Shown here one piece after another: positions 1 to 64,000 of a DNA stretch of 64,000 bases. The notes below the pieces were generated by a model. That model worked only from the letters and a program-made list of their open reading frames with translations, had not been told where the DNA came from and did no database searches. Origin of the DNA: Verrucomicrobiia bacterium (GTDB taxonomy: Bacteria; Verrucomicrobiota; Verrucomicrobiia; Limisphaerales; DSYF01); NCBI GenBank assembly GCA_035765895.1, contig DASTWL010000034.1:1-64000 (forward strand), read 5' to 3'. Positions within the stretch are counted from its first letter, which is position 1; each line of letters starts with the position of its first letter. Position numbers and translations under genes: made by a program.

Positions 1-3000
1 TTGTTGAACCCGCCCGCGAACGCCCCCGGTCCGGTGCTGCTGGGGAGTTCACCCGCGATCAGATTGGGTGTTTCCAGCACCCACGTCGGCGTGTCCGTGT
101 TCTGGTTCTCCGTGGATACGACGAGCGGCAGCGGGTTGGCCGTGGACGGCGAGCCGAACACGTTGATCTGGCTGAAACCGCAATATCCGTTCTCGATACC
201 CGGTGGCGTGGTGAAATCCGCCCGGATCGCGTAAACGTTGCCCGCCAGCAATCCGTTCGTGCCCGTGATGGTCCCGCGAACGACGGACTTGGTGCTCACC
301 GTGGGGTTGTTCGTCACCACCGCAATGGGGATGAATGTGGTGGGATTGGCCACTGTCGAGTAGGAGAGCGTCGCCCAGTCGGCGTCACGGCCGCCGTCGT
401 TCCAGCCGCTGGCGATGACGAGGTTGGTGATGTCGTAACCATTCGCGCTGGCCGGCAGCACATAGGTCACGAATTGCCCCGCACTGGGTCCGCACGTGGC
501 AAAGGCCGGATGCGGCCCGCCATCGATGATGGCCCCATAATCGCCGTCCGTCAGCACATACAATCCGCCCGCCAGGCCGTGGCTGTTGGGGTTCAAATCC
601 GGATCGGTGAAATCACCGGTTCCGTAGCTGTCGGGATACGCGTTGGCAATCAGGCTGCCGGCAAAGGACGCGGTGTCCCACGTCGGACTGAAGGTGCCCG
701 CATCCGACGTCTGATGCGCAAAGGCAACCATGGCATTGCCCACGGCGGCCGGCGCCGGATTGACGATCACCGGACATTCCCGCGTGGCCGTGCTTCCGGC
801 CCCGTTCGAGGCCACCAGCCGATAGCCGCCGTTGGTGGCTGTATCGGCGGGTTGCAGATTGGTCAGCACCAGACTCGCGGAGTTGGCGCCGGGAATGTCA
901 ACGCCATCCTTCTGCCACTGATAACTGGTGGCGCCGCTGAATCCCGCCGTGAGGGTCAGCGAGCTGCCCACCACGTCGTCCGCCGTGAGCGGCGTAATAC
1001 CCTGGGTTAGCACCGGCTTGGGCGCGGAGAGCGTTCCGCGGACAACGATTTCGGAATAGCCTTCGTAACCGTTCTCCGGCTGGGAACCCTGCAGGTTCCA
1101 ATTGATCTGCACCGCATAGACGTTTTGCGCGAGCGCGCCCGTTTGCGGCACCAGCGAGGTGCGCGTGGCCGACTGGGTCGCCTTTGGATTGGCCGGGTTG
1201 TAGTCAAAGGTGCCGATGCTGATGAATGTGTCGGGCGCCGCCACCGTGGAATACAGCACTTGATACTTTTGTTCATCGCGCCCGGCATCACCCCAGCCGC
1301 CGTAAACCACGATGTTCGTCAGGTCATAACCATTCGGCGCCACCGTGGTGTCGAAGGTGTAGGTCATGGATAACCCGGCACCGCCCCCCGGCCCGCAGGT
1401 GACGAGGTAGGGGCTGCTGCCCACGCCGGGCCAGTAATTCAGATAACCGACCGCGCCATCGGCCAGAATGGTCGGGTCGCCATAAGCCTGGTCCAGACCG
1501 TAATTGCCCACGCCCGGAGTGGCCGTTCCCGGACCGCTGCCAATGGGAAAGCCATGCACCAGATCGTTGTTCGTGTTGATGGTCCAGGTGGGATAGAAGT
1601 TCGTGCTGCTGCCCGCCGCGCCCAGGCCGCATTGGCCGGCATACTTCAGGATGACGTTGTTGACCGCCGCCGGGATGTTGCTGACGACGAGTGTCGCCGC
1701 GGTGGCATACGAGGGCGCCGCCGCACCATTCGTGGCGTTGACCGCCTTCAACTGGTAGGCGCCGGAACTGGCCACCTGAACGTTGGTCAGGGTGAGCGTC
1801 GCGTTCGTGGCGCCGGCGAGATCATTGGTCACGCCGCCGCTGATGAACTGCCATTGCAGCGCCGCCGGCGGCGAATTGCTGAAGGCCGCCGTGAAAACCA
1901 CGTCGTCGCCCGCCACCGTTTCCGCGTAGGCCGGCAGCGTGTCCTGCGTCAGGTAAGGCGACGGCGGCGGCGGCGGCGCCACGGTGTCCTGCCCTTGCAC
2001 GATGATTTCGGAAAGGCCCACGTAGCCGTTGTCAAAACCGCCGGCGCCCGGCACCCCGCCAAAATCAAACTTCAAGTTGGCCACGCCACTGGCCAGGGGA
2101 CTGCCATCACTCATCGCCAGCGCCACCCGGTTCGCGGAGGCGCCGGTCACACCTGGAGGATTGTAAAAGACCGTCGCGATCGGGAGGTAGGTCGTGGGCG
2201 CGGCGATGGTGGAGTAGGAAAGCGCGTAATACTGACCATCGCGATCCGCATTGCCCCAGCCGCTGTAAACCACGACGTTCGTCACATCCGAACCGTTCAC
2301 CAGGTTGGTGAGGGAATAAATCAACGTGTTACCCCCGTTGCTGCCGCAGGTCGCAAAGCCGCTGACGTCGCCGGAATTTCCCACCAGGCCGTCCGTCAAC
2401 ACGGGCGTGCCGCCCGAACTTTCCTGGGTGAAATTGCCCGTCAGAGTGCCCGGCATCAGTCCCGCGATTAGGTTCGGCGATTCCGGAGTCCAGGTCGGCG
2501 TAAACGGACTGCCGCCGGACTCGTTGGAAGTCGTGACGGAAACGACCGGCGAAACCACGCTCGTGGCCGTCGTCCCTTCCACCGTAATGGCGCCGTAACC
2601 GGCCCAGCCATTCTCCACTTGCGGCGTGGAAAAAACGAACGCCACCGCGGCGACATTTGCAGCGATCACCCCGCCCGCCGAATCGTCGATGACCACCCGG
2701 TTGGCCGACGCGGTGCTGGCCGGCACCGTGGGATTATAGCTGACCGAGGTTAAATACTGAAAATCACCCGGATCGGCTGCCGTGGAATACAGCACCGTGT
2801 AAGCCTGCGCATCGCGCCCCCGGTCGGCCCAGCCGCTGTAAACCGTGATGTTCGTCAGGTTGTATCCGTTGGCGGAAAGCGGCAGCGTGTAAACGATCAG
2901 CGACCCCGCGCCGGCACCGTTGCCACAGCTCACGTAGTTCGAGCTCGTGGTCGTGTTGCCCACCGGGTCCGGACCGGTGTTGCCGGGGTAGGTCGTGATC

Positions 3001-3269
3001 GCCAGACTGCCACCTGAAGTCAGGCTGTTGACGTTGCGGTTGGTGTCATCCAACGCAAAATTGCCCGCCGTGGTGTCCGGCGCCAGACCGGCGATCAAGC
3101 TGCCCGGCGACGGCGTCCAAGTGGGCGTGAAGGGATAGGTGTTGGCCGTGCCAACCTGATTGGAGGTGGTGATGCTCAGGGCCGCCGCCGCAGACCCGGC
3201 AAACGCCAGCAAGGCCAGGCCCGCCAGAAAGGCTGACAGGCCCCGCGGAGATGGTTGGGAGTTGTTCAT
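1..3269 (-). CDS. Giant secreted Ig-like/YST-module repeat protein (3' end beyond window)
   Basis: The minus frame stays open from an ATG at 3269 to the window edge, so at least 1089 residues are seen and the C-terminus is missing. The protein starts with a signal peptide (MNNSQPSPRG followed by an Ala/Leu-rich core ending in SAAAA). It then has at least five copies of a module of roughly 190 residues, each opening with a PTW-type strand and an LIAG/ALVHG-like stretch and carrying the signature Y-x-LTN-x-V-x-Y-S/G-GW-x(3)-GRD, then YST-x-A, and ending in ENGY-x-G. The modules begin near residues 45, 255, 555, 855 and 1055. Two Ig-like domains with QWQ cores lie between modules 2/3 (near residues 450-530) and 3/4 (near 760-835). 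This looks like an extracellular adhesin or carbohydrate-associated protein; the exact role is unknown. No Shine-Dalgarno site precedes the start. Confidence 0.85.
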   Translation of the reverse strand, partial: MNNSQPSPRGLSAFLAGLALLAFAGSAAAALSITTSNQVGTANTYPFTPTWTPSPGSLIAGLAPDTTAGNFALDDTNRNVNSLTSGGSLAITTYPGNTGPDPVGNTTTSSNYVSCGNGAGAGSLIVYTLPLSANGYNLTNITVYSGWADRGRDAQAYTVLYSTAADPGDFQYLTSVSYNPTVPASTASANRVVIDDSAGGVIAANVAAVAFVFSTPQVENGWAGYGAITVEGTTATSVVSPVVSVTTSNESGGSPFTPTWTPESPNLIAGLMPGTLTGNFTQESSGGTPVLTDGLVGNSGDVSGFATCGSNGGNTLIYSLTNLVNGSDVTNVVVYSGWGNADRDGQYYALSYSTIAAPTTYLPIATVFYNPPGVTGASANRVALAMSDGSPLASGVANLKFDFGGVPGAGGFDNGYVGLSEIIVQGQDTVAPPPPPSPYLTQDTLPAYAETVAGDDVVFTAAFSNSPPAALQWQFISGGVTNDLAGATNATLTLTNVQVASSGAYQLKAVNATNGAAAPSYATAATLVVSNIPAAVNNVILKYAGQCGLGAAGSSTNFYPTWTINTNNDLVHGFPIGSGPGTATPGVGNYGLDQAYGDPTILADGAVGYLNYWPGVGSSPYLVTCGPGGGAGLSMTYTFDTTVAPNGYDLTNIVVYGGWGDAGRDEQKYQVLYSTVAAPDTFISIGTFDYNPANPKATQSATRTSLVPQTGALAQNVYAVQINWNLQGSQPENGYEGYSEIVVRGTLSAPKPVLTQGITPLTADDVVGSSLTLTAGFSGATSYQWQKDGVDIPGANSASLVLTNLQPADTATNGGYRLVASNGAGSTATRECPVIVNPAPAAVGNAMVAFAHQTSDAGTFSPTWDTASFAGSLIANAYPDSYGTGDFTDPDLNPNSHGLAGGLYVLTDGDYGAIIDGGPHPAFATCGPSAGQFVTYVLPASANGYDITNLVIASGWNDGGRDADWATLSYSTVANPTTFIPIAVVTNNPTVSTKSVVRGTITGTNGLLAGNVYAIRADFTTPPGIENGYCGFSQINVFGSPSTANPLPLVVSTENQNTDTPTWVLETPNLIAGELPSSTGPGAFAGGFN

Positions 3270-3577
3270 AGCTGTTGGGAGGTTTGTTGCCGGAGGGAAC
3301 AGGTGGCCATCGGGCGGCTCAGGGTGGTTGTGCTCATGATTGTTGTCGTTCAACCCGCCAACGCCGGCGGCACCGCGCCAAACGCGCCGCGCCGTCACGA
3401 CCTCGGGAATTGATGACCGCCATTCTAGGCGGCTGCCGCCCACCGCCTATCCCCAAACCCGGTTAGCCGCAAATCACCGAAACAGGGGAGGGTTTCGCCG
3501 GACCCGCACGCTGTGCACTGCCGCCGGCATCGGGGAATCCTTGGCAAGCCCCGTCGAATCGGTCATAGTCGCGCCGT
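3270..3577. other. Intergenic region between divergent genes
   Basis: This 308-base stretch separates the minus-strand repeat protein from the plus-strand small basic protein and should hold both promoters. I see no convincing -35/-10 pair, repeat or RNA structure in it. Short reading frames within it lack family resemblance and run across the likely promoter. Confidence 0.5.
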
Positions 3578-3805
3578 ATGAGCAAAGACCTCAGTTCGCT
3601 TTCCATCCAACAATTGAAGCGGGCCGTGATTCTCAAGGAGAAGATCGCGCGCCTGAACAAGGAACTGGCCGCACTGGTGGGTGACACCGAAGTGGCGGCC
3701 GGCAAGCCTGCCAAGAAGCGCAAGATGACCGCCGCCGGCCGCGCCGCCATCAGCCGGGCCGCCAAGGCCCGCTGGGCGAAGTGGAAGGCCACCAAGAAGG
3801 GTTGA
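3578..3805 (+). CDS. Small basic coiled-coil protein with histone-like tail
   Basis: The 75-residue product has two parts. Residues 5-35 form an amphipathic heptad-like helix (LSIQQLKRAVILKEKIARLN) and residues 42-75 are Lys/Ala/Arg-rich with the core TAAGRAAISRAAKARWAKWK. Tails of this AGRAAIxxAxxARW type recur in small proteins of Verrucomicrobia and Acidobacteria and resemble histone H1-like tails, so a DNA-binding or nucleoid role is plausible but inferred. The gene is monocistronic: it is followed 55 bases downstream by a strong intrinsic terminator. The start is the only Met of the frame upstream of the helix. It could also be an RNA-binding protein. Confidence 0.75.
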   Translation: MSKDLSSLSIQQLKRAVILKEKIARLNKELAALVGDTEVAAGKPAKKRKMTAAGRAAISRAAKARWAKWKATKKG

Positions 3806-3860
3806 ACCGGCCGCCGGCACGGAGCCGGGCCGGCAGGAATTCAACAACAGTTTAGCGAGC

Positions 3861-3892
3861 GCGGGACAGGCGCATCACCTGCCCCGCTTTTT
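3861..3892 (+). terminator. Rho-independent terminator of the small basic protein gene
   Basis: The stem GCGGG-A-CAGG pairs with CCTG-C-CCCGC around a 7-base loop and is followed by five T. It ends exactly at the stop codon of the convergent aldo/keto reductase gene. Confidence 0.85.
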
Positions 3893-4917
3893 CACGCCCG
3901 CCGCCAGGCGTCACCATCGCAGTAGCCCGGCGCCCGGTAACTGCAATACCGCGACGCATCGAAGCCCGCGCATTGGGCCGTCAATTTTGCCTGCTCCGCG
4001 GGCGGCATCGGTTTGAAGGCGCGGGCAATCTTCAGATTGTCGCGCAGGTTTTCCAGCGAGTTCATCCCCACGACCTGCACCGTAATTGGCTGGCTGAGTG
4101 AAAAACGGATGGCCTGTTCCGCCGTCAGTTTGCCGTCCTTCACCACGCGGGCGTTGCCGCCGAGGCTCTTGATTGCGACCGCGCCCATCCCCCGCCGCAC
4201 CACGTCCGGCAGCACGCGCGTGCGAAATCCCGCCCGGTTCGCCTCAAACGCGTTGACCGGCATGAGGACCGCGTCGAACGGGTAATCGTGCTTCAACATT
4301 GCCAGGTGCACGTCCGGCGATTGATGACCGGTAAAGCCAACGTAACGGACCTTGCCCTGTTGGCGCGCCTCCTCCAGCGCCGCGATGGAACCGCCCGGCG
4401 CAAACGCCGCGTCCACCTGCTCCTGGTTGTCCAACTGGTGAATCATCCACAGGTCGAGGTGATCGGTCTGGAGGCGTCGGAGCGACTCTTCGAGCATGCG
4501 CAGGCCGACCTGCTTGTCCTTGCCGTGGGTGCACATCTTGGTCATGAGGAAAACCTTGTCACGCCAGCCGCCCGCCAGCGCCTTGCCCATCACTTCCTCC
4601 GAACGGCCGTTGTGGTATTCCCACGCGTTGTCCATGAAGTTGATGCCCTCATCGATCGCCTCGTGCACGATGCGGATAGAAGTGGCCTCGTCCGGTGCCG
4701 TGGCCAGCGTATGCCCGCCCACCCCGATGAGGGACACCATTTCGTCGGTCTTGCCGAGCTTGCGGCGCGGCACGCCGGCGCTGTGCGGCACCGTGATCGG
4801 CGCATTCGTTTCGGCCGCCAACAGCGGATGCGTCAGCGCCAGCCCGGCCGCCGCGGCGCCCACGCCTTTGAGAAAGGAACGGCGGGGAATGGAAGAAGGT
4901 GAATTCTGGGAGTTCAT
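3892..4917 (-). CDS. Tat-exported aldo/keto reductase
   Basis: The 341-residue protein belongs to the NAD(P)-dependent aldo/keto reductase superfamily. The N-terminus is a twin-arginine signal (PRRSFLKG, then a hydrophobic stretch ending near LLAAE), which decides the start at 4917; the open frame extends further upstream without coding character. The catalytic tetrad is visible: Asp96 and Tyr101 (in FMDNAWEYHNG), Lys127 (LMTK) and His160 (WMIHQLDN). It should reduce a carbonyl substrate, probably a sugar, outside the cytoplasm. The gene lies 82 bases downstream of a sugar isomerase-like gene on the same strand, which suggests shared transcription and a carbohydrate-related role. The substrate cannot be told from sequence. 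Confidence 0.9.
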   Translation of the reverse strand: MNSQNSPSSIPRRSFLKGVGAAAAGLALTHPLLAAETNAPITVPHSAGVPRRKLGKTDEMVSLIGVGGHTLATAPDEATSIRIVHEAIDEGINFMDNAWEYHNGRSEEVMGKALAGGWRDKVFLMTKMCTHGKDKQVGLRMLEESLRRLQTDHLDLWMIHQLDNQEQVDAAFAPGGSIAALEEARQQGKVRYVGFTGHQSPDVHLAMLKHDYPFDAVLMPVNAFEANRAGFRTRVLPDVVRRGMGAVAIKSLGGNARVVKDGKLTAEQAIRFSLSQPITVQVVGMNSLENLRDNLKIARAFKPMPPAEQAKLTAQCAGFDASRYCSYRAPGYCDGDAWRRA

Positions 4918-4999
4918 GGTGCCAATATGGCAATGGCGTTCAACCGAGGCGAACCATTCAATGTTGGTTCGCTCCCGGTCCACACCTCGACGCCGCAAC

Positions 5000-6031
5000 T
5001 CACGCCCCCATCCCGTCCTCAAACGAGCCGGCGGCAACCGGGAAGCACAGGTGGTCGCGCACCCAGGCGATGCCGTTGGCACTGCACGCGTCGAGATCGC
5101 GGTAGGCGCTTTCGGCTTCCACCACAAGCGGCGCGGTTTTCTTGCCGGTGACAGCACAGTAACGCTGCGGGTAGCCGACGTTGACAAGCATTTCGGCATA
5201 ACGCGTCAGGTTGAGTTCGCCGGTGGGCAGGTCCGTGAACTGCATGGCGCGGCCGGGCCAGTTCGGCTCCATCTTGCGCAGCGCCACGCCGGAACGAATC
5301 ACGAAATTCTTCACATGCGCGGCATAGATGCGGTCGCCCACGGCACGGAACCGCGCTTCCCACGCTTCGCCTTCCCAGCAGTGGGACGGGTCGGCATTCA
5401 CGGCCAGACACTTGTCGCCGTCGCACGCCGCCACCAGTGCGCGGAAGTCGCCGGCCGTCTGCGCCCCCGTGCCGGGATGGATTTCATGGCACAGGAAAAT
5501 CCCCAGCTTGTTCGCGTGGGCGCGCAGTCGGGCGGTCTTTTTCACGAAACGCTCCGTGCCTTCCGCCACGAGGTCGTAATCCGCACCCTTCCAGAATCCC
5601 CACGGATAGCCGGTCGCGACTTCCCAGCCGAAGGCCACGCCCCAAAACATCGGCACGATGCGAACGCCAAGTTCCGCACACAAATCCAGCAGGCCGAGCA
5701 GGTAGTCCTCCGCCCATTGTTCGATCTGCGCGGGTGATTTTTTCGCCACATCGGCGGGAATGAACGGACGCACGGTCGGACTGCCCGTCCAGGCCGTCGT
5801 GTGCACCCAGAACGGGCAATGCGCGGAAACACCGTCGAGCTGGAGCTTCGCCTTCTGGAATGCGGCGCGAATTTCCCTGGCCGAATGAAAGCCCTTGCTG
5901 CCTTGCAACATGAAGTTCGACGGCTGGGCGCCCGCGGCGCCGGACTTTTTGGCGTAGGCAAGAAATTGCGACAGTGATTTGGCGCCGTGCTGCGCGCCCT
6001 CGATGCTCGGGTGATAAAGCGTGTTGGCCAT
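5000..6031 (-). CDS. Sugar phosphate isomerase/epimerase family protein (TIM barrel)
   Basis: The 343-residue protein has the xylose isomerase-like TIM barrel pattern. Candidate metal ligands lie at barrel strand ends: Glu in LCHEIHPGTG, Asp/His in VNADPSHCWEG, His in YAAHVKNF, and Glu in VVEAES near the C-terminus. The phrase NADPSH is typical of this family. There is no signal peptide, so it acts in the cytoplasm. It probably isomerises or epimerises a sugar or inositol derivative. The gene precedes the Tat-exported aldo/keto reductase on the same strand and is divergent from tatD. The exact substrate is unknown. Confidence 0.88.
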   Translation of the reverse strand: MANTLYHPSIEGAQHGAKSLSQFLAYAKKSGAAGAQPSNFMLQGSKGFHSAREIRAAFQKAKLQLDGVSAHCPFWVHTTAWTGSPTVRPFIPADVAKKSPAQIEQWAEDYLLGLLDLCAELGVRIVPMFWGVAFGWEVATGYPWGFWKGADYDLVAEGTERFVKKTARLRAHANKLGIFLCHEIHPGTGAQTAGDFRALVAACDGDKCLAVNADPSHCWEGEAWEARFRAVGDRIYAAHVKNFVIRSGVALRKMEPNWPGRAMQFTDLPTGELNLTRYAEMLVNVGYPQRYCAVTGKKTAPLVVEAESAYRDLDACSANGIAWVRDHLCFPVAAGSFEDGMGA

Positions 6032-6242
6032 GGTTTTAAAAATGTTTCCGGGTGAACGTCCGAAAAGGATTTAGTCGGCCCGGCGCGCCGAAGCAAACGG
6101 ATTCTCTGCCCCCAAACGGGGAAAACCCGCGCCGGCTTCAAAGGCGCCGGCGCGAAGTGTCGGGCCTCAGCCTCCAGCTGGCCGCCGCTTTCCGGACTTG
6201 CCGAACCCGACCACCGCCCCGCATCGTGACCGCGCCCAAAGC

Positions 6243-7052
6243 ATGGCCATTTTTTACGACACCCACGCGCACCTGGATTATCCGGATTTCGCCGGCGACT
6301 TCCCTCAACTGCTGGAACGCGCCCGGGCGGCCGGCATTACGCGGCTCATCTCCATCGGCACGGACCTCGACAGCTCGCGCCGCGCCATCGCGCTCGCCGA
6401 ACAGCACGATGGCATTTACGCCGTCGTCGGCTGGCATCCGAATGACGCTGCTCAAGCGCCGGAGGATCTCCGCCCCGCTTTGCGCGAACTGGCACAACAT
6501 CCCAAGGTGGTTGCCATCGGTGAAACCGGGCTCGATTACTTCCGGCTCCCGAGCACACAAGGCGGCACGCCCGCCGAAGACGAACCCATCAAACGGCGGC
6601 AGGCGGACGTTTTCCGCCAGCACCTTGAAGTCGCCGCCGAAACCGGCCTGAACTGCGTCATTCACCAGCGCGGCGATTGCTTCGCGGACACGCTGGCGCT
6701 CCTGGAACCATTCGCCGGCCGTGTGCGCGGGCAGTTTCATTGCTTCGCAGGCAGCGTGGCGGAGATGCAACGCGTCCTGGCGCTGGACTCGCTCGTCAGC
6801 TTCACCGGCATTGCCACCTTCAAGAACGGCCAGAACGTGCGGGACGTGATCGCCGCCACACCGCTGGGACGGTTCATGCTGGAAACCGATTGCCCGTTTC
6901 TCGCGCCCGTGCCGCACCGTGGCAAACGCTGCGAACCGGCCTTTGTGAAGGAGATCTCCGAAACCGTTGCGCAGGTGAAAGGCTGTCCGCTGGAGGAATT
7001 GAGCCGTGCCACCTGTGCAACCGCGCACGAGTTTTTCCCCAAGCTGAAGTAA
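6243..7052 (+). CDS. tatD: TatD family metal-dependent hydrolase
   Basis: The 269-residue protein matches TatD/YcfH-type DNases. It opens with the metal site YDTHAHLDYP, followed by Glu in AIGETGLDY, His in CVIHQR, His in GQFHCFAG and Asp in LETDCPFLAP, and has the late family phrase RGKRCEPAFV. These are the expected metal ligands of the amidohydrolase-like barrel. The family is reported to have 3'-5' exonuclease activity and roles in DNA repair. The start at 6243 is chosen because MAIFYDTHAHLD is the family N-terminus; the frame is open 45 bases further upstream. It converges with the flavoprotein gene, leaving 18 bases between the stops. Confidence 0.93.
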   Translation: MAIFYDTHAHLDYPDFAGDFPQLLERARAAGITRLISIGTDLDSSRRAIALAEQHDGIYAVVGWHPNDAAQAPEDLRPALRELAQHPKVVAIGETGLDYFRLPSTQGGTPAEDEPIKRRQADVFRQHLEVAAETGLNCVIHQRGDCFADTLALLEPFAGRVRGQFHCFAGSVAEMQRVLALDSLVSFTGIATFKNGQNVRDVIAATPLGRFMLETDCPFLAPVPHRGKRCEPAFVKEISETVAQVKGCPLEELSRATCATAHEFFPKLK

Positions 7053-7070
7053 ACCGGCCGGACGCCGCCG

Positions 7071-9914
7071 CTACGCGGCCGGCAGGGCCAGCGATTCCGC
7101 CAGCAGTTCCGCCATGTGCCGCAACCGCACGTTGGCGAGGTGCGCAATCTGGTGCCGGCAGCTGGTGCCGGACGCGACCACGGTGGTGTTGAACGGCAGC
7201 GCCTTGATTTGCGCCATCAGGGGCTCGGCCACCTTGAGCGACAGTTCATACTTCGACGCCTGCATCCCGAAGCCGCCGGCCATGCCGCAGCAGCCCGTGT
7301 CGAGCATCGTCACCGTGCGGTTGGGCAGGCGCGCCGCCAGCCGGGCCATGTATGACGTGGCCGTGAGCGACTTCGCGTGGCAATGCGCGTGGATGACCAC
7401 GTTGCCCGGCCGGTGGTCGAAACTCAGCGCCTGCGGTTCACGGTCGAGCAGATCGGCCAGGAATTGCTCGAACAAAACGCAGCGCGAAGCCACCCGCGCC
7501 GCGTGCGGAATTTTCAGCTCCGTGTAGTCCTCGGCAAACATGGACCAGCACGACGCCTCCAGGAAAATGACCGGCGCCTGATCCACCTGCGCCAGCAGCA
7601 GGTTGACGTTGTGTTCGCCGAGCCGGCGCGCCTCGTCGAGATTGCCCTGGCTGAAGGCCGGACGGCCGCAACATTGCCGTTCGCGCAGCAGCGTGACTTC
7701 AAAGCCAGCGGCTTCGAGCACCTGCACGGCCGCCACGCCGATGCCCGGATCGTAGTAACGCGCATAGGTGTCGTCCCACAAAACCACCCGGCCCCGCGGC
7801 GCCGATTTGGGCGTGACGGCGCGCCGCCAGAACCATTTGTCGAACCGGTGCTTCGTGTAGGCCGGCAGCTCGCGTTCGGGCGCCAGCCCCAGCAGGCGCG
7901 CGAAAACACCGCGGGTGAGCGAAGACTTCAAAAACCAGTTGGCGAGCCCCGGCGTGATGCAGCCGGCGCGGCCGAGAAAGTCCACGTGACTGAACAGTCG
8001 TTCGCGCAGGTTCAAACCATCGCGCTGGATGCGCGCGTGCTGCAGTTCCGCCTTGAGCAGCGGCAGATTCACGTTCGACGGACACTCGGTTGCGCACGCC
8101 TTGCACGAAAGACAGTTGCTCAGCGCAAAGTCCAGCTCCCCGGCGTGCAGCGCGTCGCCCGACGGCACCCCGCGCAGCTCCAACGCCGCCCGGATGAGGT
8201 TGGCCCGGCCGCGCGTGGACATGCCTTCGAGGCCCGTTGCGACGTAGGTGGGGCACATCGTGGGCGTCCACTTGAGGCAGCCCCCGCAGCCGTTGCATTG
8301 TTCGAGGTTGCGGAGGAACGTGCCGTCCTTGGCGGCAAACGCGAGCTCCGGCGTGAACGGAAGGGACAATTCATGCCGCCGCGCGAGCCGCAGTTGATCG
8401 TCAATTTCGTAGCGGCCGTCGGTGACGATTTTGCCCGGATTAAAGAGGTTGTATGGGTCGAAGGACTTTTTGATTTCCTTCATCACGCCGAACAGCGCCT
8501 CGCCGAGCTGGTCGCGCATGAACTCCGAATGCGCCAGGCCGACGCCGTGTTCCGCGCAGAGCGAACCCTTGAATTCCTTCACCAGCGCCGCCACCTCGCC
8601 GGCGAGCTGCCGGAACAGCTTCACGCCCGCCGGCGTGTGCAAATCCACCACCGGCCGCACATGCAACAGGCCAGAGGCCGCGTGGCCGTAAAACGAGGCG
8701 GTCAGGCCGTGCCGGTCGAGAATGCCGTGCAGCCCGGCGACGTAGGCCGGCAGCTTCTCCGGCAGCACCGCGGCGTCCTCGATGACCGTGGCGGGCTTGG
8801 CATCCCCGGCCATGCCGGTAAGCAGCGACAGGCCCGCCTTGCGAATGCTCCAGAACAACGCGGCCTGCGCCGGATCGCGCACCAGCAGACACCGCGACGT
8901 GAGCCGCTTCGCCTCCACTGCCGCCAGCTTGTCATCCAGGTCGTCGAAAAACTCAACCGCCAGAATGGCCTCGCAGGGCCGGGCATCGAGGTCCAGCAGA
9001 TCGCGCGCGGCCTGGAATTTGATTTTGCCCCGCGTCTGGTCGAGCAGCGGACGGTCCACGTGTTCGATGGCCGCGGGCTGCAGATCCAGCAACGCCACCG
9101 TGGCCTGCATCGCGTCCGCCACGGAATCGAAGAACAGCAGCGCCAGCCCCTTCGCCTTGGGCAACGGCGAGAGCCGCAGTTCCGCGGAGGCAATCGCCGC
9201 CAGCGTGCCCTCGCTGCCGCACAGGACGTGGTTGATGTTGATCGGCCCCTTGAGACAGCGCTCCACGGCGTAGGCCGGCCAGCGCTTTTTCAATCCCGGC
9301 GGACGTCGCTCCGCAATCTCCAGGCTGTGCAGGAACATCAGGTTCTCGATCACCTCGCGCTGCTTGGCGAGCGTGTCGCGGCGCGGGCCGGTTTTGACCA
9401 CGCTGCCGTCCGCAAGCACGACCTCGAGTTCGATGACGTGATCGGTGGTGGTGCCGTAATACGGCGTGTGGGCGCCGCTGGAATTGTTGGCAATCATGCC
9501 GCCGAGCGTGGCGCGCGAACTCGTGGCCACGTCGGGCCCGAAGCACAGGCCGTGCGGGCGCAGGTAATCGTTCAACTGATCGAGCACCACGCCGGCGCCC
9601 ACGCGCACGGTGCGGCGTTCAGGATTGAATTCCCCGATGCCGCGATTATGCCGGGAGAAATCCACCACGACGCCGTCGCCGATCGCGCCGCCGATCAGCC
9701 CCGTGCCCGCACCACGCGGAATCACCGCCACGCCCGCGTCGGCCGCCGCGCGAATGATGGCGCTGGCCTCCTTGGCACCGCGCGGAAACGCCACGGCCAC
9801 GGGCTCGATCTGGTAGTGCGACGCGTCGGTGGCGTAAAGCTGGCGCGTCAAATTGTCGAAGCGCACCTCGCAGATGGAGGCGGACAGAATCGAGGTTTGC
9901 TGGGCCGGCGTCAT
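7071..9914 (-). CDS. FAD-linked oxidase / Fe-S oxidoreductase fusion (D-lactate dehydrogenase or YdiJ type)
   Basis: The 947-residue protein joins a GlcD-like flavin half to a GlcF-like iron-sulfur half, as in E. coli YdiJ. Residues 30-170 form the FAD-binding PCMH domain (IPRGAGTGLIGGA), followed by the FAD oxidase C-terminal domain to about 480 with the typical CAEHGVGL. Two ferredoxin-type clusters follow near residues 541 (CNGCGGC) and 603 (CLSCKACATECP). Two cysteine-rich CCG domains come last, with CCGRPAF near 748 and CCGMAGG near 876. It should oxidise a 2-hydroxy acid such as D-lactate or 2-hydroxyglutarate and pass electrons to the respiratory chain. The start at 9914 (MTPAQQTS) leaves room for the divergent dusB promoter. 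Confidence 0.92.
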   Translation of the reverse strand: MTPAQQTSILSASICEVRFDNLTRQLYATDASHYQIEPVAVAFPRGAKEASAIIRAAADAGVAVIPRGAGTGLIGGAIGDGVVVDFSRHNRGIGEFNPERRTVRVGAGVVLDQLNDYLRPHGLCFGPDVATSSRATLGGMIANNSSGAHTPYYGTTTDHVIELEVVLADGSVVKTGPRRDTLAKQREVIENLMFLHSLEIAERRPPGLKKRWPAYAVERCLKGPININHVLCGSEGTLAAIASAELRLSPLPKAKGLALLFFDSVADAMQATVALLDLQPAAIEHVDRPLLDQTRGKIKFQAARDLLDLDARPCEAILAVEFFDDLDDKLAAVEAKRLTSRCLLVRDPAQAALFWSIRKAGLSLLTGMAGDAKPATVIEDAAVLPEKLPAYVAGLHGILDRHGLTASFYGHAASGLLHVRPVVDLHTPAGVKLFRQLAGEVAALVKEFKGSLCAEHGVGLAHSEFMRDQLGEALFGVMKEIKKSFDPYNLFNPGKIVTDGRYEIDDQLRLARRHELSLPFTPELAFAAKDGTFLRNLEQCNGCGGCLKWTPTMCPTYVATGLEGMSTRGRANLIRAALELRGVPSGDALHAGELDFALSNCLSCKACATECPSNVNLPLLKAELQHARIQRDGLNLRERLFSHVDFLGRAGCITPGLANWFLKSSLTRGVFARLLGLAPERELPAYTKHRFDKWFWRRAVTPKSAPRGRVVLWDDTYARYYDPGIGVAAVQVLEAAGFEVTLLRERQCCGRPAFSQGNLDEARRLGEHNVNLLLAQVDQAPVIFLEASCWSMFAEDYTELKIPHAARVASRCVLFEQFLADLLDREPQALSFDHRPGNVVIHAHCHAKSLTATSYMARLAARLPNRTVTMLDTGCCGMAGGFGMQASKYELSLKVAEPLMAQIKALPFNTTVVASGTSCRHQIAHLANVRLRHMAELLAESLALPAA

Positions 9915-10018
9915 CGCCCGGCAAGCTAACGCGGCGCCCGGCGGGTTGACAACAGCAACCGCGGGCCGCCGCCGCAAATTGGGTGCATCCGCCTGCCGGT
10001 CCGGGCTATGCTCCGCCC

Positions 10019-11068
10019 GTGGATTTTCGCGCACAGTTCGATGCGATGCTGACCGGCTCCGCGCCCCTGCTGGCGCTGGCGCCGATGCAGGATGTCACGG
10101 ACTGGGCGTTCTGGAAGCTGATGGCCGGCTACGGCGGCGCGGACGTCTATTTCACCGAGTATTTCCGCGTTCACGCCACTTCCAACCTCGAAAAGAGCAT
10201 CCTCAAGTCCATTGTCGAAAATCCGACGGGCCGGCCGGTCGTCGCGCAGATGATTGGCAATGACATCCCGTCGCTGGTGCGCACTGCGCGCGAACTGCAA
10301 CAACTGCCGGTGGCCGCCGTGGACCTGAACCTCGGCTGCCCGGCGCCCGTGGTTTACAAGAAGTGCGCGGGCGGCGGCCTGCTGCGTGAACCGGCGCGCG
10401 TGGATGCCATCCTCGGCGCGCTGCGCGACGCGGTGCGGATCCAGTTTACCGTCAAAACCCGGCTGGGCTTCGATTCGCCGGCGGTGTTTGACGAACTGCT
10501 GCCCATCTTTGCGAAGCATTCGCTGGATTTGCTGACCATCCACGCGCGCACGGTGGCCGAGATGTATTGGAGCGAAGTGCATTACGAGTTCATCGCGCAG
10601 GCGGTGCAGGCGCTGCGCTGTCCGGTGCTGGCGAACGGCAACATCTATTCCGCACGCAAGGCGGAGGCCGTGCTGGCCCAAACGGGCGCCCGCGGCCTGA
10701 TGATTGGCCGCGGCGCGATCCGCAATCCATGGCTGTTCCAGCAAATCCGGGATCACCAGGCGGGCTGCCCGCCGTTCGTGCCGCGGGGACGTGATGTGCT
10801 GGGCTACATCCGCGCATTGTGGGAGCACTCAATCAGGCCCGAAACCCGCGAGGCCTCCCAGGTCATGCACATGAAGCGGTTCATGAACTTCCTCGGGCTG
10901 GGTGTGGACGCCGAAGGCCGGTTCCTGCACGCCATCCGCCGCGCCGCGACCAAGGCGGACTTCTTCGCGATTTGTGAATCCTTCCTCGATCACGACGAGC
11001 TGACGCCGCTCGAACCGTTCAAGCTCGCGCTGAAGGAGTCCGATCTGCTGGCGGGCGAGCATCATTGA
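10019..11068 (+). CDS. dus: tRNA-dihydrouridine synthase
   Basis: This is a Dus flavoenzyme that reduces uridine to dihydrouridine in tRNA using FMN and NADPH. Motifs visible are LALAPMQDVTD at the N-terminus, QMIGND, DLNLGCPAP and the catalytic-loop phrase KKCAGGGLL whose Cys donates the proton, then TVKTRLG, IHART, LANGNI and MIGRGAIRNPW for phosphate binding. At 349 residues it has the normal length. I place the start at GTG 10019, giving (M)DFRAQFDAML; an ATG at 9983 in the same frame would add 12 residues lacking family character. The gene is divergent from the flavoprotein gene. It is DusA/B/C-like, and I do not assign the position modified. Confidence 0.92.
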   Translation: MDFRAQFDAMLTGSAPLLALAPMQDVTDWAFWKLMAGYGGADVYFTEYFRVHATSNLEKSILKSIVENPTGRPVVAQMIGNDIPSLVRTARELQQLPVAAVDLNLGCPAPVVYKKCAGGGLLREPARVDAILGALRDAVRIQFTVKTRLGFDSPAVFDELLPIFAKHSLDLLTIHARTVAEMYWSEVHYEFIAQAVQALRCPVLANGNIYSARKAEAVLAQTGARGLMIGRGAIRNPWLFQQIRDHQAGCPPFVPRGRDVLGYIRALWEHSIRPETREASQVMHMKRFMNFLGLGVDAEGRFLHAIRRAATKADFFAICESFLDHDELTPLEPFKLALKESDLLAGEHH

Positions 11069-11111
11069 AGGCGGTGCGCAGGCGCACGGACCACACGGCC
11101 CGCGTTGCTGT

Positions 11112-11540
11112 TCAGCCGTAGCGATAGGGCCGGCTCATCGTGAAGGTGTTCGGCAGATGCCGCACTTCGCGAACGGCGCCGTCGCGCAGCAGCACCTCGA
11201 CAATGTCGAAGCGAATTTTAACCGGCGGGTTTTTGAGCAGCTTCAGGTAATCGAGCGCGGTTTGCGACAACAGCCGGCGCTTGCGGGCGTTCACCGCCGC
11301 GGCCGGCCGGGTCCAGTCCTCGGAAGAACGGGTCTTCACTTCGACAAACACCAGGTCATCGTCATCGCGAAAGACCAGGTCAATTTCGCCGCGCGCGGAC
11401 CGGAAGTTCGCCGTGAGGAACTTCAGGCCAAGTCGTTGCAGGTGTTTCTTCGCGGCCGCCTCGCCGAGTTTGCCGCGGCGCAAATGCTCGGGTTCTGCCG
11501 CACGAAACCACCGGGTCTTGATGCGCTCCCACAACGTCAT
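11112..11540 (-). CDS. yraN: YraN/UPF0102 family endonuclease-like protein
   Basis: The 142-residue protein has the restriction-endonuclease-like core of the UPF0102 family: GKLGEAAAKKHL, then FRSARGEIDLVFRD and LVFVEVKTRS, i.e. the E-x-D-L...E-x-K pattern of a PD-(D/E)XK fold. The family is widespread and often sits beside rnhB, as here, where rnhB ends 7 bases upstream. A role in DNA maintenance or recombination is inferred from fold and context. The start at 11540 fits the family length; the longer upstream frame overlaps rnhB. Confidence 0.92.
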   Translation of the reverse strand: MTLWERIKTRWFRAAEPEHLRRGKLGEAAAKKHLQRLGLKFLTANFRSARGEIDLVFRDDDDLVFVEVKTRSSEDWTRPAAAVNARKRRLLSQTALDYLKLLKNPPVKIRFDIVEVLLRDGAVREVRHLPNTFTMSRPYRYG

Positions 11541-11547
11541 GGCGGAT

Positions 11548-12201
11548 TCAAATGAGCTCGGGCTGCTCCAGCTTGAGCGGGGCAAAGCTGCGGCGGTGGA
11601 TGGGACATGGTCCGTGCTGGCGGAGGGCGGCCAGATGTTGCGGCGTGCCATAACCCTTGTGCACCGCGAAACCATACTCCGGCCAGGCGCGGTCCCACTC
11701 GGCGGCCTGGCGGTCGCGCGTCACCTTCGCCAGCACGCTCGCCGCGGCGATGGAGTAACTGCGTGCATCGCCTTTGACAATGGCCGTCTGGGGAAAGCGC
11801 AGCGACTTCACCGGCTTGCCGTCCACCAGCGCGTGCTCGGGGGCGGGCGCAAGTTGGGCGAGCGCCTCGTTCATGGCGCGATGCGTGGCCTGCAGAATGT
11901 TGATGCGGTCCACCGTTGCCGCATCCACGGCGGCCACGGCGAACTGGATTTCCGGAAGCCGCGTCAGCACCGTGAAGAACGCCTCGCGCCGCGCCTCGGT
12001 CAGTTGCTTGGAGTCGTTCAGCCCGCGCAGCACCGGCGGCAATCCCGTTTCCAGCCACGCGGGCGGCAACACCACGGCGGCTGCCACCACCGGACCGGCC
12101 AGCGGTCCGCGACCCGCCTCGTCCACGCCGGCCACGCGCTGCAATCCCGCACGCCAGAGCGCGGTTTCAAATTCAAACTGGTCAAGGACGGGGGCAGGCA
12201 T
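11548..12201 (-). CDS. rnhB: Ribonuclease HII
   Basis: The 217-residue enzyme cleaves RNA in RNA-DNA hybrids and at single ribonucleotides in DNA. The diagnostic motif VAGVDEAGRGPLAGPVVAAA supplies the first catalytic Asp and Glu; LNDSKQL, then IVKGDARSYSIAAASVLAKV with a further catalytic Asp, and SVLAKVTRDR follow. The C-terminus carries the usual HRRSFAPL. The start at 12201 (MPAPVLDQ) is preferred, because the frame further upstream would run into the divergent kinase start at 12314. It is transcribed with yraN, which begins 7 bases downstream. Confidence 0.94.
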   Translation of the reverse strand: MPAPVLDQFEFETALWRAGLQRVAGVDEAGRGPLAGPVVAAAVVLPPAWLETGLPPVLRGLNDSKQLTEARREAFFTVLTRLPEIQFAVAAVDAATVDRINILQATHRAMNEALAQLAPAPEHALVDGKPVKSLRFPQTAIVKGDARSYSIAAASVLAKVTRDRQAAEWDRAWPEYGFAVHKGYGTPQHLAALRQHGPCPIHRRSFAPLKLEQPELI

Positions 12202-12313
12202 GACGCGCAACAGCTTTCCGACTGGCGCCGGTTTGCAAAGCAAATTCTGCGGTGCTTCAGCGCGCCTGTCTGTGCGCTTGTCGCCTGTAAGGACGCGGTT
12301 TAGATTGCGGTGC

Positions 12314-13309
12314 ATGAGCACAGACAAACCCTTGCGGATGGTCACCTGCATGAGTTGCAACACCAAGGTGTTCATCCCCGGCGATCTCGCCCCGCTTTCT
12401 TCCGTGCCCTGCAGCAAGTGCGGTCACTCCATCATGATGCCCCTGCGGCTGCGCGGCCTCGAACTCCGCGCCAAAATCGCCTCCGGCGGCATGGGCACCG
12501 TGTATCGCGCCTTTGACACCGTGCTCGAACGCGAGGTGGCGGTGAAACTGATGAAGAAGGAACTCGAGGAGGATCCCAAGGGCCTGGAAAGTTTCTACCG
12601 CGAAGCGCGGGCGCAGGCGTCGCTGAACCACACGAACATCGTCCAGATTTACAGCTATGACGACTGGGAGGGCCTGCGTTACCTGGTCATGGAACTGGCC
12701 GACCGCGGCACGCTCGATTCGCGCATCGAAAAATACAAATCACTCCCCGAACTCGACGTGCTGGACATCGGCATCAAGATTGCCTCCGCGCTGGACCTGG
12801 TCCTGAAACACGACCTGATTCACTGCGACATCAAGCCGGGCAACATCCTGTTCAACGCCGACAACGAACCGAAGCTGGTGGACTTTGGTCTGGCGCGAAA
12901 GGCCGATTCCGATCCGGACGACGATTTGCGCGGCACGCCTTACTACGTCGCGCCCGAAAAGGTGAAGCGCGAAAAGGAGACGTTCCTCTCGGACATGTAT
13001 AGCCTGGGCGGGACGCTTTACCACGCGTTGACGGGGCACACGCCGTTCGAGGCGCCGACCGTGGAGGAACTGGTGGGCGCCCACGTTCACACGCCGCTCA
13101 CACCGGCCAACCAGGTGCTGCAGGACATCACCCAGGCCACCAGCGACATCCTGAGCCGCATGATGGCCAAGCACCCAGGCGACCGCTTTCTGAGCTACGA
13201 CGAACTCCGGCTCGCGCTCGAATACGCGCGCAGCCAGTTGCTCATCCAGCAATCCCAGGCGCCCGAGGAAAACAAGCCAAAGGGCAAGACGAGCTGGTGG
13301 CGGCGGTAG
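12314..13309 (+). CDS. Ser/Thr protein kinase with N-terminal zinc ribbon (HCD variant)
   Basis: The 331-residue protein starts with a zinc ribbon (Cys12, Cys15, Cys33, Cys36) followed by a complete Hanks-type kinase domain: glycine loop IASGGMGTVYRA, Lys78 in VAVKLM, catalytic loop HCDIKPGN (His170, Cys171, Asp172), DFG at 190-192, and GTPYYVAPE. The usual Arg of HRD is Cys, making it a non-RD kinase that may not depend on activation-loop phosphorylation. There is no transmembrane segment or sensor domain, so it is a soluble cytoplasmic kinase. It is divergent from rnhB. Its substrate is unknown; the zinc ribbon could serve partner or nucleic acid binding. Confidence 0.93.
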   Translation: MSTDKPLRMVTCMSCNTKVFIPGDLAPLSSVPCSKCGHSIMMPLRLRGLELRAKIASGGMGTVYRAFDTVLEREVAVKLMKKELEEDPKGLESFYREARAQASLNHTNIVQIYSYDDWEGLRYLVMELADRGTLDSRIEKYKSLPELDVLDIGIKIASALDLVLKHDLIHCDIKPGNILFNADNEPKLVDFGLARKADSDPDDDLRGTPYYVAPEKVKREKETFLSDMYSLGGTLYHALTGHTPFEAPTVEELVGAHVHTPLTPANQVLQDITQATSDILSRMMAKHPGDRFLSYDELRLALEYARSQLLIQQSQAPEENKPKGKTSWWRR

Positions 13310-13334
13310 CCCGCCGGCCATTTTTTGCAGCAAC

Positions 13335-13367
13335 AAAAAAGCCGCCCTGCATCAGCAAGGCGGCTTT
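13335..13367 (-). terminator. Intrinsic terminator downstream of ilvC
   Basis: A perfect 9-bp stem (AAAGCCGCC / GGCGGCTTT) with a 12-base loop lies between the convergent kinase and ilvC genes. On the minus strand it is followed by TTTTTT, so it mainly terminates ilvC; on the plus strand the following bases are only weakly T-rich. Confidence 0.88.
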
Positions 13368-13386
13368 GAAGTTTTGGCGGCTGGCT

Positions 13387-14412
13387 TTAGTAAGCGGCCT
13401 GGGCGCCCTTGATGTTGGTCTTCTTCATCCAGGGCATCAGCGCGCGGAGCTTCGCGCCCGTCTTTTCGATCGGGTGGTTGGCGCCCTTCTTGAGCAGCGC
13501 GTTGTATTTCTTGTAGCCGCCCTTGTATTCCTTCACCCATTCGCGGGCGAACTTGCCGCTCTGGATGTCCTTCAACGCCGCCTTCATGCGCTTCTTCACC
13601 GACGCATCAATGATCTTCGGGCCGACGCTCACATCGCCCCACTTGGCGGTTTCGGAAATCGAGAAGCGCATGCCGCTGATGCCGGACTCGTTCATCAAGT
13701 CCACGATCAGCTTCAACTCGTGCAGGCATTCGAAGTAAGCCATCTCGGGCGAGTAACCTGCCTCGACCAGCGTCTCGAAGCCGGCCTGCACCAGCGCGCT
13801 GCAACCGCCGCACAGCACGGTCTGCTCGCCGAACAAATCGGTTTCGGTCTCTTCCTTGAAGTTCGTTTCGATCACGCCGGCGCGCGTGCCACCGATGCCC
13901 TTGGCCCAGGCGAGCGCGATCTTCTTCGCGTCCTTGCCGGGGTTTTGATACACGGCGATCAAGCTCGGCACGCCTTTGCCTTCGGTGTATTGACGGCGGA
14001 CGATATGCCCCGGGCCTTTCGGCGCGACCATGATGACGTTCACGTTCTTGGGCGGCACGATAGTCTTGAAATGAATCGAGAAGCCGTGGCTGAACAGGAG
14101 CGTCTTGCCCTGGGTCAGATTCGGCGCGATGTCCTGCTCGTAGCACGCGGGCTGCTTGGTGTCGGGCAGCGCCACCATGATGACGTCCGCCCGGCGGACG
14201 GCCTCGGCGGTGGGCACGACTTCAAAGCCCTTCTCGCGGGCGACCGCGACGGACTTGCTGCCTTCGTAAAGGCCGATGATGACGTTCAACCCGCTCTCCT
14301 TGAGGTTCAGCGCGTGGGCGTGGCCCTGCGAACCGAAGCCGAGCACGGCGAGGGTTTTGTTTTTTAACACGCCGAGATCGGCGTCCTTGTCGGTGTAGAC
14401 TTTAGCGGCCAT
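13387..14412 (-). CDS. ilvC: Ketol-acid reductoisomerase
   Basis: IlvC catalyses the second common step of valine and isoleucine synthesis, a Mg-dependent alkyl shift followed by NAD(P)H reduction. The 341-residue length indicates the short class I form. Visible are the dinucleotide loop [15 protein letters not shown], the partner phrase [25 protein letters not shown], and the Mg/catalytic stretch [14 protein letters not shown] with later [12 protein letters not shown] and [10 protein letters not shown]. It follows ilvN by 95 bases on the same strand and ends in a strong terminator. ilvB, the catalytic partner of ilvN, is not in the window. Confidence 0.97.
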
Positions 14413-14507
14413 GAGTAAACGGATTTACGATTGTTGAGATTTCAGGTTGACGGTTTGCCGCCGGCGTAATGTCGCCCGTGGACGGGCGGGCGCCGGCCGT
14501 TGCCGGC

Positions 14508-14981
14508 TCACTTGCGCGGCAGGGCGATCTTGCCCGTGCGGGTGAGTTCCAGGACGCCGAAGCCGTCCAGCAGCTCCAGCAGTTTTTCCACCTTGTCCTC
14601 GGCACCGGTGACTTCGACGGTCAGGCTCTTCGGCTGCACGTCCACAATTTTGGCGCGGAAGATGTCGGTGATCTGCATGACTTCGGCGCGCGTCTTGGAG
14701 TCCACCTTGACCTTCACCAGCACCAGCTCGCGGTCCACGTATTCGCCCTCGCGAAAATCCTGCACCTTGAGCACGTTCGGAAGCTTGTTCAACTGGCGGA
14801 TGATTTGTTCCACCGTGGCATCATCGCCGCGCGTGACAATCGTCATGCGCGAGGTTTTGGGATCCTGGGTCGGGCCGACGTTGAGGGTGTCGATGTTGTA
14901 ACCGCGGCCGCTGAACAAACCGGCCACGCGGGTGAGCACGCCAAATTTGTTCTCCACCAGGACTGAGATTGTGTGTCGCAT
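14508..14981 (-). CDS. ilvN: Acetolactate synthase small (regulatory) subunit
   Basis: The 157-residue protein is the ACT-domain regulatory subunit of acetohydroxyacid synthase, which confers valine feedback control. The N-terminal ACT phrase RHTISVLVENKFGVLTRVAG, then GRGYNIDTLNVGPT and RMTIVTRGDD are clear, and the second half holds the DIFRAKIVDVQPKSLTVEVTG stretch typical of the ALS small subunit C-terminal domain. The start at 14981 matches family length; the open frame extends far upstream as a shadow of the neighbouring gene. It lies between the MnmC-like gene and ilvC on the same strand. Confidence 0.96.
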   Translation of the reverse strand: MRHTISVLVENKFGVLTRVAGLFSGRGYNIDTLNVGPTQDPKTSRMTIVTRGDDATVEQIIRQLNKLPNVLKVQDFREGEYVDRELVLVKVKVDSKTRAEVMQITDIFRAKIVDVQPKSLTVEVTGAEDKVEKLLELLDGFGVLELTRTGKIALPRK

Positions 14982-15028
14982 AATCGCCCGAAAACGGGCC
15001 GGCACACTAGTTGGGAAGCACTGGCCGG

Positions 15029-15946
15029 TCAAACAGCATTTTTCCCAAAAACGGCTGTTTCCGGGGCCAATTGGGCCGCGAACTGGGGATGTTCCCGCAA
15101 GCGCGCCGCGGTGGTCGCGCCCAATTTCGCCCGGCGATAAACCGGCTCCACCAACGGCTCCGCACTGTCCGAACGCGCGGCCCGTTCCAGCCAGCGCCGG
15201 TCCAATGGCTCCGCCAGCAATTCCAGCCGGTTCGCGGCCACGGTCGTTTCCTCCTTCAAACCCGACGGATGCCCCACGCCAACATGGAAACCGCCGAGGA
15301 GCATCGCCGCCCGCGCCAGCGTGCTCCGGGTGAAGGTGGCGAGGGCACAGGGCCGTTGCGGATCCAGATGACGATGCAGGTTCATGAACAGGGGCACCGC
15401 CCACATCGCCGGATTTTTCTGCGGCGAATGCGGGTCGAACAAAATGGCGTGCGGCGGCACGAGCCCGGCCCGGCCACCGTCCGCCAGAAGCGCGGGAAAG
15501 TCGCCCAGCTCCAGCCGCCATTCCACGTCGAGTTCCGCGTGGCGAAACTGCGCCCGGCGGTTTGCCAGCAGCTCCGCCACCGGCGCCTCGAAGCCATCGA
15601 GGTAACCCAGTGCCGCGGCATGGTTCAGCGCAAAGGTCAACGCGCCGCATGTGTGATCGAAACTCACGAGCCGGAGGCGGCGGTGTTCCGAATCGCGGAG
15701 CGCCCCGGCACAGTGCCGCACGGCGGTCAACGCGTTCGCCGCCGCGCCCAGGCCAACATCCCAAAGCACGAACTCGCCGGCTGTTTCGCGCACGCGCCCG
15801 GGCAAATTCAGCTGCCGGACGTAGAGCGCCTCCGCCTCCGCCACCGGCCCGATGCCCGGATGAAACGTCTCCGCATCGGCCACGGACCGCACGCTGACGG
15901 TGCCGTTGCGCAGGCGGACAAGTTGATACACGTCGGGGGCAACCAC
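15029..15946 (-). CDS. MnmC-like SAM-dependent methyltransferase (DUF752)
   Basis: The protein resembles the N-terminal methyltransferase half of MnmC, which finishes the mnm5 modification of wobble uridine in tRNA; the FAD oxidase half is absent. Supporting motifs are YQLVRLRNGTVSVRS, the SAM loop VLWDVGLGAAAN, and FDPHSPQKNPAMW, the counterpart of the D-x-FSP-x-KNP-x-(M/L)W signature. Position of the start matters: the first ATG (16000) lies inside the terminator hairpin of the upstream fucosidase gene, so a GTG at 15946 or 15931, just before the conserved region, is more likely. It is followed 47 bases later by ilvN. Function is inferred from family resemblance. Confidence 0.8.
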   Translation of the reverse strand: MVAPDVYQLVRLRNGTVSVRSVADAETFHPGIGPVAEAEALYVRQLNLPGRVRETAGEFVLWDVGLGAAANALTAVRHCAGALRDSEHRRLRLVSFDHTCGALTFALNHAAALGYLDGFEAPVAELLANRRAQFRHAELDVEWRLELGDFPALLADGGRAGLVPPHAILFDPHSPQKNPAMWAVPLFMNLHRHLDPQRPCALATFTRSTLARAAMLLGGFHVGVGHPSGLKEETTVAANRLELLAEPLDRRWLERAARSDSAEPLVEPVYRRAKLGATTAARLREHPQFAAQLAPETAVFGKNAV

Positions 15947-15958
15947 GCGGAGGATGTG

Positions 15959-16010
15959 AAACAAAAGGCCCGTTGAAGGCGAGGCGAATTGCGCCGCCAT
16001 TCAACGGGCC
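15959..16010 (-). terminator. Intrinsic terminator of the fucosidase operon
   Basis: The 11-bp arms GGCCCGTTGAA (15967-15977) and TTCAACGGGCC (16000-16010) enclose a loop with a further short stem, and on the minus strand TTTTGTTT follows. It lies 16 bases after the fucosidase stop codon. The loop contains the first possible ATG of the downstream MnmC-like gene. Confidence 0.85.
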
Positions 16011-16026
16011 GGAAGCGAAACGCGGC

Positions 16027-17781
16027 TTACCGGGCGACGGGTTTGAAGGTCAGTGCGCGGAGATTGATGGGCGCCCAGCCCTCCTTCACCGGTTTCACCG
16101 CAATGGTGACCTGGCCCGGTTCCGCAATCTCCAAAGTGCCGAGTTCGAGCCGGCGGAACTTGCCGTAGTCGCCCGTGTTCGGCGCGGTGCCGGAAAGCTT
16201 CCGGCCGTCCACAAGCACGTCGAACCGGCCTTCGCCCAGCGAGGCCATTTCCGCGCTGACAGTGAATTGCCCGGCGCGCTCCACCTTGATCGTCCAGCTG
16301 GGAAAGTCATCGGGATTGGTCCAGAACCCGATGTTGTTGTGGTCGCGGCCGGACTCGTATTGTAGTTCGCCGTGCAGTTCCGCATCGGCGGCCTTGAGTG
16401 CCAGCGTGCCGTCCTTTTCCGGCAGCAACGGCGCCGCCACCACTTCGGGCGCGCCGGCAATGTTGAGCACGATCGTGGAGGAAATCGCATCGGGCGCGCG
16501 GGCCGGAACGGCAATGCTCACGCCATCCGCCGTGGCCTGGGTGGCGAGCTTCTGACCGGACGCCAGCAACGCCGCGGAGACGACCTTGTTTTTCAAACCG
16601 GGCACGTGCAGCCGGCCATCCGCCGGCCAGTCGAAGACGTGGAGAAACAGCGTCGTTGCGTTGCCCTTCTCGATTTTGGTGCAGCGGCCCCAGGTGAGGC
16701 GTTTGAACGGACTCGCGGTGGTGCCGTAGATGGCCGGGCCATTGACCTTCATCCACGCGCCCACGGCCTGCAATCGTTCCAGGCTGGGTTCGGGAATGAG
16801 CCCTTCGCGGGTGGGACCGACGTTGAGCAGGTAGTTGCCGCCCTTGCTCGCAATGTCCACGAGGTTGCGAATGAGCGTCTCGGCGCTCTTCCAGTTGTGG
16901 TCATTGCTCTTGAAGCCCCACGTGTCGTTCATCGTCATGCACGTTTCCCAATCGCGGCCCGGATAGCCGGTGGCGGGGATGTATTGCTCGGGCGTCTCGG
17001 TGTCGCCGCGGAAGCCGCCGCCGAGGCGGTTGTTGTGGATGATGCCCGGCTTGAGCTTCAACACCTCAATCAGCTTCGCCGCGCGGTCGCGGTTCATGTC
17101 CACCGGCGTGTCCCACCACAACACGGCCGGGAACTCGCCATAATTGCTGAGCAGCTCCTTCATCTGCGGCACGGCAATCTTGTCGATATAATCGTCCATG
17201 CTGTGCTCCTGGGCTGGATCCCATTTGCCGCCGGCCGCCGCGCCGCCATTGTTCCAGTCCTGCGCCTGTGAATAATAGAATCCGAGCTTCACGCCGTATT
17301 TGCGGCAGGCCGCGGCCAGTTCCTTCAAGGGATCACGATGAAACGGCGACGCCTTGGGCAGACTCCAATCACTCGCCTGCGTCGCGAACATCGCAAAGCC
17401 GTCGTGATGTTTCGCGGTGATGACGATGTATTTCATGCCCGCGTCCCGGGCGGCCTTCACCCAGGCGTCGGCATCGAACTTCACCGGATTGAACTCCTTC
17501 GCGTAGGACTGGTATTCCGCACAGGGAATCTTCGCGTGGTTCATGATCCATTCGCCGATGCCGGGAACAGGCTTGCCGTGGTAAAATCCGGCCGGCACGG
17601 AATAAACGCCCCAGTGGATGAACATCCCGAAACGCGCCTCGCGCCACCACGCCATGCGGGCGTCGCGTTGCGCGGGAGTTTCGTTGGCGTAAGGATCGGG
17701 CGACGTGGCGTCGGCGGCCATCACGCATTGGACGGCAGTGAGTCCCGCCAGGACAAGGCAGGCCAGATGGGTTTTGGTCAT
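16027..17781 (-). CDS. Secreted alpha-L-fucosidase, GH29
   Basis: The 584-residue glycoside hydrolase removes alpha-linked fucose from glycans. A signal peptide (residues 1-22, ending QCVMA) sends it across the inner membrane. GH29 motifs are strong: WWREARFGMFIHWGVYSVPAG, VITAKHHDGFAMF with the HHDGF signature, and LWWDTPVDMN, whose Asp (about residue 224) corresponds to the family nucleophile. A C-terminal beta-rich region of about 130 residues may be a carbohydrate-binding or accessory domain. It is the last gene of the sigma factor/FecR-LamG operon, starting 6-15 bases after the preceding stop (ATG 17781; GTG at 17790 also possible). Expression is thus likely controlled by that ECF system. 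Confidence 0.94.
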   Translation of the reverse strand: MTKTHLACLVLAGLTAVQCVMAADATSPDPYANETPAQRDARMAWWREARFGMFIHWGVYSVPAGFYHGKPVPGIGEWIMNHAKIPCAEYQSYAKEFNPVKFDADAWVKAARDAGMKYIVITAKHHDGFAMFATQASDWSLPKASPFHRDPLKELAAACRKYGVKLGFYYSQAQDWNNGGAAAGGKWDPAQEHSMDDYIDKIAVPQMKELLSNYGEFPAVLWWDTPVDMNRDRAAKLIEVLKLKPGIIHNNRLGGGFRGDTETPEQYIPATGYPGRDWETCMTMNDTWGFKSNDHNWKSAETLIRNLVDIASKGGNYLLNVGPTREGLIPEPSLERLQAVGAWMKVNGPAIYGTTASPFKRLTWGRCTKIEKGNATTLFLHVFDWPADGRLHVPGLKNKVVSAALLASGQKLATQATADGVSIAVPARAPDAISSTIVLNIAGAPEVVAAPLLPEKDGTLALKAADAELHGELQYESGRDHNNIGFWTNPDDFPSWTIKVERAGQFTVSAEMASLGEGRFDVLVDGRKLSGTAPNTGDYGKFRRLELGTLEIAEPGQVTIAVKPVKEGWAPINLRALTFKPVAR

Positions 17782-17796
17782 TTTATTCACTCGGGG

Positions 17797-19413
17797 TTAC
17801 GGGTTTTTGTTTGGAGGAAAAGCGTCCGTGACTTGCGCGACCTGCATCGGGCCGGGCTGCGGCGCACCGGCGGCGTAAAGCTGTTCGACCTCCTTGTCGT
17901 TGAGCGCGCGCTGGAACAGGTCGAATTCATCCATGCAACCGCTGAAATGGCGGATGGCGATGGGCCCGCTGATGGCGTAGCGGCCCGTGTCCCAGTTGCC
18001 GAGCTGCGCCGGCCCAATGTGCAACGGCAGGGAAAACGCCAGCGGCGCGCGCCCGGCCACACGGCCGTCCACGTAATGCGTCACCTGCCCGGCCGTTGCA
18101 TCGTAAACCACGGCGAGATGGACCCATTGCCCGAACCGCTCGGGCGTGAACACCACGCGGCTGTCGTAATCCGCGTGGTTGGCGCCATCGCGATTCGCGA
18201 CGCCCAGCCGCACGACGCCGTTGTTCAGGATCTGCCAGTGTGTGGCGCCCGGCGCGAAGCCGTCGGCCATGAAGAGCGAATTGTAGGCCCGGTCCAGCCC
18301 GTTCACACGCACCCAGGCCGCGAGCGTTGCCGATTTCAATTCGCCCGGCACCTCCAGCCGAACCCGGTCACTGACCCGGCCAAACTCCAGCGCGGACTTC
18401 CCGGGCCAGCGGCCCTCGGTCCAACGACAACCGACGATGGCGCCGTCTTTCACTGCCGTGCCGTGCGCGGCCACGTTCGGCAGGGCGCCCAACGCCGTCG
18501 GCGTCCGCGCGAAATCGAAGCGCACCAGCAACGACGGGTCGTCGTTGATTTCGGCACTGGTGGCGTCCCATTCGAGTTTCCGCCGGTGCAACGCCGCCGA
18601 CAACTTGTGGTCCAAATCACTGAGGGAAGCAAAGGCCGTCCGATCCGCCGCCACCGGCTGCACGGTCAAGTTGTGGCCGACCAGGAGCGCCTCGCCCGCC
18701 TTGACTTGAAGATGCCCGGCCGGCGCGGGGTTCAACTCAATCTCACCTTGAAAGACGTGCACCTCGGCGCCCGCCGGCGTGACCTCAACACCAAACGCGG
18801 TTCCCAAATCCCGGATTTGCGTCTGCGGCGTGCCGAGGCTGAACCCCCGCGCCGCCGGCGGCACTTCGGCGCTCAGCTTGCCCGCGCGACAAAACGCGGA
18901 AGACGGCGAAAGCAACTGCAACTCGGCCGGCCCTTCGAGCAGCACGCGCGCGCCGCCGAAGAACTCAATCTGCGCCAGGCCGGATTCCAGTTTCACCCAG
19001 CCGGGCTCCAGCGCCGCGCCCGTCTGCGGCCCGGCCGCCCCGCTCCATTTCACGTCGGCGGCACGCGTCAGCACGGCCACGGCTGCGGTGGTGGCTTCGA
19101 TTTTGACCGGAGGATGCGACCGCGCCGGCCAGAAGCGTGAGCCCAGCAGGGCCAGCAACACCAAGCAGGCGGCCAGCGCCGAAACCCACGGCAGGATAGC
19201 CATCCGCGAACGCGACGGGAGCGCGAGCGGCGCCTCTGCGGCGGTTTCATTTTCCACGGCGTGCAACAGGGCGTGCAGGCGTGATTCCTGCCAGAACTGC
19301 GCCCGCGCCGCCGCTGACCGCCGGAGCAAATCCTCCAGTTCAGCCTGTTCGTCCGGCGTCAACTGGCCGTCCAGAAACGCGTCGATGAGATGGGACAGGC
19401 GTTCGTCGTTCAT
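17797..19413 (-). CDS. FecR-like anti-sigma protein with C-terminal LamG domain
   Basis: The 538-residue protein has an N-terminal cytoplasmic anti-sigma helix region (LIDAFLDGQLTPDEQAELEDLL), one membrane helix near residues 72-92 (ILPWVSALAACLVLLALLGS), a periplasmic FecR domain (LESGLAQIEFFGGARVLLEGPA ... LGTAFGVEV ... VHVFQGEIEL, about 125-230), and a C-terminal LamG/concanavalin-like lectin domain (about 330-515). This architecture is characteristic of Planctomycetes and Verrucomicrobia, where it pairs with an ECF sigma factor. The stretch given here is split by dots; all segments were read from the frame. The lectin domain may sense extracellular glycan and release the sigma factor; that is inference. 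It overlaps the sigma gene by four bases (ATGA). Confidence 0.93.
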   Translation of the reverse strand: MNDERLSHLIDAFLDGQLTPDEQAELEDLLRRSAAARAQFWQESRLHALLHAVENETAAEAPLALPSRSRMAILPWVSALAACLVLLALLGSRFWPARSHPPVKIEATTAAVAVLTRAADVKWSGAAGPQTGAALEPGWVKLESGLAQIEFFGGARVLLEGPAELQLLSPSSAFCRAGKLSAEVPPAARGFSLGTPQTQIRDLGTAFGVEVTPAGAEVHVFQGEIELNPAPAGHLQVKAGEALLVGHNLTVQPVAADRTAFASLSDLDHKLSAALHRRKLEWDATSAEINDDPSLLVRFDFARTPTALGALPNVAAHGTAVKDGAIVGCRWTEGRWPGKSALEFGRVSDRVRLEVPGELKSATLAAWVRVNGLDRAYNSLFMADGFAPGATHWQILNNGVVRLGVANRDGANHADYDSRVVFTPERFGQWVHLAVVYDATAGQVTHYVDGRVAGRAPLAFSLPLHIGPAQLGNWDTGRYAISGPIAIRHFSGCMDEFDLFQRALNDKEVEQLYAAGAPQPGPMQVAQVTDAFPPNKNP

Positions 19414-20006
19414 GGGTGGGAACCTTCAACATTGAGCCGCCGCTCCAGACACTGGCGCAGGAACCCGCGGGCGCGGGACAACGTGACATTGATGGCATTC
19501 ACCGACTGCGCACGCCGCCGGCCGATTTCCTCGGGCGTGTGTTCGCCGAAATAACGGAGCCGGATTAATTCGCGCGCGGCCGGCGCCAGTTTCTCCAGAC
19601 ACTGTTTGAGCGCGTTGGTTTCCGCCGCGAACTGCGCCTCGGATTCGTCATCCGGCGCCGCCGCGGCGAGCGCCTCAACCACATCGTCCGAGAGCCGCAC
19701 CGGCGCGCGTTGACGGTCGCGGATGACATCCAGCACCTTGAACGTGGCAATGCGCCGCGCCCACGCCATGAAATTTGAACCCGGCCGGAATTCCCCGGCC
19801 TTGCGCGAAACGACGAGGAAGGTTTCCTGCATCACGTCGTCCGCGGTCGAAAAGTCAGGCGTAAGCGACAGGACAAACGCCCGCAACCGGCCCTGATGCT
19901 GCACGAACAACTGCTGCACCCGCAGCGTGGACTCATCCCACCGGAAGGCCCCCGGGTCTGCATCCGCCGGTGCGTGGTTGCTCATGGTTGCGGCCGATCG
20001 GCTCAT
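19410..20006 (-). CDS. ECF sigma-70 family factor, Rhodopirellula/Verrucomicrobium type
   Basis: The 198-residue protein contains sigma region 2 (LRAFVLSLTPDFSTADDVMQ, then FLVVSRKAGEF and FMAWARRIATFKVLDVIRD) and region 4 (CLEKLAPAARELIRLRYFGE with the helix-turn-helix EEIGRRRAQSVNAINVTLSR). It directs RNA polymerase to a small regulon, most likely including its own operon. The start could be ATG 20006 or 19985. The downstream gene overlaps its stop by ATGA, so sigma and anti-sigma are translationally coupled. A striking inverted repeat lies immediately upstream of the start. Confidence 0.94.
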   Translation of the reverse strand: MSRSAATMSNHAPADADPGAFRWDESTLRVQQLFVQHQGRLRAFVLSLTPDFSTADDVMQETFLVVSRKAGEFRPGSNFMAWARRIATFKVLDVIRDRQRAPVRLSDDVVEALAAAAPDDESEAQFAAETNALKQCLEKLAPAARELIRLRYFGEHTPEEIGRRRAQSVNAINVTLSRARGFLRQCLERRLNVEGSHP

Positions 20007-20021
20007 CGTTCACTGGCTGTA

Positions 20022-20051
20022 TTCCACCAAGTCAGCCAGACTTAGGTGGAA
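20022..20051 (-). promoter_or_regulatory. Inverted repeat upstream of the ECF sigma gene
   Basis: The arms TTCCACC-AAGT and ACTT-A-GGTGGAA pair over 11 bp with one bulged base and a 7-base centre (CAGCCAG). It sits 16 bases before the first start codon of the sigma factor gene. It could be an operator, an RNA hairpin in the leader, or part of the promoter; the sequence alone does not decide. Confidence 0.5.
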
Positions 20052-20097
20052 ATTCCGATTTTATTTTGGCGGCCGCGGGCAGACGCCTGACCGGCCC

Positions 20098-20131
20098 AAA
20101 AGCAAACGGGCGATGCCCGCAAGCATCGCCC
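20098..20131 (-). terminator. Intrinsic terminator of the class V aminotransferase gene
   Basis: A perfect 9-bp stem (GGGCGATGC / GCATCGCCC) with a 6-base loop lies 25 bases after the aminotransferase stop and is followed on the minus strand by GTTTGCTTTT. Confidence 0.8.
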
Positions 20132-20155
20132 GCCGCGCAAACCTGACAATTTTGC

Positions 20156-21244
20156 TCAGAGCTGTGCCATCGCCTGGTCGAGGGCGGCGTAGAGCTGGTT
20201 CATGGATTCCGGCGTTTCGTCGCCCATGTTCGAGAGGCGGAACGTGGTGCCTTTGATTTTGCCGTAGCCGCCGTCAATCAGGAAGCCCTGGTCCTTCACG
20301 AGCTTCTGCAACTTGGGCACGTCCACCGTGCGGCCGCCCGGCTTGGCACCGTTGTTGACGCAGGTGAGCGTGAGTGATTCGGCGCCCTGCTCGGGGAACA
20401 GCGTGAAGCCGTGTTTCGCCGCCCAGTCGCGCGTCATCTGGTTGGTGCGCTGATGCCGGGCGTAACGCGCTTCCAGGCCTTCGGCGAAGAACTCGTCGAG
20501 TTTGGAGGCCAGTGCGTAAACGTGGCTGATGCTTGGCGTGCTCGGCGTCATGCTCTGCTCCGCGTTCTTCTGGAATTCAAGGAAGTCGAAATAATAACCG
20601 CGGTCCCGGGCCGTGGCGGCCCTGGCCAGCGCCGCCGGCGAGCACACGAACACCGCGAGCCCGGGCGGCAGCGCGAAGGCCTTTTGCGTCCCGGCCAGCA
20701 GGACGTCAATGCCGAGCGCGTCAAACGCGAGCGGCACCGCGCTCATGGAACTGACGGAATCCACGATGAACATGACGTCGGGATATTTCTGCTTCAGCGC
20801 GGCAATTTCCGCGAGCGGACTCATCGTGCCGGTCGAGGTTTCATTGTGGATGAGCGTGAGCGCATCGAACTGGCCGGTGGCGAGTTTCTTGTCCACGTCC
20901 GCGGCGCGGATGGGCGAACCCCACGGCACCTGGAGCGCCTCGGCGTCCTTGCCGCAGCGTTTGGAGACATCGAACCACTTGTCGGAAAAGGCGCCGCACA
21001 TGCAGTTTAACACCTTTTTCTGCACGAGATTCCGCACCGCGCCTTCCATCACACCCCACGCGGACGAGGTGGAGAGGTAAACGAGCTGTTTGGTGGACAG
21101 CAGGGTCTGGAGCTGCGGCTGGATTTTCGCGTAGAGGTCTTTGAAGCCCTGGCCGCGGTGGCCGATCATCGGCGAGCAGAGCGCCTTGAACGTCTTTTCG
21201 CTGACCTCCACCGGACCGGGAATGTGCAGTTTCACGTGTGCCAT
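20156..21244 (-). CDS. Class V aminotransferase (alanine-glyoxylate / serine-pyruvate type)
   Basis: The 362-residue PLP enzyme opens with the family N-terminus KLHIPGPVEVSEKT and has HRGQGFKDLY, STSSAWGVMEGA, HNETSTG, IVDSVSSMSAVPL with the PLP-pyridine Asp, and the Schiff-base Lys188 in AGTQKAFALPPG. This group includes alanine-glyoxylate, serine-glyoxylate and phosphoserine-like aminotransferases, and a role in serine/glycine metabolism is likely; the exact donor and acceptor are not determined. It is the last gene of a minus-strand set with the unknown secreted protein and the HpnA-like epimerase, and it ends in a terminator. Confidence 0.9.
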   Translation of the reverse strand: MAHVKLHIPGPVEVSEKTFKALCSPMIGHRGQGFKDLYAKIQPQLQTLLSTKQLVYLSTSSAWGVMEGAVRNLVQKKVLNCMCGAFSDKWFDVSKRCGKDAEALQVPWGSPIRAADVDKKLATGQFDALTLIHNETSTGTMSPLAEIAALKQKYPDVMFIVDSVSSMSAVPLAFDALGIDVLLAGTQKAFALPPGLAVFVCSPAALARAATARDRGYYFDFLEFQKNAEQSMTPSTPSISHVYALASKLDEFFAEGLEARYARHQRTNQMTRDWAAKHGFTLFPEQGAESLTLTCVNNGAKPGGRTVDVPKLQKLVKDQGFLIDGGYGKIKGTTFRLSNMGDETPESMNQLYAALDQAMAQL

Positions 21245-21269
21245 AGTTTTTGGGGCGCGGGCGGAACCG

Positions 21270-22271
21270 TCAAAATCCCGACGGCAGTCTCAAGCTCCGC
21301 GTCAGACGATTGGTTTGGGTTGAGAAGTCGTCGCGGAGCCAGCGGGGTAAGGCGGCTTCCGGCCTCGTCGCGCGGGGAACATTGCCAGAGAAATCGCCGG
21401 GGACAAGTTTGTAAAACGCCTGCCCCGCCAGCGTTCGGGCCTGCACATCCATGCACCGGCAAATCACCGTGGCCACCGCATGCGAGCCGGCGCGCAGGTA
21501 AATGATCGGCCCCATCACCGCCGGCGGATCGTCAAGCACCCGCGGCACCACCACATCCGGCGCCTCCGCCAGGCTGCGTTCGGCCGCGAAGCGGCGGCCC
21601 GGCAGCACATAGCCAAATTCAGACGACGCCTGCGCCTCGATGGATTGCGTCACGTAAATTTGCTCCAGCATGCCGCCGTGTCCGAGCACTTCGTAAATCA
21701 CCGGCACGCCGTTGGTGTTCAACGTGAGCCGCACCCCCTGGACGCGCAGCGAGCCCACGCCGGCCGCCGCGGTTTTGGCCGGCGGCTTCGACGATGACCG
21801 GCCGCCCGATTGCAGAAGTCCCGAACCGCCCTTGAACTTCGGCGCACGACGTTGCGGCCCATCCGGCGCGGCACCGTCATCGGCATTGTAAAACCACCAA
21901 TACGTCATCTGCGGATGCGTTCGGCCCTGCAACGTCACCGAGCCTGGCGCGAAGAACACGCGCGTCGGAACCGCGGACGGCGCGTTGGTCCCGCGCACCT
22001 CCTGCATGAGGAGCGGCGCGAGCGCAAAGGCGCGGCCGAGCCGGGCATCCTCGCGCGGCTTGATGAGTTGCGCCGCGTCAAACGACGCCAGCGTTGCATC
22101 ATAAACGCTGCGTGGTTTGTCCTGCGCGCGGGCCGACCCGGCGAGCAAGATGGCGAGCGCAAAGGCCAACAACCGCCCGCCCTGCCGGACCCCGGATCGG
22201 GCCAGCCATCCGGCCAGAAAGTTTTCGCGCGGCCCCGCCCCCGTAAAAGTCACGTCACTTCGCATAGCCAT
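21270..22271 (-). CDS. Unknown exported protein in the hpnA-like operon
   Basis: I do not recognise a family. The 333-residue protein has a hydrophobic stretch near residues 33-48 (LLAFALAILLAGSARAQ), which reads as a signal peptide with a long N-region and a cleavage site after ARA. The mature part has short low-complexity stretches around residues 140-165 (Gly/Ser/Lys-rich) and conserved-looking beta segments such as GVPVIYEVLGHGGMLEQIYV and FGYVLPGRRF. The gene overlaps the end of the epimerase gene by 17 bases (11 if ATG 22265 is used), so the two are translationally coupled. It probably acts in the periplasm. Confidence 0.7.
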   Translation of the reverse strand: MAMRSDVTFTGAGPRENFLAGWLARSGVRQGGRLLAFALAILLAGSARAQDKPRSVYDATLASFDAAQLIKPREDARLGRAFALAPLLMQEVRGTNAPSAVPTRVFFAPGSVTLQGRTHPQMTYWWFYNADDGAAPDGPQRRAPKFKGGSGLLQSGGRSSSKPPAKTAAAGVGSLRVQGVRLTLNTNGVPVIYEVLGHGGMLEQIYVTQSIEAQASSEFGYVLPGRRFAAERSLAEAPDVVVPRVLDDPPAVMGPIIYLRAGSHAVATVICRCMDVQARTLAGQAFYKLVPGDFSGNVPRATRPEAALPRWLRDDFSTQTNRLTRSLRLPSGF

Positions 22272-23259
22272 TCACTTTGAACCATGCCACGGCGTCCGCC
22301 AGCGCCTGTTTGGGCGGCGTCTGCGGCAGGCCGAGTTCGCGGATGGCTTTGGCTGGATTGAACCACATCTTGTAGCGCGCCATCCGCACGCCCGCCAGCG
22401 GCGCCTTGGGCGGTTTGCCGGTGAGGGCCGCCGCCGCCTCACCAAAGTAGGCCGCCAAAAATGCCAAGGCATGCGGCGCCCGGAATTTCGGCGCGGGCAG
22501 ACTGGTGATCTCCGCGAGCACGTCCAGCGCTTGCTTCATCGTCCAGTTGCCCTCGGCGTGACCGAGAATGTAACGCTCACCGATGCGCCCGCGCTCCGCG
22601 GCGAGAATGTGTCCGATCGCCACGTCGCGAACGTGAACGTAGTTCAAGCCGGTGTCCACGAACGCCGGCAGGGCGCGATTCAAAAAATCCACGATGACCT
22701 GCCCGGTCGGCGTGGGCTTTACATCGCGCGGACCCACCGGCGCACTCGGATTCACCATCACCACCGGCGCGCCCTTCGCCGCGAGTTCGCGCGCCACGAC
22801 TTCCGCCCGCCATTTCGAAAGCTTGTAGTGATTGCTCATCTGCGCCTCAGACACCGGCGTGTTTTCGTCCGTAGGCGTGACGACGCCATTCACCGCCTTG
22901 GGCAACCCGATGCAACCCACCGTGCTGGTGTAAACGATCCGCGCACAGCCCGCCGCGTGCGCGGCTTCAATGACATTTCTTGTGCCGTCCACGTTCGCGG
23001 CATACATCGGCGCGTAATCGCGCAACCAGAGATGATAGCTCGCCGCCACATGAAAGACCCAATCGCAGCCCCGCATCGCCTGCGCCAGCGCCACGCGGTC
23101 CGAAACGTCGCCCGGCACGCGCTCGAATTCGGCGCCCGCCAGCCCGCGGGTGTCGGCGCCCGGACGCAACAACGCCTTCACGCGATGCCCGCGCGCGACC
23201 AGTTCGTGCACGAGATTCGCGCCAATGAATCCCGAGGCGCCGGTGACGAAACAATTCAT
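22255..23259 (-). CDS. hpnA: HpnA-like NAD-dependent sugar epimerase/dehydratase
   Basis: The 334-residue extended short-chain dehydrogenase begins with the Rossmann motif FVTGASGFIGANLVHEL and has the YxxxK catalytic pair in HYKLSKWRAE. It resembles the hopanoid-associated epimerase HpnA through NVDGTRNVIEAAHAAG, VYTSTVGCIGLP and VNPSAPVGPRDVKPTPTGQ. HpnA is linked to modification of hopanoid side chains, but no other hopanoid gene is visible, so the assignment to that pathway is tentative. It is the first gene of an operon with an unknown exported protein and an aminotransferase. Confidence 0.82.
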   Translation of the reverse strand: MNCFVTGASGFIGANLVHELVARGHRVKALLRPGADTRGLAGAEFERVPGDVSDRVALAQAMRGCDWVFHVAASYHLWLRDYAPMYAANVDGTRNVIEAAHAAGCARIVYTSTVGCIGLPKAVNGVVTPTDENTPVSEAQMSNHYKLSKWRAEVVARELAAKGAPVVMVNPSAPVGPRDVKPTPTGQVIVDFLNRALPAFVDTGLNYVHVRDVAIGHILAAERGRIGERYILGHAEGNWTMKQALDVLAEITSLPAPKFRAPHALAFLAAYFGEAAAALTGKPPKAPLAGVRMARYKMWFNPAKAIRELGLPQTPPKQALADAVAWFKVNGYAK

Positions 23260-23416
23260 GGGCGGCGAGGGTAGTTAAGCAGAGGGCAGATGGAAAGTAG
23301 CGGGACGTTGAATGATCAGCGCCCAAAATAAACACCCTTCATTGACAGGCGAAACGCTCACCCACCAGCCCCAAGCTTGACTTGCCCCGCCTCCGTCGCA
23401 CCATGCGCCCGCACCG

Positions 23417-23827
23417 ATGGAAAAGAGCAGTCGCAAGAAAACAAAATCGCCGGACCCGCGGGAGTTGGATGTGGAGATTTCCTTTCTGGAGGGCCTGGTG
23501 CGCCGCGATCCCAATTACCTGGATGCGTTGCAGTTGCTGGGCGACGACTACACGCGCCGCGGCCGGTTTGAAGAAGGCCTGCGGGTGGACCAGAAGCTGT
23601 CCGAACTCGACCCCCGGAATCCGCTGTCGTTCTACAACCTCGCCTGCAGCCTGTCGCTCACTGGCAAGCTGGATGAATCGGCCCGCGCGCTGGAAGCAGC
23701 GCTGGACCTCGGCTACGAAGATTTCAAGTGGCTGGCGCGCGACCCGGACTTGAAGGCGCTGCGCAAGCATCCGCACTACGCCCGGCTGCGGGAAAAAATC
23801 CGCCGGATGCAAACCGACATGGAGTGA
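23417..23827 (+). CDS. Small TPR-repeat protein
   Basis: The 136-residue protein holds about two and a half tetratricopeptide repeats, read as LEGLVRRDPNYLDALQLLGD, then GRFEEGLRVDQKLSELDPRN, and PLSFYNLACSLSLTGKLDES followed by ALEAALDLGYEDFKWLARDP. The N-terminus is Lys/Ser-rich with no signal peptide, so it is cytoplasmic. TPR arrays mediate protein contacts; the partner is unknown. The next gene begins 2 bases after its stop, indicating tight co-translation, and mtnA follows. Confidence 0.82.
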   Translation: MEKSSRKKTKSPDPRELDVEISFLEGLVRRDPNYLDALQLLGDDYTRRGRFEEGLRVDQKLSELDPRNPLSFYNLACSLSLTGKLDESARALEAALDLGYEDFKWLARDPDLKALRKHPHYARLREKIRRMQTDME

Positions 23828-23829
23828 GC

Positions 23830-24099
23830 ATGGCCGTCGCCTTCAAGGATTTCTTCCCGCAAGTCACGCGTAGCGGCTTCCTGTCGAGCGAATACGAATC
23901 CTTCCAGCACATTGTCGAACGCGCCAACGCCTGGATGGCCAGCTCGGGCGTGCCGGTGTTGAGCGTGGAAACCGTCGTGCTCCCCAACGTCAACACCGAG
24001 GAGGAAGCCCTGCAAACCAACATCCGCACCAGCGGCGAGATGAGCAGCTACTGGCGGCAGTTTTTGCGCGTGTGGTATGAAGTGCCGCCGGCGGCTTGA
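23830..24099 (+). CDS. Unknown small protein between TPR gene and mtnA
   Basis: I do not recognise a family. The 89-residue product has no signal peptide or membrane helix. It has an internal phrase VPVLSVETVVLPNV and a C-terminal Trp/Tyr-rich helix (SSYWRQFLRVWYEVP). It is supported as a real gene by its tight spacing: it begins 2 bases after the TPR stop and ends 16 bases before mtnA. Codon use resembles its neighbours. It may be a metabolic accessory protein of the same transcript. Confidence 0.72.
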   Translation: MAVAFKDFFPQVTRSGFLSSEYESFQHIVERANAWMASSGVPVLSVETVVLPNVNTEEEALQTNIRTSGEMSSYWRQFLRVWYEVPPAA

Positions 24100-24115
24100 G
24101 ATCGATTTCCAAACC

Positions 24116-25219
24116 ATGAATGTCACTTTCCGCGGCCAGACCCGCCATTTCCGCACCGTCACTTTCGACGCGGCGACGAACGAGGTCGTGCTGATCGAGC
24201 AACGCCTGTTGCCGCACGAGTTCCAGCTCGTCCGCACCCGCGATTTCAAACAAACCGCGGCGGCCATCCGCGACATGATTGTGCGCGGTGCGCCGGCCAT
24301 TGCCGCCACGGCGGCCTATGGTCTGGCGCAGGGCGCCCGCGCGTTTCGCGGCCGGTCGTTGTCCGCGTTCGCCGGCCATTTGCGGAAGGTTTACGAGACG
24401 ATCGAAGCCGCGCGTCCCACGGCCGTGGACCCGGTCAACGCGATGAACCTTGTGCTCGGCGAAATGCGGACCGGCGAAGACGTCGCCACGCAACAGGTGC
24501 TGGCACTGGCCGCGGCGGAGGAATTTGCCGGCCAATCCGTGCGCGAATGTGAAGCCATCGGCAAACACGGGGCAAAGCTGATTCGCAACGGCGCCAACAT
24601 CCTGACGCACTGCAACGCCGGCTGGCTGGCATGCGTGGACATCGGAACCGCCACGGCACCGATGTATGCCGCGCAGGCGGCCGGCCGGAAGTTTCACGTG
24701 TTCTGCGACGAAACCCGCCCGCGCTGCCAGGGGGCGTCGCTGACGGCCTGGGAACTGGCGCAGCAGGGCGTGCCGCATCACGTCATCGCGGACAACGCCG
24801 CCGGGCACCTGATGCAGCGAGGCGAAATCGATCTGGTCATCGTCGGCAGCGACCGCACGCTGGGCCGCACGGGCGACGCCGCGAACAAGATTGGCACCTA
24901 CACCAAGGCCGTGCTGGCCAAACGGCATGGCATCCCCTTCTACGTCGCGATCCCGCTTTCGACCATCGACTGGAATTTAAAGTCGGGCTTCGACATCCCG
25001 ATCGAGGAGCGGCAAGAGGCGGAAGTGCTCGGGGCGTGGGGTGTCGCCGCGCGGAACGGAAAACGGCAATACGTGCGCATCGCCAATCCGAACAGCCCGG
25101 CGCGCAATCCGGGCTTTGATGTGACGCCGGCCGAGCTCATCACCGGCATCATCACGCCGCTGGGGATTTTCAAGCCGGGGGAATTGTGGAAGCGAAGAAA
25201 GCAATTGGGGGCGGAGTAA
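24116..25219 (+). CDS. mtnA: S-methyl-5-thioribose-1-phosphate isomerase
   Basis: MtnA isomerises methylthioribose 1-phosphate to methylthioribulose 1-phosphate in the methionine salvage pathway. The 367-residue protein has MIVRGAPAIAATAAYG near residue 55, the catalytic-Cys phrase ILTHCNAGWLA, CDETRPRCQGASLTAWEL, and IVGSDRT with the catalytic Asp, then the late AANKIGTYTKAVLAK and PNPGFDVTP-like end (NPGFDVTPAEL). The start at 24116 (MNVTFRGQTRHF) is preferred over an upstream in-frame Met that overlaps the previous gene. Other salvage genes are not in the window. Related eIF2B-like proteins are less likely given the motifs. Confidence 0.95.
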   Translation: MNVTFRGQTRHFRTVTFDAATNEVVLIEQRLLPHEFQLVRTRDFKQTAAAIRDMIVRGAPAIAATAAYGLAQGARAFRGRSLSAFAGHLRKVYETIEAARPTAVDPVNAMNLVLGEMRTGEDVATQQVLALAAAEEFAGQSVRECEAIGKHGAKLIRNGANILTHCNAGWLACVDIGTATAPMYAAQAAGRKFHVFCDETRPRCQGASLTAWELAQQGVPHHVIADNAAGHLMQRGEIDLVIVGSDRTLGRTGDAANKIGTYTKAVLAKRHGIPFYVAIPLSTIDWNLKSGFDIPIEERQEAEVLGAWGVAARNGKRQYVRIANPNSPARNPGFDVTPAELITGIITPLGIFKPGELWKRRKQLGAE

Positions 25220-25381
25220 CTCGTTACATCGGTTAAAGGGGATGCCTGGACGGAGCCCGCCAGGCGCACTGCGGTGAACTCGTGTAACTCATGCAACGAT
25301 TTGATGAATCACCCTCCCCCGTGATCCGAACCATCCCTTCCCGGCCTTCCCCTCCGCACGTCAATCGGATAGCCTCACCTC

Positions 25382-25867
25382 ATGCCGTCATTCGACATCG
25401 TATCGCAGGTCAACTCGATGGAGATCGAGAACGCCGTCAATCAGGCCAACAAGGAACTGGCCAGCCGTTTTGATTTCCGCGGCTCCAAGGCGTCCATTGC
25501 GCTGGAGAAAAATGAAATCAAGCTCTCGGCCGAGGATGAGTTCAAAGTGGCCGCGCTGGTGGACATCGTCATGGGCAAGCTCGCCAAGCGCAGCATCAGC
25601 TTGAAGAACGTGGAAAAGCTGGCGCCGGACGTTTCGCCGCTCGGTCACGCGCGGCAGGTCATCAAAATCAAGCAGGGGCTGGAATCCAAGGTGGCCAAGG
25701 AAGTCACCACGTTCATCCGCGACAGCAAGTTCAAGGTGACTTCCGCCATTCAGGGCGAGGAGGTGCGCGTGAACGGCAAGAGCCGGGATGAATTGCAGGC
25801 GGTCATCGCCGCAGTGCGGGCGAAGGAATTTCCGGTTTCGCTGCAATTCGTGAATTTCCGCGACTGA
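25382..25867 (+). CDS. yajQ: YajQ family nucleotide-binding protein
   Basis: The 161-residue protein matches the UPF0234/YajQ family from end to end: MPSFDIVSQV at the start, NKELASRFDFRGSKASI, VEKLAPDVSPLGHARQV and VRVNGKSRDELQAVIAAVR, FPVSLQFVNFRD at the end. YajQ proteins have two ferredoxin-like domains; a Xanthomonas member is reported to bind cyclic di-GMP. It is probably cytoplasmic. The AT-rich two-gene cassette begins 4 bases after its stop codon, which is an abrupt compositional boundary. Confidence 0.96.
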   Translation: MPSFDIVSQVNSMEIENAVNQANKELASRFDFRGSKASIALEKNEIKLSAEDEFKVAALVDIVMGKLAKRSISLKNVEKLAPDVSPLGHARQVIKIKQGLESKVAKEVTTFIRDSKFKVTSAIQGEEVRVNGKSRDELQAVIAAVRAKEFPVSLQFVNFRD

Positions 25868-25871
25868 CAGT

Positions 25872-26879
25872 ATGTCAAACACATACAGCTTCTTTATGAT
25901 TTATAATTTTACGTGTCCTTTGGCGGCATTTTTATGCTTGCTCTATTCAACAGTTGTGGGCCAAGGGGCAGAGTATTTAATCCAAGGGGAATTCAGCTAC
26001 CAAGTCATAACTTTGGAAGGAGCAAGGCCAGCATTGCACCGAAAATTTGAGGTGGTTAACAACGGTTGCCAGTGGCGAATAAATATCGACTTAACGGCAA
26101 GTCCCCATTTAGGCACGTTTGTTTACGCTTATGATGGAACCAATCTTGTCTATTATACCGTAAAACGGGGAAAAGAAGTAAAAATAGGAGCCGGAACGAT
26201 TGAGGCATCACCGGTCCCGCAAACATTAACATCAGCGGGGGGGGAATATCCGTGGCTCGCATATGCTTCAAGTTGTTATCTTAAAAGCGTGAGTAACTCA
26301 TCCATCTTTTCGTTGGAGGCGGCGCGGAGCAGCGATGGGCGGAGTCGCCGGTTCACAATGCCGGCACATATCGAGCTCAATGATGATTTGCCGGGACTGC
26401 CGAGGTTGATAGAATACTTGGCGAGATCCAGGTCTCTATTGAATACGAATGGCGCTATTACGGAACCTGTTCCTACATCTTCGCAAGAGGCAACATATGT
26501 AAACGCGCGTTTTACGTCGGGCGAATTCACGAATGTCAGCGGCCTTTCGTTTCCGACGCAATTCGAGTTTCGTCGATACCGGCCAAGTCCGAACTCTACT
26601 TCAGATGCCAACCTCCGTTGCACAGTCATAGTCCGGGGTGCCGCATCAACCATCTCGGTTGGGCCACAGACATGGAGCACTTCTTTGCCGGGTCGCACTT
26701 TTATGGCGCACGATCTTCGCGTGCAAGAACCTTTCGTCCATTATCAAATCACTAACAGTCAAATTCCTACAATCGATAACTCTGAAGTGAGCAATGCGAG
26801 AGAAGTGCAATTACAAGCGAATAAAAAAATAGCACCAGCCCGGATGCAACCCGAGCGCCCAGGCAAAAAGTATGGCTAG
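25872..26879 (+). CDS. Unknown secreted protein of the AT-rich cassette
   Basis: I do not recognise a family. The 335-residue protein has an N-terminal signal sequence (MIYNFTCPLAAFLCLLYSTV region, with Met9 at 25896 as an alternative start). The mature part is beta-rich, with YLIQGEFSYQVITLE, FEVVNNGCQWRINIDLT and TFVYAYDGTNLVYYTVKRG early and LSFPTQFEFRRYRPSPNS late, loosely recalling LolA/LppX-like beta folds, which is only an impression. Composition is visibly AT-rich with rare codons compared with yajQ, which suggests lateral transfer. Its stop codon overlaps a possible start (26872) of the next frame. Confidence 0.75.
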   Translation: MSNTYSFFMIYNFTCPLAAFLCLLYSTVVGQGAEYLIQGEFSYQVITLEGARPALHRKFEVVNNGCQWRINIDLTASPHLGTFVYAYDGTNLVYYTVKRGKEVKIGAGTIEASPVPQTLTSAGGEYPWLAYASSCYLKSVSNSSIFSLEAARSSDGRSRRFTMPAHIELNDDLPGLPRLIEYLARSRSLLNTNGAITEPVPTSSQEATYVNARFTSGEFTNVSGLSFPTQFEFRRYRPSPNSTSDANLRCTVIVRGAASTISVGPQTWSTSLPGRTFMAHDLRVQEPFVHYQITNSQIPTIDNSEVSNAREVQLQANKKIAPARMQPERPGKKYG

Positions 26880-26988
26880 TGCGTTTCTTATTTGGCGCAT
26901 TCATATTATTGCCATTATAGTGCTTTATTTTTTATGCAAGGAACAGGCAGAATGGCGTCTAACACCTTCCTCAAAAAACTTAAAACCT

Positions 26989-27366
26989 ATGAAAAATGTT
27001 CAAACCAACTCCCTCACGGCGGCTCTGCTATTAGCTGCAGCAGGCTCGGTGTTCGCAGAGTGCACCGGAACACCTTGGAGCTCGACTGACTTGCCAACAA
27101 CCTATGGTTGCAGTGGATTGGGAGGTTCCTGCAATAATACCATTTTTGACGGCGTATGTCAGTTTTGTTGGCCGGGTTCATATGGATTCTGTAATCCGGT
27201 CGCTGAAACATCTTATACTGTGCATGCTCAAAACTATGTAAATGGAACTTGCGTCGGACCTGTTGATGATCACGGATATTACTTCTGCTCTGGAGGTGAT
27301 CCAGATGGCGACCCTGTAGAATTAACCTGTTACGGGCTGATACTTGAAATCCCTTGCGGTGGTTGA
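26989..27366 (+). CDS. Small secreted cysteine-rich protein of the AT-rich cassette
   Basis: The 125-residue protein starts with a clear signal peptide (MKNVQTNSLTAALLLAAAGS, cut after SVFA). The mature chain of about 102 residues carries ten cysteines, for example in YGCSGLGGSCN, GVCQFCWPGSYGFCNP and VNGTCVGP, a number and parity compatible with five disulfides. I do not recognise the family. The open frame continues upstream to an ATG at 26872 that would add a hydrophobic 39-residue segment and overlap the previous stop by 8 bases; the internal Met with its own signal peptide is the more natural start. It ends one base before the convergent infA stop. Confidence 0.72.
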   Translation: MKNVQTNSLTAALLLAAAGSVFAECTGTPWSSTDLPTTYGCSGLGGSCNNTIFDGVCQFCWPGSYGFCNPVAETSYTVHAQNYVNGTCVGPVDDHGYYFCSGGDPDGDPVELTCYGLILEIPCGG

Positions 27367-27367
27367 G

Positions 27368-27613
27368 CTAGTAGCTCTTAGGGTTAGAACGGTTTTCCGA
27401 ATGGCGGAAGGTGATGCGCGCCTTGCCGAGATCGTAAGGGGACATCTCGACGTTCACGCGGTCGCCGACGGAGATGCGGATGAAATGCTTGCGCATCTTG
27501 CCCGAGATGTGGGCGAGCACTTCGTGCCCGTTCGGCAGCGCAACGCGAAACATGGTGCCCGGCAAAACCTGGGTCACCGATCCAGTCAGTTCAATGGGTT
27601 CTTCTTTTGGCAC
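27368..27613 (-). CDS. infA: Translation initiation factor IF-1
   Basis: The 81-residue S1/OB-fold protein binds the ribosomal A site during initiation. Family motifs are [38 protein letters not shown] and [17 protein letters not shown]. It is slightly longer than the usual 72 residues because of a short C-terminal tail ([10 protein letters not shown]). It stands alone rather than in a ribosomal protein operon, and abuts the AT-rich cassette with a single base between convergent stop codons. Confidence 0.96.
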
Positions 27614-27695
27614 ACCAGTGTCCTGAGAGACGGTGACTATTTGCCAGCCGGCGCGCTGAAAATCAATGATTTACTCACCGTCCCGGGGACCGGCT

Positions 27696-28517
27696 TCAAA
27701 AGAAGGGATTGTGCTCCTTTTCCTCGGCCACGGTGGTCAACGGCCCGTGACCGGGGCAAATCAATGTGGTGTTGGGCAGGGACAGAATCTGCTCGCGCAC
27801 GGCCTGCCGGGCCAGTTCCCAGACGCCCTCCGCGCGGCCCATGGAACCGGCAAACAATGCATCCCCCACGATGGCAATGTGCGGCGCGTCTTCCGGCCAG
27901 TTGCCGACGATGTAGGTTACCCCGTCATCCGCGTGGCCGGGCGTCGGGCGGTTGGTGATGCGGAGGCTGCCCACGTGAATGCAGTCGTTGCGGCGGTTCT
28001 TGTGCTGCGGCAGCGCGTCCCGGGCGTCCATGTGCACAAAAATCTTGGGAAACTTCTCGCGCAGCGCCGGCAGGTTGTCCACGTGATCGGAATGACCGTG
28101 CGTGATGAACACGTGCCGCAACTGCAGCTGGTTTTCCTCAACCTCCCGAAAGACCGGCGCCAGATCAAACCCGGTGTCGAACAACGCCGCTTCGCGCGTG
28201 ACTTCATCCCAAACGAGAAAACAGTTCACCGACATTTCGCCGTCATCGGTCGTGATGACCCGCAGCTCCCGCCACTGGCCCAAATCCTTTTCGCCTGGGA
28301 GCCAGCCTTGGGCGATGCCCGACAGCTTGGCCGGTTGCATGCCCAACTGGTTCGCCAGCGCGGCCAGGTTGAATCGCCCGGCCATTTTCCCGGTGCGTTC
28401 CAAATCGGCCAGTTCGGCCTCCGTCACGCCTGCCGCGGCTGCGGCAGCCGCCGTCGACAGGCCCGCCATGCCGCGCCCCTTGCGGACGATGTCGCCGAGA
28501 TGATCTTCCAAATTCAT
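27696..28517 (-). CDS. HTH / metallo-beta-lactamase-fold hydrolase fusion
   Basis: The 273-residue protein joins an N-terminal helix-turn-helix-like segment (residues 5-65, with GLSTAAAAAAAGVTEAELAD and FNLAALANQLGMQPAKLSGI) to a glyoxalase II-like metallo-hydrolase domain. The hydrolase part has the metal motif THGHSDHVD, then PTPGHADDGVTYI, IVGDALFAGS with the bridging Asp, and CPGHGP. It may hydrolyse a thioester or lactone. Whether the HTH part binds DNA or is a structural extension is unknown. No signal peptide is present. Confidence 0.88.
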   Translation of the reverse strand: MNLEDHLGDIVRKGRGMAGLSTAAAAAAAGVTEAELADLERTGKMAGRFNLAALANQLGMQPAKLSGIAQGWLPGEKDLGQWRELRVITTDDGEMSVNCFLVWDEVTREAALFDTGFDLAPVFREVEENQLQLRHVFITHGHSDHVDNLPALREKFPKIFVHMDARDALPQHKNRRNDCIHVGSLRITNRPTPGHADDGVTYIVGNWPEDAPHIAIVGDALFAGSMGRAEGVWELARQAVREQILSLPNTTLICPGHGPLTTVAEEKEHNPFF

Positions 28518-28530
28518 GGCGACACGATAA

Positions 28531-28671
28531 TCAACCCCTTCGCGCCGGCAAGTTCAGGCTCCAGAATTTGCGTGTCCGCGCGCCGCTTGGGCGGCCAGGC
28601 GACGTAATCCGGTCGCCGCCGCGCGCCGTGAGGGTTCCCTTGAATTTGTCCGGGGCAATCAGGACGCGCAT
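28531..28671 (-). pseudogene. Remnant of a glycerate kinase gene (N-terminus only)
   Basis: An ATG at 28671 opens a frame whose first 17 residues (MRVLIAPDKFKGTLTAR) match the glycerate kinase (GarK/GlxK) N-terminus as I know it. After that the frame loses all family character (GGDRITSPGRP...) and stops at 28531, only 46 codons in, instead of about 370. The fragment lies directly upstream of the HTH/metallo-hydrolase gene. The abrupt change suggests a deletion that removed nearly the whole gene. A chance resemblance is unlikely but cannot be excluded without a search. Confidence 0.6.
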
Positions 28672-28770
28672 GCCGGTGAGTTAACCCAAAGCCGGAACGA
28701 CGGCCAGCCGCCATTGCAAGACGCGGGGTTGCGGAGCGACGAAGCTATGGCACAATGAGCAAGGATTTTA

Positions 28771-29112
28771 ATGACCATGAGCAAACCAAAAATCATCGCT
28801 TACCTGAAACCCAGCTGCGGCTGGAGCAACGGCGTGCGCGCCATCCTGCGCAAATACGACCTGCCCTACGAAGACCGGGACATCATCAACGATCCGCTCC
28901 AGCGACAGGAGATGATCATGAAGAGCGGCCAGATGCTCAGTCCATGCGTGGAGGTGGACGGCCACATGCTGCCGGACATCAGCGGCGAAGAAGTCGAAGC
29001 CTACCTGCTGTCCAAGGGCCTCGTGCAGCCCAACAGTGTTGCCCCCGAGGCGCCCACGAATCAGCCGTGCGCAAATGAAATGCATCCGTCCACGCCGCTG
29101 AATTTCCGCTGA
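28771..29112 (+). CDS. Glutaredoxin-like protein with CGWS site
   Basis: The 113-residue protein has the thioredoxin-like glutaredoxin fold: a first strand IIAYLKPSCGWSNGV carrying the redox site Cys-Gly-Trp-Ser (a monothiol variant), YEDRDIINDPLQRQEM, a cis-Pro-like SPCVEVDG, and MLPDISGEEVEAYL. The tail after residue 90 is variable. It likely reduces or glutathionylates protein thiols, or takes part in iron-sulfur trafficking as CGFS proteins do. ATG 28777 is an alternative start. A strong terminator follows. Confidence 0.85.
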   Translation: MTMSKPKIIAYLKPSCGWSNGVRAILRKYDLPYEDRDIINDPLQRQEMIMKSGQMLSPCVEVDGHMLPDISGEEVEAYLLSKGLVQPNSVAPEAPTNQPCANEMHPSTPLNFR

Positions 29113-29133
29113 ACTCACGTCGCCCCTTTCATC

Positions 29134-29164
29134 GGCGCGGAGGCTTTGCTTCCGCGCCCTTTTT
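29134..29164 (+). terminator. Intrinsic terminator of the glutaredoxin gene
   Basis: The 8-bp stem GGCGCGGA / TCCGCGCC with a 9-base loop is followed by C and five T, 21 bases past the stop codon. The T run ends 10 bases before the convergent AraC-type regulator stop. Confidence 0.87.
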
Positions 29165-29174
29165 GTTGGCGCGT

Positions 29175-30050
29175 TCAGAGACTGTTGCGCTGGCGATATT
29201 GCAGGGGCGACATCCGGCAATGGCGCGCAAACACGCGGCTGAAGTGGGAAGCGTCCGGAAAACCCGCCTCCTGGGCCACCTGCTTCACCGAATTCTGCGT
29301 CGTCGCCAGCAGATACTGCGCCCGCTCCATGCGGCGGCGGGTCAAGTAAGCCAGCGGGCGGACGCCGATGGTCTGGCGAAACGCATCGGAAAAATAAGTG
29401 GGATTCAGTTCGGCGACGCGCGCAAGGTCCTTGAGGCTGATCCGTTCGGCCAGATGCTCGTGGATGAATTCCTGCACCACGAGGTAGCGGCCGGCGAGCG
29501 TTGCGTGTCCGGCCGGCTCACCGTGCCACGTGCGCAGGAACGGCGCCACCAACTGGCGCAACACGCCCTCCGCCTCGAAGGCATCCACCGGCGACGTGCG
29601 CGCCTCCAGTTCGGCCACTCGCGCCGGAAAACGGCGATACTCGTCGCGGAACGGGTCATACACCGGCAGCTTGCGCTCCGGGAAAATCGCTTCCAACCGC
29701 CGAAACAAGCGAAGGGTTTCCGGCCCCGCCGGCAGTTGGTAATCCATCTCATGGACGGCCATCAGGTCGATGCCCGTTTTCAACCGGCTGGTGAAATGGA
29801 GGAAGCAGAGGTCAAATGGTCGCCGGCACCGGTGGCTGTGCAGCGTGAACGCGGGAATCAGGTGCATTGAGCCGGGTGTCAGTTGAAATTCCCGGCCATG
29901 GTGCGTCACCTGCGCCGGGCCGTTCAGCGGCAGCCACAGCCGCGAAAACGGGCTCATCACGTCGTGGAAGTTCCACCAGGCGCCGGTGCGGCAACGTTCC
30001 ACCGCGAGCACTTCCAGCGCCGCCGAGCCCAGCAGTTCCTTCGCGAGCAT
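29175..30050 (-). CDS. AraC family transcriptional regulator
   Basis: The 291-residue protein has an N-terminal cupin-type sensing domain (GREFQLTPGSMHLIPAFTLH near residues 53-72) and a C-terminal double helix-turn-helix, read as ISLKDLARVAELNPTYFSDA then MERAQYLLATTQNSVKQVAQ and AGFPDASHFSRVFARHCRMS. Such proteins usually respond to a sugar or a related small molecule and activate nearby genes. The flanking genes are a glutaredoxin and a small lipoprotein, which give no clear target. Confidence 0.92.
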   Translation of the reverse strand: MLAKELLGSAALEVLAVERCRTGAWWNFHDVMSPFSRLWLPLNGPAQVTHHGREFQLTPGSMHLIPAFTLHSHRCRRPFDLCFLHFTSRLKTGIDLMAVHEMDYQLPAGPETLRLFRRLEAIFPERKLPVYDPFRDEYRRFPARVAELEARTSPVDAFEAEGVLRQLVAPFLRTWHGEPAGHATLAGRYLVVQEFIHEHLAERISLKDLARVAELNPTYFSDAFRQTIGVRPLAYLTRRRMERAQYLLATTQNSVKQVAQEAGFPDASHFSRVFARHCRMSPLQYRQRNSL

Positions 30051-30090
30051 GCGTGCGTTGTCCCGAAGCGCGAACCCGCCCGCGCGGGGA

Positions 30091-30429
30091 TTATTTCGGC
30101 ACGACCTTGACCGTCCCGGTGTTCGGGTCGTAATCGAGCTTCTGGCCCGCGGGCGCTTCCGGCAGCCTGGCGATGTATTTCATCGCCACCACCTCGTTCA
30201 AATCCTTGGGCAGCCGGCCCTGATCCGCTTCAAACATCTGGATGGCCCGCGTCAGGGCCGCCACATCGGAGGTCTTGACGGCCTTCTGTTCCGCCTTGGC
30301 CATGGCGCCGAGATACTCCGCCGGCGCCGCCGCCGGATTGCCGGAACTCGAGGAGGAACTTTTGCCGCCATCACCGCAGCCGACGAGCAGCGCACCCGCA
30401 AGCAAAGGAACGAACAACGATGCTTTCAT
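30091..30429 (-). CDS. Small lipoprotein downstream of recG
   Basis: The 112-residue product starts with a lipoprotein signal (MKASLFVPLLAGALLVGC, lipobox LVGC, Cys18) followed by a Ser-rich linker. The mature C-terminal part (IQMFEADQGRLPKDLNEVVA, LPEAPAGQKLDYDPNTGTVK) resembles the periplasmic tail of type II secretion pseudopilins in Verrucomicrobia, although the pilin N-terminus is absent. It starts 9 bases after recG and is probably cotranscribed. Function unknown. Confidence 0.8.
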   Translation of the reverse strand: MKASLFVPLLAGALLVGCGDGGKSSSSSSGNPAAAPAEYLGAMAKAEQKAVKTSDVAALTRAIQMFEADQGRLPKDLNEVVAMKYIARLPEAPAGQKLDYDPNTGTVKVVPK

Positions 30430-30438
30430 GCGGCGAAT

Positions 30439-32541
30439 CTAGCGCACCGGACCGGCAATACCAAGCGCTGTTCCGCCCGCGGACGCGGCGATGGCGCGGG
30501 CCTGCCGAATCAAATCCAAATCGGTGGCCAGGTCGCCAAAGCGAAACCGCGCCGCGCCGCTTTGCTGCTGGCCCAGCAACTCGCCCGGGCCGCGCAGCCG
30601 CAAATCCGCCTCCGCAATCTGGAAGCCGTCAGTGGTGTCCGCCAGCACCTTGAGCCGGGCGCGCGCCTCGGGATTATCCGCATTGGAAACCAGGATGCAG
30701 AACGACGCGTGCGCCCCGCGTCCGATGCGGCCGCGCAACTGGTGGAGCTGGGCGAGCCCGAACTGCTCCGCGTTCTCGATCAGCATCACCGTCGCGTTCG
30801 GCACGTCCACGCCCACCTCGATCAACGACGTGGCCAGCAGAACCTGCACTTCGCCGGCCCGGAACGCCTGCATCACGGCCTCCTTTTCGCGGGCGGGCAG
30901 CCGGCCGTGCAGCAGGCCGACGTGAAACGGCGCGAGCGCCCTTTGCACCCGTTCCAATTCCTGCGTGACGGCTTTGACGTTGCCACCGTTGTCGTCCACG
31001 CGAGGATACACGACATACGCCTGACGCCCCTCGCGCAGCTTCTCCTTTACGAACGGCCAGACCTTGGGCAGCGCCTCGGCCAGGCGGACGAACGTGCGAA
31101 TGCGTCCCCGGCCCGCTGGCAACGCATCAATCGTCGAGCTGTCGAGATCCCCGTAAAGCGTCAGGCCCAGCGTCCGGGGAATGGGCGTCGCAGTCATGAC
31201 CAGCAGATGCGGGTAATGCCCCTTGCGCACCAGCGCCTCCCGTTGCGACGTGCCGAACTTGTGCTGCTCATCGATGATGACCAGGCCAAGATGAGGCAGA
31301 TCGAAGGCGCCGTTGAGCAACGCATGCGTGCCGATGGTGAGCGTGGCGGAGGGCGCCCGCCCGCCGTCAACGCGATGGGTTGCCGGAGGTGTTTCGTTTG
31401 CGGTTTTCCAGCTTCCCGTCCGCAGTTCGACCTTCACGCCCAACGGTTCCAACCAGCGTTGGAAATTCCGGAAGTGTTGTTCGGCCAGAATCTCCGTCGG
31501 CGCCATCAACGCCACATTGAAGCCGCTCTCCAGCGTCATCAGCGCGGCGCAGGCAGCCACGGCCGTCTTGCCCGAACCCACGTCGCCCTGAAGCAGGCGC
31601 CGCATGGGATGCGCGCCGCGCAAGTCGTCGCGAATTTCGCGCAACACGCGCGTTTGCGCGTCGGTCAGCTTGAACTCCAGCCGCGCGAGGAAGGGTTTGA
31701 TGAGCCGGTTGTCGCCGCCACACGGCCAGGCACGGGCGTTGGCTTCAAATCGCCGGCGACGCGCGAGCACGCCGCGCTGGAGTTCGATGAATTCATCCAA
31801 CGCCAGCCGGCGGCGGGCCAGTTCGGCTTCTGCCATCTCCGCGGGAAAGTGCAGCCCACGGATGGCTGCCGCGCGGGACGGCAGACCGGGCGCGAGCTCT
31901 TCGGGAGCCGGTGCCGGTGCGGAGGCCGGGCCCCGTTGGTCCGCCGACGGTTCCAGCCGCTCCAACGCCCGCCACACCAGCGTCCGTAGCACGCGCGCGG
32001 TGAGCCCTTCGGTCAGCGGATGCACCGGCACGATGCGGTTGACGTGAATGAACTCATCCTCGCCCGCCTCCAACGGCTCGGTTTCGGGATGGTCGAACGT
32101 GCGCGGGCGCAGTGACTCGGGTTTGCCGAAAATCATGAACTCGCGGCCCACCGTGTAATACGACTCCATCCACGGTGACGCCTGCCACCAACGGCAATGC
32201 AGCCGCGCCGTGTCGTCCTCGAAGATGCACTCGAACAGCGCGCGCGAACCCTGCTTCCAGCGCTTGATGCCCGCCACCACCACCCGGCCCCGCACCGTGG
32301 CGGGCTGGCCCAGTTCCAGCTCGCGGATGGGAAGAAATTTTCGCCGGTCCTCGTAACGCCGCGGCCGGTGCAGCAACAGATCCTCGATGGTGCCAATGCC
32401 CAGCCGCTTGAGCTGCTCCGCGCGTTCCGGGCCCACGCCCCGGAGCGTCGTCACCGGCAGCGCGAGCGGCGCGGGGCTGGCGTTGGCGGAGGAATGAGCA
32501 GTGGAATGAGGATGCCGCGCAGCCACGGCGGGACAATACAA
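30439..32541 (-). CDS. recG: ATP-dependent DNA helicase RecG
   Basis: RecG reverses stalled replication forks and branch-migrates Holliday junctions. The 700-residue protein has the N-terminal wedge/OB domain (ATVRGRVVVAGIKRWK, VGREFMIFGKPE), then superfamily 2 motifs: LLQGDVGSGKTAVAACAAL (motif I), MAPTEILAEQH (Ia), LVIIDEQHKFG (II), VMTATPIPRTLG (III), ATSLIEVGVDVPNATVM (V), and QLHQLRGRIGRG (VI), plus the C-terminal TTDGFQIAEADLRLRGPGE. The N-terminal 25 residues lack family character, so an internal GTG before VTTLRGVGPERA is possible. The metallophosphoesterase gene ends 38 bases upstream, and a lipoprotein gene follows after 9. Confidence 0.97.
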   Translation of the reverse strand: MYCPAVAARHPHSTAHSSANASPAPLALPVTTLRGVGPERAEQLKRLGIGTIEDLLLHRPRRYEDRRKFLPIRELELGQPATVRGRVVVAGIKRWKQGSRALFECIFEDDTARLHCRWWQASPWMESYYTVGREFMIFGKPESLRPRTFDHPETEPLEAGEDEFIHVNRIVPVHPLTEGLTARVLRTLVWRALERLEPSADQRGPASAPAPAPEELAPGLPSRAAAIRGLHFPAEMAEAELARRRLALDEFIELQRGVLARRRRFEANARAWPCGGDNRLIKPFLARLEFKLTDAQTRVLREIRDDLRGAHPMRRLLQGDVGSGKTAVAACAALMTLESGFNVALMAPTEILAEQHFRNFQRWLEPLGVKVELRTGSWKTANETPPATHRVDGGRAPSATLTIGTHALLNGAFDLPHLGLVIIDEQHKFGTSQREALVRKGHYPHLLVMTATPIPRTLGLTLYGDLDSSTIDALPAGRGRIRTFVRLAEALPKVWPFVKEKLREGRQAYVVYPRVDDNGGNVKAVTQELERVQRALAPFHVGLLHGRLPAREKEAVMQAFRAGEVQVLLATSLIEVGVDVPNATVMLIENAEQFGLAQLHQLRGRIGRGAHASFCILVSNADNPEARARLKVLADTTDGFQIAEADLRLRGPGELLGQQQSGAARFRFGDLATDLDLIRQARAIAASAGGTALGIAGPVR

Positions 32542-32579
32542 ACCAGCCCGCGCCCCAGCAAGGTCCGCGCAACGGCGGC

Positions 32580-33350
32580 TCAGATTTCGATCAGCGTGAT
32601 TTCCGGCCGACAGCAGAACCGCAGATTGATGTGGAACCAGCCGATGCCGGCGCCAACGTAGAGCGGCCCCGCCGGCGTGGCAAAACGGCCGAGTTCGTAG
32701 GGGCCCACGCCGTAAGGCACGACCAGCGCGCCGTAAAACGGCAGCCGCACCTGCCCGCCGTGCGAATGCCCCGCCAGCAACAAATCATACCGGTGCGGCG
32801 CCAGCTTCTCACACCACGCCGGGTAATGGGCGAGCAGGATGTTTTTCACGCCGGTCTCCGGCGGGAGAACGGCCGGGGTTTCACACGTCAGCCCGTGCAG
32901 ACGCACCCGGCCGCCCGGCGCGATCACGCTCGCATCCAGCAGCCAGGCGCCGCCCGTGGCCGCAAAGGCCCGCGCGATGGCCCCGAAATCGGCGCGGCTC
33001 CAGTAGTCATGGTTTCCGGGCACTCCGAACAGCGGCGCCTGAATGCCCAGGAGAATTTCCAGCGCTTCCGGCAGGTGCTCCCGTTCTTCGATGATGTCGC
33101 CGGAAAAGCAGACGAAGTCCGGCTTGAGCGCGTTGATGCGGGCCACCACCGACGCCAGCCAGCGGCGGTTCCCCTTGTGATGCAGGTCGGTGAAATGAAC
33201 GAAACGCGCGACCGGCGGACCGTTCGCCAGCCGGAGCTGATTGACCTTGAGCCAATGCGGCTCGACCAGCGCCGCATCGCCGACCGCGAGCAACTGAAGG
33301 CCGGCCAGACCCAGCTTGAAGAATCGGCGGCGATTGAAGCGTTTGCGCAT
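32580..33350 (-). CDS. Tat-exported metallophosphoesterase
   Basis: The 256-residue calcineurin-like phosphoesterase starts with a twin-arginine signal-anchor (FNRRRFFKLGLAGLQLL), which fixes the start at 33350. All metal motifs are present: FTDLHH, FSGDIIEE, GVPGNHDYW, LAHYPAW and LAGHSHGGQ. It resembles YaeI-type phosphodiesterases that act on lipid-linked or nucleotide substrates at the membrane. It lies between the CoaB-like gene and recG on one strand. The exact substrate is unknown. Confidence 0.92.
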   Translation of the reverse strand: MRKRFNRRRFFKLGLAGLQLLAVGDAALVEPHWLKVNQLRLANGPPVARFVHFTDLHHKGNRRWLASVVARINALKPDFVCFSGDIIEEREHLPEALEILLGIQAPLFGVPGNHDYWSRADFGAIARAFAATGGAWLLDASVIAPGGRVRLHGLTCETPAVLPPETGVKNILLAHYPAWCEKLAPHRYDLLLAGHSHGGQVRLPFYGALVVPYGVGPYELGRFATPAGPLYVGAGIGWFHINLRFCCRPEITLIEI

Positions 33351-33405
33351 GGCGGACGGGGCAAACTGATCCGCCCGTCCGCGGCGAACAAGCCGCGCGT
33401 GCCGC

Positions 33406-34068
33406 TCAGCCCTTCTTCTGCTTGCGCGCCACGAAATCTTCCAGCGCCGAGAACAAACCGGCGGTGCCCGCAAAATGCCGCTGGCCCGCCGGCGTCACCA
33501 GGCCAAAGCCGTCGCCGTAGGCCGGACCGTTGGCCACACACGCGCTGATCCTGGTTTCCTCCATCAGCATCTGCGCGGCCACGAGCGCGTCCTCGCGCTT
33601 GCCTTCCACTTCGTATTTCCAGCCGACCACCTGCGATTTGGGAAACCATTCAGGCAACTGGCTGATGAGCTTCGGCGTTGGAACCAGTTCGGCCAGCAAC
33701 GCCCCGTCGCGGGTGGAGAATTTATCCGAGGCGATTTCCTCGAGCCGGCCTTCGCTGTCGCGTTTCCAGATCTTGCCGAACATGAAATCGCCCACGGCGG
33801 CCATGTGAAACACGGCGTCAAATGAACTTTTGGAAAGGGTCTTGAGCTTGTCCTGCAAATCGGCGGTGGTGCTGAAGTTGATCACCTTCTGTGCACGGCG
33901 CTGACCGTTCCAGGTGGATTGTTCGCCGACGAGCAACGTGACCTGATGCCCGCGGCCGGCGAGGAAGTTGGCCATTTCGGTGCCGGTGCGGCCGGTCGAG
34001 AAATTGGTCAGGCGACGCACCGTGTCGAGTTTTTCAATCGTGGGACCCGCAGTAACAATAAAATTCAT
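33406..34068 (-). CDS. Stand-alone phosphopantothenoylcysteine synthetase (CoaB-like)
   Basis: The 220-residue protein equals the C-terminal half of the bifunctional Dfp/CoaBC protein. The typical opening FIVTAGPTIEKLDTVRRLTN then FSTGRTGTEMANFLAGRGHQV is present, followed by the conserved MAAVGDFMF and the phrase VGWKYEVEG that corresponds to GFK-x-E in CoaB, and CVANGPAYGDGFGLV. It joins cysteine to 4'-phosphopantothenate in coenzyme A synthesis. No decarboxylase (CoaC) half is attached; it must be encoded elsewhere if the enzyme is active. Confidence 0.86.
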   Translation of the reverse strand: MNFIVTAGPTIEKLDTVRRLTNFSTGRTGTEMANFLAGRGHQVTLLVGEQSTWNGQRRAQKVINFSTTADLQDKLKTLSKSSFDAVFHMAAVGDFMFGKIWKRDSEGRLEEIASDKFSTRDGALLAELVPTPKLISQLPEWFPKSQVVGWKYEVEGKREDALVAAQMLMEETRISACVANGPAYGDGFGLVTPAGQRHFAGTAGLFSALEDFVARKQKKG

Positions 34069-34135
34069 AGGGGGCGGAGCATACGCGAAACCCGCCGCGT
34101 GGAAAGATGGAAAGTGGCGGACCCCAGCCAGCAGC

Positions 34136-34876
34136 TCAATTCCCCTCCGCCCTAGCCCACCGCAAAGGCGCGGGCAGCGAGCACGCGGCGAATTCCAGAT
34201 GGATCACCCGCCGATGGGCCGGCCTCGTCGCAGCCAAGGAAGCATGCAAGAGCAGCGGGCGCATCAACAGCACGCCCCCTCGCCGGATGGTGCAACTGAC
34301 GGGGACGTTCTCCGCCAGGCGGCGCTCCATCACGGCGGCGGCCAGCCGGCCATCTCGATGAGAACCCGGCAAAACCCGCAATGGACCATTGTCTGGACCA
34401 CAATCGTCCAGATGCACGCGCACGGTCACCAGACCGGCGAGCACAGCGGCGGGCGGCTGCACGTTCACGACACCGTCTTTAACTGACCAAGGTCCGTAGC
34501 CGGGCACCGCCGCACGTTCGCGAACACAAATCGTCGTATCTTGATGCCACGCGACTTTCCAGTTTGCTGCCGGGGTCTTGTCGAACAGAATCCCCTTCAC
34601 CGGAAAGGCGGCATCGCCGAGCAGCGGTTCCACCAGTGCGCGGATTTCGGGGGCCGCAGCCAGTTCCCGCACGGCCGGCACGGCGAAAAGCAGATTTCGC
34701 AAGGCGTAGCCTTCCCGCCCCGCGGCATCCGTCACGGCCGCGCTGACATCCGCCAGCGCCCGCTCCGACAACACGCCTTCCACGACCACGAAGCCGGCCT
34801 CTTGGAAGTGGCGGACAAACCCGGCATCACCCGCCGCAAAACGCCAGGCGTCCCGACCGTGTTCTGACTGGTTCAT
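34136..34876 (-). CDS. Phytanoyl-CoA dioxygenase (PhyH) family protein
   Basis: The 246-residue Fe(II)/2-oxoglutarate-dependent oxygenase shows the metal triad as His111-x-Asp113 in AWHQDTT and distal His211 in LLLHAS, with Arg222/223 for 2-oxoglutarate in HRRVIHLEF. The central phrase LRVLPGSHRDG is typical of PhyH proteins. It probably hydroxylates a small metabolite. It lies downstream of the macroglobulin-like gene and upstream of the CoaB-like gene on the same strand. The substrate is not predictable. Confidence 0.9.
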   Translation of the reverse strand: MNQSEHGRDAWRFAAGDAGFVRHFQEAGFVVVEGVLSERALADVSAAVTDAAGREGYALRNLLFAVPAVRELAAAPEIRALVEPLLGDAAFPVKGILFDKTPAANWKVAWHQDTTICVRERAAVPGYGPWSVKDGVVNVQPPAAVLAGLVTVRVHLDDCGPDNGPLRVLPGSHRDGRLAAAVMERRLAENVPVSCTIRRGGVLLMRPLLLHASLAATRPAHRRVIHLEFAACSLPAPLRWARAEGN

Positions 34877-34968
34877 TCGTTAGCGCCCGGCCCGGTTTTC
34901 CCCGGCCGCCAGCAGCACTACCGCAAGCATTGCGCGCATTCGGTTTCCGTTTCGGCGACTTCGCTCGT

Positions 34969-37900
34969 TCATTTCGCGTCTTCCACCTTGACCCATTGTT
35001 CGGCGCCGTTGCAGCGGATTTCGGGCACATACATCGCCTGGCCGAGCACCGGCAGCGCGTGGAATTCGCCCGGCACTTCGGCGCGCAGGTCGTAGCGAAT
35101 CTCCCAGACGCCCTCGGGCAGCTTGTCGATGAACAGCGCCACCTTGCGGTCGCGTAATTCCTGATAAACCCAGCGGGTCCGGCCGGTGTAATCGGAATCT
35201 TCAGGTAGTGGGGCAGGCATCTTGCCTGCCCGGTTGCGCGCAGGCTTGGCGGAAGTCCCACCGGACAGGCTGGAAGACTTTCCCACTACGGCATGCTTCC
35301 GCTCCACCGCGCCGGACTTGAGTTCCTTCGCGTAGAGCGATTCGCCGCTGCGGATTTCCACGGCCTCGAACCCGGCCGGCTTCAAATCCTCGAACATCAA
35401 ATATTCGTAGTTGTTCTTCCCCTCGATGGTGAGGACGGTTTCAACCCGTTCGCCGCTCTTCACCGTCTCGCCATTGAGGAGCGGCTCCTGGTCATAGACG
35501 TAGCCCTTGAGCAGCGTCGGACGGCCGACCAGCTTGAAGTATTGGCGCTTCACGAAAAGCTCGTTGCCCGCCGCCGTGATGGGCTCCTCCTGGCTGAAAA
35601 ACTTCGCTTCGACCGCGAAATACACCGACGCACCGCCCTGCTTGTTCCCCTCCTTGGAGGGGCCTGGGGTGGGTTTCCCCGGCTTCACCTGGATTCGAAC
35701 CTCGTTGCTGTCCTTGATGAGTTTCGCGTCCACCTCAAAGCGGCTCGGCGCATTGAAGACATCCGCGCCGCTGACCTTCTTCGACGCGACCTTCGTGCCG
35801 TTGACGGTCAGGACGTATTCCAAGTCCGGTGCGATTTCACCGCTGGCTTTGAGATAATCCGTCATCGCCAGCACGGCGATAGCGGTGTCGCGCGTGTTGC
35901 TCCACTGCGCGCCGCGACGGTTCTTGATGAGCCAGTTCGCCACCGGCTCGACGAGTTGGTTCGTCGGGTCAATCGCCAGCAGCGCCCGCAACGCAAAGGC
36001 CGTCGCCTCCACCCCGCCATCGGACCAGCGCCAATAGAGGCCGTCTTCGCCCCAGTGGGCGGTGCCCATGACCGTTGAGGGTTGAGAGTTGCTGGTTGAT
36101 GGTTTGCCGTCCACCAGCACGGACGTGTCCGGGCGGTCGTCGCGCTTCACGCCATTTTCCAGATTTTCGATAAGCGTCTTCGCCTCGGCGTCCTTGCCGA
36201 AGTAGTGAGCGGAAAGTGCCAGCAGCGAACGCGTGTAGGCGTTCAATTTCTCGCGATTCGTCCAGAGATTGTCGAAGGCCTTGGCTTCCATCTGCGACAA
36301 GCCGGATTCGTTTTGCGCGGCTTTGTGGGCGGCAAGCGCGTGCAGCATGAAGGCTTGCATGTCGTAATTTTCCTCCTGCTCGACGAGTGTCTTGTCGAGG
36401 AACTCGGCGCCGCGCCGCGCGACTTCGGGCTTCACTGCCACACCCGCCTGTTTCGCCAGCGACAATCCCCACACCACGTAGGCCGTCATCCAGGGATCGC
36501 TCTGGCCTTCCTTCCACCAGCCCCAGCCACCGTCGCCGTGCTGGAAATCGTAGAGCCGATCCAGCCCAGCCTTGGTCATGTCGTCGAGCTTGGCGAGGTC
36601 CTGTTTGCCCTTCGGATGCGTGGCGGCGGCGGAATTCGTTTCAATGCCACCGAACACGCGGCCCATCACGTCCTCGGGTTGCAGGCCCGCGTCTTTAAGC
36701 GTCTTGGCCACGATGGTGGCCGGCAGGAAACGGCTCATCGTCTGCTCGGTGCAGCCGTAGGGATAATCAATCAGGTAAGGCAACGCATCGAGCATCGTCA
36801 CCGCGAGGCTCGGCGTGACTTGCACGGTCAGTTGGGTGGAACCGGCCTTCCGCTCGGCAGGCAGATCCAGTTTCACGGTCACGTCGTTGCCCCGCACCTT
36901 GCCGGACTTGGCGAGGAACTTCTCGATGCCGTGTTCGTAAGCGACGTAGGTTTTCTCCATCGCATCGGAATACTTGCCGCCGCGACCGGTGACTTTGAGG
37001 TTCACTTCGCCGGGTTGTTTGACGGAGGCAATCCAATCCGCGCGGGCTTCGCCATTGGCAGGGAGTTTTAAATAAAAATCCGGCATTTTTCCTGACTTGG
37101 GCAAACTGGAGGCTTGCGCCGCACTGGAAACCATTTCCAATCCGCCATCCATTTCCAACGCCACCTTCGCCTCCAACGGCTCATCCGTATTATTGTTCAC
37201 GACCGCCGAGATCGTCACCGTGTCGCCCACGATGAAGAAGCGCGGCGCCTGAAGACGCACGATGAGCGGCTGCTTGGTGCGTGTGGTGGTGTCCGCGATG
37301 CCGAACTGGTTGCCGCTTGTGACCGCGCGGGCCGTGGCCTTCCAGCCCGTCAACGAATCGGGATATTTCACCTTCACCTTTGCCGTGCCATCCGCGCCCG
37401 TCATCACATCCGGCTGCCACAACACGGTCGAGCGAAAATCACTGCGCACCACGACCGCGGGTTCGGGCGCGGGCTCACCCGCCACCGCGCCACCCAGGCC
37501 TGTAACTGACTTCGCCATGGGCATCTCCTGCATGGCCATCGGTGCCGCGACGGCGGGTGAAACCATGCCCGGCATCTTGGCGGCCCGCAACGCGTAGAAT
37601 CCGCCGGCCGCTCCTCCACCCCCAACCCCGCCCGTGGGCTGATTAAGGGCCGCGTCCTTGTCGGCCAATTCCAGTTCATCCACAGCCGCCGGCAGCACGT
37701 TGGTGTCCTCGATCCCGCGCTGCTGCCGCTCGTAAGCCTCGACCTGGGACGCCTCGATGAGCTGGTCATCCACGCGCACGAGCTTCACGTAGCGGCGCTG
37801 GTTGAAGGTGCTGCCCGTCTGCGTCGCCTGCGGGCGTTTCGTGCCGAAGTAGAACTGGCGCGGATCGCCCGCGTAATCGCCCTGGATGTAGAACACGGAT

Positions 37901-40900
37901 TCGTCCACGAGACTGAAGGCGACCTCGGCGGGCACCGGTTTGCCCGCATCATCCCGGGTGGTGACGGTGAACGTGCCTTCCGCGCGCGGCTGGTATTGCG
38001 GCCGGTCGGGCTTCACATCCACGGTCAGGAAGTTCTTCGTCGGCGGCACCACGACTTGTTTGGTGTCGGTGTAAAGCTGGTTGTCGCTCACCATGGCGGC
38101 GTTCAGGAAAATATTCGGCACGTGCTGTTCGGTCACGTCGAGTTCGACGAGTTTGGTCGTGCCGTCGAGGTGAATGAGCTTCGCGCTCAGCAGGTCATCG
38201 GCTTCAACGGTGAACAGCACGTAACGGTCGTTGTCCGCGGTCTGAATCATCACCGGCGCCTGCTGGCCGACGCGAAACGTGTCCTTGTCCACGATGAGTT
38301 CCAAGCCACCGGTGCGGTAGCCCAGGTCGGTGGACTTGTCGGTGCAAACCCACACGGTGGTCCCGGCCTTGATGGGATTGGCCACCTGCAACTTCTGCTT
38401 CGCGACCGTGTCCTCGCTGGTCCACGCGACGCGGTAATAACCTTCGCGTTCAGGTTTGAAATCCAGTTGCGCCGTTCCATTCGTGTCGGTCTTGAGCGTT
38501 TTGGTCAGAATGTCGTCGTGCTGGTAGCCGCGGAATTTGAGCCGCCAGCCGGGTTCGTTGGGCCGGGTTGGGGGCGGCGGCCAGATGGAGGTTTTGGCGC
38601 GCCGTTGTTTGAGTTCATCGCCTTTGACTTCGCGACCGTCCGGCGCGATCCAGATTTCCCACCAGTAATCGCGCGTCACCTTCACGGTGCCTTCGCAGAC
38701 GACGGGTTGCTGGTTCGCATCGGCCGCCTTGAACTCAACGCTCACCTTGTCCTGCGGCTGGTAGAGGCGATGGTCCGTGTCCGCGTGCACGAAGTAACGC
38801 TGCCGCGTGACGCGCACCGTGCCCGTGCCGGTGATTTCCCGCCGGCTGGCATCGGTGACGCGTGCTTCGATGCGATACTCGTAATCCTGATTTGCCCCGC
38901 GCGGCGTCTCGAAGGTCAACGTCGCCTTGCCCCCGGCATCGGTCTTGAGCGTCTCGCGTTTCACGACCTGCCCGCCGCCCCACCAGCGACCGCGGTAGCC
39001 GCCCGCCTGGTCCATGTCCTGGTAAAACCACGGGAACTCGCGCGGCTGCGGCCAGGACTGCCAGTAAGGATTCTGGTTCACGACCACTTCGACGCTGGCG
39101 TTGGCGACCGGGCCGCCGAAGTAGTAGTCGGCCTGGATGGTGACCTCGACGACGTCACCAAGCTTGAACACCTTCTTCCGCCCCGCTTCCTCCGGCGTGC
39201 TGACGGCGACTTTGAACTCAGGCAGCTTGTATTCCTCGAGCCGGAACAACGTCGCGCTGCCGATGCTGTGCTGGCGGCCGTCATCCCAAAACTGCACATG
39301 GTATTCGCCGAGCGGCATCTGCTCCGTCAGTTCGAGCGCGCCCCACGCGCTGCCGAAGGAGTTCAACGTGGCCTTGCCCTCCTTGACCTTCGTGCCCCGC
39401 GGATCGTTGATTTGATACTCGATCGTCTGATTGGCGGGCGTGGAATAAACGCCATCCGCGTATCGCCGCGCAATGAATTTCCAGTTCACCGTCTCCTTGG
39501 GCCGATAGGCGGGCCGGTCGGTGAAGGCGTAGATGCGCCAAACCTGCCGATCTGGTATCGGCAGCCCGGTGGCCGGGTCAATGGTGCTCCAGTTGAATCT
39601 GCGATTTCCGTAACTGTTGCCGATGCTGAACGCCTGCCGGTCCTTGAGCATCGCGCTGGCGAACAGCTCCACGCCCGTATTATCGCGCTGCTCCAGATCG
39701 AACACGGCCAACCCATCGGCATCTGTCTCCTTGGACTGTTCGCGCACTCGCCACTCGCCATTCCAGTTCCAACGTTCTCGCAGCACCACCCTGGCATGGG
39801 CCAGCGGCGCGCCGCTGTGGGCGTCGCAAAAATAAACCAGCGCCTGCTTGCCGGAACTCTTGAGCACGAGCGCCGCGTCCGTGACGAGAATCAACTGGCG
39901 CGACGTTTGGCCACCGGCCTTGCCTTCGAGGACGTAAGCGCCGGGCGGGAGTTTTTCGTCGAGCCGGGCGGTGGCATTGCCGGGCCGGTAGTCGCCTTTG
40001 TTTTCAACGTCGCGCGTCCAGCTTTTCAACTTCTCACGACCCGCGAGGGGGATTTCATCCACCCAATCGCCCTGGTTTTCACCGAACTTCACATCGCGAT
40101 TCAATTCCACCGGATACAGTGCCAGCTCGATTTGCTTCACGTTGCGCCAGTTGAGCGAGTATTGGATTTCCGAGCCGGGCAGGAAGAAGTCGGACACCAT
40201 CACGTTCAACTGCGGGCCGGTGATGTCCTTGATGGCCTGCTGGGCCTGTTCCCAGTAACGCGTCTCGCCCTTTTTGAATTCGCCCACCAGCCGCCGGTAA
40301 AGTTCCAGCGCGCGGACGTAATCCGGTTCGGTGTGCCAGGTGCCGTCCTTGAGGACGACCACGCGACCCTCGCCGGCAAGCCATTGGGCGTAGTTGAACA
40401 GCGCGTCGTCATACCAGTCCGTTTTCGTGCCCGACTTGAGCGCGCCCTCGAATTCGTCCTGCACGCGCTGACGCTGTTCGGCGTCATTCCCGCCCCGGCT
40501 GCGCAGCGCCATCGCGAGGAGGTAATGCGCGTGGGCCCGGTCCGCTTCCGACGACGCAATCTTCAACGCATTCTCGAGAATGGCCGGATCAATCTGGTTG
40601 CCGAAGTAGCCGTAGGAGTAATACGGCTCAGCCTGCGGCGGCTGCGCCATGCGCCAGACGATGGCGAGGTAACGTTCGCGGGCCAGCTCGACGTCGCGCG
40701 CGCCGGCCCACCAGTCCAGCGCCCGCTGGTAATACGGCCAGGCCTGCCCCCAGTTGCGCTGGTTGCGCCGCGTCCACCAGAAATCGCCGAGCGACTCCTG
40801 CACCTCGGCCCAGACGCGGTCCTGGTCCTCCGGGCGCGCCACGTCGCGCACCAGCTTCTCCAGTTCGGTGCGCGCCTGTTCGAGCGGCGTGTTGTCGGCG

Positions 40901-41160
40901 GATTGCGTGGCCGCGGCGGCGCGCCACTGGGTGTCGTAGCAGCGGAAAGCCACCCAGCGTGCGTCGCTGGCGGCGAGGTTCGACATCAGCAGGGCGCGCG
41001 CATACAACTCGTGCGCCTTGCTGAAGGATTTTTCCGCGTAAAACTTTTCGGCCTCAGCCTTGAGCGAGGCGAAATCAGCGGGTGGTTCCGCGGCCAGCGC
41101 GGTCAGGGCGAGGAGACAACCCAGCGAGAGCAGGAAGCGCATAATTGGAGTGTGGCTCAT
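34969..41160 (-). CDS. Alpha-2-macroglobulin-like protein with CTEQ thioester motif
   Basis: The 2063-residue protein begins with a signal peptide (MRFLLSLGCLLALTALA, Met7) and an N-terminal helical, TPR-like region to about residue 330. MG domains follow, with the MG2-type phrase IYAFTDRPAYRPKETVNWKF near 545, a Gly-rich insert near 1190, and the A2M domain (STVLWQPDVMTGADGTAKVK, about 1240). The thioester site is YPYGCTEQTMSRF near 1467, then an alpha/alpha thioester-domain barrel. Bacterial A2Ms trap proteases in the periplasm. The usual partner pbpC is absent. At least four short repeats interrupt the frame in loops (about residues 1345, 1690, 1830, 1970). The start overlaps the upstream stop as ATGA. 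Confidence 0.93.
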   Translation of the reverse strand: MSHTPIMRFLLSLGCLLALTALAAEPPADFASLKAEAEKFYAEKSFSKAHELYARALLMSNLAASDARWVAFRCYDTQWRAAAATQSADNTPLEQARTELEKLVRDVARPEDQDRVWAEVQESLGDFWWTRRNQRNWGQAWPYYQRALDWWAGARDVELARERYLAIVWRMAQPPQAEPYYSYGYFGNQIDPAILENALKIASSEADRAHAHYLLAMALRSRGGNDAEQRQRVQDEFEGALKSGTKTDWYDDALFNYAQWLAGEGRVVVLKDGTWHTEPDYVRALELYRRLVGEFKKGETRYWEQAQQAIKDITGPQLNVMVSDFFLPGSEIQYSLNWRNVKQIELALYPVELNRDVKFGENQGDWVDEIPLAGREKLKSWTRDVENKGDYRPGNATARLDEKLPPGAYVLEGKAGGQTSRQLILVTDAALVLKSSGKQALVYFCDAHSGAPLAHARVVLRERWNWNGEWRVREQSKETDADGLAVFDLEQRDNTGVELFASAMLKDRQAFSIGNSYGNRRFNWSTIDPATGLPIPDRQVWRIYAFTDRPAYRPKETVNWKFIARRYADGVYSTPANQTIEYQINDPRGTKVKEGKATLNSFGSAWGALELTEQMPLGEYHVQFWDDGRQHSIGSATLFRLEEYKLPEFKVAVSTPEEAGRKKVFKLGDVVEVTIQADYYFGGPVANASVEVVVNQNPYWQSWPQPREFPWFYQDMDQAGGYRGRWWGGGQVVKRETLKTDAGGKATLTFETPRGANQDYEYRIEARVTDASRREITGTGTVRVTRQRYFVHADTDHRLYQPQDKVSVEFKAADANQQPVVCEGTVKVTRDYWWEIWIAPDGREVKGDELKQRRAKTSIWPPPPTRPNEPGWRLKFRGYQHDDILTKTLKTDTNGTAQLDFKPEREGYYRVAWTSEDTVAKQKLQVANPIKAGTTVWVCTDKSTDLGYRTGGLELIVDKDTFRVGQQAPVMIQTADNDRYVLFTVEADDLLSAKLIHLDGTTKLVELDVTEQHVPNIFLNAAMVSDNQLYTDTKQVVVPPTKNFLTVDVKPDRPQYQPRAEGTFTVTTRDDAGKPVPAEVAFSLVDESVFYIQGDYAGDPRQFYFGTKRPQATQTGSTFNQRRYVKLVRVDDQLIEASQVEAYERQQRGIEDTNVLPAAVDELELADKDAALNQPTGGVGGGGAAGGFYALRAAKMPGMVSPAVAAPMAMQEMPMAKSVTGLGGAVAGEPAPEPAVVVRSDFRSTVLWQPDVMTGADGTAKVKVKYPDSLTGWKATARAVTSGNQFGIADTTTRTKQPLIVRLQAPRFFIVGDTVTISAVVNNNTDEPLEAKVALEMDGGLEMVSSAAQASSLPKSGKMPDFYLKLPANGEARADWIASVKQPGEVNLKVTGRGGKYSDAMEKTYVAYEHGIEKFLAKSGKVRGNDVTVKLDLPAERKAGSTQLTVQVTPSLAVTMLDALPYLIDYPYGCTEQTMSRFLPATIVAKTLKDAGLQPEDVMGRVFGGIETNSAAATHPKGKQDLAKLDDMTKAGLDRLYDFQHGDGGWGWWKEGQSDPWMTAYVVWGLSLAKQAGVAVKPEVARRGAEFLDKTLVEQEENYDMQAFMLHALAAHKAAQNESGLSQMEAKAFDNLWTNREKLNAYTRSLLALSAHYFGKDAEAKTLIENLENGVKRDDRPDTSVLVDGKPSTSNSQPSTVMGTAHWGEDGLYWRWSDGGVEATAFALRALLAIDPTNQLVEPVANWLIKNRRGAQWSNTRDTAIAVLAMTDYLKASGEIAPDLEYVLTVNGTKVASKKVSGADVFNAPSRFEVDAKLIKDSNEVRIQVKPGKPTPGPSKEGNKQGGASVYFAVEAKFFSQEEPITAAGNELFVKRQYFKLVGRPTLLKGYVYDQEPLLNGETVKSGERVETVLTIEGKNNYEYLMFEDLKPAGFEAVEIRSGESLYAKELKSGAVERKHAVVGKSSSLSGGTSAKPARNRAGKMPAPLPEDSDYTGRTRWVYQELRDRKVALFIDKLPEGVWEIRYDLRAEVPGEFHALPVLGQAMYVPEIRCNGAEQWVKVEDAK
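35205..35289. repeat. Palindromic element inside the macroglobulin gene, with terminal inverted repeats
   Basis: This 85-bp block is bounded by inverted repeats GTAGTGGG (35205-35212) and CCCACTAC (35282-35289). Inside is a perfect 9-bp hairpin, GGGCAGGCA/TGCCTGCCC with loop TCT (35211-35231), and a second weaker stem (GGAAGTC/GACTTTCC). It is read through in the minus frame and adds a Ser/Pro/Ala/Lys-rich loop containing RAGKMPAPLPEDS between two conserved strands of the last domain. Confidence 0.7.
35641..35690. repeat. Short palindromic insertion in the macroglobulin gene (PGPSKEG type)
   Basis: A 16-base palindrome CCCCTCCTTGGAGGGG (35647-35662) sits in a C/G-homopolymer-rich tract and encodes GKPTPGPSKEGNKQG on the minus strand, interrupting a beta segment of the protein. 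Sequences of this kind are common as dispersed repeats in diverse bacteria; only one copy lies in this window. Confidence 0.5.
36068..36110. repeat. Tandem CAAC-type insertion in the macroglobulin gene
   Basis: The minus strand reads ATCAACC-AGCAACTCTCAACC-CTCAAC, a run of near-identical 6-8 base units, encoding PSTSNSQPSTV. It separates otherwise conserved parts of the thioester-domain helical barrel. It looks like a short repeat tolerated in a loop. Confidence 0.45.
37082..37135. repeat. Second GKMP-type element in the macroglobulin gene
   Basis: On the minus strand this tract contains GCAAGC-CTCCA-GTTTGC, an imperfect palindrome, then CAGGAAAAATGCC, and encodes QASSLPKSGKMPDF. It shares the peptide pattern SSL...GKMP and part of its DNA with the element at 35205-35289 in the same reading frame, so the two appear related. 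Confidence 0.5.
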
Positions 41161-41651
41161 TGGTTCACGGCGGGGGCAACGGGTGATGGTGCGGGGGCGG
41201 GCAGCGTGACGCAAATTTCTCCCATGACGACTGTTGGTTTGATCATGCCCAGTTTTAGCTTCACCTCATAAATCCAGCCATCGATTTTTTGCCGGAACGG
41301 ACTGACCGGTCCGCCTTCACGCCGCCCCACACCGACGGCCGCCAAGGTGCCCAACAGCAACACGGTCGTCAGACCAGCCGCCAAGCTCCCCGCCCGCCGG
41401 CGCCACCGCCCCACCGGACAATCCCGGGTCAAAATGCGCCCGTCGGCCCGCCGGTGCAGGCGCGCGCAAAGCGAACCTTCCGGGCGGCGAATGAGCGCTC
41501 CGGCCTCCGCGCCGGTCAGCGCCGAAAGGTCATAGACATATTTGCGGCATTGGTCGCAAAACCGCACGCGGTCATCACCATGCATGGTTTCCCAGCGGGC
41601 CCGGCAAGGCGACGCCACCCGCACCTGATCGAGGAAAGGCTTCGTTTCCAT
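41157..41651 (-). CDS. Small membrane protein with N-terminal Cys-rich motif, coupled to the macroglobulin gene
   Basis: The 164-residue protein starts with a conserved-looking cytoplasmic motif (VRVASPCRARWETMHGDDRV, then RFCDQCRKYVYDLS), which I know as a recurring N-terminus of small proteins in Acidobacteria and Verrucomicrobia. A further Cys pair lies in SLCARL and TRDCPVG. One membrane helix follows near residues 88-109 (LAAGLTTVLLLGTLAAVGVG). The C-terminal 50 residues are presumably periplasmic. Its stop overlaps the start of the macroglobulin-like gene (ATGA), so the two are translated together; it may anchor or regulate that protein. The four N-terminal cysteines may bind a metal. 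Confidence 0.78.
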   Translation of the reverse strand: METKPFLDQVRVASPCRARWETMHGDDRVRFCDQCRKYVYDLSALTGAEAGALIRRPEGSLCARLHRRADGRILTRDCPVGRWRRRAGSLAAGLTTVLLLGTLAAVGVGRREGGPVSPFRQKIDGWIYEVKLKLGMIKPTVVMGEICVTLPAPAPSPVAPAVNQ

Positions 41652-41706
41652 GTTGTCCTCGGCATTTGACGGTGATTGCCGTCAAATGCTCCCACGCAGC
41701 GCACGG

Positions 41707-42489
41707 CTACAAATACTTTTCCGCCCAGTCTGGCGTGCAGGGCCGGCCGGCCAGGAAATCCTGGAACCACGGCTCCGGCACGGCGTGGAAGTTCCAATTC
41801 CGCAGGAGCCAGTTGAATCGCAGGGATTCGGCGTGCAACGCATGGCACGACAGCAACAGCCGGTTGCGCTGCTCCACCGTGAGCCGGCGGTGCACGAAAT
41901 CCAGATAAAGCTGCGGATCGCCGCCATAGAGCTTGTCGCCCACAATCGGATGGCCAAGGTGAGCCAGATGAATGCGGATCTGGTGCTTGCGACCGCTGTG
42001 GGGCTGAACCCGCAACAACGTAAACGGCGCTCCATTCCCGGAAGGTTCCGTGGCCCCGGAAACCGGCCGGGTGAACCGTTGTTCGACCCGGAAATCCGTG
42101 CGGGCCGCGGCGCCGTCGGACCGGACGCGATCCTTGATGGACACCTCGGCCTGTTCATCACGCCCGAGAGGTTCCGCGCAGGTGCCGGACTCCGCGGCGA
42201 CGTGGCCGTGCACGATGGCGAGATATTCCTTGGTCACCTCGCGTTCGGCAAAGAGCTGCTTGAGCTTGCCAACGCGCTGGTCGCCCTTCACCACCAGCAC
42301 GACGCCGCTGGTCTCGCGATCCAGCCGGTTGACAAGATGCACGGGCGCGCCTTCGCCCACGTGCAGGCGCACACGGCTGATGAGGCTGGAATAGGCATCG
42401 CCCTTGGTGGGATGACAGACGAGGCCCGCCGGCTTGTTGATGGCCAGCAGTTCCGCGTCCTCGTAAATCACCTCGAACAATGCGCGCAT
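41707..42489 (-). CDS. RluA family pseudouridine synthase
   Basis: The 260-residue enzyme isomerises uridine to pseudouridine in rRNA or tRNA. The catalytic motif HLVNRLDRETSG carries Asp57; the N-terminal INKPAGLVCHPT and the late LLRVQPHSGRKHQIRIHLAH and GHPIVGDKLYG are typical of the RluA/RluD/TruC group. No S4 domain is attached. The start at 42489 (MRALFEVIYED) gives normal length. The target RNA site cannot be assigned. Confidence 0.93.
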   Translation of the reverse strand: MRALFEVIYEDAELLAINKPAGLVCHPTKGDAYSSLISRVRLHVGEGAPVHLVNRLDRETSGVVLVVKGDQRVGKLKQLFAEREVTKEYLAIVHGHVAAESGTCAEPLGRDEQAEVSIKDRVRSDGAAARTDFRVEQRFTRPVSGATEPSGNGAPFTLLRVQPHSGRKHQIRIHLAHLGHPIVGDKLYGGDPQLYLDFVHRRLTVEQRNRLLLSCHALHAESLRFNWLLRNWNFHAVPEPWFQDFLAGRPCTPDWAEKYL

Positions 42490-42535
42490 GCGGGCGCCAG
42501 CGTAACGCCGGACGGCACGGGAACAAAGCCCGCCG

Positions 42536-44011
42536 TCATTCGGCAAACTCGGCACAGCCGATCGCAGGCAGCCGGTCCGCGGGCAGACGCACGCCGAAGA
42601 AATCGCGCCCGCCGGCCGCGGACAGTTTTTCACCTCGCATGAACGCGGGCAACGCGGTCAGCCGGTAACCGCCCAGCGAGGCGAAACCGTCTCCGCCCGC
42701 TCCGGGCTTGAGCAGGGGCGGCCGGTTGGTCACCGCCTGCGCGTCCGGCGGACGGTCCACGTGCGCCCCGAAGTAAAGGTTGTGCTCAAACACCGTGTCG
42801 CGGCTCTGGCCGGGTTGATAGGTCACCCGGCCGTCCACGTAGAACAGGTTGTTGACGAAGCGGGTGTTCACCGCGTTGCCGCCGTCCCATTCAGTGAACA
42901 GCACCAGCGGCAGATCCTGGTTCGGCCCCACGTAAATGGTGTTGTGGCAGATCAACGTGTCCTGGACGCCGCTGATGTGAAAGATCCGCGCCGAGTTGCG
43001 GCCGTCGTTCTGGCTGAGGTTGTAGCGCACGATGGTGCCTTCGTTGTAGGAATGGCCGGGCGCGCAAATCAGCATGAACCCGCCGTCGTTGTCGTGGCTG
43101 TAGTTGAATTGAAAGACGGACCGGCGGCAGCGGTAATCCGAATCGAACCCCTGGCCGTCCTTCGTGCCCTTCATGCCGGAGACTTCGTTGAATTGAATCA
43201 AGGTGTCATCGCAGTCAAACGGCCAGATGCCGGCGGCGTAATCATCACAGCGCGTGCGCCCGCCCCGAAGCACGTTGTGTTCGATCAGCCCGCCGTTGCT
43301 GCCCCAAAGCTTGATGCCGTCCCCGCCGATGTCCTCGAGCAGATTGCCGCGAATGACGACGCCCACGCTGCGGGTGCGGCTGCCGCTCCGCTGGCAGATG
43401 CCGTTCCGGTCGGTGCGCACGACGTGGCAATTTTCAATGCGCAGATCGTCGAAGAAGCCGCCGCGGCGGGTTTCAAAGAAAATACCGCAGCCTTCCTGCT
43501 CCTTGCGCAGGTCGCCATTCACGTCGTGGACGTAGAGATTGCGCAGGTAAACATGGCGCCGGGCACCCGCGCCGTCCGCGACGATCCGAACGCCGGTGCG
43601 ACCGGGCTCGCGTTGCTCGCCGAGATTGGTGATTTCCAGTTGTTCCACCTCCCAAAACTCCACGTTGCGCAGGAGCAGCGTGTCGGGCACCCGCCCTTCC
43701 CCATCGAGGCGCGGCCGGTCGCCGGAACCATACGCGCCCAGCCGAATCGGCCGCGGCCGGCCGTCGATTTCGTCACCGGAGCCCCGCGGCGCCAGCTGCC
43801 CGGCGTAACGCGTGCCGGCCTTGAACCGGAGCGTGTCCCCGGGCTGAAAGACCTGCGCGTTCACCCGCGCCAGACTGCGCCACGCGGTTTCCGGAGTGGT
43901 GCCGGCGGACTGGTCATTGCCCTGGTCCGCGTCCACGAAGTAATCCGTCGCTCCGGCCCGGGCCAGCAGCAGCGCCAGGCCGATGACCGCGAAAAATTCA
44001 GCTCGAATCAT
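42536..44011 (-). CDS. Secreted right-handed parallel beta-helix protein
   Basis: The 491-residue protein has a signal peptide (MIRAEFFAVIGLALLLARAG) and then the phrase DYFVDADQGNDQSAGTTPET found at the start of many pectate-lyase-like proteins of the DUF1565/beta-helix type. The middle carries repeated strands with Asn-rich turns (ITNLGEQ, IRGNLLED, GLIEHNVLRG, IQFNEVSG, FQFNYSHDNDGG, IVRYNLSQNDG, CHNTIY), which define a parallel beta helix. It could be a polysaccharide lyase or a glycan-binding protein. Neighbours are a pseudouridine synthase and a divergent GH5 gene; with the latter it fits carbohydrate use. Confidence 0.87.
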   Translation of the reverse strand: MIRAEFFAVIGLALLLARAGATDYFVDADQGNDQSAGTTPETAWRSLARVNAQVFQPGDTLRFKAGTRYAGQLAPRGSGDEIDGRPRPIRLGAYGSGDRPRLDGEGRVPDTLLLRNVEFWEVEQLEITNLGEQREPGRTGVRIVADGAGARRHVYLRNLYVHDVNGDLRKEQEGCGIFFETRRGGFFDDLRIENCHVVRTDRNGICQRSGSRTRSVGVVIRGNLLEDIGGDGIKLWGSNGGLIEHNVLRGGRTRCDDYAAGIWPFDCDDTLIQFNEVSGMKGTKDGQGFDSDYRCRRSVFQFNYSHDNDGGFMLICAPGHSYNEGTIVRYNLSQNDGRNSARIFHISGVQDTLICHNTIYVGPNQDLPLVLFTEWDGGNAVNTRFVNNLFYVDGRVTYQPGQSRDTVFEHNLYFGAHVDRPPDAQAVTNRPPLLKPGAGGDGFASLGGYRLTALPAFMRGEKLSAAGGRDFFGVRLPADRLPAIGCAEFAE

Positions 44012-44169
44012 ATCCGCCAAGGAGAGGACAAACCGGGCCGGCTTCAAAGCGCGAAATCGGGTCCGCGGCGAAAAACAATCTCACTCGCTCATTCTGCGTC
44101 CGACGGCATGTCATCAAAACACATGATGGCGGCCGGATGCGAATCCGGTCATGATCCGCCTGACGCCCA

Positions 44170-45183
44170 ATGCGCACGAAACTGTTTACCCTGTTGCTCC
44201 TGCTGGCGAGCGTGGTCCTGACGCCGGCCCAACCGCAACCGCCCGACGTCTCCGCGCAAAGCCGGGAGCTTGGACCCGGCGTGAACATTCTCGGCTACGA
44301 CCGCATCTGGCAGGACCGCGCGCAGGGTCGTTTTCAACCCAAATACTTTCGGCTGCTCAAGGTGGCCGGCTTCCAGCACGTGCGCCTGAACCTGTTTCCC
44401 TTCCGGCAAATGGAGGCGACCAATCACTGGGCCATTCAACCGGTGTGGTTCGAGACACTGGACTGGGTGCTGCAACTGGCGCGGGAGCAGCAGCTCAAGG
44501 TCATTCTGGACCTGCATGAATTCACGGTCATCGGCGAAGACCCGGCCGCGCACAAGGAACAATTCCTCGCGTTCTGGCGGCAACTGGCGGCACATTGCCA
44601 GGACGCGCCGCCGGATGTCCTCTTCGAGGTGTTGAACGAGCCCTCCAAGAAACTCACACCGGAACTTTGGAACACCTACTTCCGCGAGGCGCTCGCCATC
44701 ATTCGCGAAAAAAACCCCACCCGCACAGTCGTGGTCGGACCCGGCTCCTGGAATTCACTGGATCACCTGGCCGAACTGGACCTGCCGGCGGACAATCATC
44801 TGCTGGTCACGATCCACTATTACCAGCCCTTCAGCTTCACCCACCAGGGCGCCAGCTGGGCCGGAATGACCAACCAAACCGAGGTGGCATGGAATGGCAC
44901 GGACGCCGAGCGCGCGGCCATCGACCGTGACTTTGCCAAGGCAGACGCATGGGCCAAAGCCCATCATCGGCCCCTCTACCTGGGCGAATTCGGCGCCTAC
45001 GACCGCGCGCCGATGGCTTCCCGGGTGCGGTATCTCGACGCCGTGGCGCGCGCGGCCGAAGCCCGGGGCTGGAGCTGGTGTTACTGGCAATTCGCGCGGG
45101 ATTTCTACGTTTACGACACGCAACGGGACGCCTGGGTGGAACCGATTCTGCACGCTCTGATGCCGGCAAAAAAGGCCAAGTAA
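44170..45183 (+). CDS. Secreted GH5-family glycoside hydrolase
   Basis: The 337-residue protein has a signal peptide (MRTKLFTLLLLLASVVLTPA) and a (beta/alpha)8 barrel of glycoside hydrolase family 5, cleaving beta-glucan or mannan-type chains. Motifs are GVNILGYDRIWQD, GFQHVRLNLFPF with the conserved Arg, LDLHEF, the acid/base Glu157 in LFEVLNEPSK, VTIHYYQPF with the conserved His and Tyr, and the nucleophile Glu273 in YLGEFGAYD. WSWCYWQF forms the last strand. It resembles bacterial endoglucanases. It is divergent from the beta-helix gene. Confidence 0.93.
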   Translation: MRTKLFTLLLLLASVVLTPAQPQPPDVSAQSRELGPGVNILGYDRIWQDRAQGRFQPKYFRLLKVAGFQHVRLNLFPFRQMEATNHWAIQPVWFETLDWVLQLAREQQLKVILDLHEFTVIGEDPAAHKEQFLAFWRQLAAHCQDAPPDVLFEVLNEPSKKLTPELWNTYFREALAIIREKNPTRTVVVGPGSWNSLDHLAELDLPADNHLLVTIHYYQPFSFTHQGASWAGMTNQTEVAWNGTDAERAAIDRDFAKADAWAKAHHRPLYLGEFGAYDRAPMASRVRYLDAVARAAEARGWSWCYWQFARDFYVYDTQRDAWVEPILHALMPAKKAK

Positions 45184-45270
45184 GCGCCATTTACACCCGC
45201 GATAAGGTTCTTGTAACCTGCGGTGTCGGGCAACCGTCCACTGAATCGGTTGCAACCAAAGAATCAAACC

Positions 45271-45822
45271 ATGCAAAAAAACAAACTGGTCTTCCCGCTC
45301 ATTGCCGTGAGCCTCGCGCTCATGTGCGGCGCCAGCCGGGCCGATGAAGAAACCGCCGCCAAGCCGGCGCCCAAGAAAGTCGAACTGCCGCCCGCCGCGA
45401 CCAAACCAGGCGTGACGTTCGCCAACGACATCAAACCCCTGTTCGACGCCTCCTGCGTCCGCTGTCACAGCGGCCCGCGCGCCAAGGGCAAACTGCACCT
45501 TGATACGTTGGAGGGCGTGTTGAAGGGCAGCGAAGACGGCCCGGTGCTCACCGCAGGCAACAGCGCCAAGAGCAAAATTGTTTTCGCCGTGGCGCGGGTG
45601 AATCCCAAAACCGCCATGCCGCCGGAGCCGCGCAAAGGCCGCCCCGGAGCGGGTGGCCCCGCCATACATGACGGCCCGCCCGGTGCCCAAAACGGCGGTG
45701 AACATGCCCAAGCCCAACGTCCGGGCGGCCCCGGCCCGCACCCGCAAGGTCCGCCGCCCAAGCCGCTGACCCCGGAACAGGTCGGCCTGGTTCGCGCCTG
45801 GATTGATCAAGGCGCCAAGTAA
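45271..45822 (+). CDS. Planctomycete-type cytochrome c domain protein
   Basis: The 183-residue protein has a signal peptide (MQKNKLVFPLIAVSLALMCG) and one heme-binding motif Cys62-x-x-Cys65-His66 (ASCVRCHSGP) in the setting FANDIKPLFDASCVRCH that defines the PSCyt1 domain of Planctomycetes and Verrucomicrobia. The likely axial Met lies in NPKTAMPPEP. A long Gly/Pro/His-rich segment (about residues 118-160) precedes the closing helix LVRAWIDQGAK. It is a periplasmic electron carrier or structural heme protein. The gene ends with a strong terminator. Confidence 0.9.
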   Translation: MQKNKLVFPLIAVSLALMCGASRADEETAAKPAPKKVELPPAATKPGVTFANDIKPLFDASCVRCHSGPRAKGKLHLDTLEGVLKGSEDGPVLTAGNSAKSKIVFAVARVNPKTAMPPEPRKGRPGAGGPAIHDGPPGAQNGGEHAQAQRPGGPGPHPQGPPPKPLTPEQVGLVRAWIDQGAK

Positions 45823-45840
45823 GCCGGAGGTCTGCTTTCC

Positions 45841-45878
45841 ACGGGCGCGCCCGCCAGCCGGGTGCGCCCGTTTTGTTT
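45841..45878 (+). terminator. Intrinsic terminator of the cytochrome gene
   Basis: The arms CGGGCGC (45842-45848) and GCGCCCG (45864-45870), extended by an A-T pair, enclose a 15-base loop and are followed by TTTTGTTTT. It lies between the convergent cytochrome and cbiX genes. Confidence 0.87.
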
Positions 45879-45921
45879 TCGGCTGCGTGGACAAAACCGC
45901 GCGAACGCCGGTGGAAAGACT

Positions 45922-46755
45922 TCAAACCGTCGCGGCCCGGACCCGTTCCAAAATCACCTCGGCAATGCCCGGCTCACTGCCGACACCGCGCGTGTAGAAA
46001 ATTGTCTTTTCGGCCCGTTGCAGCGGATTTCGCCACGGCCATTGGCCCGCCTTGAGCCGCGCCTGCACGACCTCCTCGCGTTCGCCCAGCAGCACCGGAA
46101 TGTCCTCGCAAACGTGCAGCCCGTCGCTCATGAAAAACGGGACGACCACAATGTTCGGCGCCGAAACGAACCGGGGAATGTCGGCAATGCGCGGTTCCTC
46201 TTCCAGAAAAGCCGGATGCACCTCGGCGAACAGATGACGCGCGGCGATGCGCTCCACCTGACGTTCAACCGACTTGCGGGAATCGGGATTGAGCGGCGTG
46301 CCGTGGCCGGCGATGACCAGGGCCGTGGTGGACCGGGCGACGGGGCTCGTTCCGTCCGCCTCCGCCAATGCCCGCTGCGCGCGCGCCAGGATGACCTCTG
46401 TCATCAGCGGATGCGTGCCCACGGGATCGCAGTAAAAAAGCGTTTGTTCGCCGCGCCGCACCCGGGCCGGCATGATGTCCTGCGCTCCCGCCGGCAGGCC
46501 GAGTTCGCAGGGAATGGCCTGCCGCGTGAAATAGCCTTCGCTCACGAAGAGCGGCACCGCGAACACGCGCGGGGTGCGAATGCCGGCCAGCACCGGGCCG
46601 ATGCGCGGTTCGATCTTGAAGAACGCTTCGCGCACCTCCGCAAACAGGCCGCGGCGGCGCAGCTCGGCCGCGTGCTGATACACCGTCGCCCCCGAATCAC
46701 CGTTCACGGTCGAACCATGGCCGATGAGCAGCAGCGTGGCGTCGGAGAAAGACAC
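45922..46755 (-). CDS. cbiX: Sirohydrochlorin chelatase (CbiX type), tandem domains
   Basis: The 277-residue protein contains two CbiX-like halves: the first opens with LLLIGHGSTVNGDSG and the second, after residue 145, with LVIAGHGTPLNPDSR. The His in each GHG motif is the metal-insertion residue of the family. Placed at the end of the sulfite reductase operon, it most likely inserts Fe2+ into sirohydrochlorin to make siroheme for CysI; cobalt insertion for cobalamin is the alternative. It starts 137 bases after cysI. Confidence 0.88.
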   Translation of the reverse strand: MSFSDATLLLIGHGSTVNGDSGATVYQHAAELRRRGLFAEVREAFFKIEPRIGPVLAGIRTPRVFAVPLFVSEGYFTRQAIPCELGLPAGAQDIMPARVRRGEQTLFYCDPVGTHPLMTEVILARAQRALAEADGTSPVARSTTALVIAGHGTPLNPDSRKSVERQVERIAARHLFAEVHPAFLEEEPRIADIPRFVSAPNIVVVPFFMSDGLHVCEDIPVLLGEREEVVQARLKAGQWPWRNPLQRAEKTIFYTRGVGSEPGIAEVILERVRAATV

Positions 46756-46892
46756 GGTTTGAGGGGGTTGAGGCGATACAAAGTCACGGTGAAACGGCCA
46801 AATCAGTTGAAAGGGTTCACTGAGTGAAACGTCGCTGGAAAGGCTCGATCACTCGTTCACCATTTCGCTGATCCTCAAATTCAACCACGCCC

Positions 46893-48578
46893 TCAGCACC
46901 GTTCCGGCAGATGCAATTCGGCGAACAACACCCGGGCGCACCAGTCGCCGAAGCGCTCACCGTTCTGGCGTTCCGCTTTGAAACGCACGAGCAGCGGCCG
47001 CAATTCGTCCAGCACGGTGGCGTAAGGCACGTTGTCCTTGTAAAGCCGGTTCATGCGCGTGCTCGGTTCGTTGCCGCCAAGTAAAAGCTGATACTTGTTC
47101 GGCGCGCGGCCCACGAGCGCGATCTCGGCCGTGTAAGGTCGGGCGCACCCGTTCGGGCAACCGGTGATGCGGATGATCAATTCCTGCTCCGGCAGGCCGA
47201 TCTCCGCGAGCAAGGCATCCACCTTGGCCACAAACTCAGGCATGATGCGCTCGGATTCGGCGAGCGCGAGACCGCACGTGGGCAAGGCCACGCAGGACAT
47301 CGAAGCCAGTTGGGTGGGCGTGCCCTGCCGAACCACGTTGACGCCGTGCCGTGTCAAAATCGCGTCCACCGCGGCGCGCTGCGCATCGTCGAGCCCCACG
47401 AGAATGACGTTCTCGTTGGGCGTGAAGCGAAACTCCGGTTTCACCTGCTCGGCTATTTCGCGCAGGGCCGTTTTCATCCGGGGCCCGTGGGCGTCGGTGA
47501 TGCGTCCGTCCTGCACGAACAGGCCGAGGAACCATTTGCCATCGTGCGCCCGGTGCCAGCCGTAGGCGTCGCCCTGGCGTTCGAATTTGAACGGCCGGGC
47601 CGGGCCCAGCTTGAAACCAATGCGCTGCTCCAGTTCGTTGCGGAACCAGTCCACGCCGTGGTCCTCCAGGACGTATTTCAACCGCGCATGCTTGCGGTCA
47701 ACGCGGCCGCCGAAGTCACGGTGAATCGTCACCACTCCATGCGCCACCGGCACCACCTGTTCCGGCGTCAGGAAGCCGATGACGTCCGCCAGGCGCGGAA
47801 ACGTGGCGGGGTTGTTGTGGCTGCGCCCCATGCCGCCGCCGGCCGTGAGGTTGTAGCCTGCCAGCCGGCCGTTTTCCTCAATGGCGATGAACCCGCAGCA
47901 GTTCGCCAAAATGTCCGTGTCGTTCAACGGCGGAATCACGAAGCCGAACTTGAATTTGCGGGGCAGATACGTTTTGCCGTAAAGCGGATCGTTGACATCC
48001 GCCTGCGCGTTGACGCGCTCGAGGTTCAACTGCTCGCCATCCACCCAGATTTCGTGGTAGGCGCTCGTCCGCGGCAGGATGGAATCGGAAAGCCGCTTCG
48101 CGTCCGCCAGCACGCGCGAGCCCAGGCCGTTGGTGAAGGGCGTGGGCGGCGCGGTGACGTTGCGGACGACGTCGCCGCAGGCCGCGATGGTGGAAACCAG
48201 GGCCTGGTTCAAATCATGAATGACGGCGCGCAGATTGCCCTTCACGACGTGATGGAATTGAATCCCCTGCCGCGTCGTGATGCGGAGGGTGTTGTTGCCG
48301 TAGTCGCGCGCCAGCCGGTCAAACACCAGGTATTGCGCCGCCGTCGCCACGCCGCCGGGGCAGCGCGTGCGGATCATCATGATGTATTTCTTGCCGGTCT
48401 TGCGCAGGTCGCGGTCGTCCTGCTGGTAAACGCCATGGAACTTGAGGAACTGGTTGTCGTCCTCGCTGAAATGGTCCGCGGCAGGATCGGCGAGCGTCGC
48501 GGCAATGGTGCCGGCCAGCGACGGGCAGGACCGCTTCAAATCTTCGTTCCGCGAAAGCTTGGTGGTGGTTTCGTTCAT
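46893..48578 (-). CDS. cysI: Sulfite reductase hemoprotein subunit
   Basis: The 561-residue protein reduces sulfite to sulfide with six electrons. The siroheme/[4Fe-4S] ligands are visible as Cys429 and Cys435 in SCVALPTCGLA and Cys474 and Cys478 in TGCPNGCARPY. Both ferredoxin-like repeats of the nitrite/sulfite reductase family are present, with FHGVYQQDDRDLRK at the start and RITTRQGIQFHHV binding siroheme. No flavoprotein CysJ is in the window, so electrons may come from ferredoxin or a distant partner. It lies between cysN and cbiX. Nitrite reductase is less likely because of the surrounding sulfate genes. Confidence 0.93.
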   Translation of the reverse strand: MNETTTKLSRNEDLKRSCPSLAGTIAATLADPAADHFSEDDNQFLKFHGVYQQDDRDLRKTGKKYIMMIRTRCPGGVATAAQYLVFDRLARDYGNNTLRITTRQGIQFHHVVKGNLRAVIHDLNQALVSTIAACGDVVRNVTAPPTPFTNGLGSRVLADAKRLSDSILPRTSAYHEIWVDGEQLNLERVNAQADVNDPLYGKTYLPRKFKFGFVIPPLNDTDILANCCGFIAIEENGRLAGYNLTAGGGMGRSHNNPATFPRLADVIGFLTPEQVVPVAHGVVTIHRDFGGRVDRKHARLKYVLEDHGVDWFRNELEQRIGFKLGPARPFKFERQGDAYGWHRAHDGKWFLGLFVQDGRITDAHGPRMKTALREIAEQVKPEFRFTPNENVILVGLDDAQRAAVDAILTRHGVNVVRQGTPTQLASMSCVALPTCGLALAESERIMPEFVAKVDALLAEIGLPEQELIIRITGCPNGCARPYTAEIALVGRAPNKYQLLLGGNEPSTRMNRLYKDNVPYATVLDELRPLLVRFKAERQNGERFGDWCARVLFAELHLPERC

Positions 48579-48623
48579 GATTCGTGATCTCCAATTTACA
48601 CCGCGCAGCCCAACACGCCGGCG

Positions 48624-49946
48624 TCAGATGGTAAACTCCTCGCTTTCCACGAGGTAAGGCTGCAGGGGCGCCTCCAGCATGCCCGCGCCCAGCGTGTGGT
48701 TGGTGCCGGGCTCGATCAAAATGAACGAGCCGGTCAGCCGGTTGTGGCGGTAACCGTCGAACACCAGCGGGCGCGCGGTTTTCAGGCGGATGTCGCCAAT
48801 GTCATTGAGCCCGAGTTCGGCCGGCTGCGGCTGGGATTCAAAATTGGTGATGTCCACGCGGCTGGTGATGCCCGTGACCATTGCCTGCACCGTCTGCGTC
48901 CCGTGCTTGAGCCAGTATTTGCGCCCGGCCTGCAGGGGCTTGGGATTCATCCAGCAGATGCGGGCCTGCGCGTCCGTGCTGACGCCGGGCAGATTGTCGA
49001 GTCCCACGATGACGTCGCCCCGGCTGACATCGAGGTCGTGCTCAAGCTGGAGCGTCACGCTTTGCGGACAGAACGCCTCGGCCACCGTGCCGTCGTAGGT
49101 CCAGATTTCCTTGATCCGCGAGCGGTGACCGCCGGGCAGCACCGTCACTTCGTCGCCCACGCGCACGATGCCGCCCGCGATCTGGCCGCTGAGGCCGCGA
49201 AAATCATGCAGCTTCGGGTCCGTCGGATCGTGGGGCCGGTTCACCCACTGCACCGGAAAGCGGAAGCCGGCCATGGACCAGTCGCTCGCGATGTGGACGG
49301 TTTCCAGGTGACCGAGCAGCGGCGGCCCGGCAAACCACGGCGTGTGTTTGGAGCTTTCAACCACGTTGTCACCGTGCAGCGCGCTCAACGGGATGAACTT
49401 CACGTCGCGCAACACGTCGAGCCGCGGCAGAAAGGATTCGATTTCCTCGCGGATTTCGAGAAAACGGTCTTCGCTCCAATCCACCAGGTCCATCTTGTTC
49501 ACCGCAAACACGACGTGCGGAATGCCCAGCATCGCCGCGAGGAAAGTGTGCCGGCGCGTTTGTTCAATCACGCCCTGCCGCGCATCCACCAGCACGACCG
49601 ACAGGTTCGCCGTCGAGGCGCCCGTGACCATGTTGCGCGTGTATTGCACGTGCCCCGGCGTGTCGGCCACGATGAATTTGCGGCGCGGCGTGGCGAAGTA
49701 ACGGTAGGCCACGTCAATCGTGATGCCCTGCTCGCGCTCGGCGCGCAGGCCGTCGGTCAGGTTGGCCAGGTTGATCTGGCCGCCGCCCGTGATGTCCGCG
49801 GAGCGCTCCAGCGCCTCGATCTGGTCCTCCATCAAACTCTTGGAGTCGTAAAGCAGCCGGCCGATCAACGTGGACTTGCCGTCGTCCACGGAACCGCAGG
49901 TGTTGAAGCGGAGAATTTCAACGGTGAGATGAGTCTGAGCTGTCAT
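48624..49946 (-). CDS. cysN: Sulfate adenylyltransferase subunit 1 (GTPase)
   Basis: CysN is the GTPase that drives ATP sulfurylase. The 440-residue protein has the P-loop FNTCGSVDDGKSTLIGRLLY, switch II VADTPGHVQYTRN, and NKMDLVDWS for guanine recognition, followed by EF-Tu-like domains 2 and 3. It ends near residue 440, so unlike many CysN proteins it carries no fused APS kinase (CysC) domain. It lies 42 bases after cysD, which it partners as a CysD/CysN complex. Confidence 0.96.
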   Translation of the reverse strand: MTAQTHLTVEILRFNTCGSVDDGKSTLIGRLLYDSKSLMEDQIEALERSADITGGGQINLANLTDGLRAEREQGITIDVAYRYFATPRRKFIVADTPGHVQYTRNMVTGASTANLSVVLVDARQGVIEQTRRHTFLAAMLGIPHVVFAVNKMDLVDWSEDRFLEIREEIESFLPRLDVLRDVKFIPLSALHGDNVVESSKHTPWFAGPPLLGHLETVHIASDWSMAGFRFPVQWVNRPHDPTDPKLHDFRGLSGQIAGGIVRVGDEVTVLPGGHRSRIKEIWTYDGTVAEAFCPQSVTLQLEHDLDVSRGDVIVGLDNLPGVSTDAQARICWMNPKPLQAGRKYWLKHGTQTVQAMVTGITSRVDITNFESQPQPAELGLNDIGDIRLKTARPLVFDGYRHNRLTGSFILIEPGTNHTLGAGMLEAPLQPYLVESEEFTI

Positions 49947-49988
49947 GGAAAAGCTGGCGTTGCTTGGACATTGGCCAACAGTGTGGCC

Positions 49989-50891
49989 TCAAAAATACCC
50001 TTGTTTCTTGCGGTCTTCCATGGCCGCCTCGCTCGCCTTGTCGTCGGCGCGGGAGCCGCGTTCGGTGACGCGCGCCGCGGCGATTTCCGCGATGATGTCG
50101 TCCACGGAATCCGCCGGGCTTTCCACCATGCCGGTGCTGATGATGTCGCCAATGGTGCGGACCCGGACGACCATTTTCTTCACTTCCTCCCTGGGCTTGG
50201 GCGGCAGCAGATTCGTCACCGGCAGCCATTGGCCATTGCGTCGGATGCATTGACGCTGGTGGCTGAAATAGATGGTGGGCACCTCGAGCTTTTCCTTCCG
50301 GATGTATTCCCACACGTCCATCTCGGTCCAGTTCGAGAGCGGGAAGACCCGCATGTGTTCGCCCTGGTTGACCCGGGCGTTGTAGAGATTCCAAATCTCC
50401 GGCCGCTGATTCTTGGGATCCCACTGGCCGAAGGCATCGCGGAAGCTGAAAAAACGCTCCTTGGCCCGGGCCTTCTCCTCATCGCGCCGCGCCCCGCCAA
50501 TCGCGCAGTCAAACCGGAACTCTTCGATGGCCGCGAGCAGCGTGGGGATTTGCAGCCGGTTGCGGCTGATTTCGCCCGGCGTCGGCACGGCAATGCCCGA
50601 CTGAATGGCGTCCTCCACCTTGCGGACAATCAGCTTGGCGCCCAGTTGCGCCGCGCGGCGGTCACGGAATTCGTTCAGTTCGGGGAAGTGATGGCCGGTG
50701 TCCACGTTCAACAACGGCATCGGGAAATCCGCCGGCCGGAACGCTTTTTCGGCCAGCCGCAGCAGGCAGATGGAATCCTTGCCGCCGGAGAACAACAGCG
50801 CCGGGCGTTCAAATTCCGCCGCCACCTCGCGCATGATGTGGATGGCTTCGGTTTCCAGATACTGCAGATGATCCAGGTGATATGAGCTCAT
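49989..50891 (-). CDS. cysD: Sulfate adenylyltransferase subunit 2
   Basis: The 300-residue ATP pyrophosphatase-type enzyme converts sulfate and ATP to adenosine 5'-phosphosulfate together with CysN. It has the PP-loop ALLFSGGKDSICLLRLAEKA near residue 32, VDTGHHFPELNEFRD, CAIGGARRDEEKARAKERFF and FPLSNWTEMDVWEYIRKE, all characteristic of CysD. It is located between cysH and cysN; 80 bases separate it from cysH. Confidence 0.97.
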   Translation of the reverse strand: MSSYHLDHLQYLETEAIHIMREVAAEFERPALLFSGGKDSICLLRLAEKAFRPADFPMPLLNVDTGHHFPELNEFRDRRAAQLGAKLIVRKVEDAIQSGIAVPTPGEISRNRLQIPTLLAAIEEFRFDCAIGGARRDEEKARAKERFFSFRDAFGQWDPKNQRPEIWNLYNARVNQGEHMRVFPLSNWTEMDVWEYIRKEKLEVPTIYFSHQRQCIRRNGQWLPVTNLLPPKPREEVKKMVVRVRTIGDIISTGMVESPADSVDDIIAEIAAARVTERGSRADDKASEAAMEDRKKQGYF

Positions 50892-50971
50892 GTGTTAACC
50901 GCAGATGCACACGGATAAACGCGCATCCGAACCGCGGCGCCGGCCACGTCCGAACGCATCATCCATCGTAA

Positions 50972-51655
50972 TCAGATGCCGGCGCCGTCGGAAACAGCCT
51001 TGCCGCCCCATGCCGCATGGAGGCCGCACTCGCGCTTCTCATCGGCTTTCGCGGGGTCAAAATAGTCCCATTCGTTGGGGAGATCGTGCTGCCGCAAATA
51101 CGCCTCCATCTCCGCGTCGCTCCAGTAAAACACAGGGCTGACTTTGAGCGAGCCGAAATTGGCATCGGCGCTGACGAGGTCCAAGCCGGCCCGGTTCGGG
51201 TTTTGCACCTTGCGCAAGGCCGTCAACCAGACCGTGGGCGCCAGTTCCCGCATGCCGCGCTGGAAAGGTTCCAGCTTCATCACCGTGCTGAACGCCTTGA
51301 TCCTTTCCTCGTTCTCGGGCGTTGGCTCGGGCATCCCGCCGTAAACGGCGTCGTAATGCGCCGCGGTCAACTTCGGCAGGTAGGGCTTCAAATTCAGTTT
51401 CAGCCGGGCCTTCAACTGCTCGGCATGCCGGTAAGTCGCCGGCCGGTTGTAACCATGATCCACCCACAACACCGGAATGTCCGGCTGCACCTGCGTCACA
51501 AGATGCAAAATGACCGCCTCGTAGGGTCGAAAATTGGTCGAAACCAGGGCCCGGCCGCCGGCATGGGCGATGGCCCATTTGACCACGTCCAAGGCGCTTT
51601 GATCGCGCAGATCGGTGTTGAGCTGATTCAATTCTGATGGGGACAACTGACTCAT
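50972..51655 (-). CDS. cysH: Phosphoadenylyl-sulfate reductase without cluster cysteines
   Basis: The 227-residue reductase forms sulfite from activated sulfate using thioredoxin or glutaredoxin. The nucleotide-binding segment is ALVSTNFRPYEAVILHLVTQ and the active site is the C-terminal RECGLH, whose Cys is the only cysteine in the protein. The two Cys-Cys motifs that hold the [4Fe-4S] cluster of APS reductases are absent, which points to the PAPS type. The start at 51655 (MSQLSPSELNQ) is 11 bases after the DUF2061 gene. Confidence 0.93.
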   Translation of the reverse strand: MSQLSPSELNQLNTDLRDQSALDVVKWAIAHAGGRALVSTNFRPYEAVILHLVTQVQPDIPVLWVDHGYNRPATYRHAEQLKARLKLNLKPYLPKLTAAHYDAVYGGMPEPTPENEERIKAFSTVMKLEPFQRGMRELAPTVWLTALRKVQNPNRAGLDLVSADANFGSLKVSPVFYWSDAEMEAYLRQHDLPNEWDYFDPAKADEKRECGLHAAWGGKAVSDGAGI

Positions 51656-51666
51656 AAATGCTTGCG

Positions 51667-51894
51667 TTAAATCGTATAATCGTCCTTGGGCTTGACCCGC
51701 CCGAAGGACAGCTTGTTCCAAATCCGTTCATGCACGTAGTAGAGCGCCACCTTCGTGAACAGTTCCACAAACCCAATGCTGAAGGCCATTTTGACCTGAC
51801 CGGTCACCAAAAACGAAATGACAATCGTATCAACCGTGCCGGTTGCCCGCCACGAAATCGCCTTTACGATGCTCCGATGAGGTTTCTCAGTCAT
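51667..51894 (-). CDS. DUF2061 small membrane protein
   Basis: The 75-residue protein matches the DUF2061 family: RSIVKAISWRATGTVDTIVI, then SFLVTGQVKMAFSIGFVELF and KVALYYVHERIW. It has two hydrophobic segments and is probably an inner membrane protein. It is first in the cysH-cysD-cysN-cysI-cbiX transcript. Members are found beside sulfate assimilation genes in several phyla, so a role in sulfur uptake or regulation is plausible, but none is established that I know of. The operon promoter region contains a candidate operator (51982-52002). Confidence 0.9.
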   Translation of the reverse strand: MTEKPHRSIVKAISWRATGTVDTIVISFLVTGQVKMAFSIGFVELFTKVALYYVHERIWNKLSFGRVKPKDDYTI

Positions 51895-51937
51895 ATCGCG
51901 CGCCTTGCATCAACCCACCCGCCCCTCGGGAGAGACG

Positions 51938-51961
51938 AAAAATGGCGGCCGATTGCCGCCA
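51938..51961 (-). promoter_or_regulatory. Leader hairpin of the DUF2061-cys operon (TGGCGGC/GCCGCCA plus T run)
   Basis: A perfect 7-bp stem TGGCGGC/GCCGCCA with a 5-base loop is followed on the minus strand by five T, the form of an intrinsic terminator. It lies between the operator and the first start codon. A related palindrome is found at 58601-58622 ahead of yezD. It may be an attenuator or a second protein site. Confidence 0.55.
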
Positions 51962-51981
51962 GTAACACGAACGCCCACAAA

Positions 51982-52002
51982 TAACGACCTTTTACGTCGT
52001 TA
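51982..52002. promoter_or_regulatory. Candidate sulfur operator 1: TAACGAC-N7-GTCGTTA
   Basis: A perfect 7-bp inverted repeat with 7-base spacing (CTTTTAC) lies 88 bases upstream of the DUF2061 start, in the probable promoter of the cys operon. The same pattern occurs at 58641-58661 and, with mismatches, at 58566-58586 and 62922-62942, always before sulfur genes. The Rrf2 regulator at 58726-59190 is the likely ligand. Confidence 0.75.
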
Positions 52003-52064
52003 ATCTGCCAAACTCCCATTCGACGTCAAGCAGGATGATGCAAAGGGGCGTATCCGAGCCCATG

Positions 52065-52088
52065 AAAAACGAAAGGGCTGCGAAGCCC
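52065..52088 (-). terminator. Intrinsic terminator downstream of cysA
   Basis: The stem GGGCT/AGCCC with loop TCGC is followed on the minus strand by TTTCGTTTTT. It lies about 200 bases past the cysA stop and would separate the sulfate transport operon from the cysH operon promoter. Nothing else was found between 52003 and 52284. Confidence 0.6.
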
Positions 52089-52284
52089 CGGTTTCCGGAT
52101 CGGATTTGGGACCATCGCATTCCTAGGCACGCCTGGCTTGCATTTCTATCTGGTCGGCGCGGCCGTTCGCTCCGGATTAATTTGACGAGAATGTCGGCGC
52201 TCCCGAGGCCGTGTCCAGATACGCCGGATGCAAAAGGTCAGCAGTGGCTGCGATTCTGACCGGGGGGCAGCAGACTACATGTCA

Positions 52285-53355
52285 CTAAATCGAGTAATCC
52301 TCGGGGAAGACCCGGATGTTACGGAGCTCAACAAATAGGGTTTCGCCCAGTTTGGGGCTGAATTCGCGGAACTGCTCCTTGCTCAGCTGCACCACAAAGG
52401 GTGAACCATTATCGAGCCTGACGAGTTCCAAATGCGCCACCGGACCGGCGGCATGCTGGCGGACAACCCGGGCAGCCAACTGGTGGCGCCCGCTCGGTTC
52501 GCGCGCCACATGGATGTCATGCGGACGCACAAAGGCAACCGTTTCGGTTTCGTTCACCTCGGTTCCCAGCGAGGTCGCCGCCGAACCTATGACCAACTGC
52601 CCATCGCGGCGACGCGCGCGAAAGAGATTCACGTTGCCCAAAAAATCATATACAAAAGGCGACGCTGGGCGATCGTAGACTTCGTCGGGTGTGCCCATCT
52701 GCTCGACGCGTCCTGCACGCAAGACCGCAACCCGGTCGGCAACTTCCAGCGCCTCCTCCTGATCGTGCGTGACAAAGAGGGTGGTGACGTGAATTTCATC
52801 ATGCAACTGACGGAGCCAGCGGCGCAAATCCTTGCGCACCTTCGCGTCCAGCGCACCGAACGGCTCGTCCAACAATAGCACCTTTGGCTCGACGGCCAGG
52901 GCGCGGGCCAGTGAAACCCGCTGGCGCTGGCCGCCGGAAAGCTGCGACGGATACCGTCCTCCAAGCGGTTCGAGCTGGATGAGCTGAAGCAGCTTTTCAA
53001 CGCGCGAGCGAATCTCGGCTTCGCTCGGACGCGTCTGGCGCGGGCGAACCCGCAGTCCGAAGGCGATGTTTTCAAACACCGTCATGTGCCGGAATAGCGC
53101 GTAGTGCTGGAAAGCGAAACCTGCCTTGCGTTCGCTCGCGGGAAGGTGCGTAACATCATTGCCGTCGAACAGCACCTGCGATTCTCCCGGATCGGGGAAT
53201 TCTAAACCGGCAATCACACGCAGGAGCGTGGTCTTGCCGGAACCGGATGGGCCCAGCAAGGCGACCAGTTCGCCGGATTCCACTTTCAGGTTGACGTTGT
53301 CCAGCGCCGTGAAACTGCCAAAGCGTTTGGTGATGTTGCGAACTTCGATGCTCAT
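52285..53355 (-). CDS. cysA: Sulfate/thiosulfate ABC transporter ATPase
   Basis: The 356-residue ATPase powers sulfate import. It has Walker A ([17 protein letters not shown]), the signature [16 protein letters not shown], Walker B ([12 protein letters not shown]) and the switch His ([12 protein letters not shown]), followed by a C-terminal TOBE-like domain ([15 protein letters not shown]). The match to CysA, rather than to other MetN/MalK-type ATPases, is supported by the gene order sbp-M14-cysT-cysW-cysA. It starts 4 bases after cysW. Confidence 0.95.
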
Positions 53356-53359
53356 GAAA

Positions 53360-54235
53360 CTAGCTTTCAGCCGTGGTTTCCGCGGCGCTGCGCCACTCGA
53401 CCCAGGTCTTGATGCCCAAGGTCACCAGCGCCAGCAGCGTCAGGAGCGACGCCACGGCGAACGCGGCCACGAAGTTGTATTCGTTGTAAAGAATCTCGAT
53501 GTGCAACGGCATGGTGTTCGTTTCGCCGCGAATGTGGCCGGACACGACGGACACCGCACCGAACTCGCCCATCGCACGGGCATTGCAAAGGATCACGCCG
53601 TAAAGGAGGCCCCACTTCACGTTGGGCAGCGTCACGCGCCAGAACGTCTGCCAGCCCCCCGCGCCCAGCACCCGCGCAGCTTCCTCCTCGCTCTTGCCCT
53701 GCGCCTGCATCAACGGAATCAACTCGCGCGCCACAAAAGGGAAGGTCACGAAGATCGTTGCGAGCACGATGCCCGGCACCGCGAAAATGATCTGGATGTC
53801 ATGCTCGATCAGCCACGGCCCGAGCAATCCCTGCGCGCCGAACATCACCACGTAAATCAACCCCGAAATGACCGGCGACACGGAAAAAGGGAGGTCAATC
53901 AGTGTGATGAGCAGTTGTTTGCCACGGAACTCAAACTTCGCAATCGCCCAAGCCGCGCACACGCCAAACACGCAGTTCAACGGCACCGAGATGCCCGCCG
54001 CCAGCAAAGTCAGCTTCACGGCGCTCAACGTGGTTTCATCCGCGAACGACCCGAAGTAGGCGCCGAAGCCCTTGGCCAGCGCCTGCGCAAACACCGCTGC
54101 CAGCGGGATGAACAGAAACAAACCGAGAAACACCAGCGCCCCCGCGATGAGCAGCCGGCGAATCCACGCCGGTTCGCTCGTGGCGCGCGGCGGCGCGCCC
54201 TCTCGCTTGCGTCCAAGTGACGAAATCACATTCAT
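53360..54235 (-). CDS. cysW: Sulfate ABC transporter permease CysW
   Basis: The 291-residue permease has six predicted membrane helices and the EAA-type coupling loop ([20 protein letters not shown]). Family-typical phrases are [33 protein letters not shown] and [20 protein letters not shown]. The start at 54235 ([13 protein letters not shown]) lies 2 bases after cysT; an upstream in-frame Met would overlap cysT. It pairs with CysT as the membrane channel of the importer. Confidence 0.95.
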
Positions 54236-54237
54236 GC

Positions 54238-55071
54238 TCAGGCCAGATGATGATGGCGGCTGTTCCACCACTGAATCAGGTTGATCGTGAGCAGCAGGAG
54301 GAAGGACGCCAACAGCATCACCATTGCCAGCGCGATGGCGCCCGCGTAATCGTATTGCTCCAGTTTCGTCATAATGAGCAGTGGGACGATCTCTGTTTTC
54401 ATCGGCATGTTGCCGGAGATGAAGACGACCGAGCCGTATTCGCCGAGGGCGCGGGCGAACGCCAGCGCGAAGCCCGTCAACAGCGGTGGAATCAGCGCGG
54501 GGAAGATGACGCGGCGAAACGTCTGCCAGCGGTTCGCCCCAAGACTGGCCGCCGCTTCCTCGACCTCCGTGTCAAAGTCCGCCAGCACCGGCTGCACCGT
54601 GCGAACCACAAACGGCAGTCCGATGAACGTCAGCGCCACCCAGACACCGACCGGCGTGAACGCAACCCGGATCCCGAGCGGCACCAGGAGTTTTCCGATC
54701 CACCCGTTCTGGGCATACACGGCCGTCAGCGCGATGCCCGCCACGGCGGTGGGCAGCGCGAAAGGCAGGTCCACGAGGGCATCCACGAGCCGTTTACCCC
54801 AAAAATCATATCGCACGAGCACCCAAGCCACGAGGAGTCCGAAAATGACATTCACCAAAGCCGCGGAAAGCGACGCCAGGAACGTCAGGCGATAGCTTGC
54901 CACCACCCGGGGCGCGGAAATGGCCGTCCAGAATTCCGCCCACGACATCGAAGTGGTCTTCCACATCGTGACCGCCAGCGGAATGAGCACGATCAGGCTC
55001 AGATAAAAGATCGTGAAGCCGAGCGTCAGTTTGAAGCCGGGCAACACACTCTTCTGGTGGAAGCGAAACAT
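54238..55071 (-). CDS. cysT: Sulfate ABC transporter permease CysT
   Basis: The 277-residue permease begins with [20 protein letters not shown], the usual CysT N-terminus, and has [20 protein letters not shown], the coupling loop [20 protein letters not shown] and [19 protein letters not shown]. Six membrane helices are predicted by eye. It forms the heterodimeric channel with CysW. It begins 2 bases after the M14-type hydrolase gene, which is an unusual partner. Confidence 0.95.
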
Positions 55072-55073
55072 GA

Positions 55074-55898
55074 TTATAGATTCGCAGCGTAAGCGATAAA
55101 GCGGCGGTATTCACGAAGCATCGTCTCCAATGCCACAACAAACGCCCGCTCCTGCAAATCCGGCGGGGCGTGTTGCGGCGTCTCAAATACGATCTCGAAC
55201 GGGCGCGGGCGCAACAGCGGTGGCGCGCTCAACACGCCCGAATAGCCTTGTCGGCAAATCCCCTGCCGCGCGTCAAAGCCGTCAATGACCGGGTGTTGAT
55301 TCACGGGCAGAATCGTTTCCGCCGCCTGCAACGCCGGACGCAGCAATTCCTCCGTGAACAGCGCGCCGCTGGTGAAGCCATACAGCCCATCGCTCGTGTC
55401 ATCCGTGTGCAGCGCGATCAGACCATCGAAACGGTTGTCGGTCAGTTCCCGCTCCAGCAACCGCACCTCGGGTTCGGTCGAGCCGCGCCAGAATTCGCGG
55501 TTCAAATCCTTGCCCGACGCGGCGTGGCGGGTTCCGGCGACGAAGCCAGCGAGATTGCAGACGGGATAGATCGAAAGATAGTAGCCGCGCGCAATTTCTG
55601 GTTTGCGCTCCAGATGTTCCGCAAAGCGGACGAGGCCAAACGCGCTGGCGGGCTCGTCGCCGTGCAGCCCGCCAAACAGCCCGATGTGAATGGACGCGGC
55701 GCCGCCCGGTTCCCCCAAAAACAAGTAGCGCGGCAGCACCGCACCTTCGTCATCGCACCCGTTCAGTGGCAATGGACTCGCAATAAACGCCGGCAAGCGG
55801 GCGGCCAAGGCATCCAGCGGCGCGAGGATATCAGCCAAGGAGCGCCGGCAATTGCTCGCTGGCGCTTTGCTAGCGTCCATGAGGGAGGAACGGCTCAT
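55074..55898 (-). CDS. M14/AstE-like zinc hydrolase inside the sulfate transport operon
   Basis: The 274-residue protein has the zinc motif His79-Gly-Asp-Glu82 ([11 protein letters not shown]), the substrate-binding DLNREFW (Arg134), and the third zinc ligand His164 in ALHTDDTS, as in M14 carboxypeptidases and succinylglutamate desuccinylase/aspartoacylase relatives. There is no signal peptide, so it acts in the cytoplasm. Its start overlaps the sbp stop (ATGA) and cysT follows 2 bases later, so it is an integral part of the sulfate importer operon. It might release sulfur amino acids from N-acylated or peptide forms; this is inference from context. Confidence 0.88.
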
Positions 55899-56893
55899 GG
55901 CTTGAAGATCTGGTCAAACGTCCCACCATCGGCAAAGTGGGTCTTCTGCGCGTTCTGCCAACCGCCGAACGCATCTTTCACCGTGATCAAGTCCACCTTG
56001 GGAAAGCGCTCCAGATCCGCCGGATCGGCGTATTCCGGCTTGAAGGGGCGGTAGTAGTGCTTCGCAATCAGCTTCTGCGCTTCCGGTGAGTAGAGGTGTT
56101 CGAGGTATGCCTGCGCGACCTCAAGATTGCCCTTCTTCTTCGCGTTTTTGTCCACCACCGTCACCGGTGGCTCGGCCAGGATGCTGATCGAAGGCACGAT
56201 GATTTCAAACTCGCCCTTGCCCAGTTCGTTCAGCGCCAGAAACGCTTCGTTCTCCCAGGCCAGCAGCACGTCGCCGATGCCACGTTGGACGAATGTGGTG
56301 GTCGAGCCGCGCGCGCCCGAGTCCAGCACCGGCACGTTCTTGTAGAGCTTGGTCACGAATTCGCGCGCCTGGTCATCGCCGCCGTATTTCTTTTTCGCAA
56401 AGGCCCAGGCAGCCAGATAATTCCAGCGCGCCCCGCCAGAGGTCTTGGGATTCGGGGTGATGACCGACACGCCCGGTTTCACGAGGTCATCCCAATCTTT
56501 GATGCCTTTGGGATTGCCCTTGCGCACCAGAAACACGATGGTCGAGGTGTAGGGCGCGCTGTTGTGGGGCAGCCGCTCCTGCCAGTTCTTCGGCAGCTTT
56601 CCCGTGCGTTCCGCAATGGCGTCAATGTCGTAGGCCAGCGCCAGCGTGACCACATCCGCCGGAAGACCGTCAATCACCGCGCGGGCCTGCTTGCCCGCCC
56701 CGCCGTGGGATTGCTGAACGGTGACTTCGTCGCCCGTCTTTTGCTTCCAATACTCAGCGAACAACTTGTTGTATTCCTGATACAGTTCGCGCGTCGGGTC
56801 GTAGGAGACATTGAGGAGTTTGTATTCTTTCGCAACTGCGGGAAGCGTGACGGCTGCGGCCAGTGCGAATCCAAGGAGAGTTTTCAGTTTCAT
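55895..56893 (-). CDS. sbp: Periplasmic sulfate-binding protein
   Basis: The 332-residue protein has a signal peptide ([21 protein letters not shown]) and is the substrate receptor of the sulfate importer. Typical phrases are [91 protein letters not shown] and the late [16 protein letters not shown]. It is cotranslated with the M14-type gene downstream and follows the porin gene by 54 bases. Confidence 0.96.
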
Positions 56894-56947
56894 GACCGTT
56901 ATCCTTTCGTTTTGAATGCTTGTCTATGGTTCTTCCGCCCCGGCACA

Positions 56948-58273
56948 TTAGAAGCGGAATTGCACGCGTGTGATGATGGCGTGCTCGTCCCGCAGGGATG
57001 CGCCGCTGAATTCCGTCCAGTTGTAATCCGCCGAAAACCGGACCTGCGGATTGAGATACCAGTTGATCCCGCCGCCGTAGCTGCGCGCGCGCGAAGGCGA
57101 TGTCGCCGCGCTGGCGAAGGTGGGAAACGCGCCGTTGTCCACATCCAGTTCAGTGGCACGTGCGACAACCTGCCAGGCGCCCCAGCCTTTCTTGTCTCCG
57201 AAACCGACCGGCCGGGCCGGCTTCACGCCACGAAAGGTGGATTCCTCGCCGGTGAGCACATAGGAGGCCGTCACCTGCCACGCGGTGTTCTCGATCGAGT
57301 CCGAAACCGCGCCATTGCGCAGTTCTTGTGATGACACAACGTATTCCGCGAGCAGGCCGAACGGGCCGTTGTAATAATAGAGCTGCGGCGCCACTCGCCA
57401 GACGGTTCCATCGTTAACCGTCCCCGAGTTCCATCGGAAGAACGTTTGTTGCCCCACGGTGCGGTAGCCCGACGGGGTGCCTTCCGAATCGCCGTAGGTC
57501 CCAGCGATGCCCAAACCGAGCCCTTTCAACGCATCGTTGTCGCTGGTGGCAAACGGCGTGACGAAGAGTCGCGCTGCGACGGTCTTCTCGTCGTCCGTGT
57601 CCGTGACCGTGCTGCCGCCATCCGTGGTGCCGTCGAACACTCCAACGTAATAGTCGAGCTTCCGATCCAACACCTCCCCGTGCAACGCGAGCCCGATGTC
57701 ACGGTTCGGCACAAGGCTGGTGGGATAGCCCATTTCATTAAACAGGTTGTTCTCCCGGGATTGGTAGCGTTCCAGGCCCACCGGCACCTTGACCTTGCCC
57801 GCGAGCACTTGGAATTCGGGTTTGATTTGCCAATTGAGCCATGCGTCGAGCAGCGTTGGCGTCGAGCCCGCAAAATCCGGCATGACCCGAAAATCAAACT
57901 TGTCGTAGAGCGTGCCGGTGAACTCGAGGCGCGCCCGTCGAATCAGGAACGTATCGTTGCCCGAGACGCCGCCATCGTCCGGGTAGAATCGTGCGTCCGC
58001 CTGCACCAGCGAACGCAGCCGCAGCTTGAAGGCGCCGTCGGCGCTTTCGAGCGCGAAGCCCTTCTCGCCCACGCTGAGAACGGGCGCGGGCTTGGCCTTG
58101 GCGGCGGCTTCCTGGTCGAGTTCCTGTTTGCGTTCGAGCACGCGCACTTTCTGGTCAAGTTGCTGGATTTGTTGTTTCAATCCCTCAATCGTGTCCGCGT
58201 CGTCCGCGGCGAATGAAGTTCCGATGACTTGCGTGCCCGCGAGCCCCGCAAGCAACCACTGGCTGAGTTTCAT
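56948..58273 (-). CDS. Outer membrane porin (OprP/phosphate-selective porin family)
   Basis: The 441-residue protein has a signal peptide (MKLSQWLLAGLAGTQVIGTS), a coiled coil near residues 28-58 (IEGLKQQIQQLDQKVRVLER), and a long beta-barrel part ending in Phe (RVQFRF). The phrase FLIRRARLEFTGTLYDKFDF and the region PTLLDAWLNWQIKPEFQVLA are typical of the O/P porin family. Its position between yezD and sbp suggests it admits sulfate or sulfonates across the outer membrane. The anion preference is inferred from context. Confidence 0.92.
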   Translation of the reverse strand: MKLSQWLLAGLAGTQVIGTSFAADDADTIEGLKQQIQQLDQKVRVLERKQELDQEAAAKAKPAPVLSVGEKGFALESADGAFKLRLRSLVQADARFYPDDGGVSGNDTFLIRRARLEFTGTLYDKFDFRVMPDFAGSTPTLLDAWLNWQIKPEFQVLAGKVKVPVGLERYQSRENNLFNEMGYPTSLVPNRDIGLALHGEVLDRKLDYYVGVFDGTTDGGSTVTDTDDEKTVAARLFVTPFATSDNDALKGLGLGIAGTYGDSEGTPSGYRTVGQQTFFRWNSGTVNDGTVWRVAPQLYYYNGPFGLLAEYVVSSQELRNGAVSDSIENTAWQVTASYVLTGEESTFRGVKPARPVGFGDKKGWGAWQVVARATELDVDNGAFPTFASAATSPSRARSYGGGINWYLNPQVRFSADYNWTEFSGASLRDEHAIITRVQFRF

Positions 58274-58373
58274 GTGTTGTTTGATTTTTCATTTTGCGCT
58301 CCTTCCAGTGGTCTGGTCAGTTGCTCTTGGGTTTCTCTGCTGAATGCCGCCGGTGTTCCGGTGGGCGAAAATC

Positions 58374-58559
58374 TCAATTCGGCGACCGCTCCAAGCGGAC
58401 GCGCTCCGTCTTCTCAATTTGGACCACCTGCGAATCATGCACCACGATTTGCACCACGCCGAAGCGCAGCGACCCCACCTGACGGCGAACCAGCTCGAGC
58501 CAGGCGTCTCCCGCCCCGCTCGCTGCGGGCATCGGCTGCTTTTGCATTTCGTGCTTCAT
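58374..58559 (-). CDS. yezD: YezD family small protein (DUF2292)
   Basis: The 61-residue protein carries the YezD core VGSLRFGVVQIVVHDSQVVQ, then IEKTERVRL. YezD-type proteins lie in sulfur operons in many bacteria, and in Bacillus subtilis yezD belongs to the sulfur-responsive genes. Their biochemical role is unknown to me. The start at 58559 (MKHEMQK) is preferred; a longer frame to 58610 would run over a candidate operator. It is the first gene of the porin-sbp-cysTWA transcript. Confidence 0.87.
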   Translation of the reverse strand: MKHEMQKQPMPAASGAGDAWLELVRRQVGSLRFGVVQIVVHDSQVVQIEKTERVRLERSPN

Positions 58560-58565
58560 TTTAAA

Positions 58566-58586
58566 TAACGAGTAATTCACTCGTCT
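58566..58586. promoter_or_regulatory. Candidate sulfur operator 3: TAACGAG-N7-CTCGTCT
   Basis: This site has the same 7-7-7 layout as operators 1 and 2, with five matching pairs between the arms. It lies only 6 bases upstream of the yezD start codon, so a bound protein or hairpin there could also hinder translation. Confidence 0.55.
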
Positions 58587-58600
58587 TTCTGATGAATAAA

Positions 58601-58622
58601 TTGGCGGCAATCATGCCGCCAA
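58601..58622 (-). promoter_or_regulatory. Leader hairpin ahead of yezD (TTGGCGGCA/TGCCGCCAA)
   Basis: A perfect 9-bp palindrome with a 4-base loop is followed on the minus strand by TTTATT. Its core is the same as that of the hairpin at 51938-51961 before the DUF2061-cys operon, and both sit between an operator and the first start codon. Confidence 0.55.
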
Positions 58623-58640
58623 ACAGGCCAAGTCGTTTAA

Positions 58641-58661
58641 TAACGACTTGATGAGTCGTTA
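58641..58661. promoter_or_regulatory. Candidate sulfur operator 2: TAACGAC-N7-GTCGTTA
   Basis: A perfect copy of the 21-base pattern seen at 51982-52002, with spacer TTGATGA. A further half-site precedes it, so AAGTCGTT-TAAT-AACGACTT (58630-58649) forms a second, overlapping palindrome. It lies 82 bases upstream of the yezD start and downstream of the Rrf2 gene. Confidence 0.75.
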
Positions 58662-58725
58662 ATTTATGAAGTGCGATGCCCAAGTCAACATCCGAGTGAA
58701 ATTTATTTCCGCTCCAGAAGCGGCT

Positions 58726-59190
58726 TCAAATCCCTTCGCCCCCCACGAAACCGGGGGCGAACACTTCCTTGTTCTGGACCGGTGCTCCCTTGGCCACGGT
58801 TTCCAGGGTCGCGCCGTCCATCAGGTTTGTGGCGTAGTTCCGCACGTCAAGAAAGACGCGCCGAAAGCGGCAGACGGGCTCCTGCGTGCAGCGCTGGTAA
58901 CCCGAGACGGAAACGCATTCGAGCGGCGCAATGATGCCATCGAAGTGCCGCACCACCTCACCCATCGTGATTTTCCCGGGCGCCTTTGCCAGCAGAATGC
59001 CGCCGCGCACCCCAGGCACGCTGTCCACCCAGCCCTGGCGCTTCAAATCGAGCACGATCTGTTCGAGGAAGCGCTTGGGCACGTCATTGCGGCGTGCGAG
59101 TTCGCGAATTGGAATGGGCCCGCGGCCGTAGTGTTCCACCAACGTGAACAGCGCCCGCAGGGCGTAATCAGTTTTTTTGGAGACACGCAT
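58726..59190 (-). CDS. Rrf2 family regulator, candidate sulfur repressor
   Basis: The 154-residue protein is an Rrf2-type DNA-binding regulator: MRVSKKTDYALRALFTLVEH, the winged helix with IPIRELARRNDVPKRFLEQI, and VPGVRGGILLAKAPGKITMG. Cys92, Cys101 and Cys107 (ECVSVSGYQRCTQEPVC) are spaced x8 and x5, near the positions of the IscR/NsrR cluster ligands, so it may hold an iron-sulfur cluster. CymR, a cysteine regulator, is in the same family. It starts 1 base after the transsulfuration gene upstream and ends just before the yezD promoter with operators 2 and 3. It likely regulates all three sulfur blocks. Confidence 0.92.
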   Translation of the reverse strand: MRVSKKTDYALRALFTLVEHYGRGPIPIRELARRNDVPKRFLEQIVLDLKRQGWVDSVPGVRGGILLAKAPGKITMGEVVRHFDGIIAPLECVSVSGYQRCTQEPVCRFRRVFLDVRNYATNLMDGATLETVAKGAPVQNKEVFAPGFVGGEGI

Positions 59191-59191
59191 G

Positions 59192-60658
59192 TCAACCTCC
59201 CGCCCGCAACGCGGCGTCAAAGCGTTGCCACAGTTCTTCGGGCTCCTCGAGCCCCACGGACACGCGGATCAAATCCCGCGGCACGCCACACGCCTCGGCC
59301 CACTCGAGCTCCGTGTAATGCGCCAGCAACGTGAACGGGCACGCGAGGGTGAACACCGTGCCCAAACTCGGCCCCTTGCACACGCGCAACGCATCAAAAA
59401 TCCGCGGCGCCGTCGCGGCGGCGTTTTTCGGCAGAAAGGTCACGAGCGAACCCCAACCGCCCTGCGGCCGCCGCACCGCCTCGTAGGCCTCGCTGAATTC
59501 CCATTTGGGATACCACACGCGTTCGACGAGCGGATGCGCGCGCAGCTTTTCCGCGATGAACAGGCCGTTCGCATTGTGGCGGTGCATCCGGTGCGGAAAC
59601 GTGCGCGCCTGCTCCGCCAGCACGGCGGCGTCGCCGCCCCAAAGGAGTTCCTCGTGCTGCGCCCGCACAATGGCTTTCAACTCCGCGTGCAGCGGTGAAC
59701 GCGGATTGCAAATCAGGGCGCCCGCCATCACGTCGCACGTGCCCGCGACATATTTGGTCAGGCTCGTGGCGATCAGGTCGGCGTAACGCCCCAGATCCAC
59801 GTTCACGGGCGACGCCACCACGTCGTCGGCAATCAGCGGAACGCCGTGCTGTTTCAAAATCGGCGAGATGCGTCGCACGTCCGCCGAACCGAGCAGCGGG
59901 TTGCCCGGAATTTCGCAGAACGCCGCGGCGACTTGCTCGCGCGACAAAATTTCGCGCAAGCCCGCCTCGATGTGGTCAAGGTCGTGCAATAAATGCGTGC
60001 CCGTGCCGAGCTTCTGTTGAAGCTTGAGCGTGTCCACATAGGGAAAGCCCATCTGCACGGTGCGCCAGTCGGGCCGGCGCTCGTTCACCGCGCGCAGCGC
60101 GGCATATTGCGCCGCCATGCCGGTCGGGGCGAGAAACACATCGTCCGGCTCGCAGTGGTAGAATTCCGCCAGGCGTTTGCGCAGCGATTCGCGCAGCGCG
60201 GCGGCATCCGCAATGTCGGCCCGCCCGGCCAGCGCGGCTTCCGCCTGGCGGCTGCAAACAATCAACCCGGTGTGCTGCCAGAAATCCTTCAGCGCCTGCG
60301 TCCCTTCATCCGTGGTGATGACTCCGAAGACCCCCTTGCCGAGCACCAGGTTGGCGGAAGTGCGCCCGGCGAACCGGACATACGCGGCGGCAATCTTGGC
60401 GACCTTGAGCGAAGGGAACGGCAGACACGGATGGCCTTGACCAATTTGTTTTGCCAGTTCGCGAACGAGCGGATGAAACACAAACCGCGGATAGCCGAGC
60501 TTGAGTTGATCGACAACTTCCGGCCGCTTTTCCTCGTAACCAACGACGTCCGACCAGCGCGGCAGCGCCATGGACACGGCGTGGATGGAGTCCGGCAACG
60601 GTAGTCCCACTTCCGCCCCCTGCCAGACGGGATCCTTGAGCAAATCGCGCGCATTCAT
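59192..60658 (-). CDS. Large cystathionine gamma-synthase-like PLP enzyme
   Basis: The 488-residue protein is a Cys/Met-metabolism PLP enzyme with a longer N-terminal region than bacterial MetB, resembling fungal Str2-type cystathionine gamma-synthases. The Schiff-base Lys lies in TSLTKYVAGTCDVMAG; upstream are FLAPTGMAAQYAALRA and LIADDVVASPVNVDLG with the PLP Asp. It may form cystathionine from cysteine and an activated homoserine, or catalyse a related gamma-replacement. It overlaps the preceding PLP enzyme gene by four bases (ATGA) and is followed by the Rrf2 regulator. Confidence 0.85.
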   Translation of the reverse strand: MNARDLLKDPVWQGAEVGLPLPDSIHAVSMALPRWSDVVGYEEKRPEVVDQLKLGYPRFVFHPLVRELAKQIGQGHPCLPFPSLKVAKIAAAYVRFAGRTSANLVLGKGVFGVITTDEGTQALKDFWQHTGLIVCSRQAEAALAGRADIADAAALRESLRKRLAEFYHCEPDDVFLAPTGMAAQYAALRAVNERRPDWRTVQMGFPYVDTLKLQQKLGTGTHLLHDLDHIEAGLREILSREQVAAAFCEIPGNPLLGSADVRRISPILKQHGVPLIADDVVASPVNVDLGRYADLIATSLTKYVAGTCDVMAGALICNPRSPLHAELKAIVRAQHEELLWGGDAAVLAEQARTFPHRMHRHNANGLFIAEKLRAHPLVERVWYPKWEFSEAYEAVRRPQGGWGSLVTFLPKNAAATAPRIFDALRVCKGPSLGTVFTLACPFTLLAHYTELEWAEACGVPRDLIRVSVGLEEPEELWQRFDAALRAGG

Positions 60659-61812
60659 CCGAGCATCACCTGCAACGTTTCCTCGATGTCGCGGCGCAAA
60701 TCCACCACATCTTCTATGCCCACCGAAAGGCGCAACAGACCGTCGCCGATGCCAACCTTGTGCCGCACTTCACGAGGCACGGAGGCATGGGTCATCGTCG
60801 GCGGATGACAGATCAAGCTCTCCACGCCGCCGAGGCTTTCGGCGAGCGTGAAGTATTTCAGCTTGCGGCAAAACTCCAGCGCCTTCTCCGCCGAACAATC
60901 GAGTTCCGCGAGAAAAATGCCCGAGCCGGCCTTCATCTGCCGCTTCGCCAGCGCATGTTGCGGATGGCTTGGCAGAAAAGGATAACGCACGAGCTTCACG
61001 CCTTTGCGCTGCTCCATCCAGGCGGCGAGTTCGAGCGCGTTGGCCGAATGCCGCTCCATGCGCAGCGCGAGCGTGCGCTGGCCGCGCGCGGTGAGCCACG
61101 CATCGAAGGGCGACGGCTGGAGGCCGAGCGCCTTCTGCGCGAAAATCATCTTGTCCTGCCACGCCGGCTCATTGGTCGCGACGATGCCGCCGAGGCAGTC
61201 GCTGTGGCCGTTGGTGTATTTCGTGGTGGAGGAAAGCGAAAGCGTGGCGCCCAGTTCAACGGGGCGCTGGAGATATGGCGACGCAAAGGTGTTGTCCACC
61301 AGCACCGGCGCGCCGACTTCCCTTGCCACCGCACTGATGCCCGCAATGTCCACGATCTTGAGGAGCGGATTCGTCGGGCTCTCGAGCCAGACGAGCGCGG
61401 GCTTCACTTCGCGGATGGTGTTCCAATTCGCCTCGTCAGCCAGGTTCACGTAGCGCACTTGCACGCCAAACTTGGCGAAAACCTTGTCGAACAGCCGATA
61501 CGTGCAGCCATAAACATTTTCCTCCGCAACCACCACGTCGCCGGACTTGAGCGTGGAAACCACCGCGGTGATGGCCGACACGCCGCTGGCAAAGCAGGTG
61601 GCGAACTGCGCACCTTCGAGCGACGCAGCGCTCTGCTGGAGCAGGCGGAAGTTCGGGTTGCCCGAGCGCGTGTAATCGAAGCCGCCCGGGTTGCCGCTCT
61701 CGAAGGTGGAGGTCAGGAACACCGGCGGCATCACCGCGCCCGTGCCCTCCGAGAAGCCGCAGCTCTCGTGGACGGCGCGCGTGGTGAAGCCCGATTGGGG
61801 GTCTGCACTCAT
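60655..61812 (-). CDS. Cystathionine gamma-synthase/lyase family enzyme
   Basis: The 385-residue PLP enzyme has the standard bacterial length. Visible are GFTTRAVHESCG, YTRSGNPNFRLLQQSAASLE, FASGVSAITAVVSTL, LVWLESPTNPLLKIVDI, VLVDNTFASPYLQRP and the Schiff-base Lys in SLSSTTKYTNGHSD. It catalyses beta/gamma-elimination or replacement between cysteine, cystathionine and homocysteine; the direction cannot be told by eye. It is cotranslated with the second PLP enzyme and belongs to the cysK-led block. Confidence 0.92.
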   Translation of the reverse strand: MSADPQSGFTTRAVHESCGFSEGTGAVMPPVFLTSTFESGNPGGFDYTRSGNPNFRLLQQSAASLEGAQFATCFASGVSAITAVVSTLKSGDVVVAEENVYGCTYRLFDKVFAKFGVQVRYVNLADEANWNTIREVKPALVWLESPTNPLLKIVDIAGISAVAREVGAPVLVDNTFASPYLQRPVELGATLSLSSTTKYTNGHSDCLGGIVATNEPAWQDKMIFAQKALGLQPSPFDAWLTARGQRTLALRMERHSANALELAAWMEQRKGVKLVRYPFLPSHPQHALAKRQMKAGSGIFLAELDCSAEKALEFCRKLKYFTLAESLGGVESLICHPPTMTHASVPREVRHKVGIGDGLLRLSVGIEDVVDLRRDIEETLQVMLG

Positions 61813-61844
61813 GTCATTGAAACCGGAATAAAATGGACGCGGAC

Positions 61845-61911
61845 AAAAATCCCCTCACCCGCCCTCGGGCACCCTCTCCCCATCGGATGGGGAGAGGGAC
61901 GGGGTGAGGGG
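61845..61911 (-). terminator. Repeat-derived terminator downstream of cysK
   Basis: A long nested palindrome: outer arms CCCCTCACCC (61851-61860) and GGGTGAGGGG (61902-61911), inner perfect 13-bp arms CCCTCTCCCCATC/GATGGGGAGAGGG (61872-61898). On the minus strand ATTTTTG follows. It starts 8 bases past the cysK stop. The sequence has the look of a dispersed intergenic repeat that is used here as a terminator. Confidence 0.8.
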
Positions 61912-61919
61912 CCGGCCTA

Positions 61920-62894
61920 TCACTTCGCAATCAGGTCTTCCACGCTGTCGCTCTCGACGCTCACATCCGCGAAAAGCCACGCGCTGAGGTAGCGTTCGGC
62001 GGACGACGGCACGATGGCGACGATCTGCTTGCCGGCATTTTCCGGCCGCTTGGCCACTTCGAGCGCCGCCCAAATCGCCGCGCCGCTGGAAATGCCGACC
62101 GGGATGCCGTCGAGCTGGTTCACTTCCTTGGAGATCGGGCCGGAGTCTTCCTCGTTCACCTTGATGATTTCATCAATGATCTTGGTGTTCAGCACCACCG
62201 GCACAAAGCCCGCGCCCAACCCCTGCAACTTGTGCGGTCCCGGCGCGCCGCCCGAGAGCACCGCCGACTTCGCGGGCTCCACGGCGATCACCTTGAAGCT
62301 CGGTTTCCGGGCCTTGATGACTTCGCCAACGCCCGTGATGGTGCCGCCCGTGCCCACGCCGGAAATCAAAATGTCCACCTTGCCGTCGGTGTCCTTCCAA
62401 ATCTCCTCCGCGGTCGTCTGGCGATGAATTTCCGGGTTGGCTGGATTGGCGAACTGCTGCGGGATGATGCTGTTCGGAATCTGCGCATGCAGTTCCTCGG
62501 CCTTGGCGATGGCGCCCTTCATGCCTTTCGCGCCTTCGGTCAACACGAGCCGTGCGCCGAGAATCTTCAGCAGCTTGCGACGTTCGAGCGACATCGTCTC
62601 GGGCATGGTGAGGATGAGTTTCAGTCCACGTGCGGCGGCCACAAACGCCAAGGCGATGCCGGTGTTGCCGCTGGTGGGCTCAATCAACACCGCCCCGGGC
62701 TTGATTTTGCCTTCCCGTAACGCGGTATCAATCATGGACACTCCGATGCGGTCCTTGACGCTGGAAAGCGGGTTGAAGAATTCGAGCTTCAGGAGCACGT
62801 CGGCCACGGCGCCGTGTTTCTTGGCGGTGCGATTGAGGCGGACGAGCGGGGTGTTGCCGATGGTTTCCGTGATGTCATTGTAGATGCGTGCCAT
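61920..62894 (-). CDS. cysK: Cysteine synthase (O-acetylserine sulfhydrylase)
   Basis: CysK makes cysteine from O-acetylserine and sulfide. The 324-residue protein has [15 protein letters not shown], the PLP-Lys in [54 protein letters not shown] and [19 protein letters not shown], all standard CysK motifs. The usual C-terminal end is extended ([16 protein letters not shown]). It leads the block with the two transsulfuration enzymes and the Rrf2 gene, from which the palindromic terminator partly separates it. A candidate operator lies 28 bases upstream of the start. Confidence 0.97.
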
Positions 62895-62921
62895 AGATGC
62901 TCTTTCGTTGTAGTGTTTGAT

Positions 62922-62942
62922 TAACGACCCAAAACGTCGTCG
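62922..62942. promoter_or_regulatory. Candidate sulfur operator 4: TAACGAC-N7-GTCGTCG
   Basis: The left arm is identical to operators 1 and 2, the spacing is again 7 (CCAAAAC), and five bases of the right arm match. It lies 28 bases upstream of the cysK start codon, consistent with control of cysteine synthesis by the same factor. Confidence 0.65.
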
Positions 62943-62950
62943 TTTGGTTC

Positions 62951-62983
62951 AAAACAAAAGTTGAAGCTTTCGCCTCAACTTTT
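62951..62983 (-). terminator. Intrinsic terminator of the upstream aminotransferase gene
   Basis: The arms AAAAGTTGA and TCAACTTTT with a short inner stem form the hairpin, followed on the minus strand by TTTTGTTTT. It lies 55 bases after the aminotransferase stop and just upstream of the cysK operator. Confidence 0.85.
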
Positions 62984-63037
62984 CCGTTCCGCCATCATCC
63001 CCGGAAATCGAAGACTGTCAAACGGGATTTTCGGCCG

Positions 63038-64000
63038 TCACTTGCTCAGCTTCCCCGTAAACCGCTTCAGCCGCACCATCGCTTCCTTGATGTTGTCCAG
63101 GCTGGTCGCATAGGCGCAACGGATGAAGCCTTCACCGCAATCGCCGAAGGCGGTGCCGGGGACGGCCGCCACCTTTTCCTCGTGCAGGAGCTTCAACGCA
63201 AAGTCCTTCGACTTGAGCCCGAACTTTGCCACGCTTGGAAACGCGTAGAACGCGCCAAGCGGTCGATGGCATTCGAGCCCCATGTCGGCGAAGGCGGACG
63301 CGATAAAATTTCGCCGCCGGCGATACTCGTCCGTCATGGTCGCCACATCCTTCGTGCGGGCGAGCGCTTCGACGGCGGCCTTCTGGGCGAGCGACGAGGC
63401 GCAGAGCATCGTGTATTGATGCACCTTCATCATCGCTTCGATCAATTCCGCCGGCCCCGCGGCGTAACCGAGCCGGTAGCCCGTCATGGCCCACGCCTTT
63501 GAAAAGCCGTGCAGGAAAATCGTGCGGTCCTTCATGCCGGGCAAACTCACGATGCTGACGTGCGGTGTGTCGTAAGTCAGTTCGGCGTAGATTTCGTCCG
63601 TAATGACAATGAGGTCGCGTTCACGCGCAAATGCCGCGATGTCCTCCAAGTCCTGCCGGCTCATGATCGCGCCGGTCGGGTTGTTGGGGAAATTCAGCAT
63701 CAACAGCTTGGTCTTCGGCGTGCATTTCGCCTCCAACATCGCACGTGTCAGGCGGAAACCGTTCTCGGCACTCGTCTCCACCGCGAGTGGTGTGCCGCCC
63801 GCAAAGAGAATCGTCGCACGATACGAGACATAGCACGGCTCGTGGTAAAGCACTTCGTCGCCCGGATTGATGAGTGCGCGCAAGGCGAGATCGAGCGCCT
63901 CGCTGACACCGACCGTGACGAGGACTTCGTTGTCCGGGTTGTATTCCGCGCCGAAGTGCTTCGCGACGTATTTGGACAGCGCCCGGCGCAGTTCGATGTA
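63038..64000 (-). CDS. Class I/II aminotransferase (5' end beyond window)
   Basis: At least 320 residues are visible; the N-terminus lies outside the window. The frame stays open to base 64000 (reading YIELRRALSKYV...), so ATG at 63883 is internal. Fold-type I motifs are FPNNPTGAIMS with the conserved Asn, ITDEIYAELTYD with the PLP Asp and Tyr, and the Schiff-base Lys in HGFSKAWAMTGYRLGY, followed by the substrate Arg in GFIRCAYATS. It resembles aspartate/alanine-type aminotransferases of subgroup I-gamma, but the substrate is open. It ends in a terminator and is separate from cysK. Confidence 0.9.
   Translation of the reverse strand, partial: YIELRRALSKYVAKHFGAEYNPDNEVLVTVGVSEALDLALRALINPGDEVLYHEPCYVSYRATILFAGGTPLAVETSAENGFRLTRAMLEAKCTPKTKLLMLNFPNNPTGAIMSRQDLEDIAAFARERDLIVITDEIYAELTYDTPHVSIVSLPGMKDRTIFLHGFSKAWAMTGYRLGYAAGPAELIEAMMKVHQYTMLCASSLAQKAAVEALARTKDVATMTDEYRRRRNFIASAFADMGLECHRPLGAFYAFPSVAKFGLKSKDFALKLLHEEKVAAVPGTAFGDCGEGFIRCAYATSLDNIKEAMVRLKRFTGKLSK

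Follow-up and report, generated by a model that had tools for sequence, protein, structure and literature searches.

REPs are extragenic by name, and how RAYTs endure as genes that are single-copy and apparently immobile has yet to be explained. Inteins with homing endonucleases place an enzyme frame inside essential genes, occupy recurrent sites, and carry enzymes that cluster by site. A REPIN consists of two inverted REPs and a spacer, forms one hairpin, moves as a unit, and is linked to RAYTs (Bertels and Rainey 2011, PMC3116915). In the REPtron, also named TnpA_REP, an HUH-Y1 transposase gene lies between a GTAG REP and an inverted REP (PMC6006769; PMC8266576). RAYTs were found to cut single-stranded REPs at CT, with GTAG proposed as the guide (PMC8266576, 2021). 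A 2018 survey of the enzyme family set aside proteins that were longer than expected, regarding them as fusions or errors of annotation (PMC6006769). In-gene GTAG REPs, many of them in repair genes, have been reported for the verrucomicrobium Opitutus terrae and others, and more than half were dimers or groups encoding 20-30 residues (Di Nocera et al. 2013, PMC3733652). The Rickettsia elements carry a CGTC tag and are reported to have no transposase (PMC3733652). An earlier note on the DNA analyzed here knew of no description for Verrucomicrobia; the Opitutus terrae elements, published in 2013, supply one.

We analyzed a window of 64,000 nucleotides from a Verrucomicrobiia bacterium of the order Limisphaerales, in which a short palindromic block lies inside a macroglobulin gene. 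The 85-bp block, the 8-bp inverted ends and the 9-bp perfect hairpin described in the earlier note were recovered exactly at 35205-35289. The features of the locus are listed below.

34969..41214, - strand: host gene, bacterial alpha-2-macroglobulin-like protein, ORF of 2081 aa (translation; Pfam A2M, bMG10, TED, MG2, A2M_BRD)
35020..35553, - strand: bMG10 domain, which holds the insert in a hypervariable linker (Pfam PF17973, residues 1888-2065; orthologue alignments)
35205..35289, no strand assigned: whole element, 85 bp, read as a head-to-head GTAG-tagged REP pair, or REPIN (sequence; genome matches)
35205..35234, + strand: REP unit 1, GTAGTGGGGCAGGC-ATCTT-GCCTGCCCGGT (family alignment; hairpin 35211-35231)
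35235..35259, no strand assigned: spacer between the REP units, 25 bp (sequence)
35260..35289, - strand: REP unit 2, inverted, GTAGTGGGAAAGTC-TTCCA-GCCTGTCCGGT (family alignment)

The terminal inverted repeats of the element (GTAGTGGG / CCCACTAC) are perfect over 8 bp, and both ends read GTAG/CTAC with no CGTC tag. The inner hairpin at 35211-35231, GGGCAGGCA-TCT-TGCCTGCCC, possesses a 9-bp perfect stem and a 3-nt loop, and only 0.05 occurrences of its core (GGCAGGCATCTTGCCTGCC) are expected in the shuffled window. Folding of the 85-bp block compared to shuffles gave a z of -2.6 as DNA and -3.7 as RNA. A simulation that scored inverted repeats flanking hairpins proved too permissive, as it took the nested arms of one hairpin for ends. 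From the family alignment, it was noted that the stem of unit 1 differs from the family on both sides (GGAC/GTCC to GGGC/GCCC), and that the stem of unit 2 has decayed with the tag and tail retained. Because two GTAG-tagged REP units stand head to head with a 25-bp spacer, the block was read as a REPIN. Like the REPINs described before, it combines an inverted REP pair and a spacer with one hairpin, and its family has a RAYT link in relatives. The Pseudomonas REPINs were analyzed in extragenic space, whereas the window family has many in-gene, in-frame copies.

Copies of this family were counted by pattern in the genome that contains the window (4.64 Mb in 96 contigs) and read from extracted stretches. 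The element search returned 22 matches, among them two near-full-length copies besides the window's own, at 75% and 73% identity. The unit pattern, allowing up to three mismatches, gave 49 matches, a count that includes palindromes on both strands, compared to 0 for the reversed control. About 16 further loci share the tag, stem and tail of the family, and single units also occur alone. The consensus of the aligned units is GTAGTGGGACAGGC-N-TCY-N-GCCTGTCCGGT, with a GTAG tag, an 8-bp stem, a TCY loop and a GGT tail. The first and last loop bases were complementary (G-C, A-T, T-A or G.T) in 41 of 41 genome-loop combinations although the order-wide pattern search left the five loop bases unspecified, which argues that the pairing is maintained.

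Counting the window copy, at least eight members of the family in this genome were found in frame in conserved genes, and others were intergenic. The hosts are a Ser/Thr kinase, 4-alpha-glucanotransferase (MalQ), IleRS, the sulphite-reductase-type flavoprotein CysJ, MutS, the class-III aminotransferase BioA, RtcB and the macroglobulin; Pfam backs the macroglobulin and four of the seven others, and the remaining names come from sequence recognition. In relatives, the REP insert was absent from orthologues of the kinase, MalQ (same genus), IleRS and RtcB. In G005, a genome of another family, the flavoprotein carries the insert at the same position. Dispersed copies, for which the earlier note had suggested a search, are therefore present. 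A separate intergenic palindrome was noted in the window at 61851-61911 (CCCTCACCC...CCTCTCCCC/GGGGAGAGG...GGGTGAGGG), and peptides of its type (TLSPSDGERDGVRG) lie in frame in the kinase on contig C9 of the same genome.

The Opitutus terrae REPs and the window element share their phylum, the GTAG tag, a stem-loop, head-to-head dimers, in-frame positions in housekeeping or repair genes, and a coding length of 20-30 residues. The Opitutus terrae elements come from another order, the likeness is one of description rather than of consensus sequence, and the passages on them mention no RAYT inside genes.

The element is read on the - strand of ORF 34969-41214 as VVGKSSSLSGGTSAKPARNRAGKMPAPLP, and the ORF runs through it without a stop, in agreement with the in-frame reading made before. 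The length of 85 is not a multiple of three, and the frame is kept only together with adjoining bases, whose limits cannot be set. Alignments with macroglobulin orthologues from 16 other genomes showed that the linker at the insert site is hypervariable, consisting of a few residues, a LysM-like domain or, in the sister species, unrelated sequence; the REP pair was absent from all of these orthologues. In the orthologues L096, L097 and L103, an apparent LysM domain occupies the linker where the window gene carries the REP pair. The comparison with orthologues raised in the earlier note thus returned neither the element nor a conserved loop. Its further claim of a loop added to a conserved domain holds insofar as the insert lies inside bMG10, but the host loop is a hypervariable linker outside the conserved fold; since it is hypervariable in all orthologues, the insert is not an addition to the conserved part of bMG10. 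The host loop is too variable for an exact empty site of the window copy to be found at the DNA level among the macroglobulin orthologues. In a structure model of the bMG10 region (mean pLDDT 51), the insert was predicted to lie in the least certain coil between strands. Judging from the alignments, the element is missing elsewhere, but the linker was already tolerant beforehand.

Several other variable places were noted along the macroglobulin gene. A second palindromic insert at 35632-35673 (PTPGPSKEGNKQGG; CCCCTCCTTGGAGGGGCCTGGGGTGGG) is absent from orthologues, and sequence similar to it was found in the same genome near the Y1 transposase L029. A possible decayed single REP lies at 37078-37128 (SSAAQASSLPKSGKMPD); in the matching loop, orthologues L036 and L038 have in common a longer REP-like insert whose protein sequence has diverged. 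At 36064-36099, a short NSQPSTV-type repeat occupies a variable loop, with a similar one in the sister species.

By pattern search, the unit was found with at most one mismatch in 16 of 245 genomes of the order, which named orthologue records indicate to be Limisphaerales (Verrucomicrobia subdivision 3), and none was found at this threshold in the sister species G001. G005 possesses 80 exact or near-exact unit matches and 37 pairable head-to-head dimers. At least 11 of these dimers are in frame in conserved genes, including ValRS, PurL, UvrB, LigA and PurH (named by sequence recognition). In-gene dimer lengths, from 75 to 130, were spread over all three modulo-3 classes, and no target-duplication rule followed from dimer length modulo 3. 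Given the patchy spread over 16 of 245 genomes, the family may have moved in the window genome either recently or only long ago.

The transposases of these genomes were then compared. The window's own genome contains five Y1-transposase matches (L028-L032), all of other RAYT clades, and no window-family REP was found in the flanks examined around them. L028 and L029 (contigs C39 and C52) are IS200-like Y1 transposases flanked by hairpin families of their own, which bear the tags ATAG and TTAG. In G005 and G093, a RAYT directly adjoins a window-family dimer, and both RAYTs lie inside long reading frames. The REP-associated transposase anticipated in the earlier note is thus encountered in relatives, flanked by REPs and in frame in genes, but the own genome holds only other RAYT clades.

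These observations bear on how the block is best explained. Short palindromes in frame in many genes are also the behavior of the Rickettsia palindromic elements (PMC3733652), and the parallel drawn in the earlier note stands at this level; membership in that group (RPE, or CGTC-tagged repeats) is very improbable, as the tag is GTAG instead of CGTC, and window-type REPs adjoin RAYT genes in relatives whereas the CGTC repeats were reported without a transposase. A MITE of the classical kind, mobilized by a DDE transposase and bearing terminal inverted repeats and a target-site duplication, could likewise measure 85 bp with 8-bp inverted ends and no coding capacity as an element. However, each half of the block is a complete GTAG-tagged REP hairpin, single units occur alone, and the only enzymes found with these units in relatives are RAYTs, so that this origin also appears highly unlikely.

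In orthologues the loop itself can be as short as a few residues or as long as an entire LysM domain, and linkers rich in GC fold readily, so a chance hairpin in a fast-evolving, GC-rich linker might be imagined; we give it next to no weight, since about 16 other loci in the own genome share the tag, stem and tail compared to 0 control matches, and the family also occurs in 15 further genomes of the order. Rather less improbable, though still unlikely, is a regulatory RNA hairpin or a protein loop under selection, kept for message stability or for a change to the macroglobulin. The strong RNA fold (z -3.7), the REP peptides in many housekeeping proteins, and one diverged REP-like insert that seems common to two families at the same place in the macroglobulin gene are compatible with such selection; the decay of one REP arm, the unrelated sequence that takes up the linker in orthologues, and the residence of the REP family in unrelated genes speak against it. 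The window block is very probably a REPIN that entered the macroglobulin gene as a single non-autonomous unit and was kept in a tolerant loop. Family membership, dispersed copies, the conserved hairpin, in-frame residence and absence from orthologues are the observations on which this REPIN reading draws.

Because the RAYTs adjoining window-family dimers lay within long frames, an order-wide and then a phylum-wide search was made for gene-embedded RAYTs. We found a complete RAYT, with the HUH motif and the tyrosine, in frame inside DnaE in G084 and G148, where the uninterrupted ORFs measure 1564 and 1531 aa. Within a single ORF, Pfam finds Y1_Tnp enclosed by the DNA_pol3_alpha, finger and HHH domains.

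G084:C148, G148:C37 and G005:C74 (L183, L184, L185): RAYT-in-gene loci, HUH and Tyr motifs intact

About 20 more gene-embedded loci were found within L194-L223 and L321-L363. A DinG-like helicase holds a RAYT at one site in seven genomes, LeuRS at one site in three, and a nucleotidyltransferase-like protein in four; other hosts include PriA, an SNF2 helicase, ClpB, ValRS, and CarB-like, XseA-like and MetH-like proteins as well as several methylases. IspG holds a RAYT in the single-contig, 5.68-Mb genome G563, which makes an assembly artefact unlikely. DnaE, the DinG-like helicase, PriA, ValRS and IspG have Pfam support, and the other host names come from recognized flanking sequence. A RAYT frame running into AlaRS (L191) was left out of the count, with the N-terminal part of the host unchecked.

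Hairpins sharing a stem motif were found on both sides of the enzyme in 25 of the 32 gene-embedded RAYTs, and hairpin pairs of this kind surround 13 of 24 stand-alone RAYTs. In the DnaE of G148, the arrangement is GTAGTGGCACGGGC...RAYT...GCCCGTGCCACTAC; its ends are GTAGTGG/CCACTAC, as in the window element, with the transposase replacing the spacer. The same DnaE site is empty in G228, G062 and G053, and some genomes carry REP pairs only, of which the pair in G227 encodes a peptide that assigns it to the window's family. At a second DnaE loop, before KVVIDRL (L183, L184, L190), a RAYT was noted in G093; G084 and G148 have a palindromic repeat of another kind there.

Such a gene-resident RAYT resembles a REPtron in that an HUH-Y1 transposase is flanked by a GTAG REP and an inverted REP. 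Known REPtrons have been treated as separate genes, whereas the transposase frame in these relatives is fused in frame with host proteins. The RAYT-bearing form resembles inteins in its enzyme frame within essential genes, recurrent sites and clustering by site; unlike inteins, it shows no splicing domain, and the inserted part is apparently retained in the protein. Rickettsia elements share with the window element their in-frame position in functional genes, but have the CGTC tag and no transposase. No paper on RAYTs in frame inside housekeeping genes was found in the literature searched, chiefly open-access journal papers. The gene-resident RAYT appears to be a new form of REPtron; the window element itself is of a known type, a REPIN in a gene.

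We further characterized how the gene-resident RAYTs evolved. In a RAYT tree whose bootstrap values are not fully settled, those inside DnaE formed one clade (99/93), five of the seven from the DinG-like helicase formed another (99/97), and stand-alone RAYTs fell mostly in a separate group. G084 possesses one RAYT of the DnaE type and one of the DinG-like-helicase type. Between G084 and G148, synonymous divergence was 2.27 in the RAYT compared to 0.40-0.48 in the surrounding dnaE, and these RAYTs were therefore not simply co-inherited with the gene; their arrivals in DnaE seem to have been independent. The gene-resident RAYTs are under purifying selection, with dN/dS of 0.11 (G084/G148, DnaE) and 0.15 (G101/G139, DinG-like), similar to their hosts. 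At the helicase site, G003 has a RAYT and G002, of the same genus, has none. These results favor repeated arrivals at the same sites, with selection acting on the enzyme. The recurrence need not reflect targeting: it may be that only insertions in tolerant loops survive, and a resident REP may serve as the landing site.

A mechanism may be proposed for the window copy. A RAYT, as an HUH tyrosine transposase, would have recognized the GTAG hairpins in single-stranded form and placed a copy of the unit in the macroglobulin gene, and selection would have retained only insertions that were in frame, stop-free and in a tolerant surface loop. The insert would now encode a disordered linker of about 29 residues that itself serves no function. 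Its autonomous partner was most likely the RAYT element of relatives, which has GTAGTGG...CCACTAC ends and lies in frame inside housekeeping genes. With one arm decayed, the window copy is probably old, and its genome no longer holds a RAYT of the gene-resident clade. We infer the mobility, the translation of the element and of the fusions, and the activity of the RAYT enzymes from sequence.

The 85-bp block would most simply be the RAYT-less form of a gene-resident REPtron, since its ends match those of the G148 DnaE unit and the DnaE site is also found empty or with a REP pair only. Such a form could have arisen either by insertion or by RAYT loss between flanking REPs. More broadly, we consider the chances slightly better than even that Verrucomicrobia host an autonomous and coding-compatible REPtron, in which a RAYT and GTAG REPs lie in frame in essential genes and are translated without splicing, with site-specific lineages at fixed sites, lateral spread and an intein-like niche, and that the window element is its RAYT-less derivative.

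Gene-resident RAYTs predict fusion proteins of predictable size and cleavage of single-stranded DNA by a polymerase-fused enzyme. On this reading, matches to Y1 transposases inside DnaE, PriA or tRNA synthetases of such genomes would not have to be mistakes of annotation. If the reading is true, the residence of a RAYT and its REPs in frame in indispensable genes, such as that of the replicative polymerase, would offer a simple reason for their persistence, and in-gene residence of RAYTs and REPs would be a source of new protein loops.
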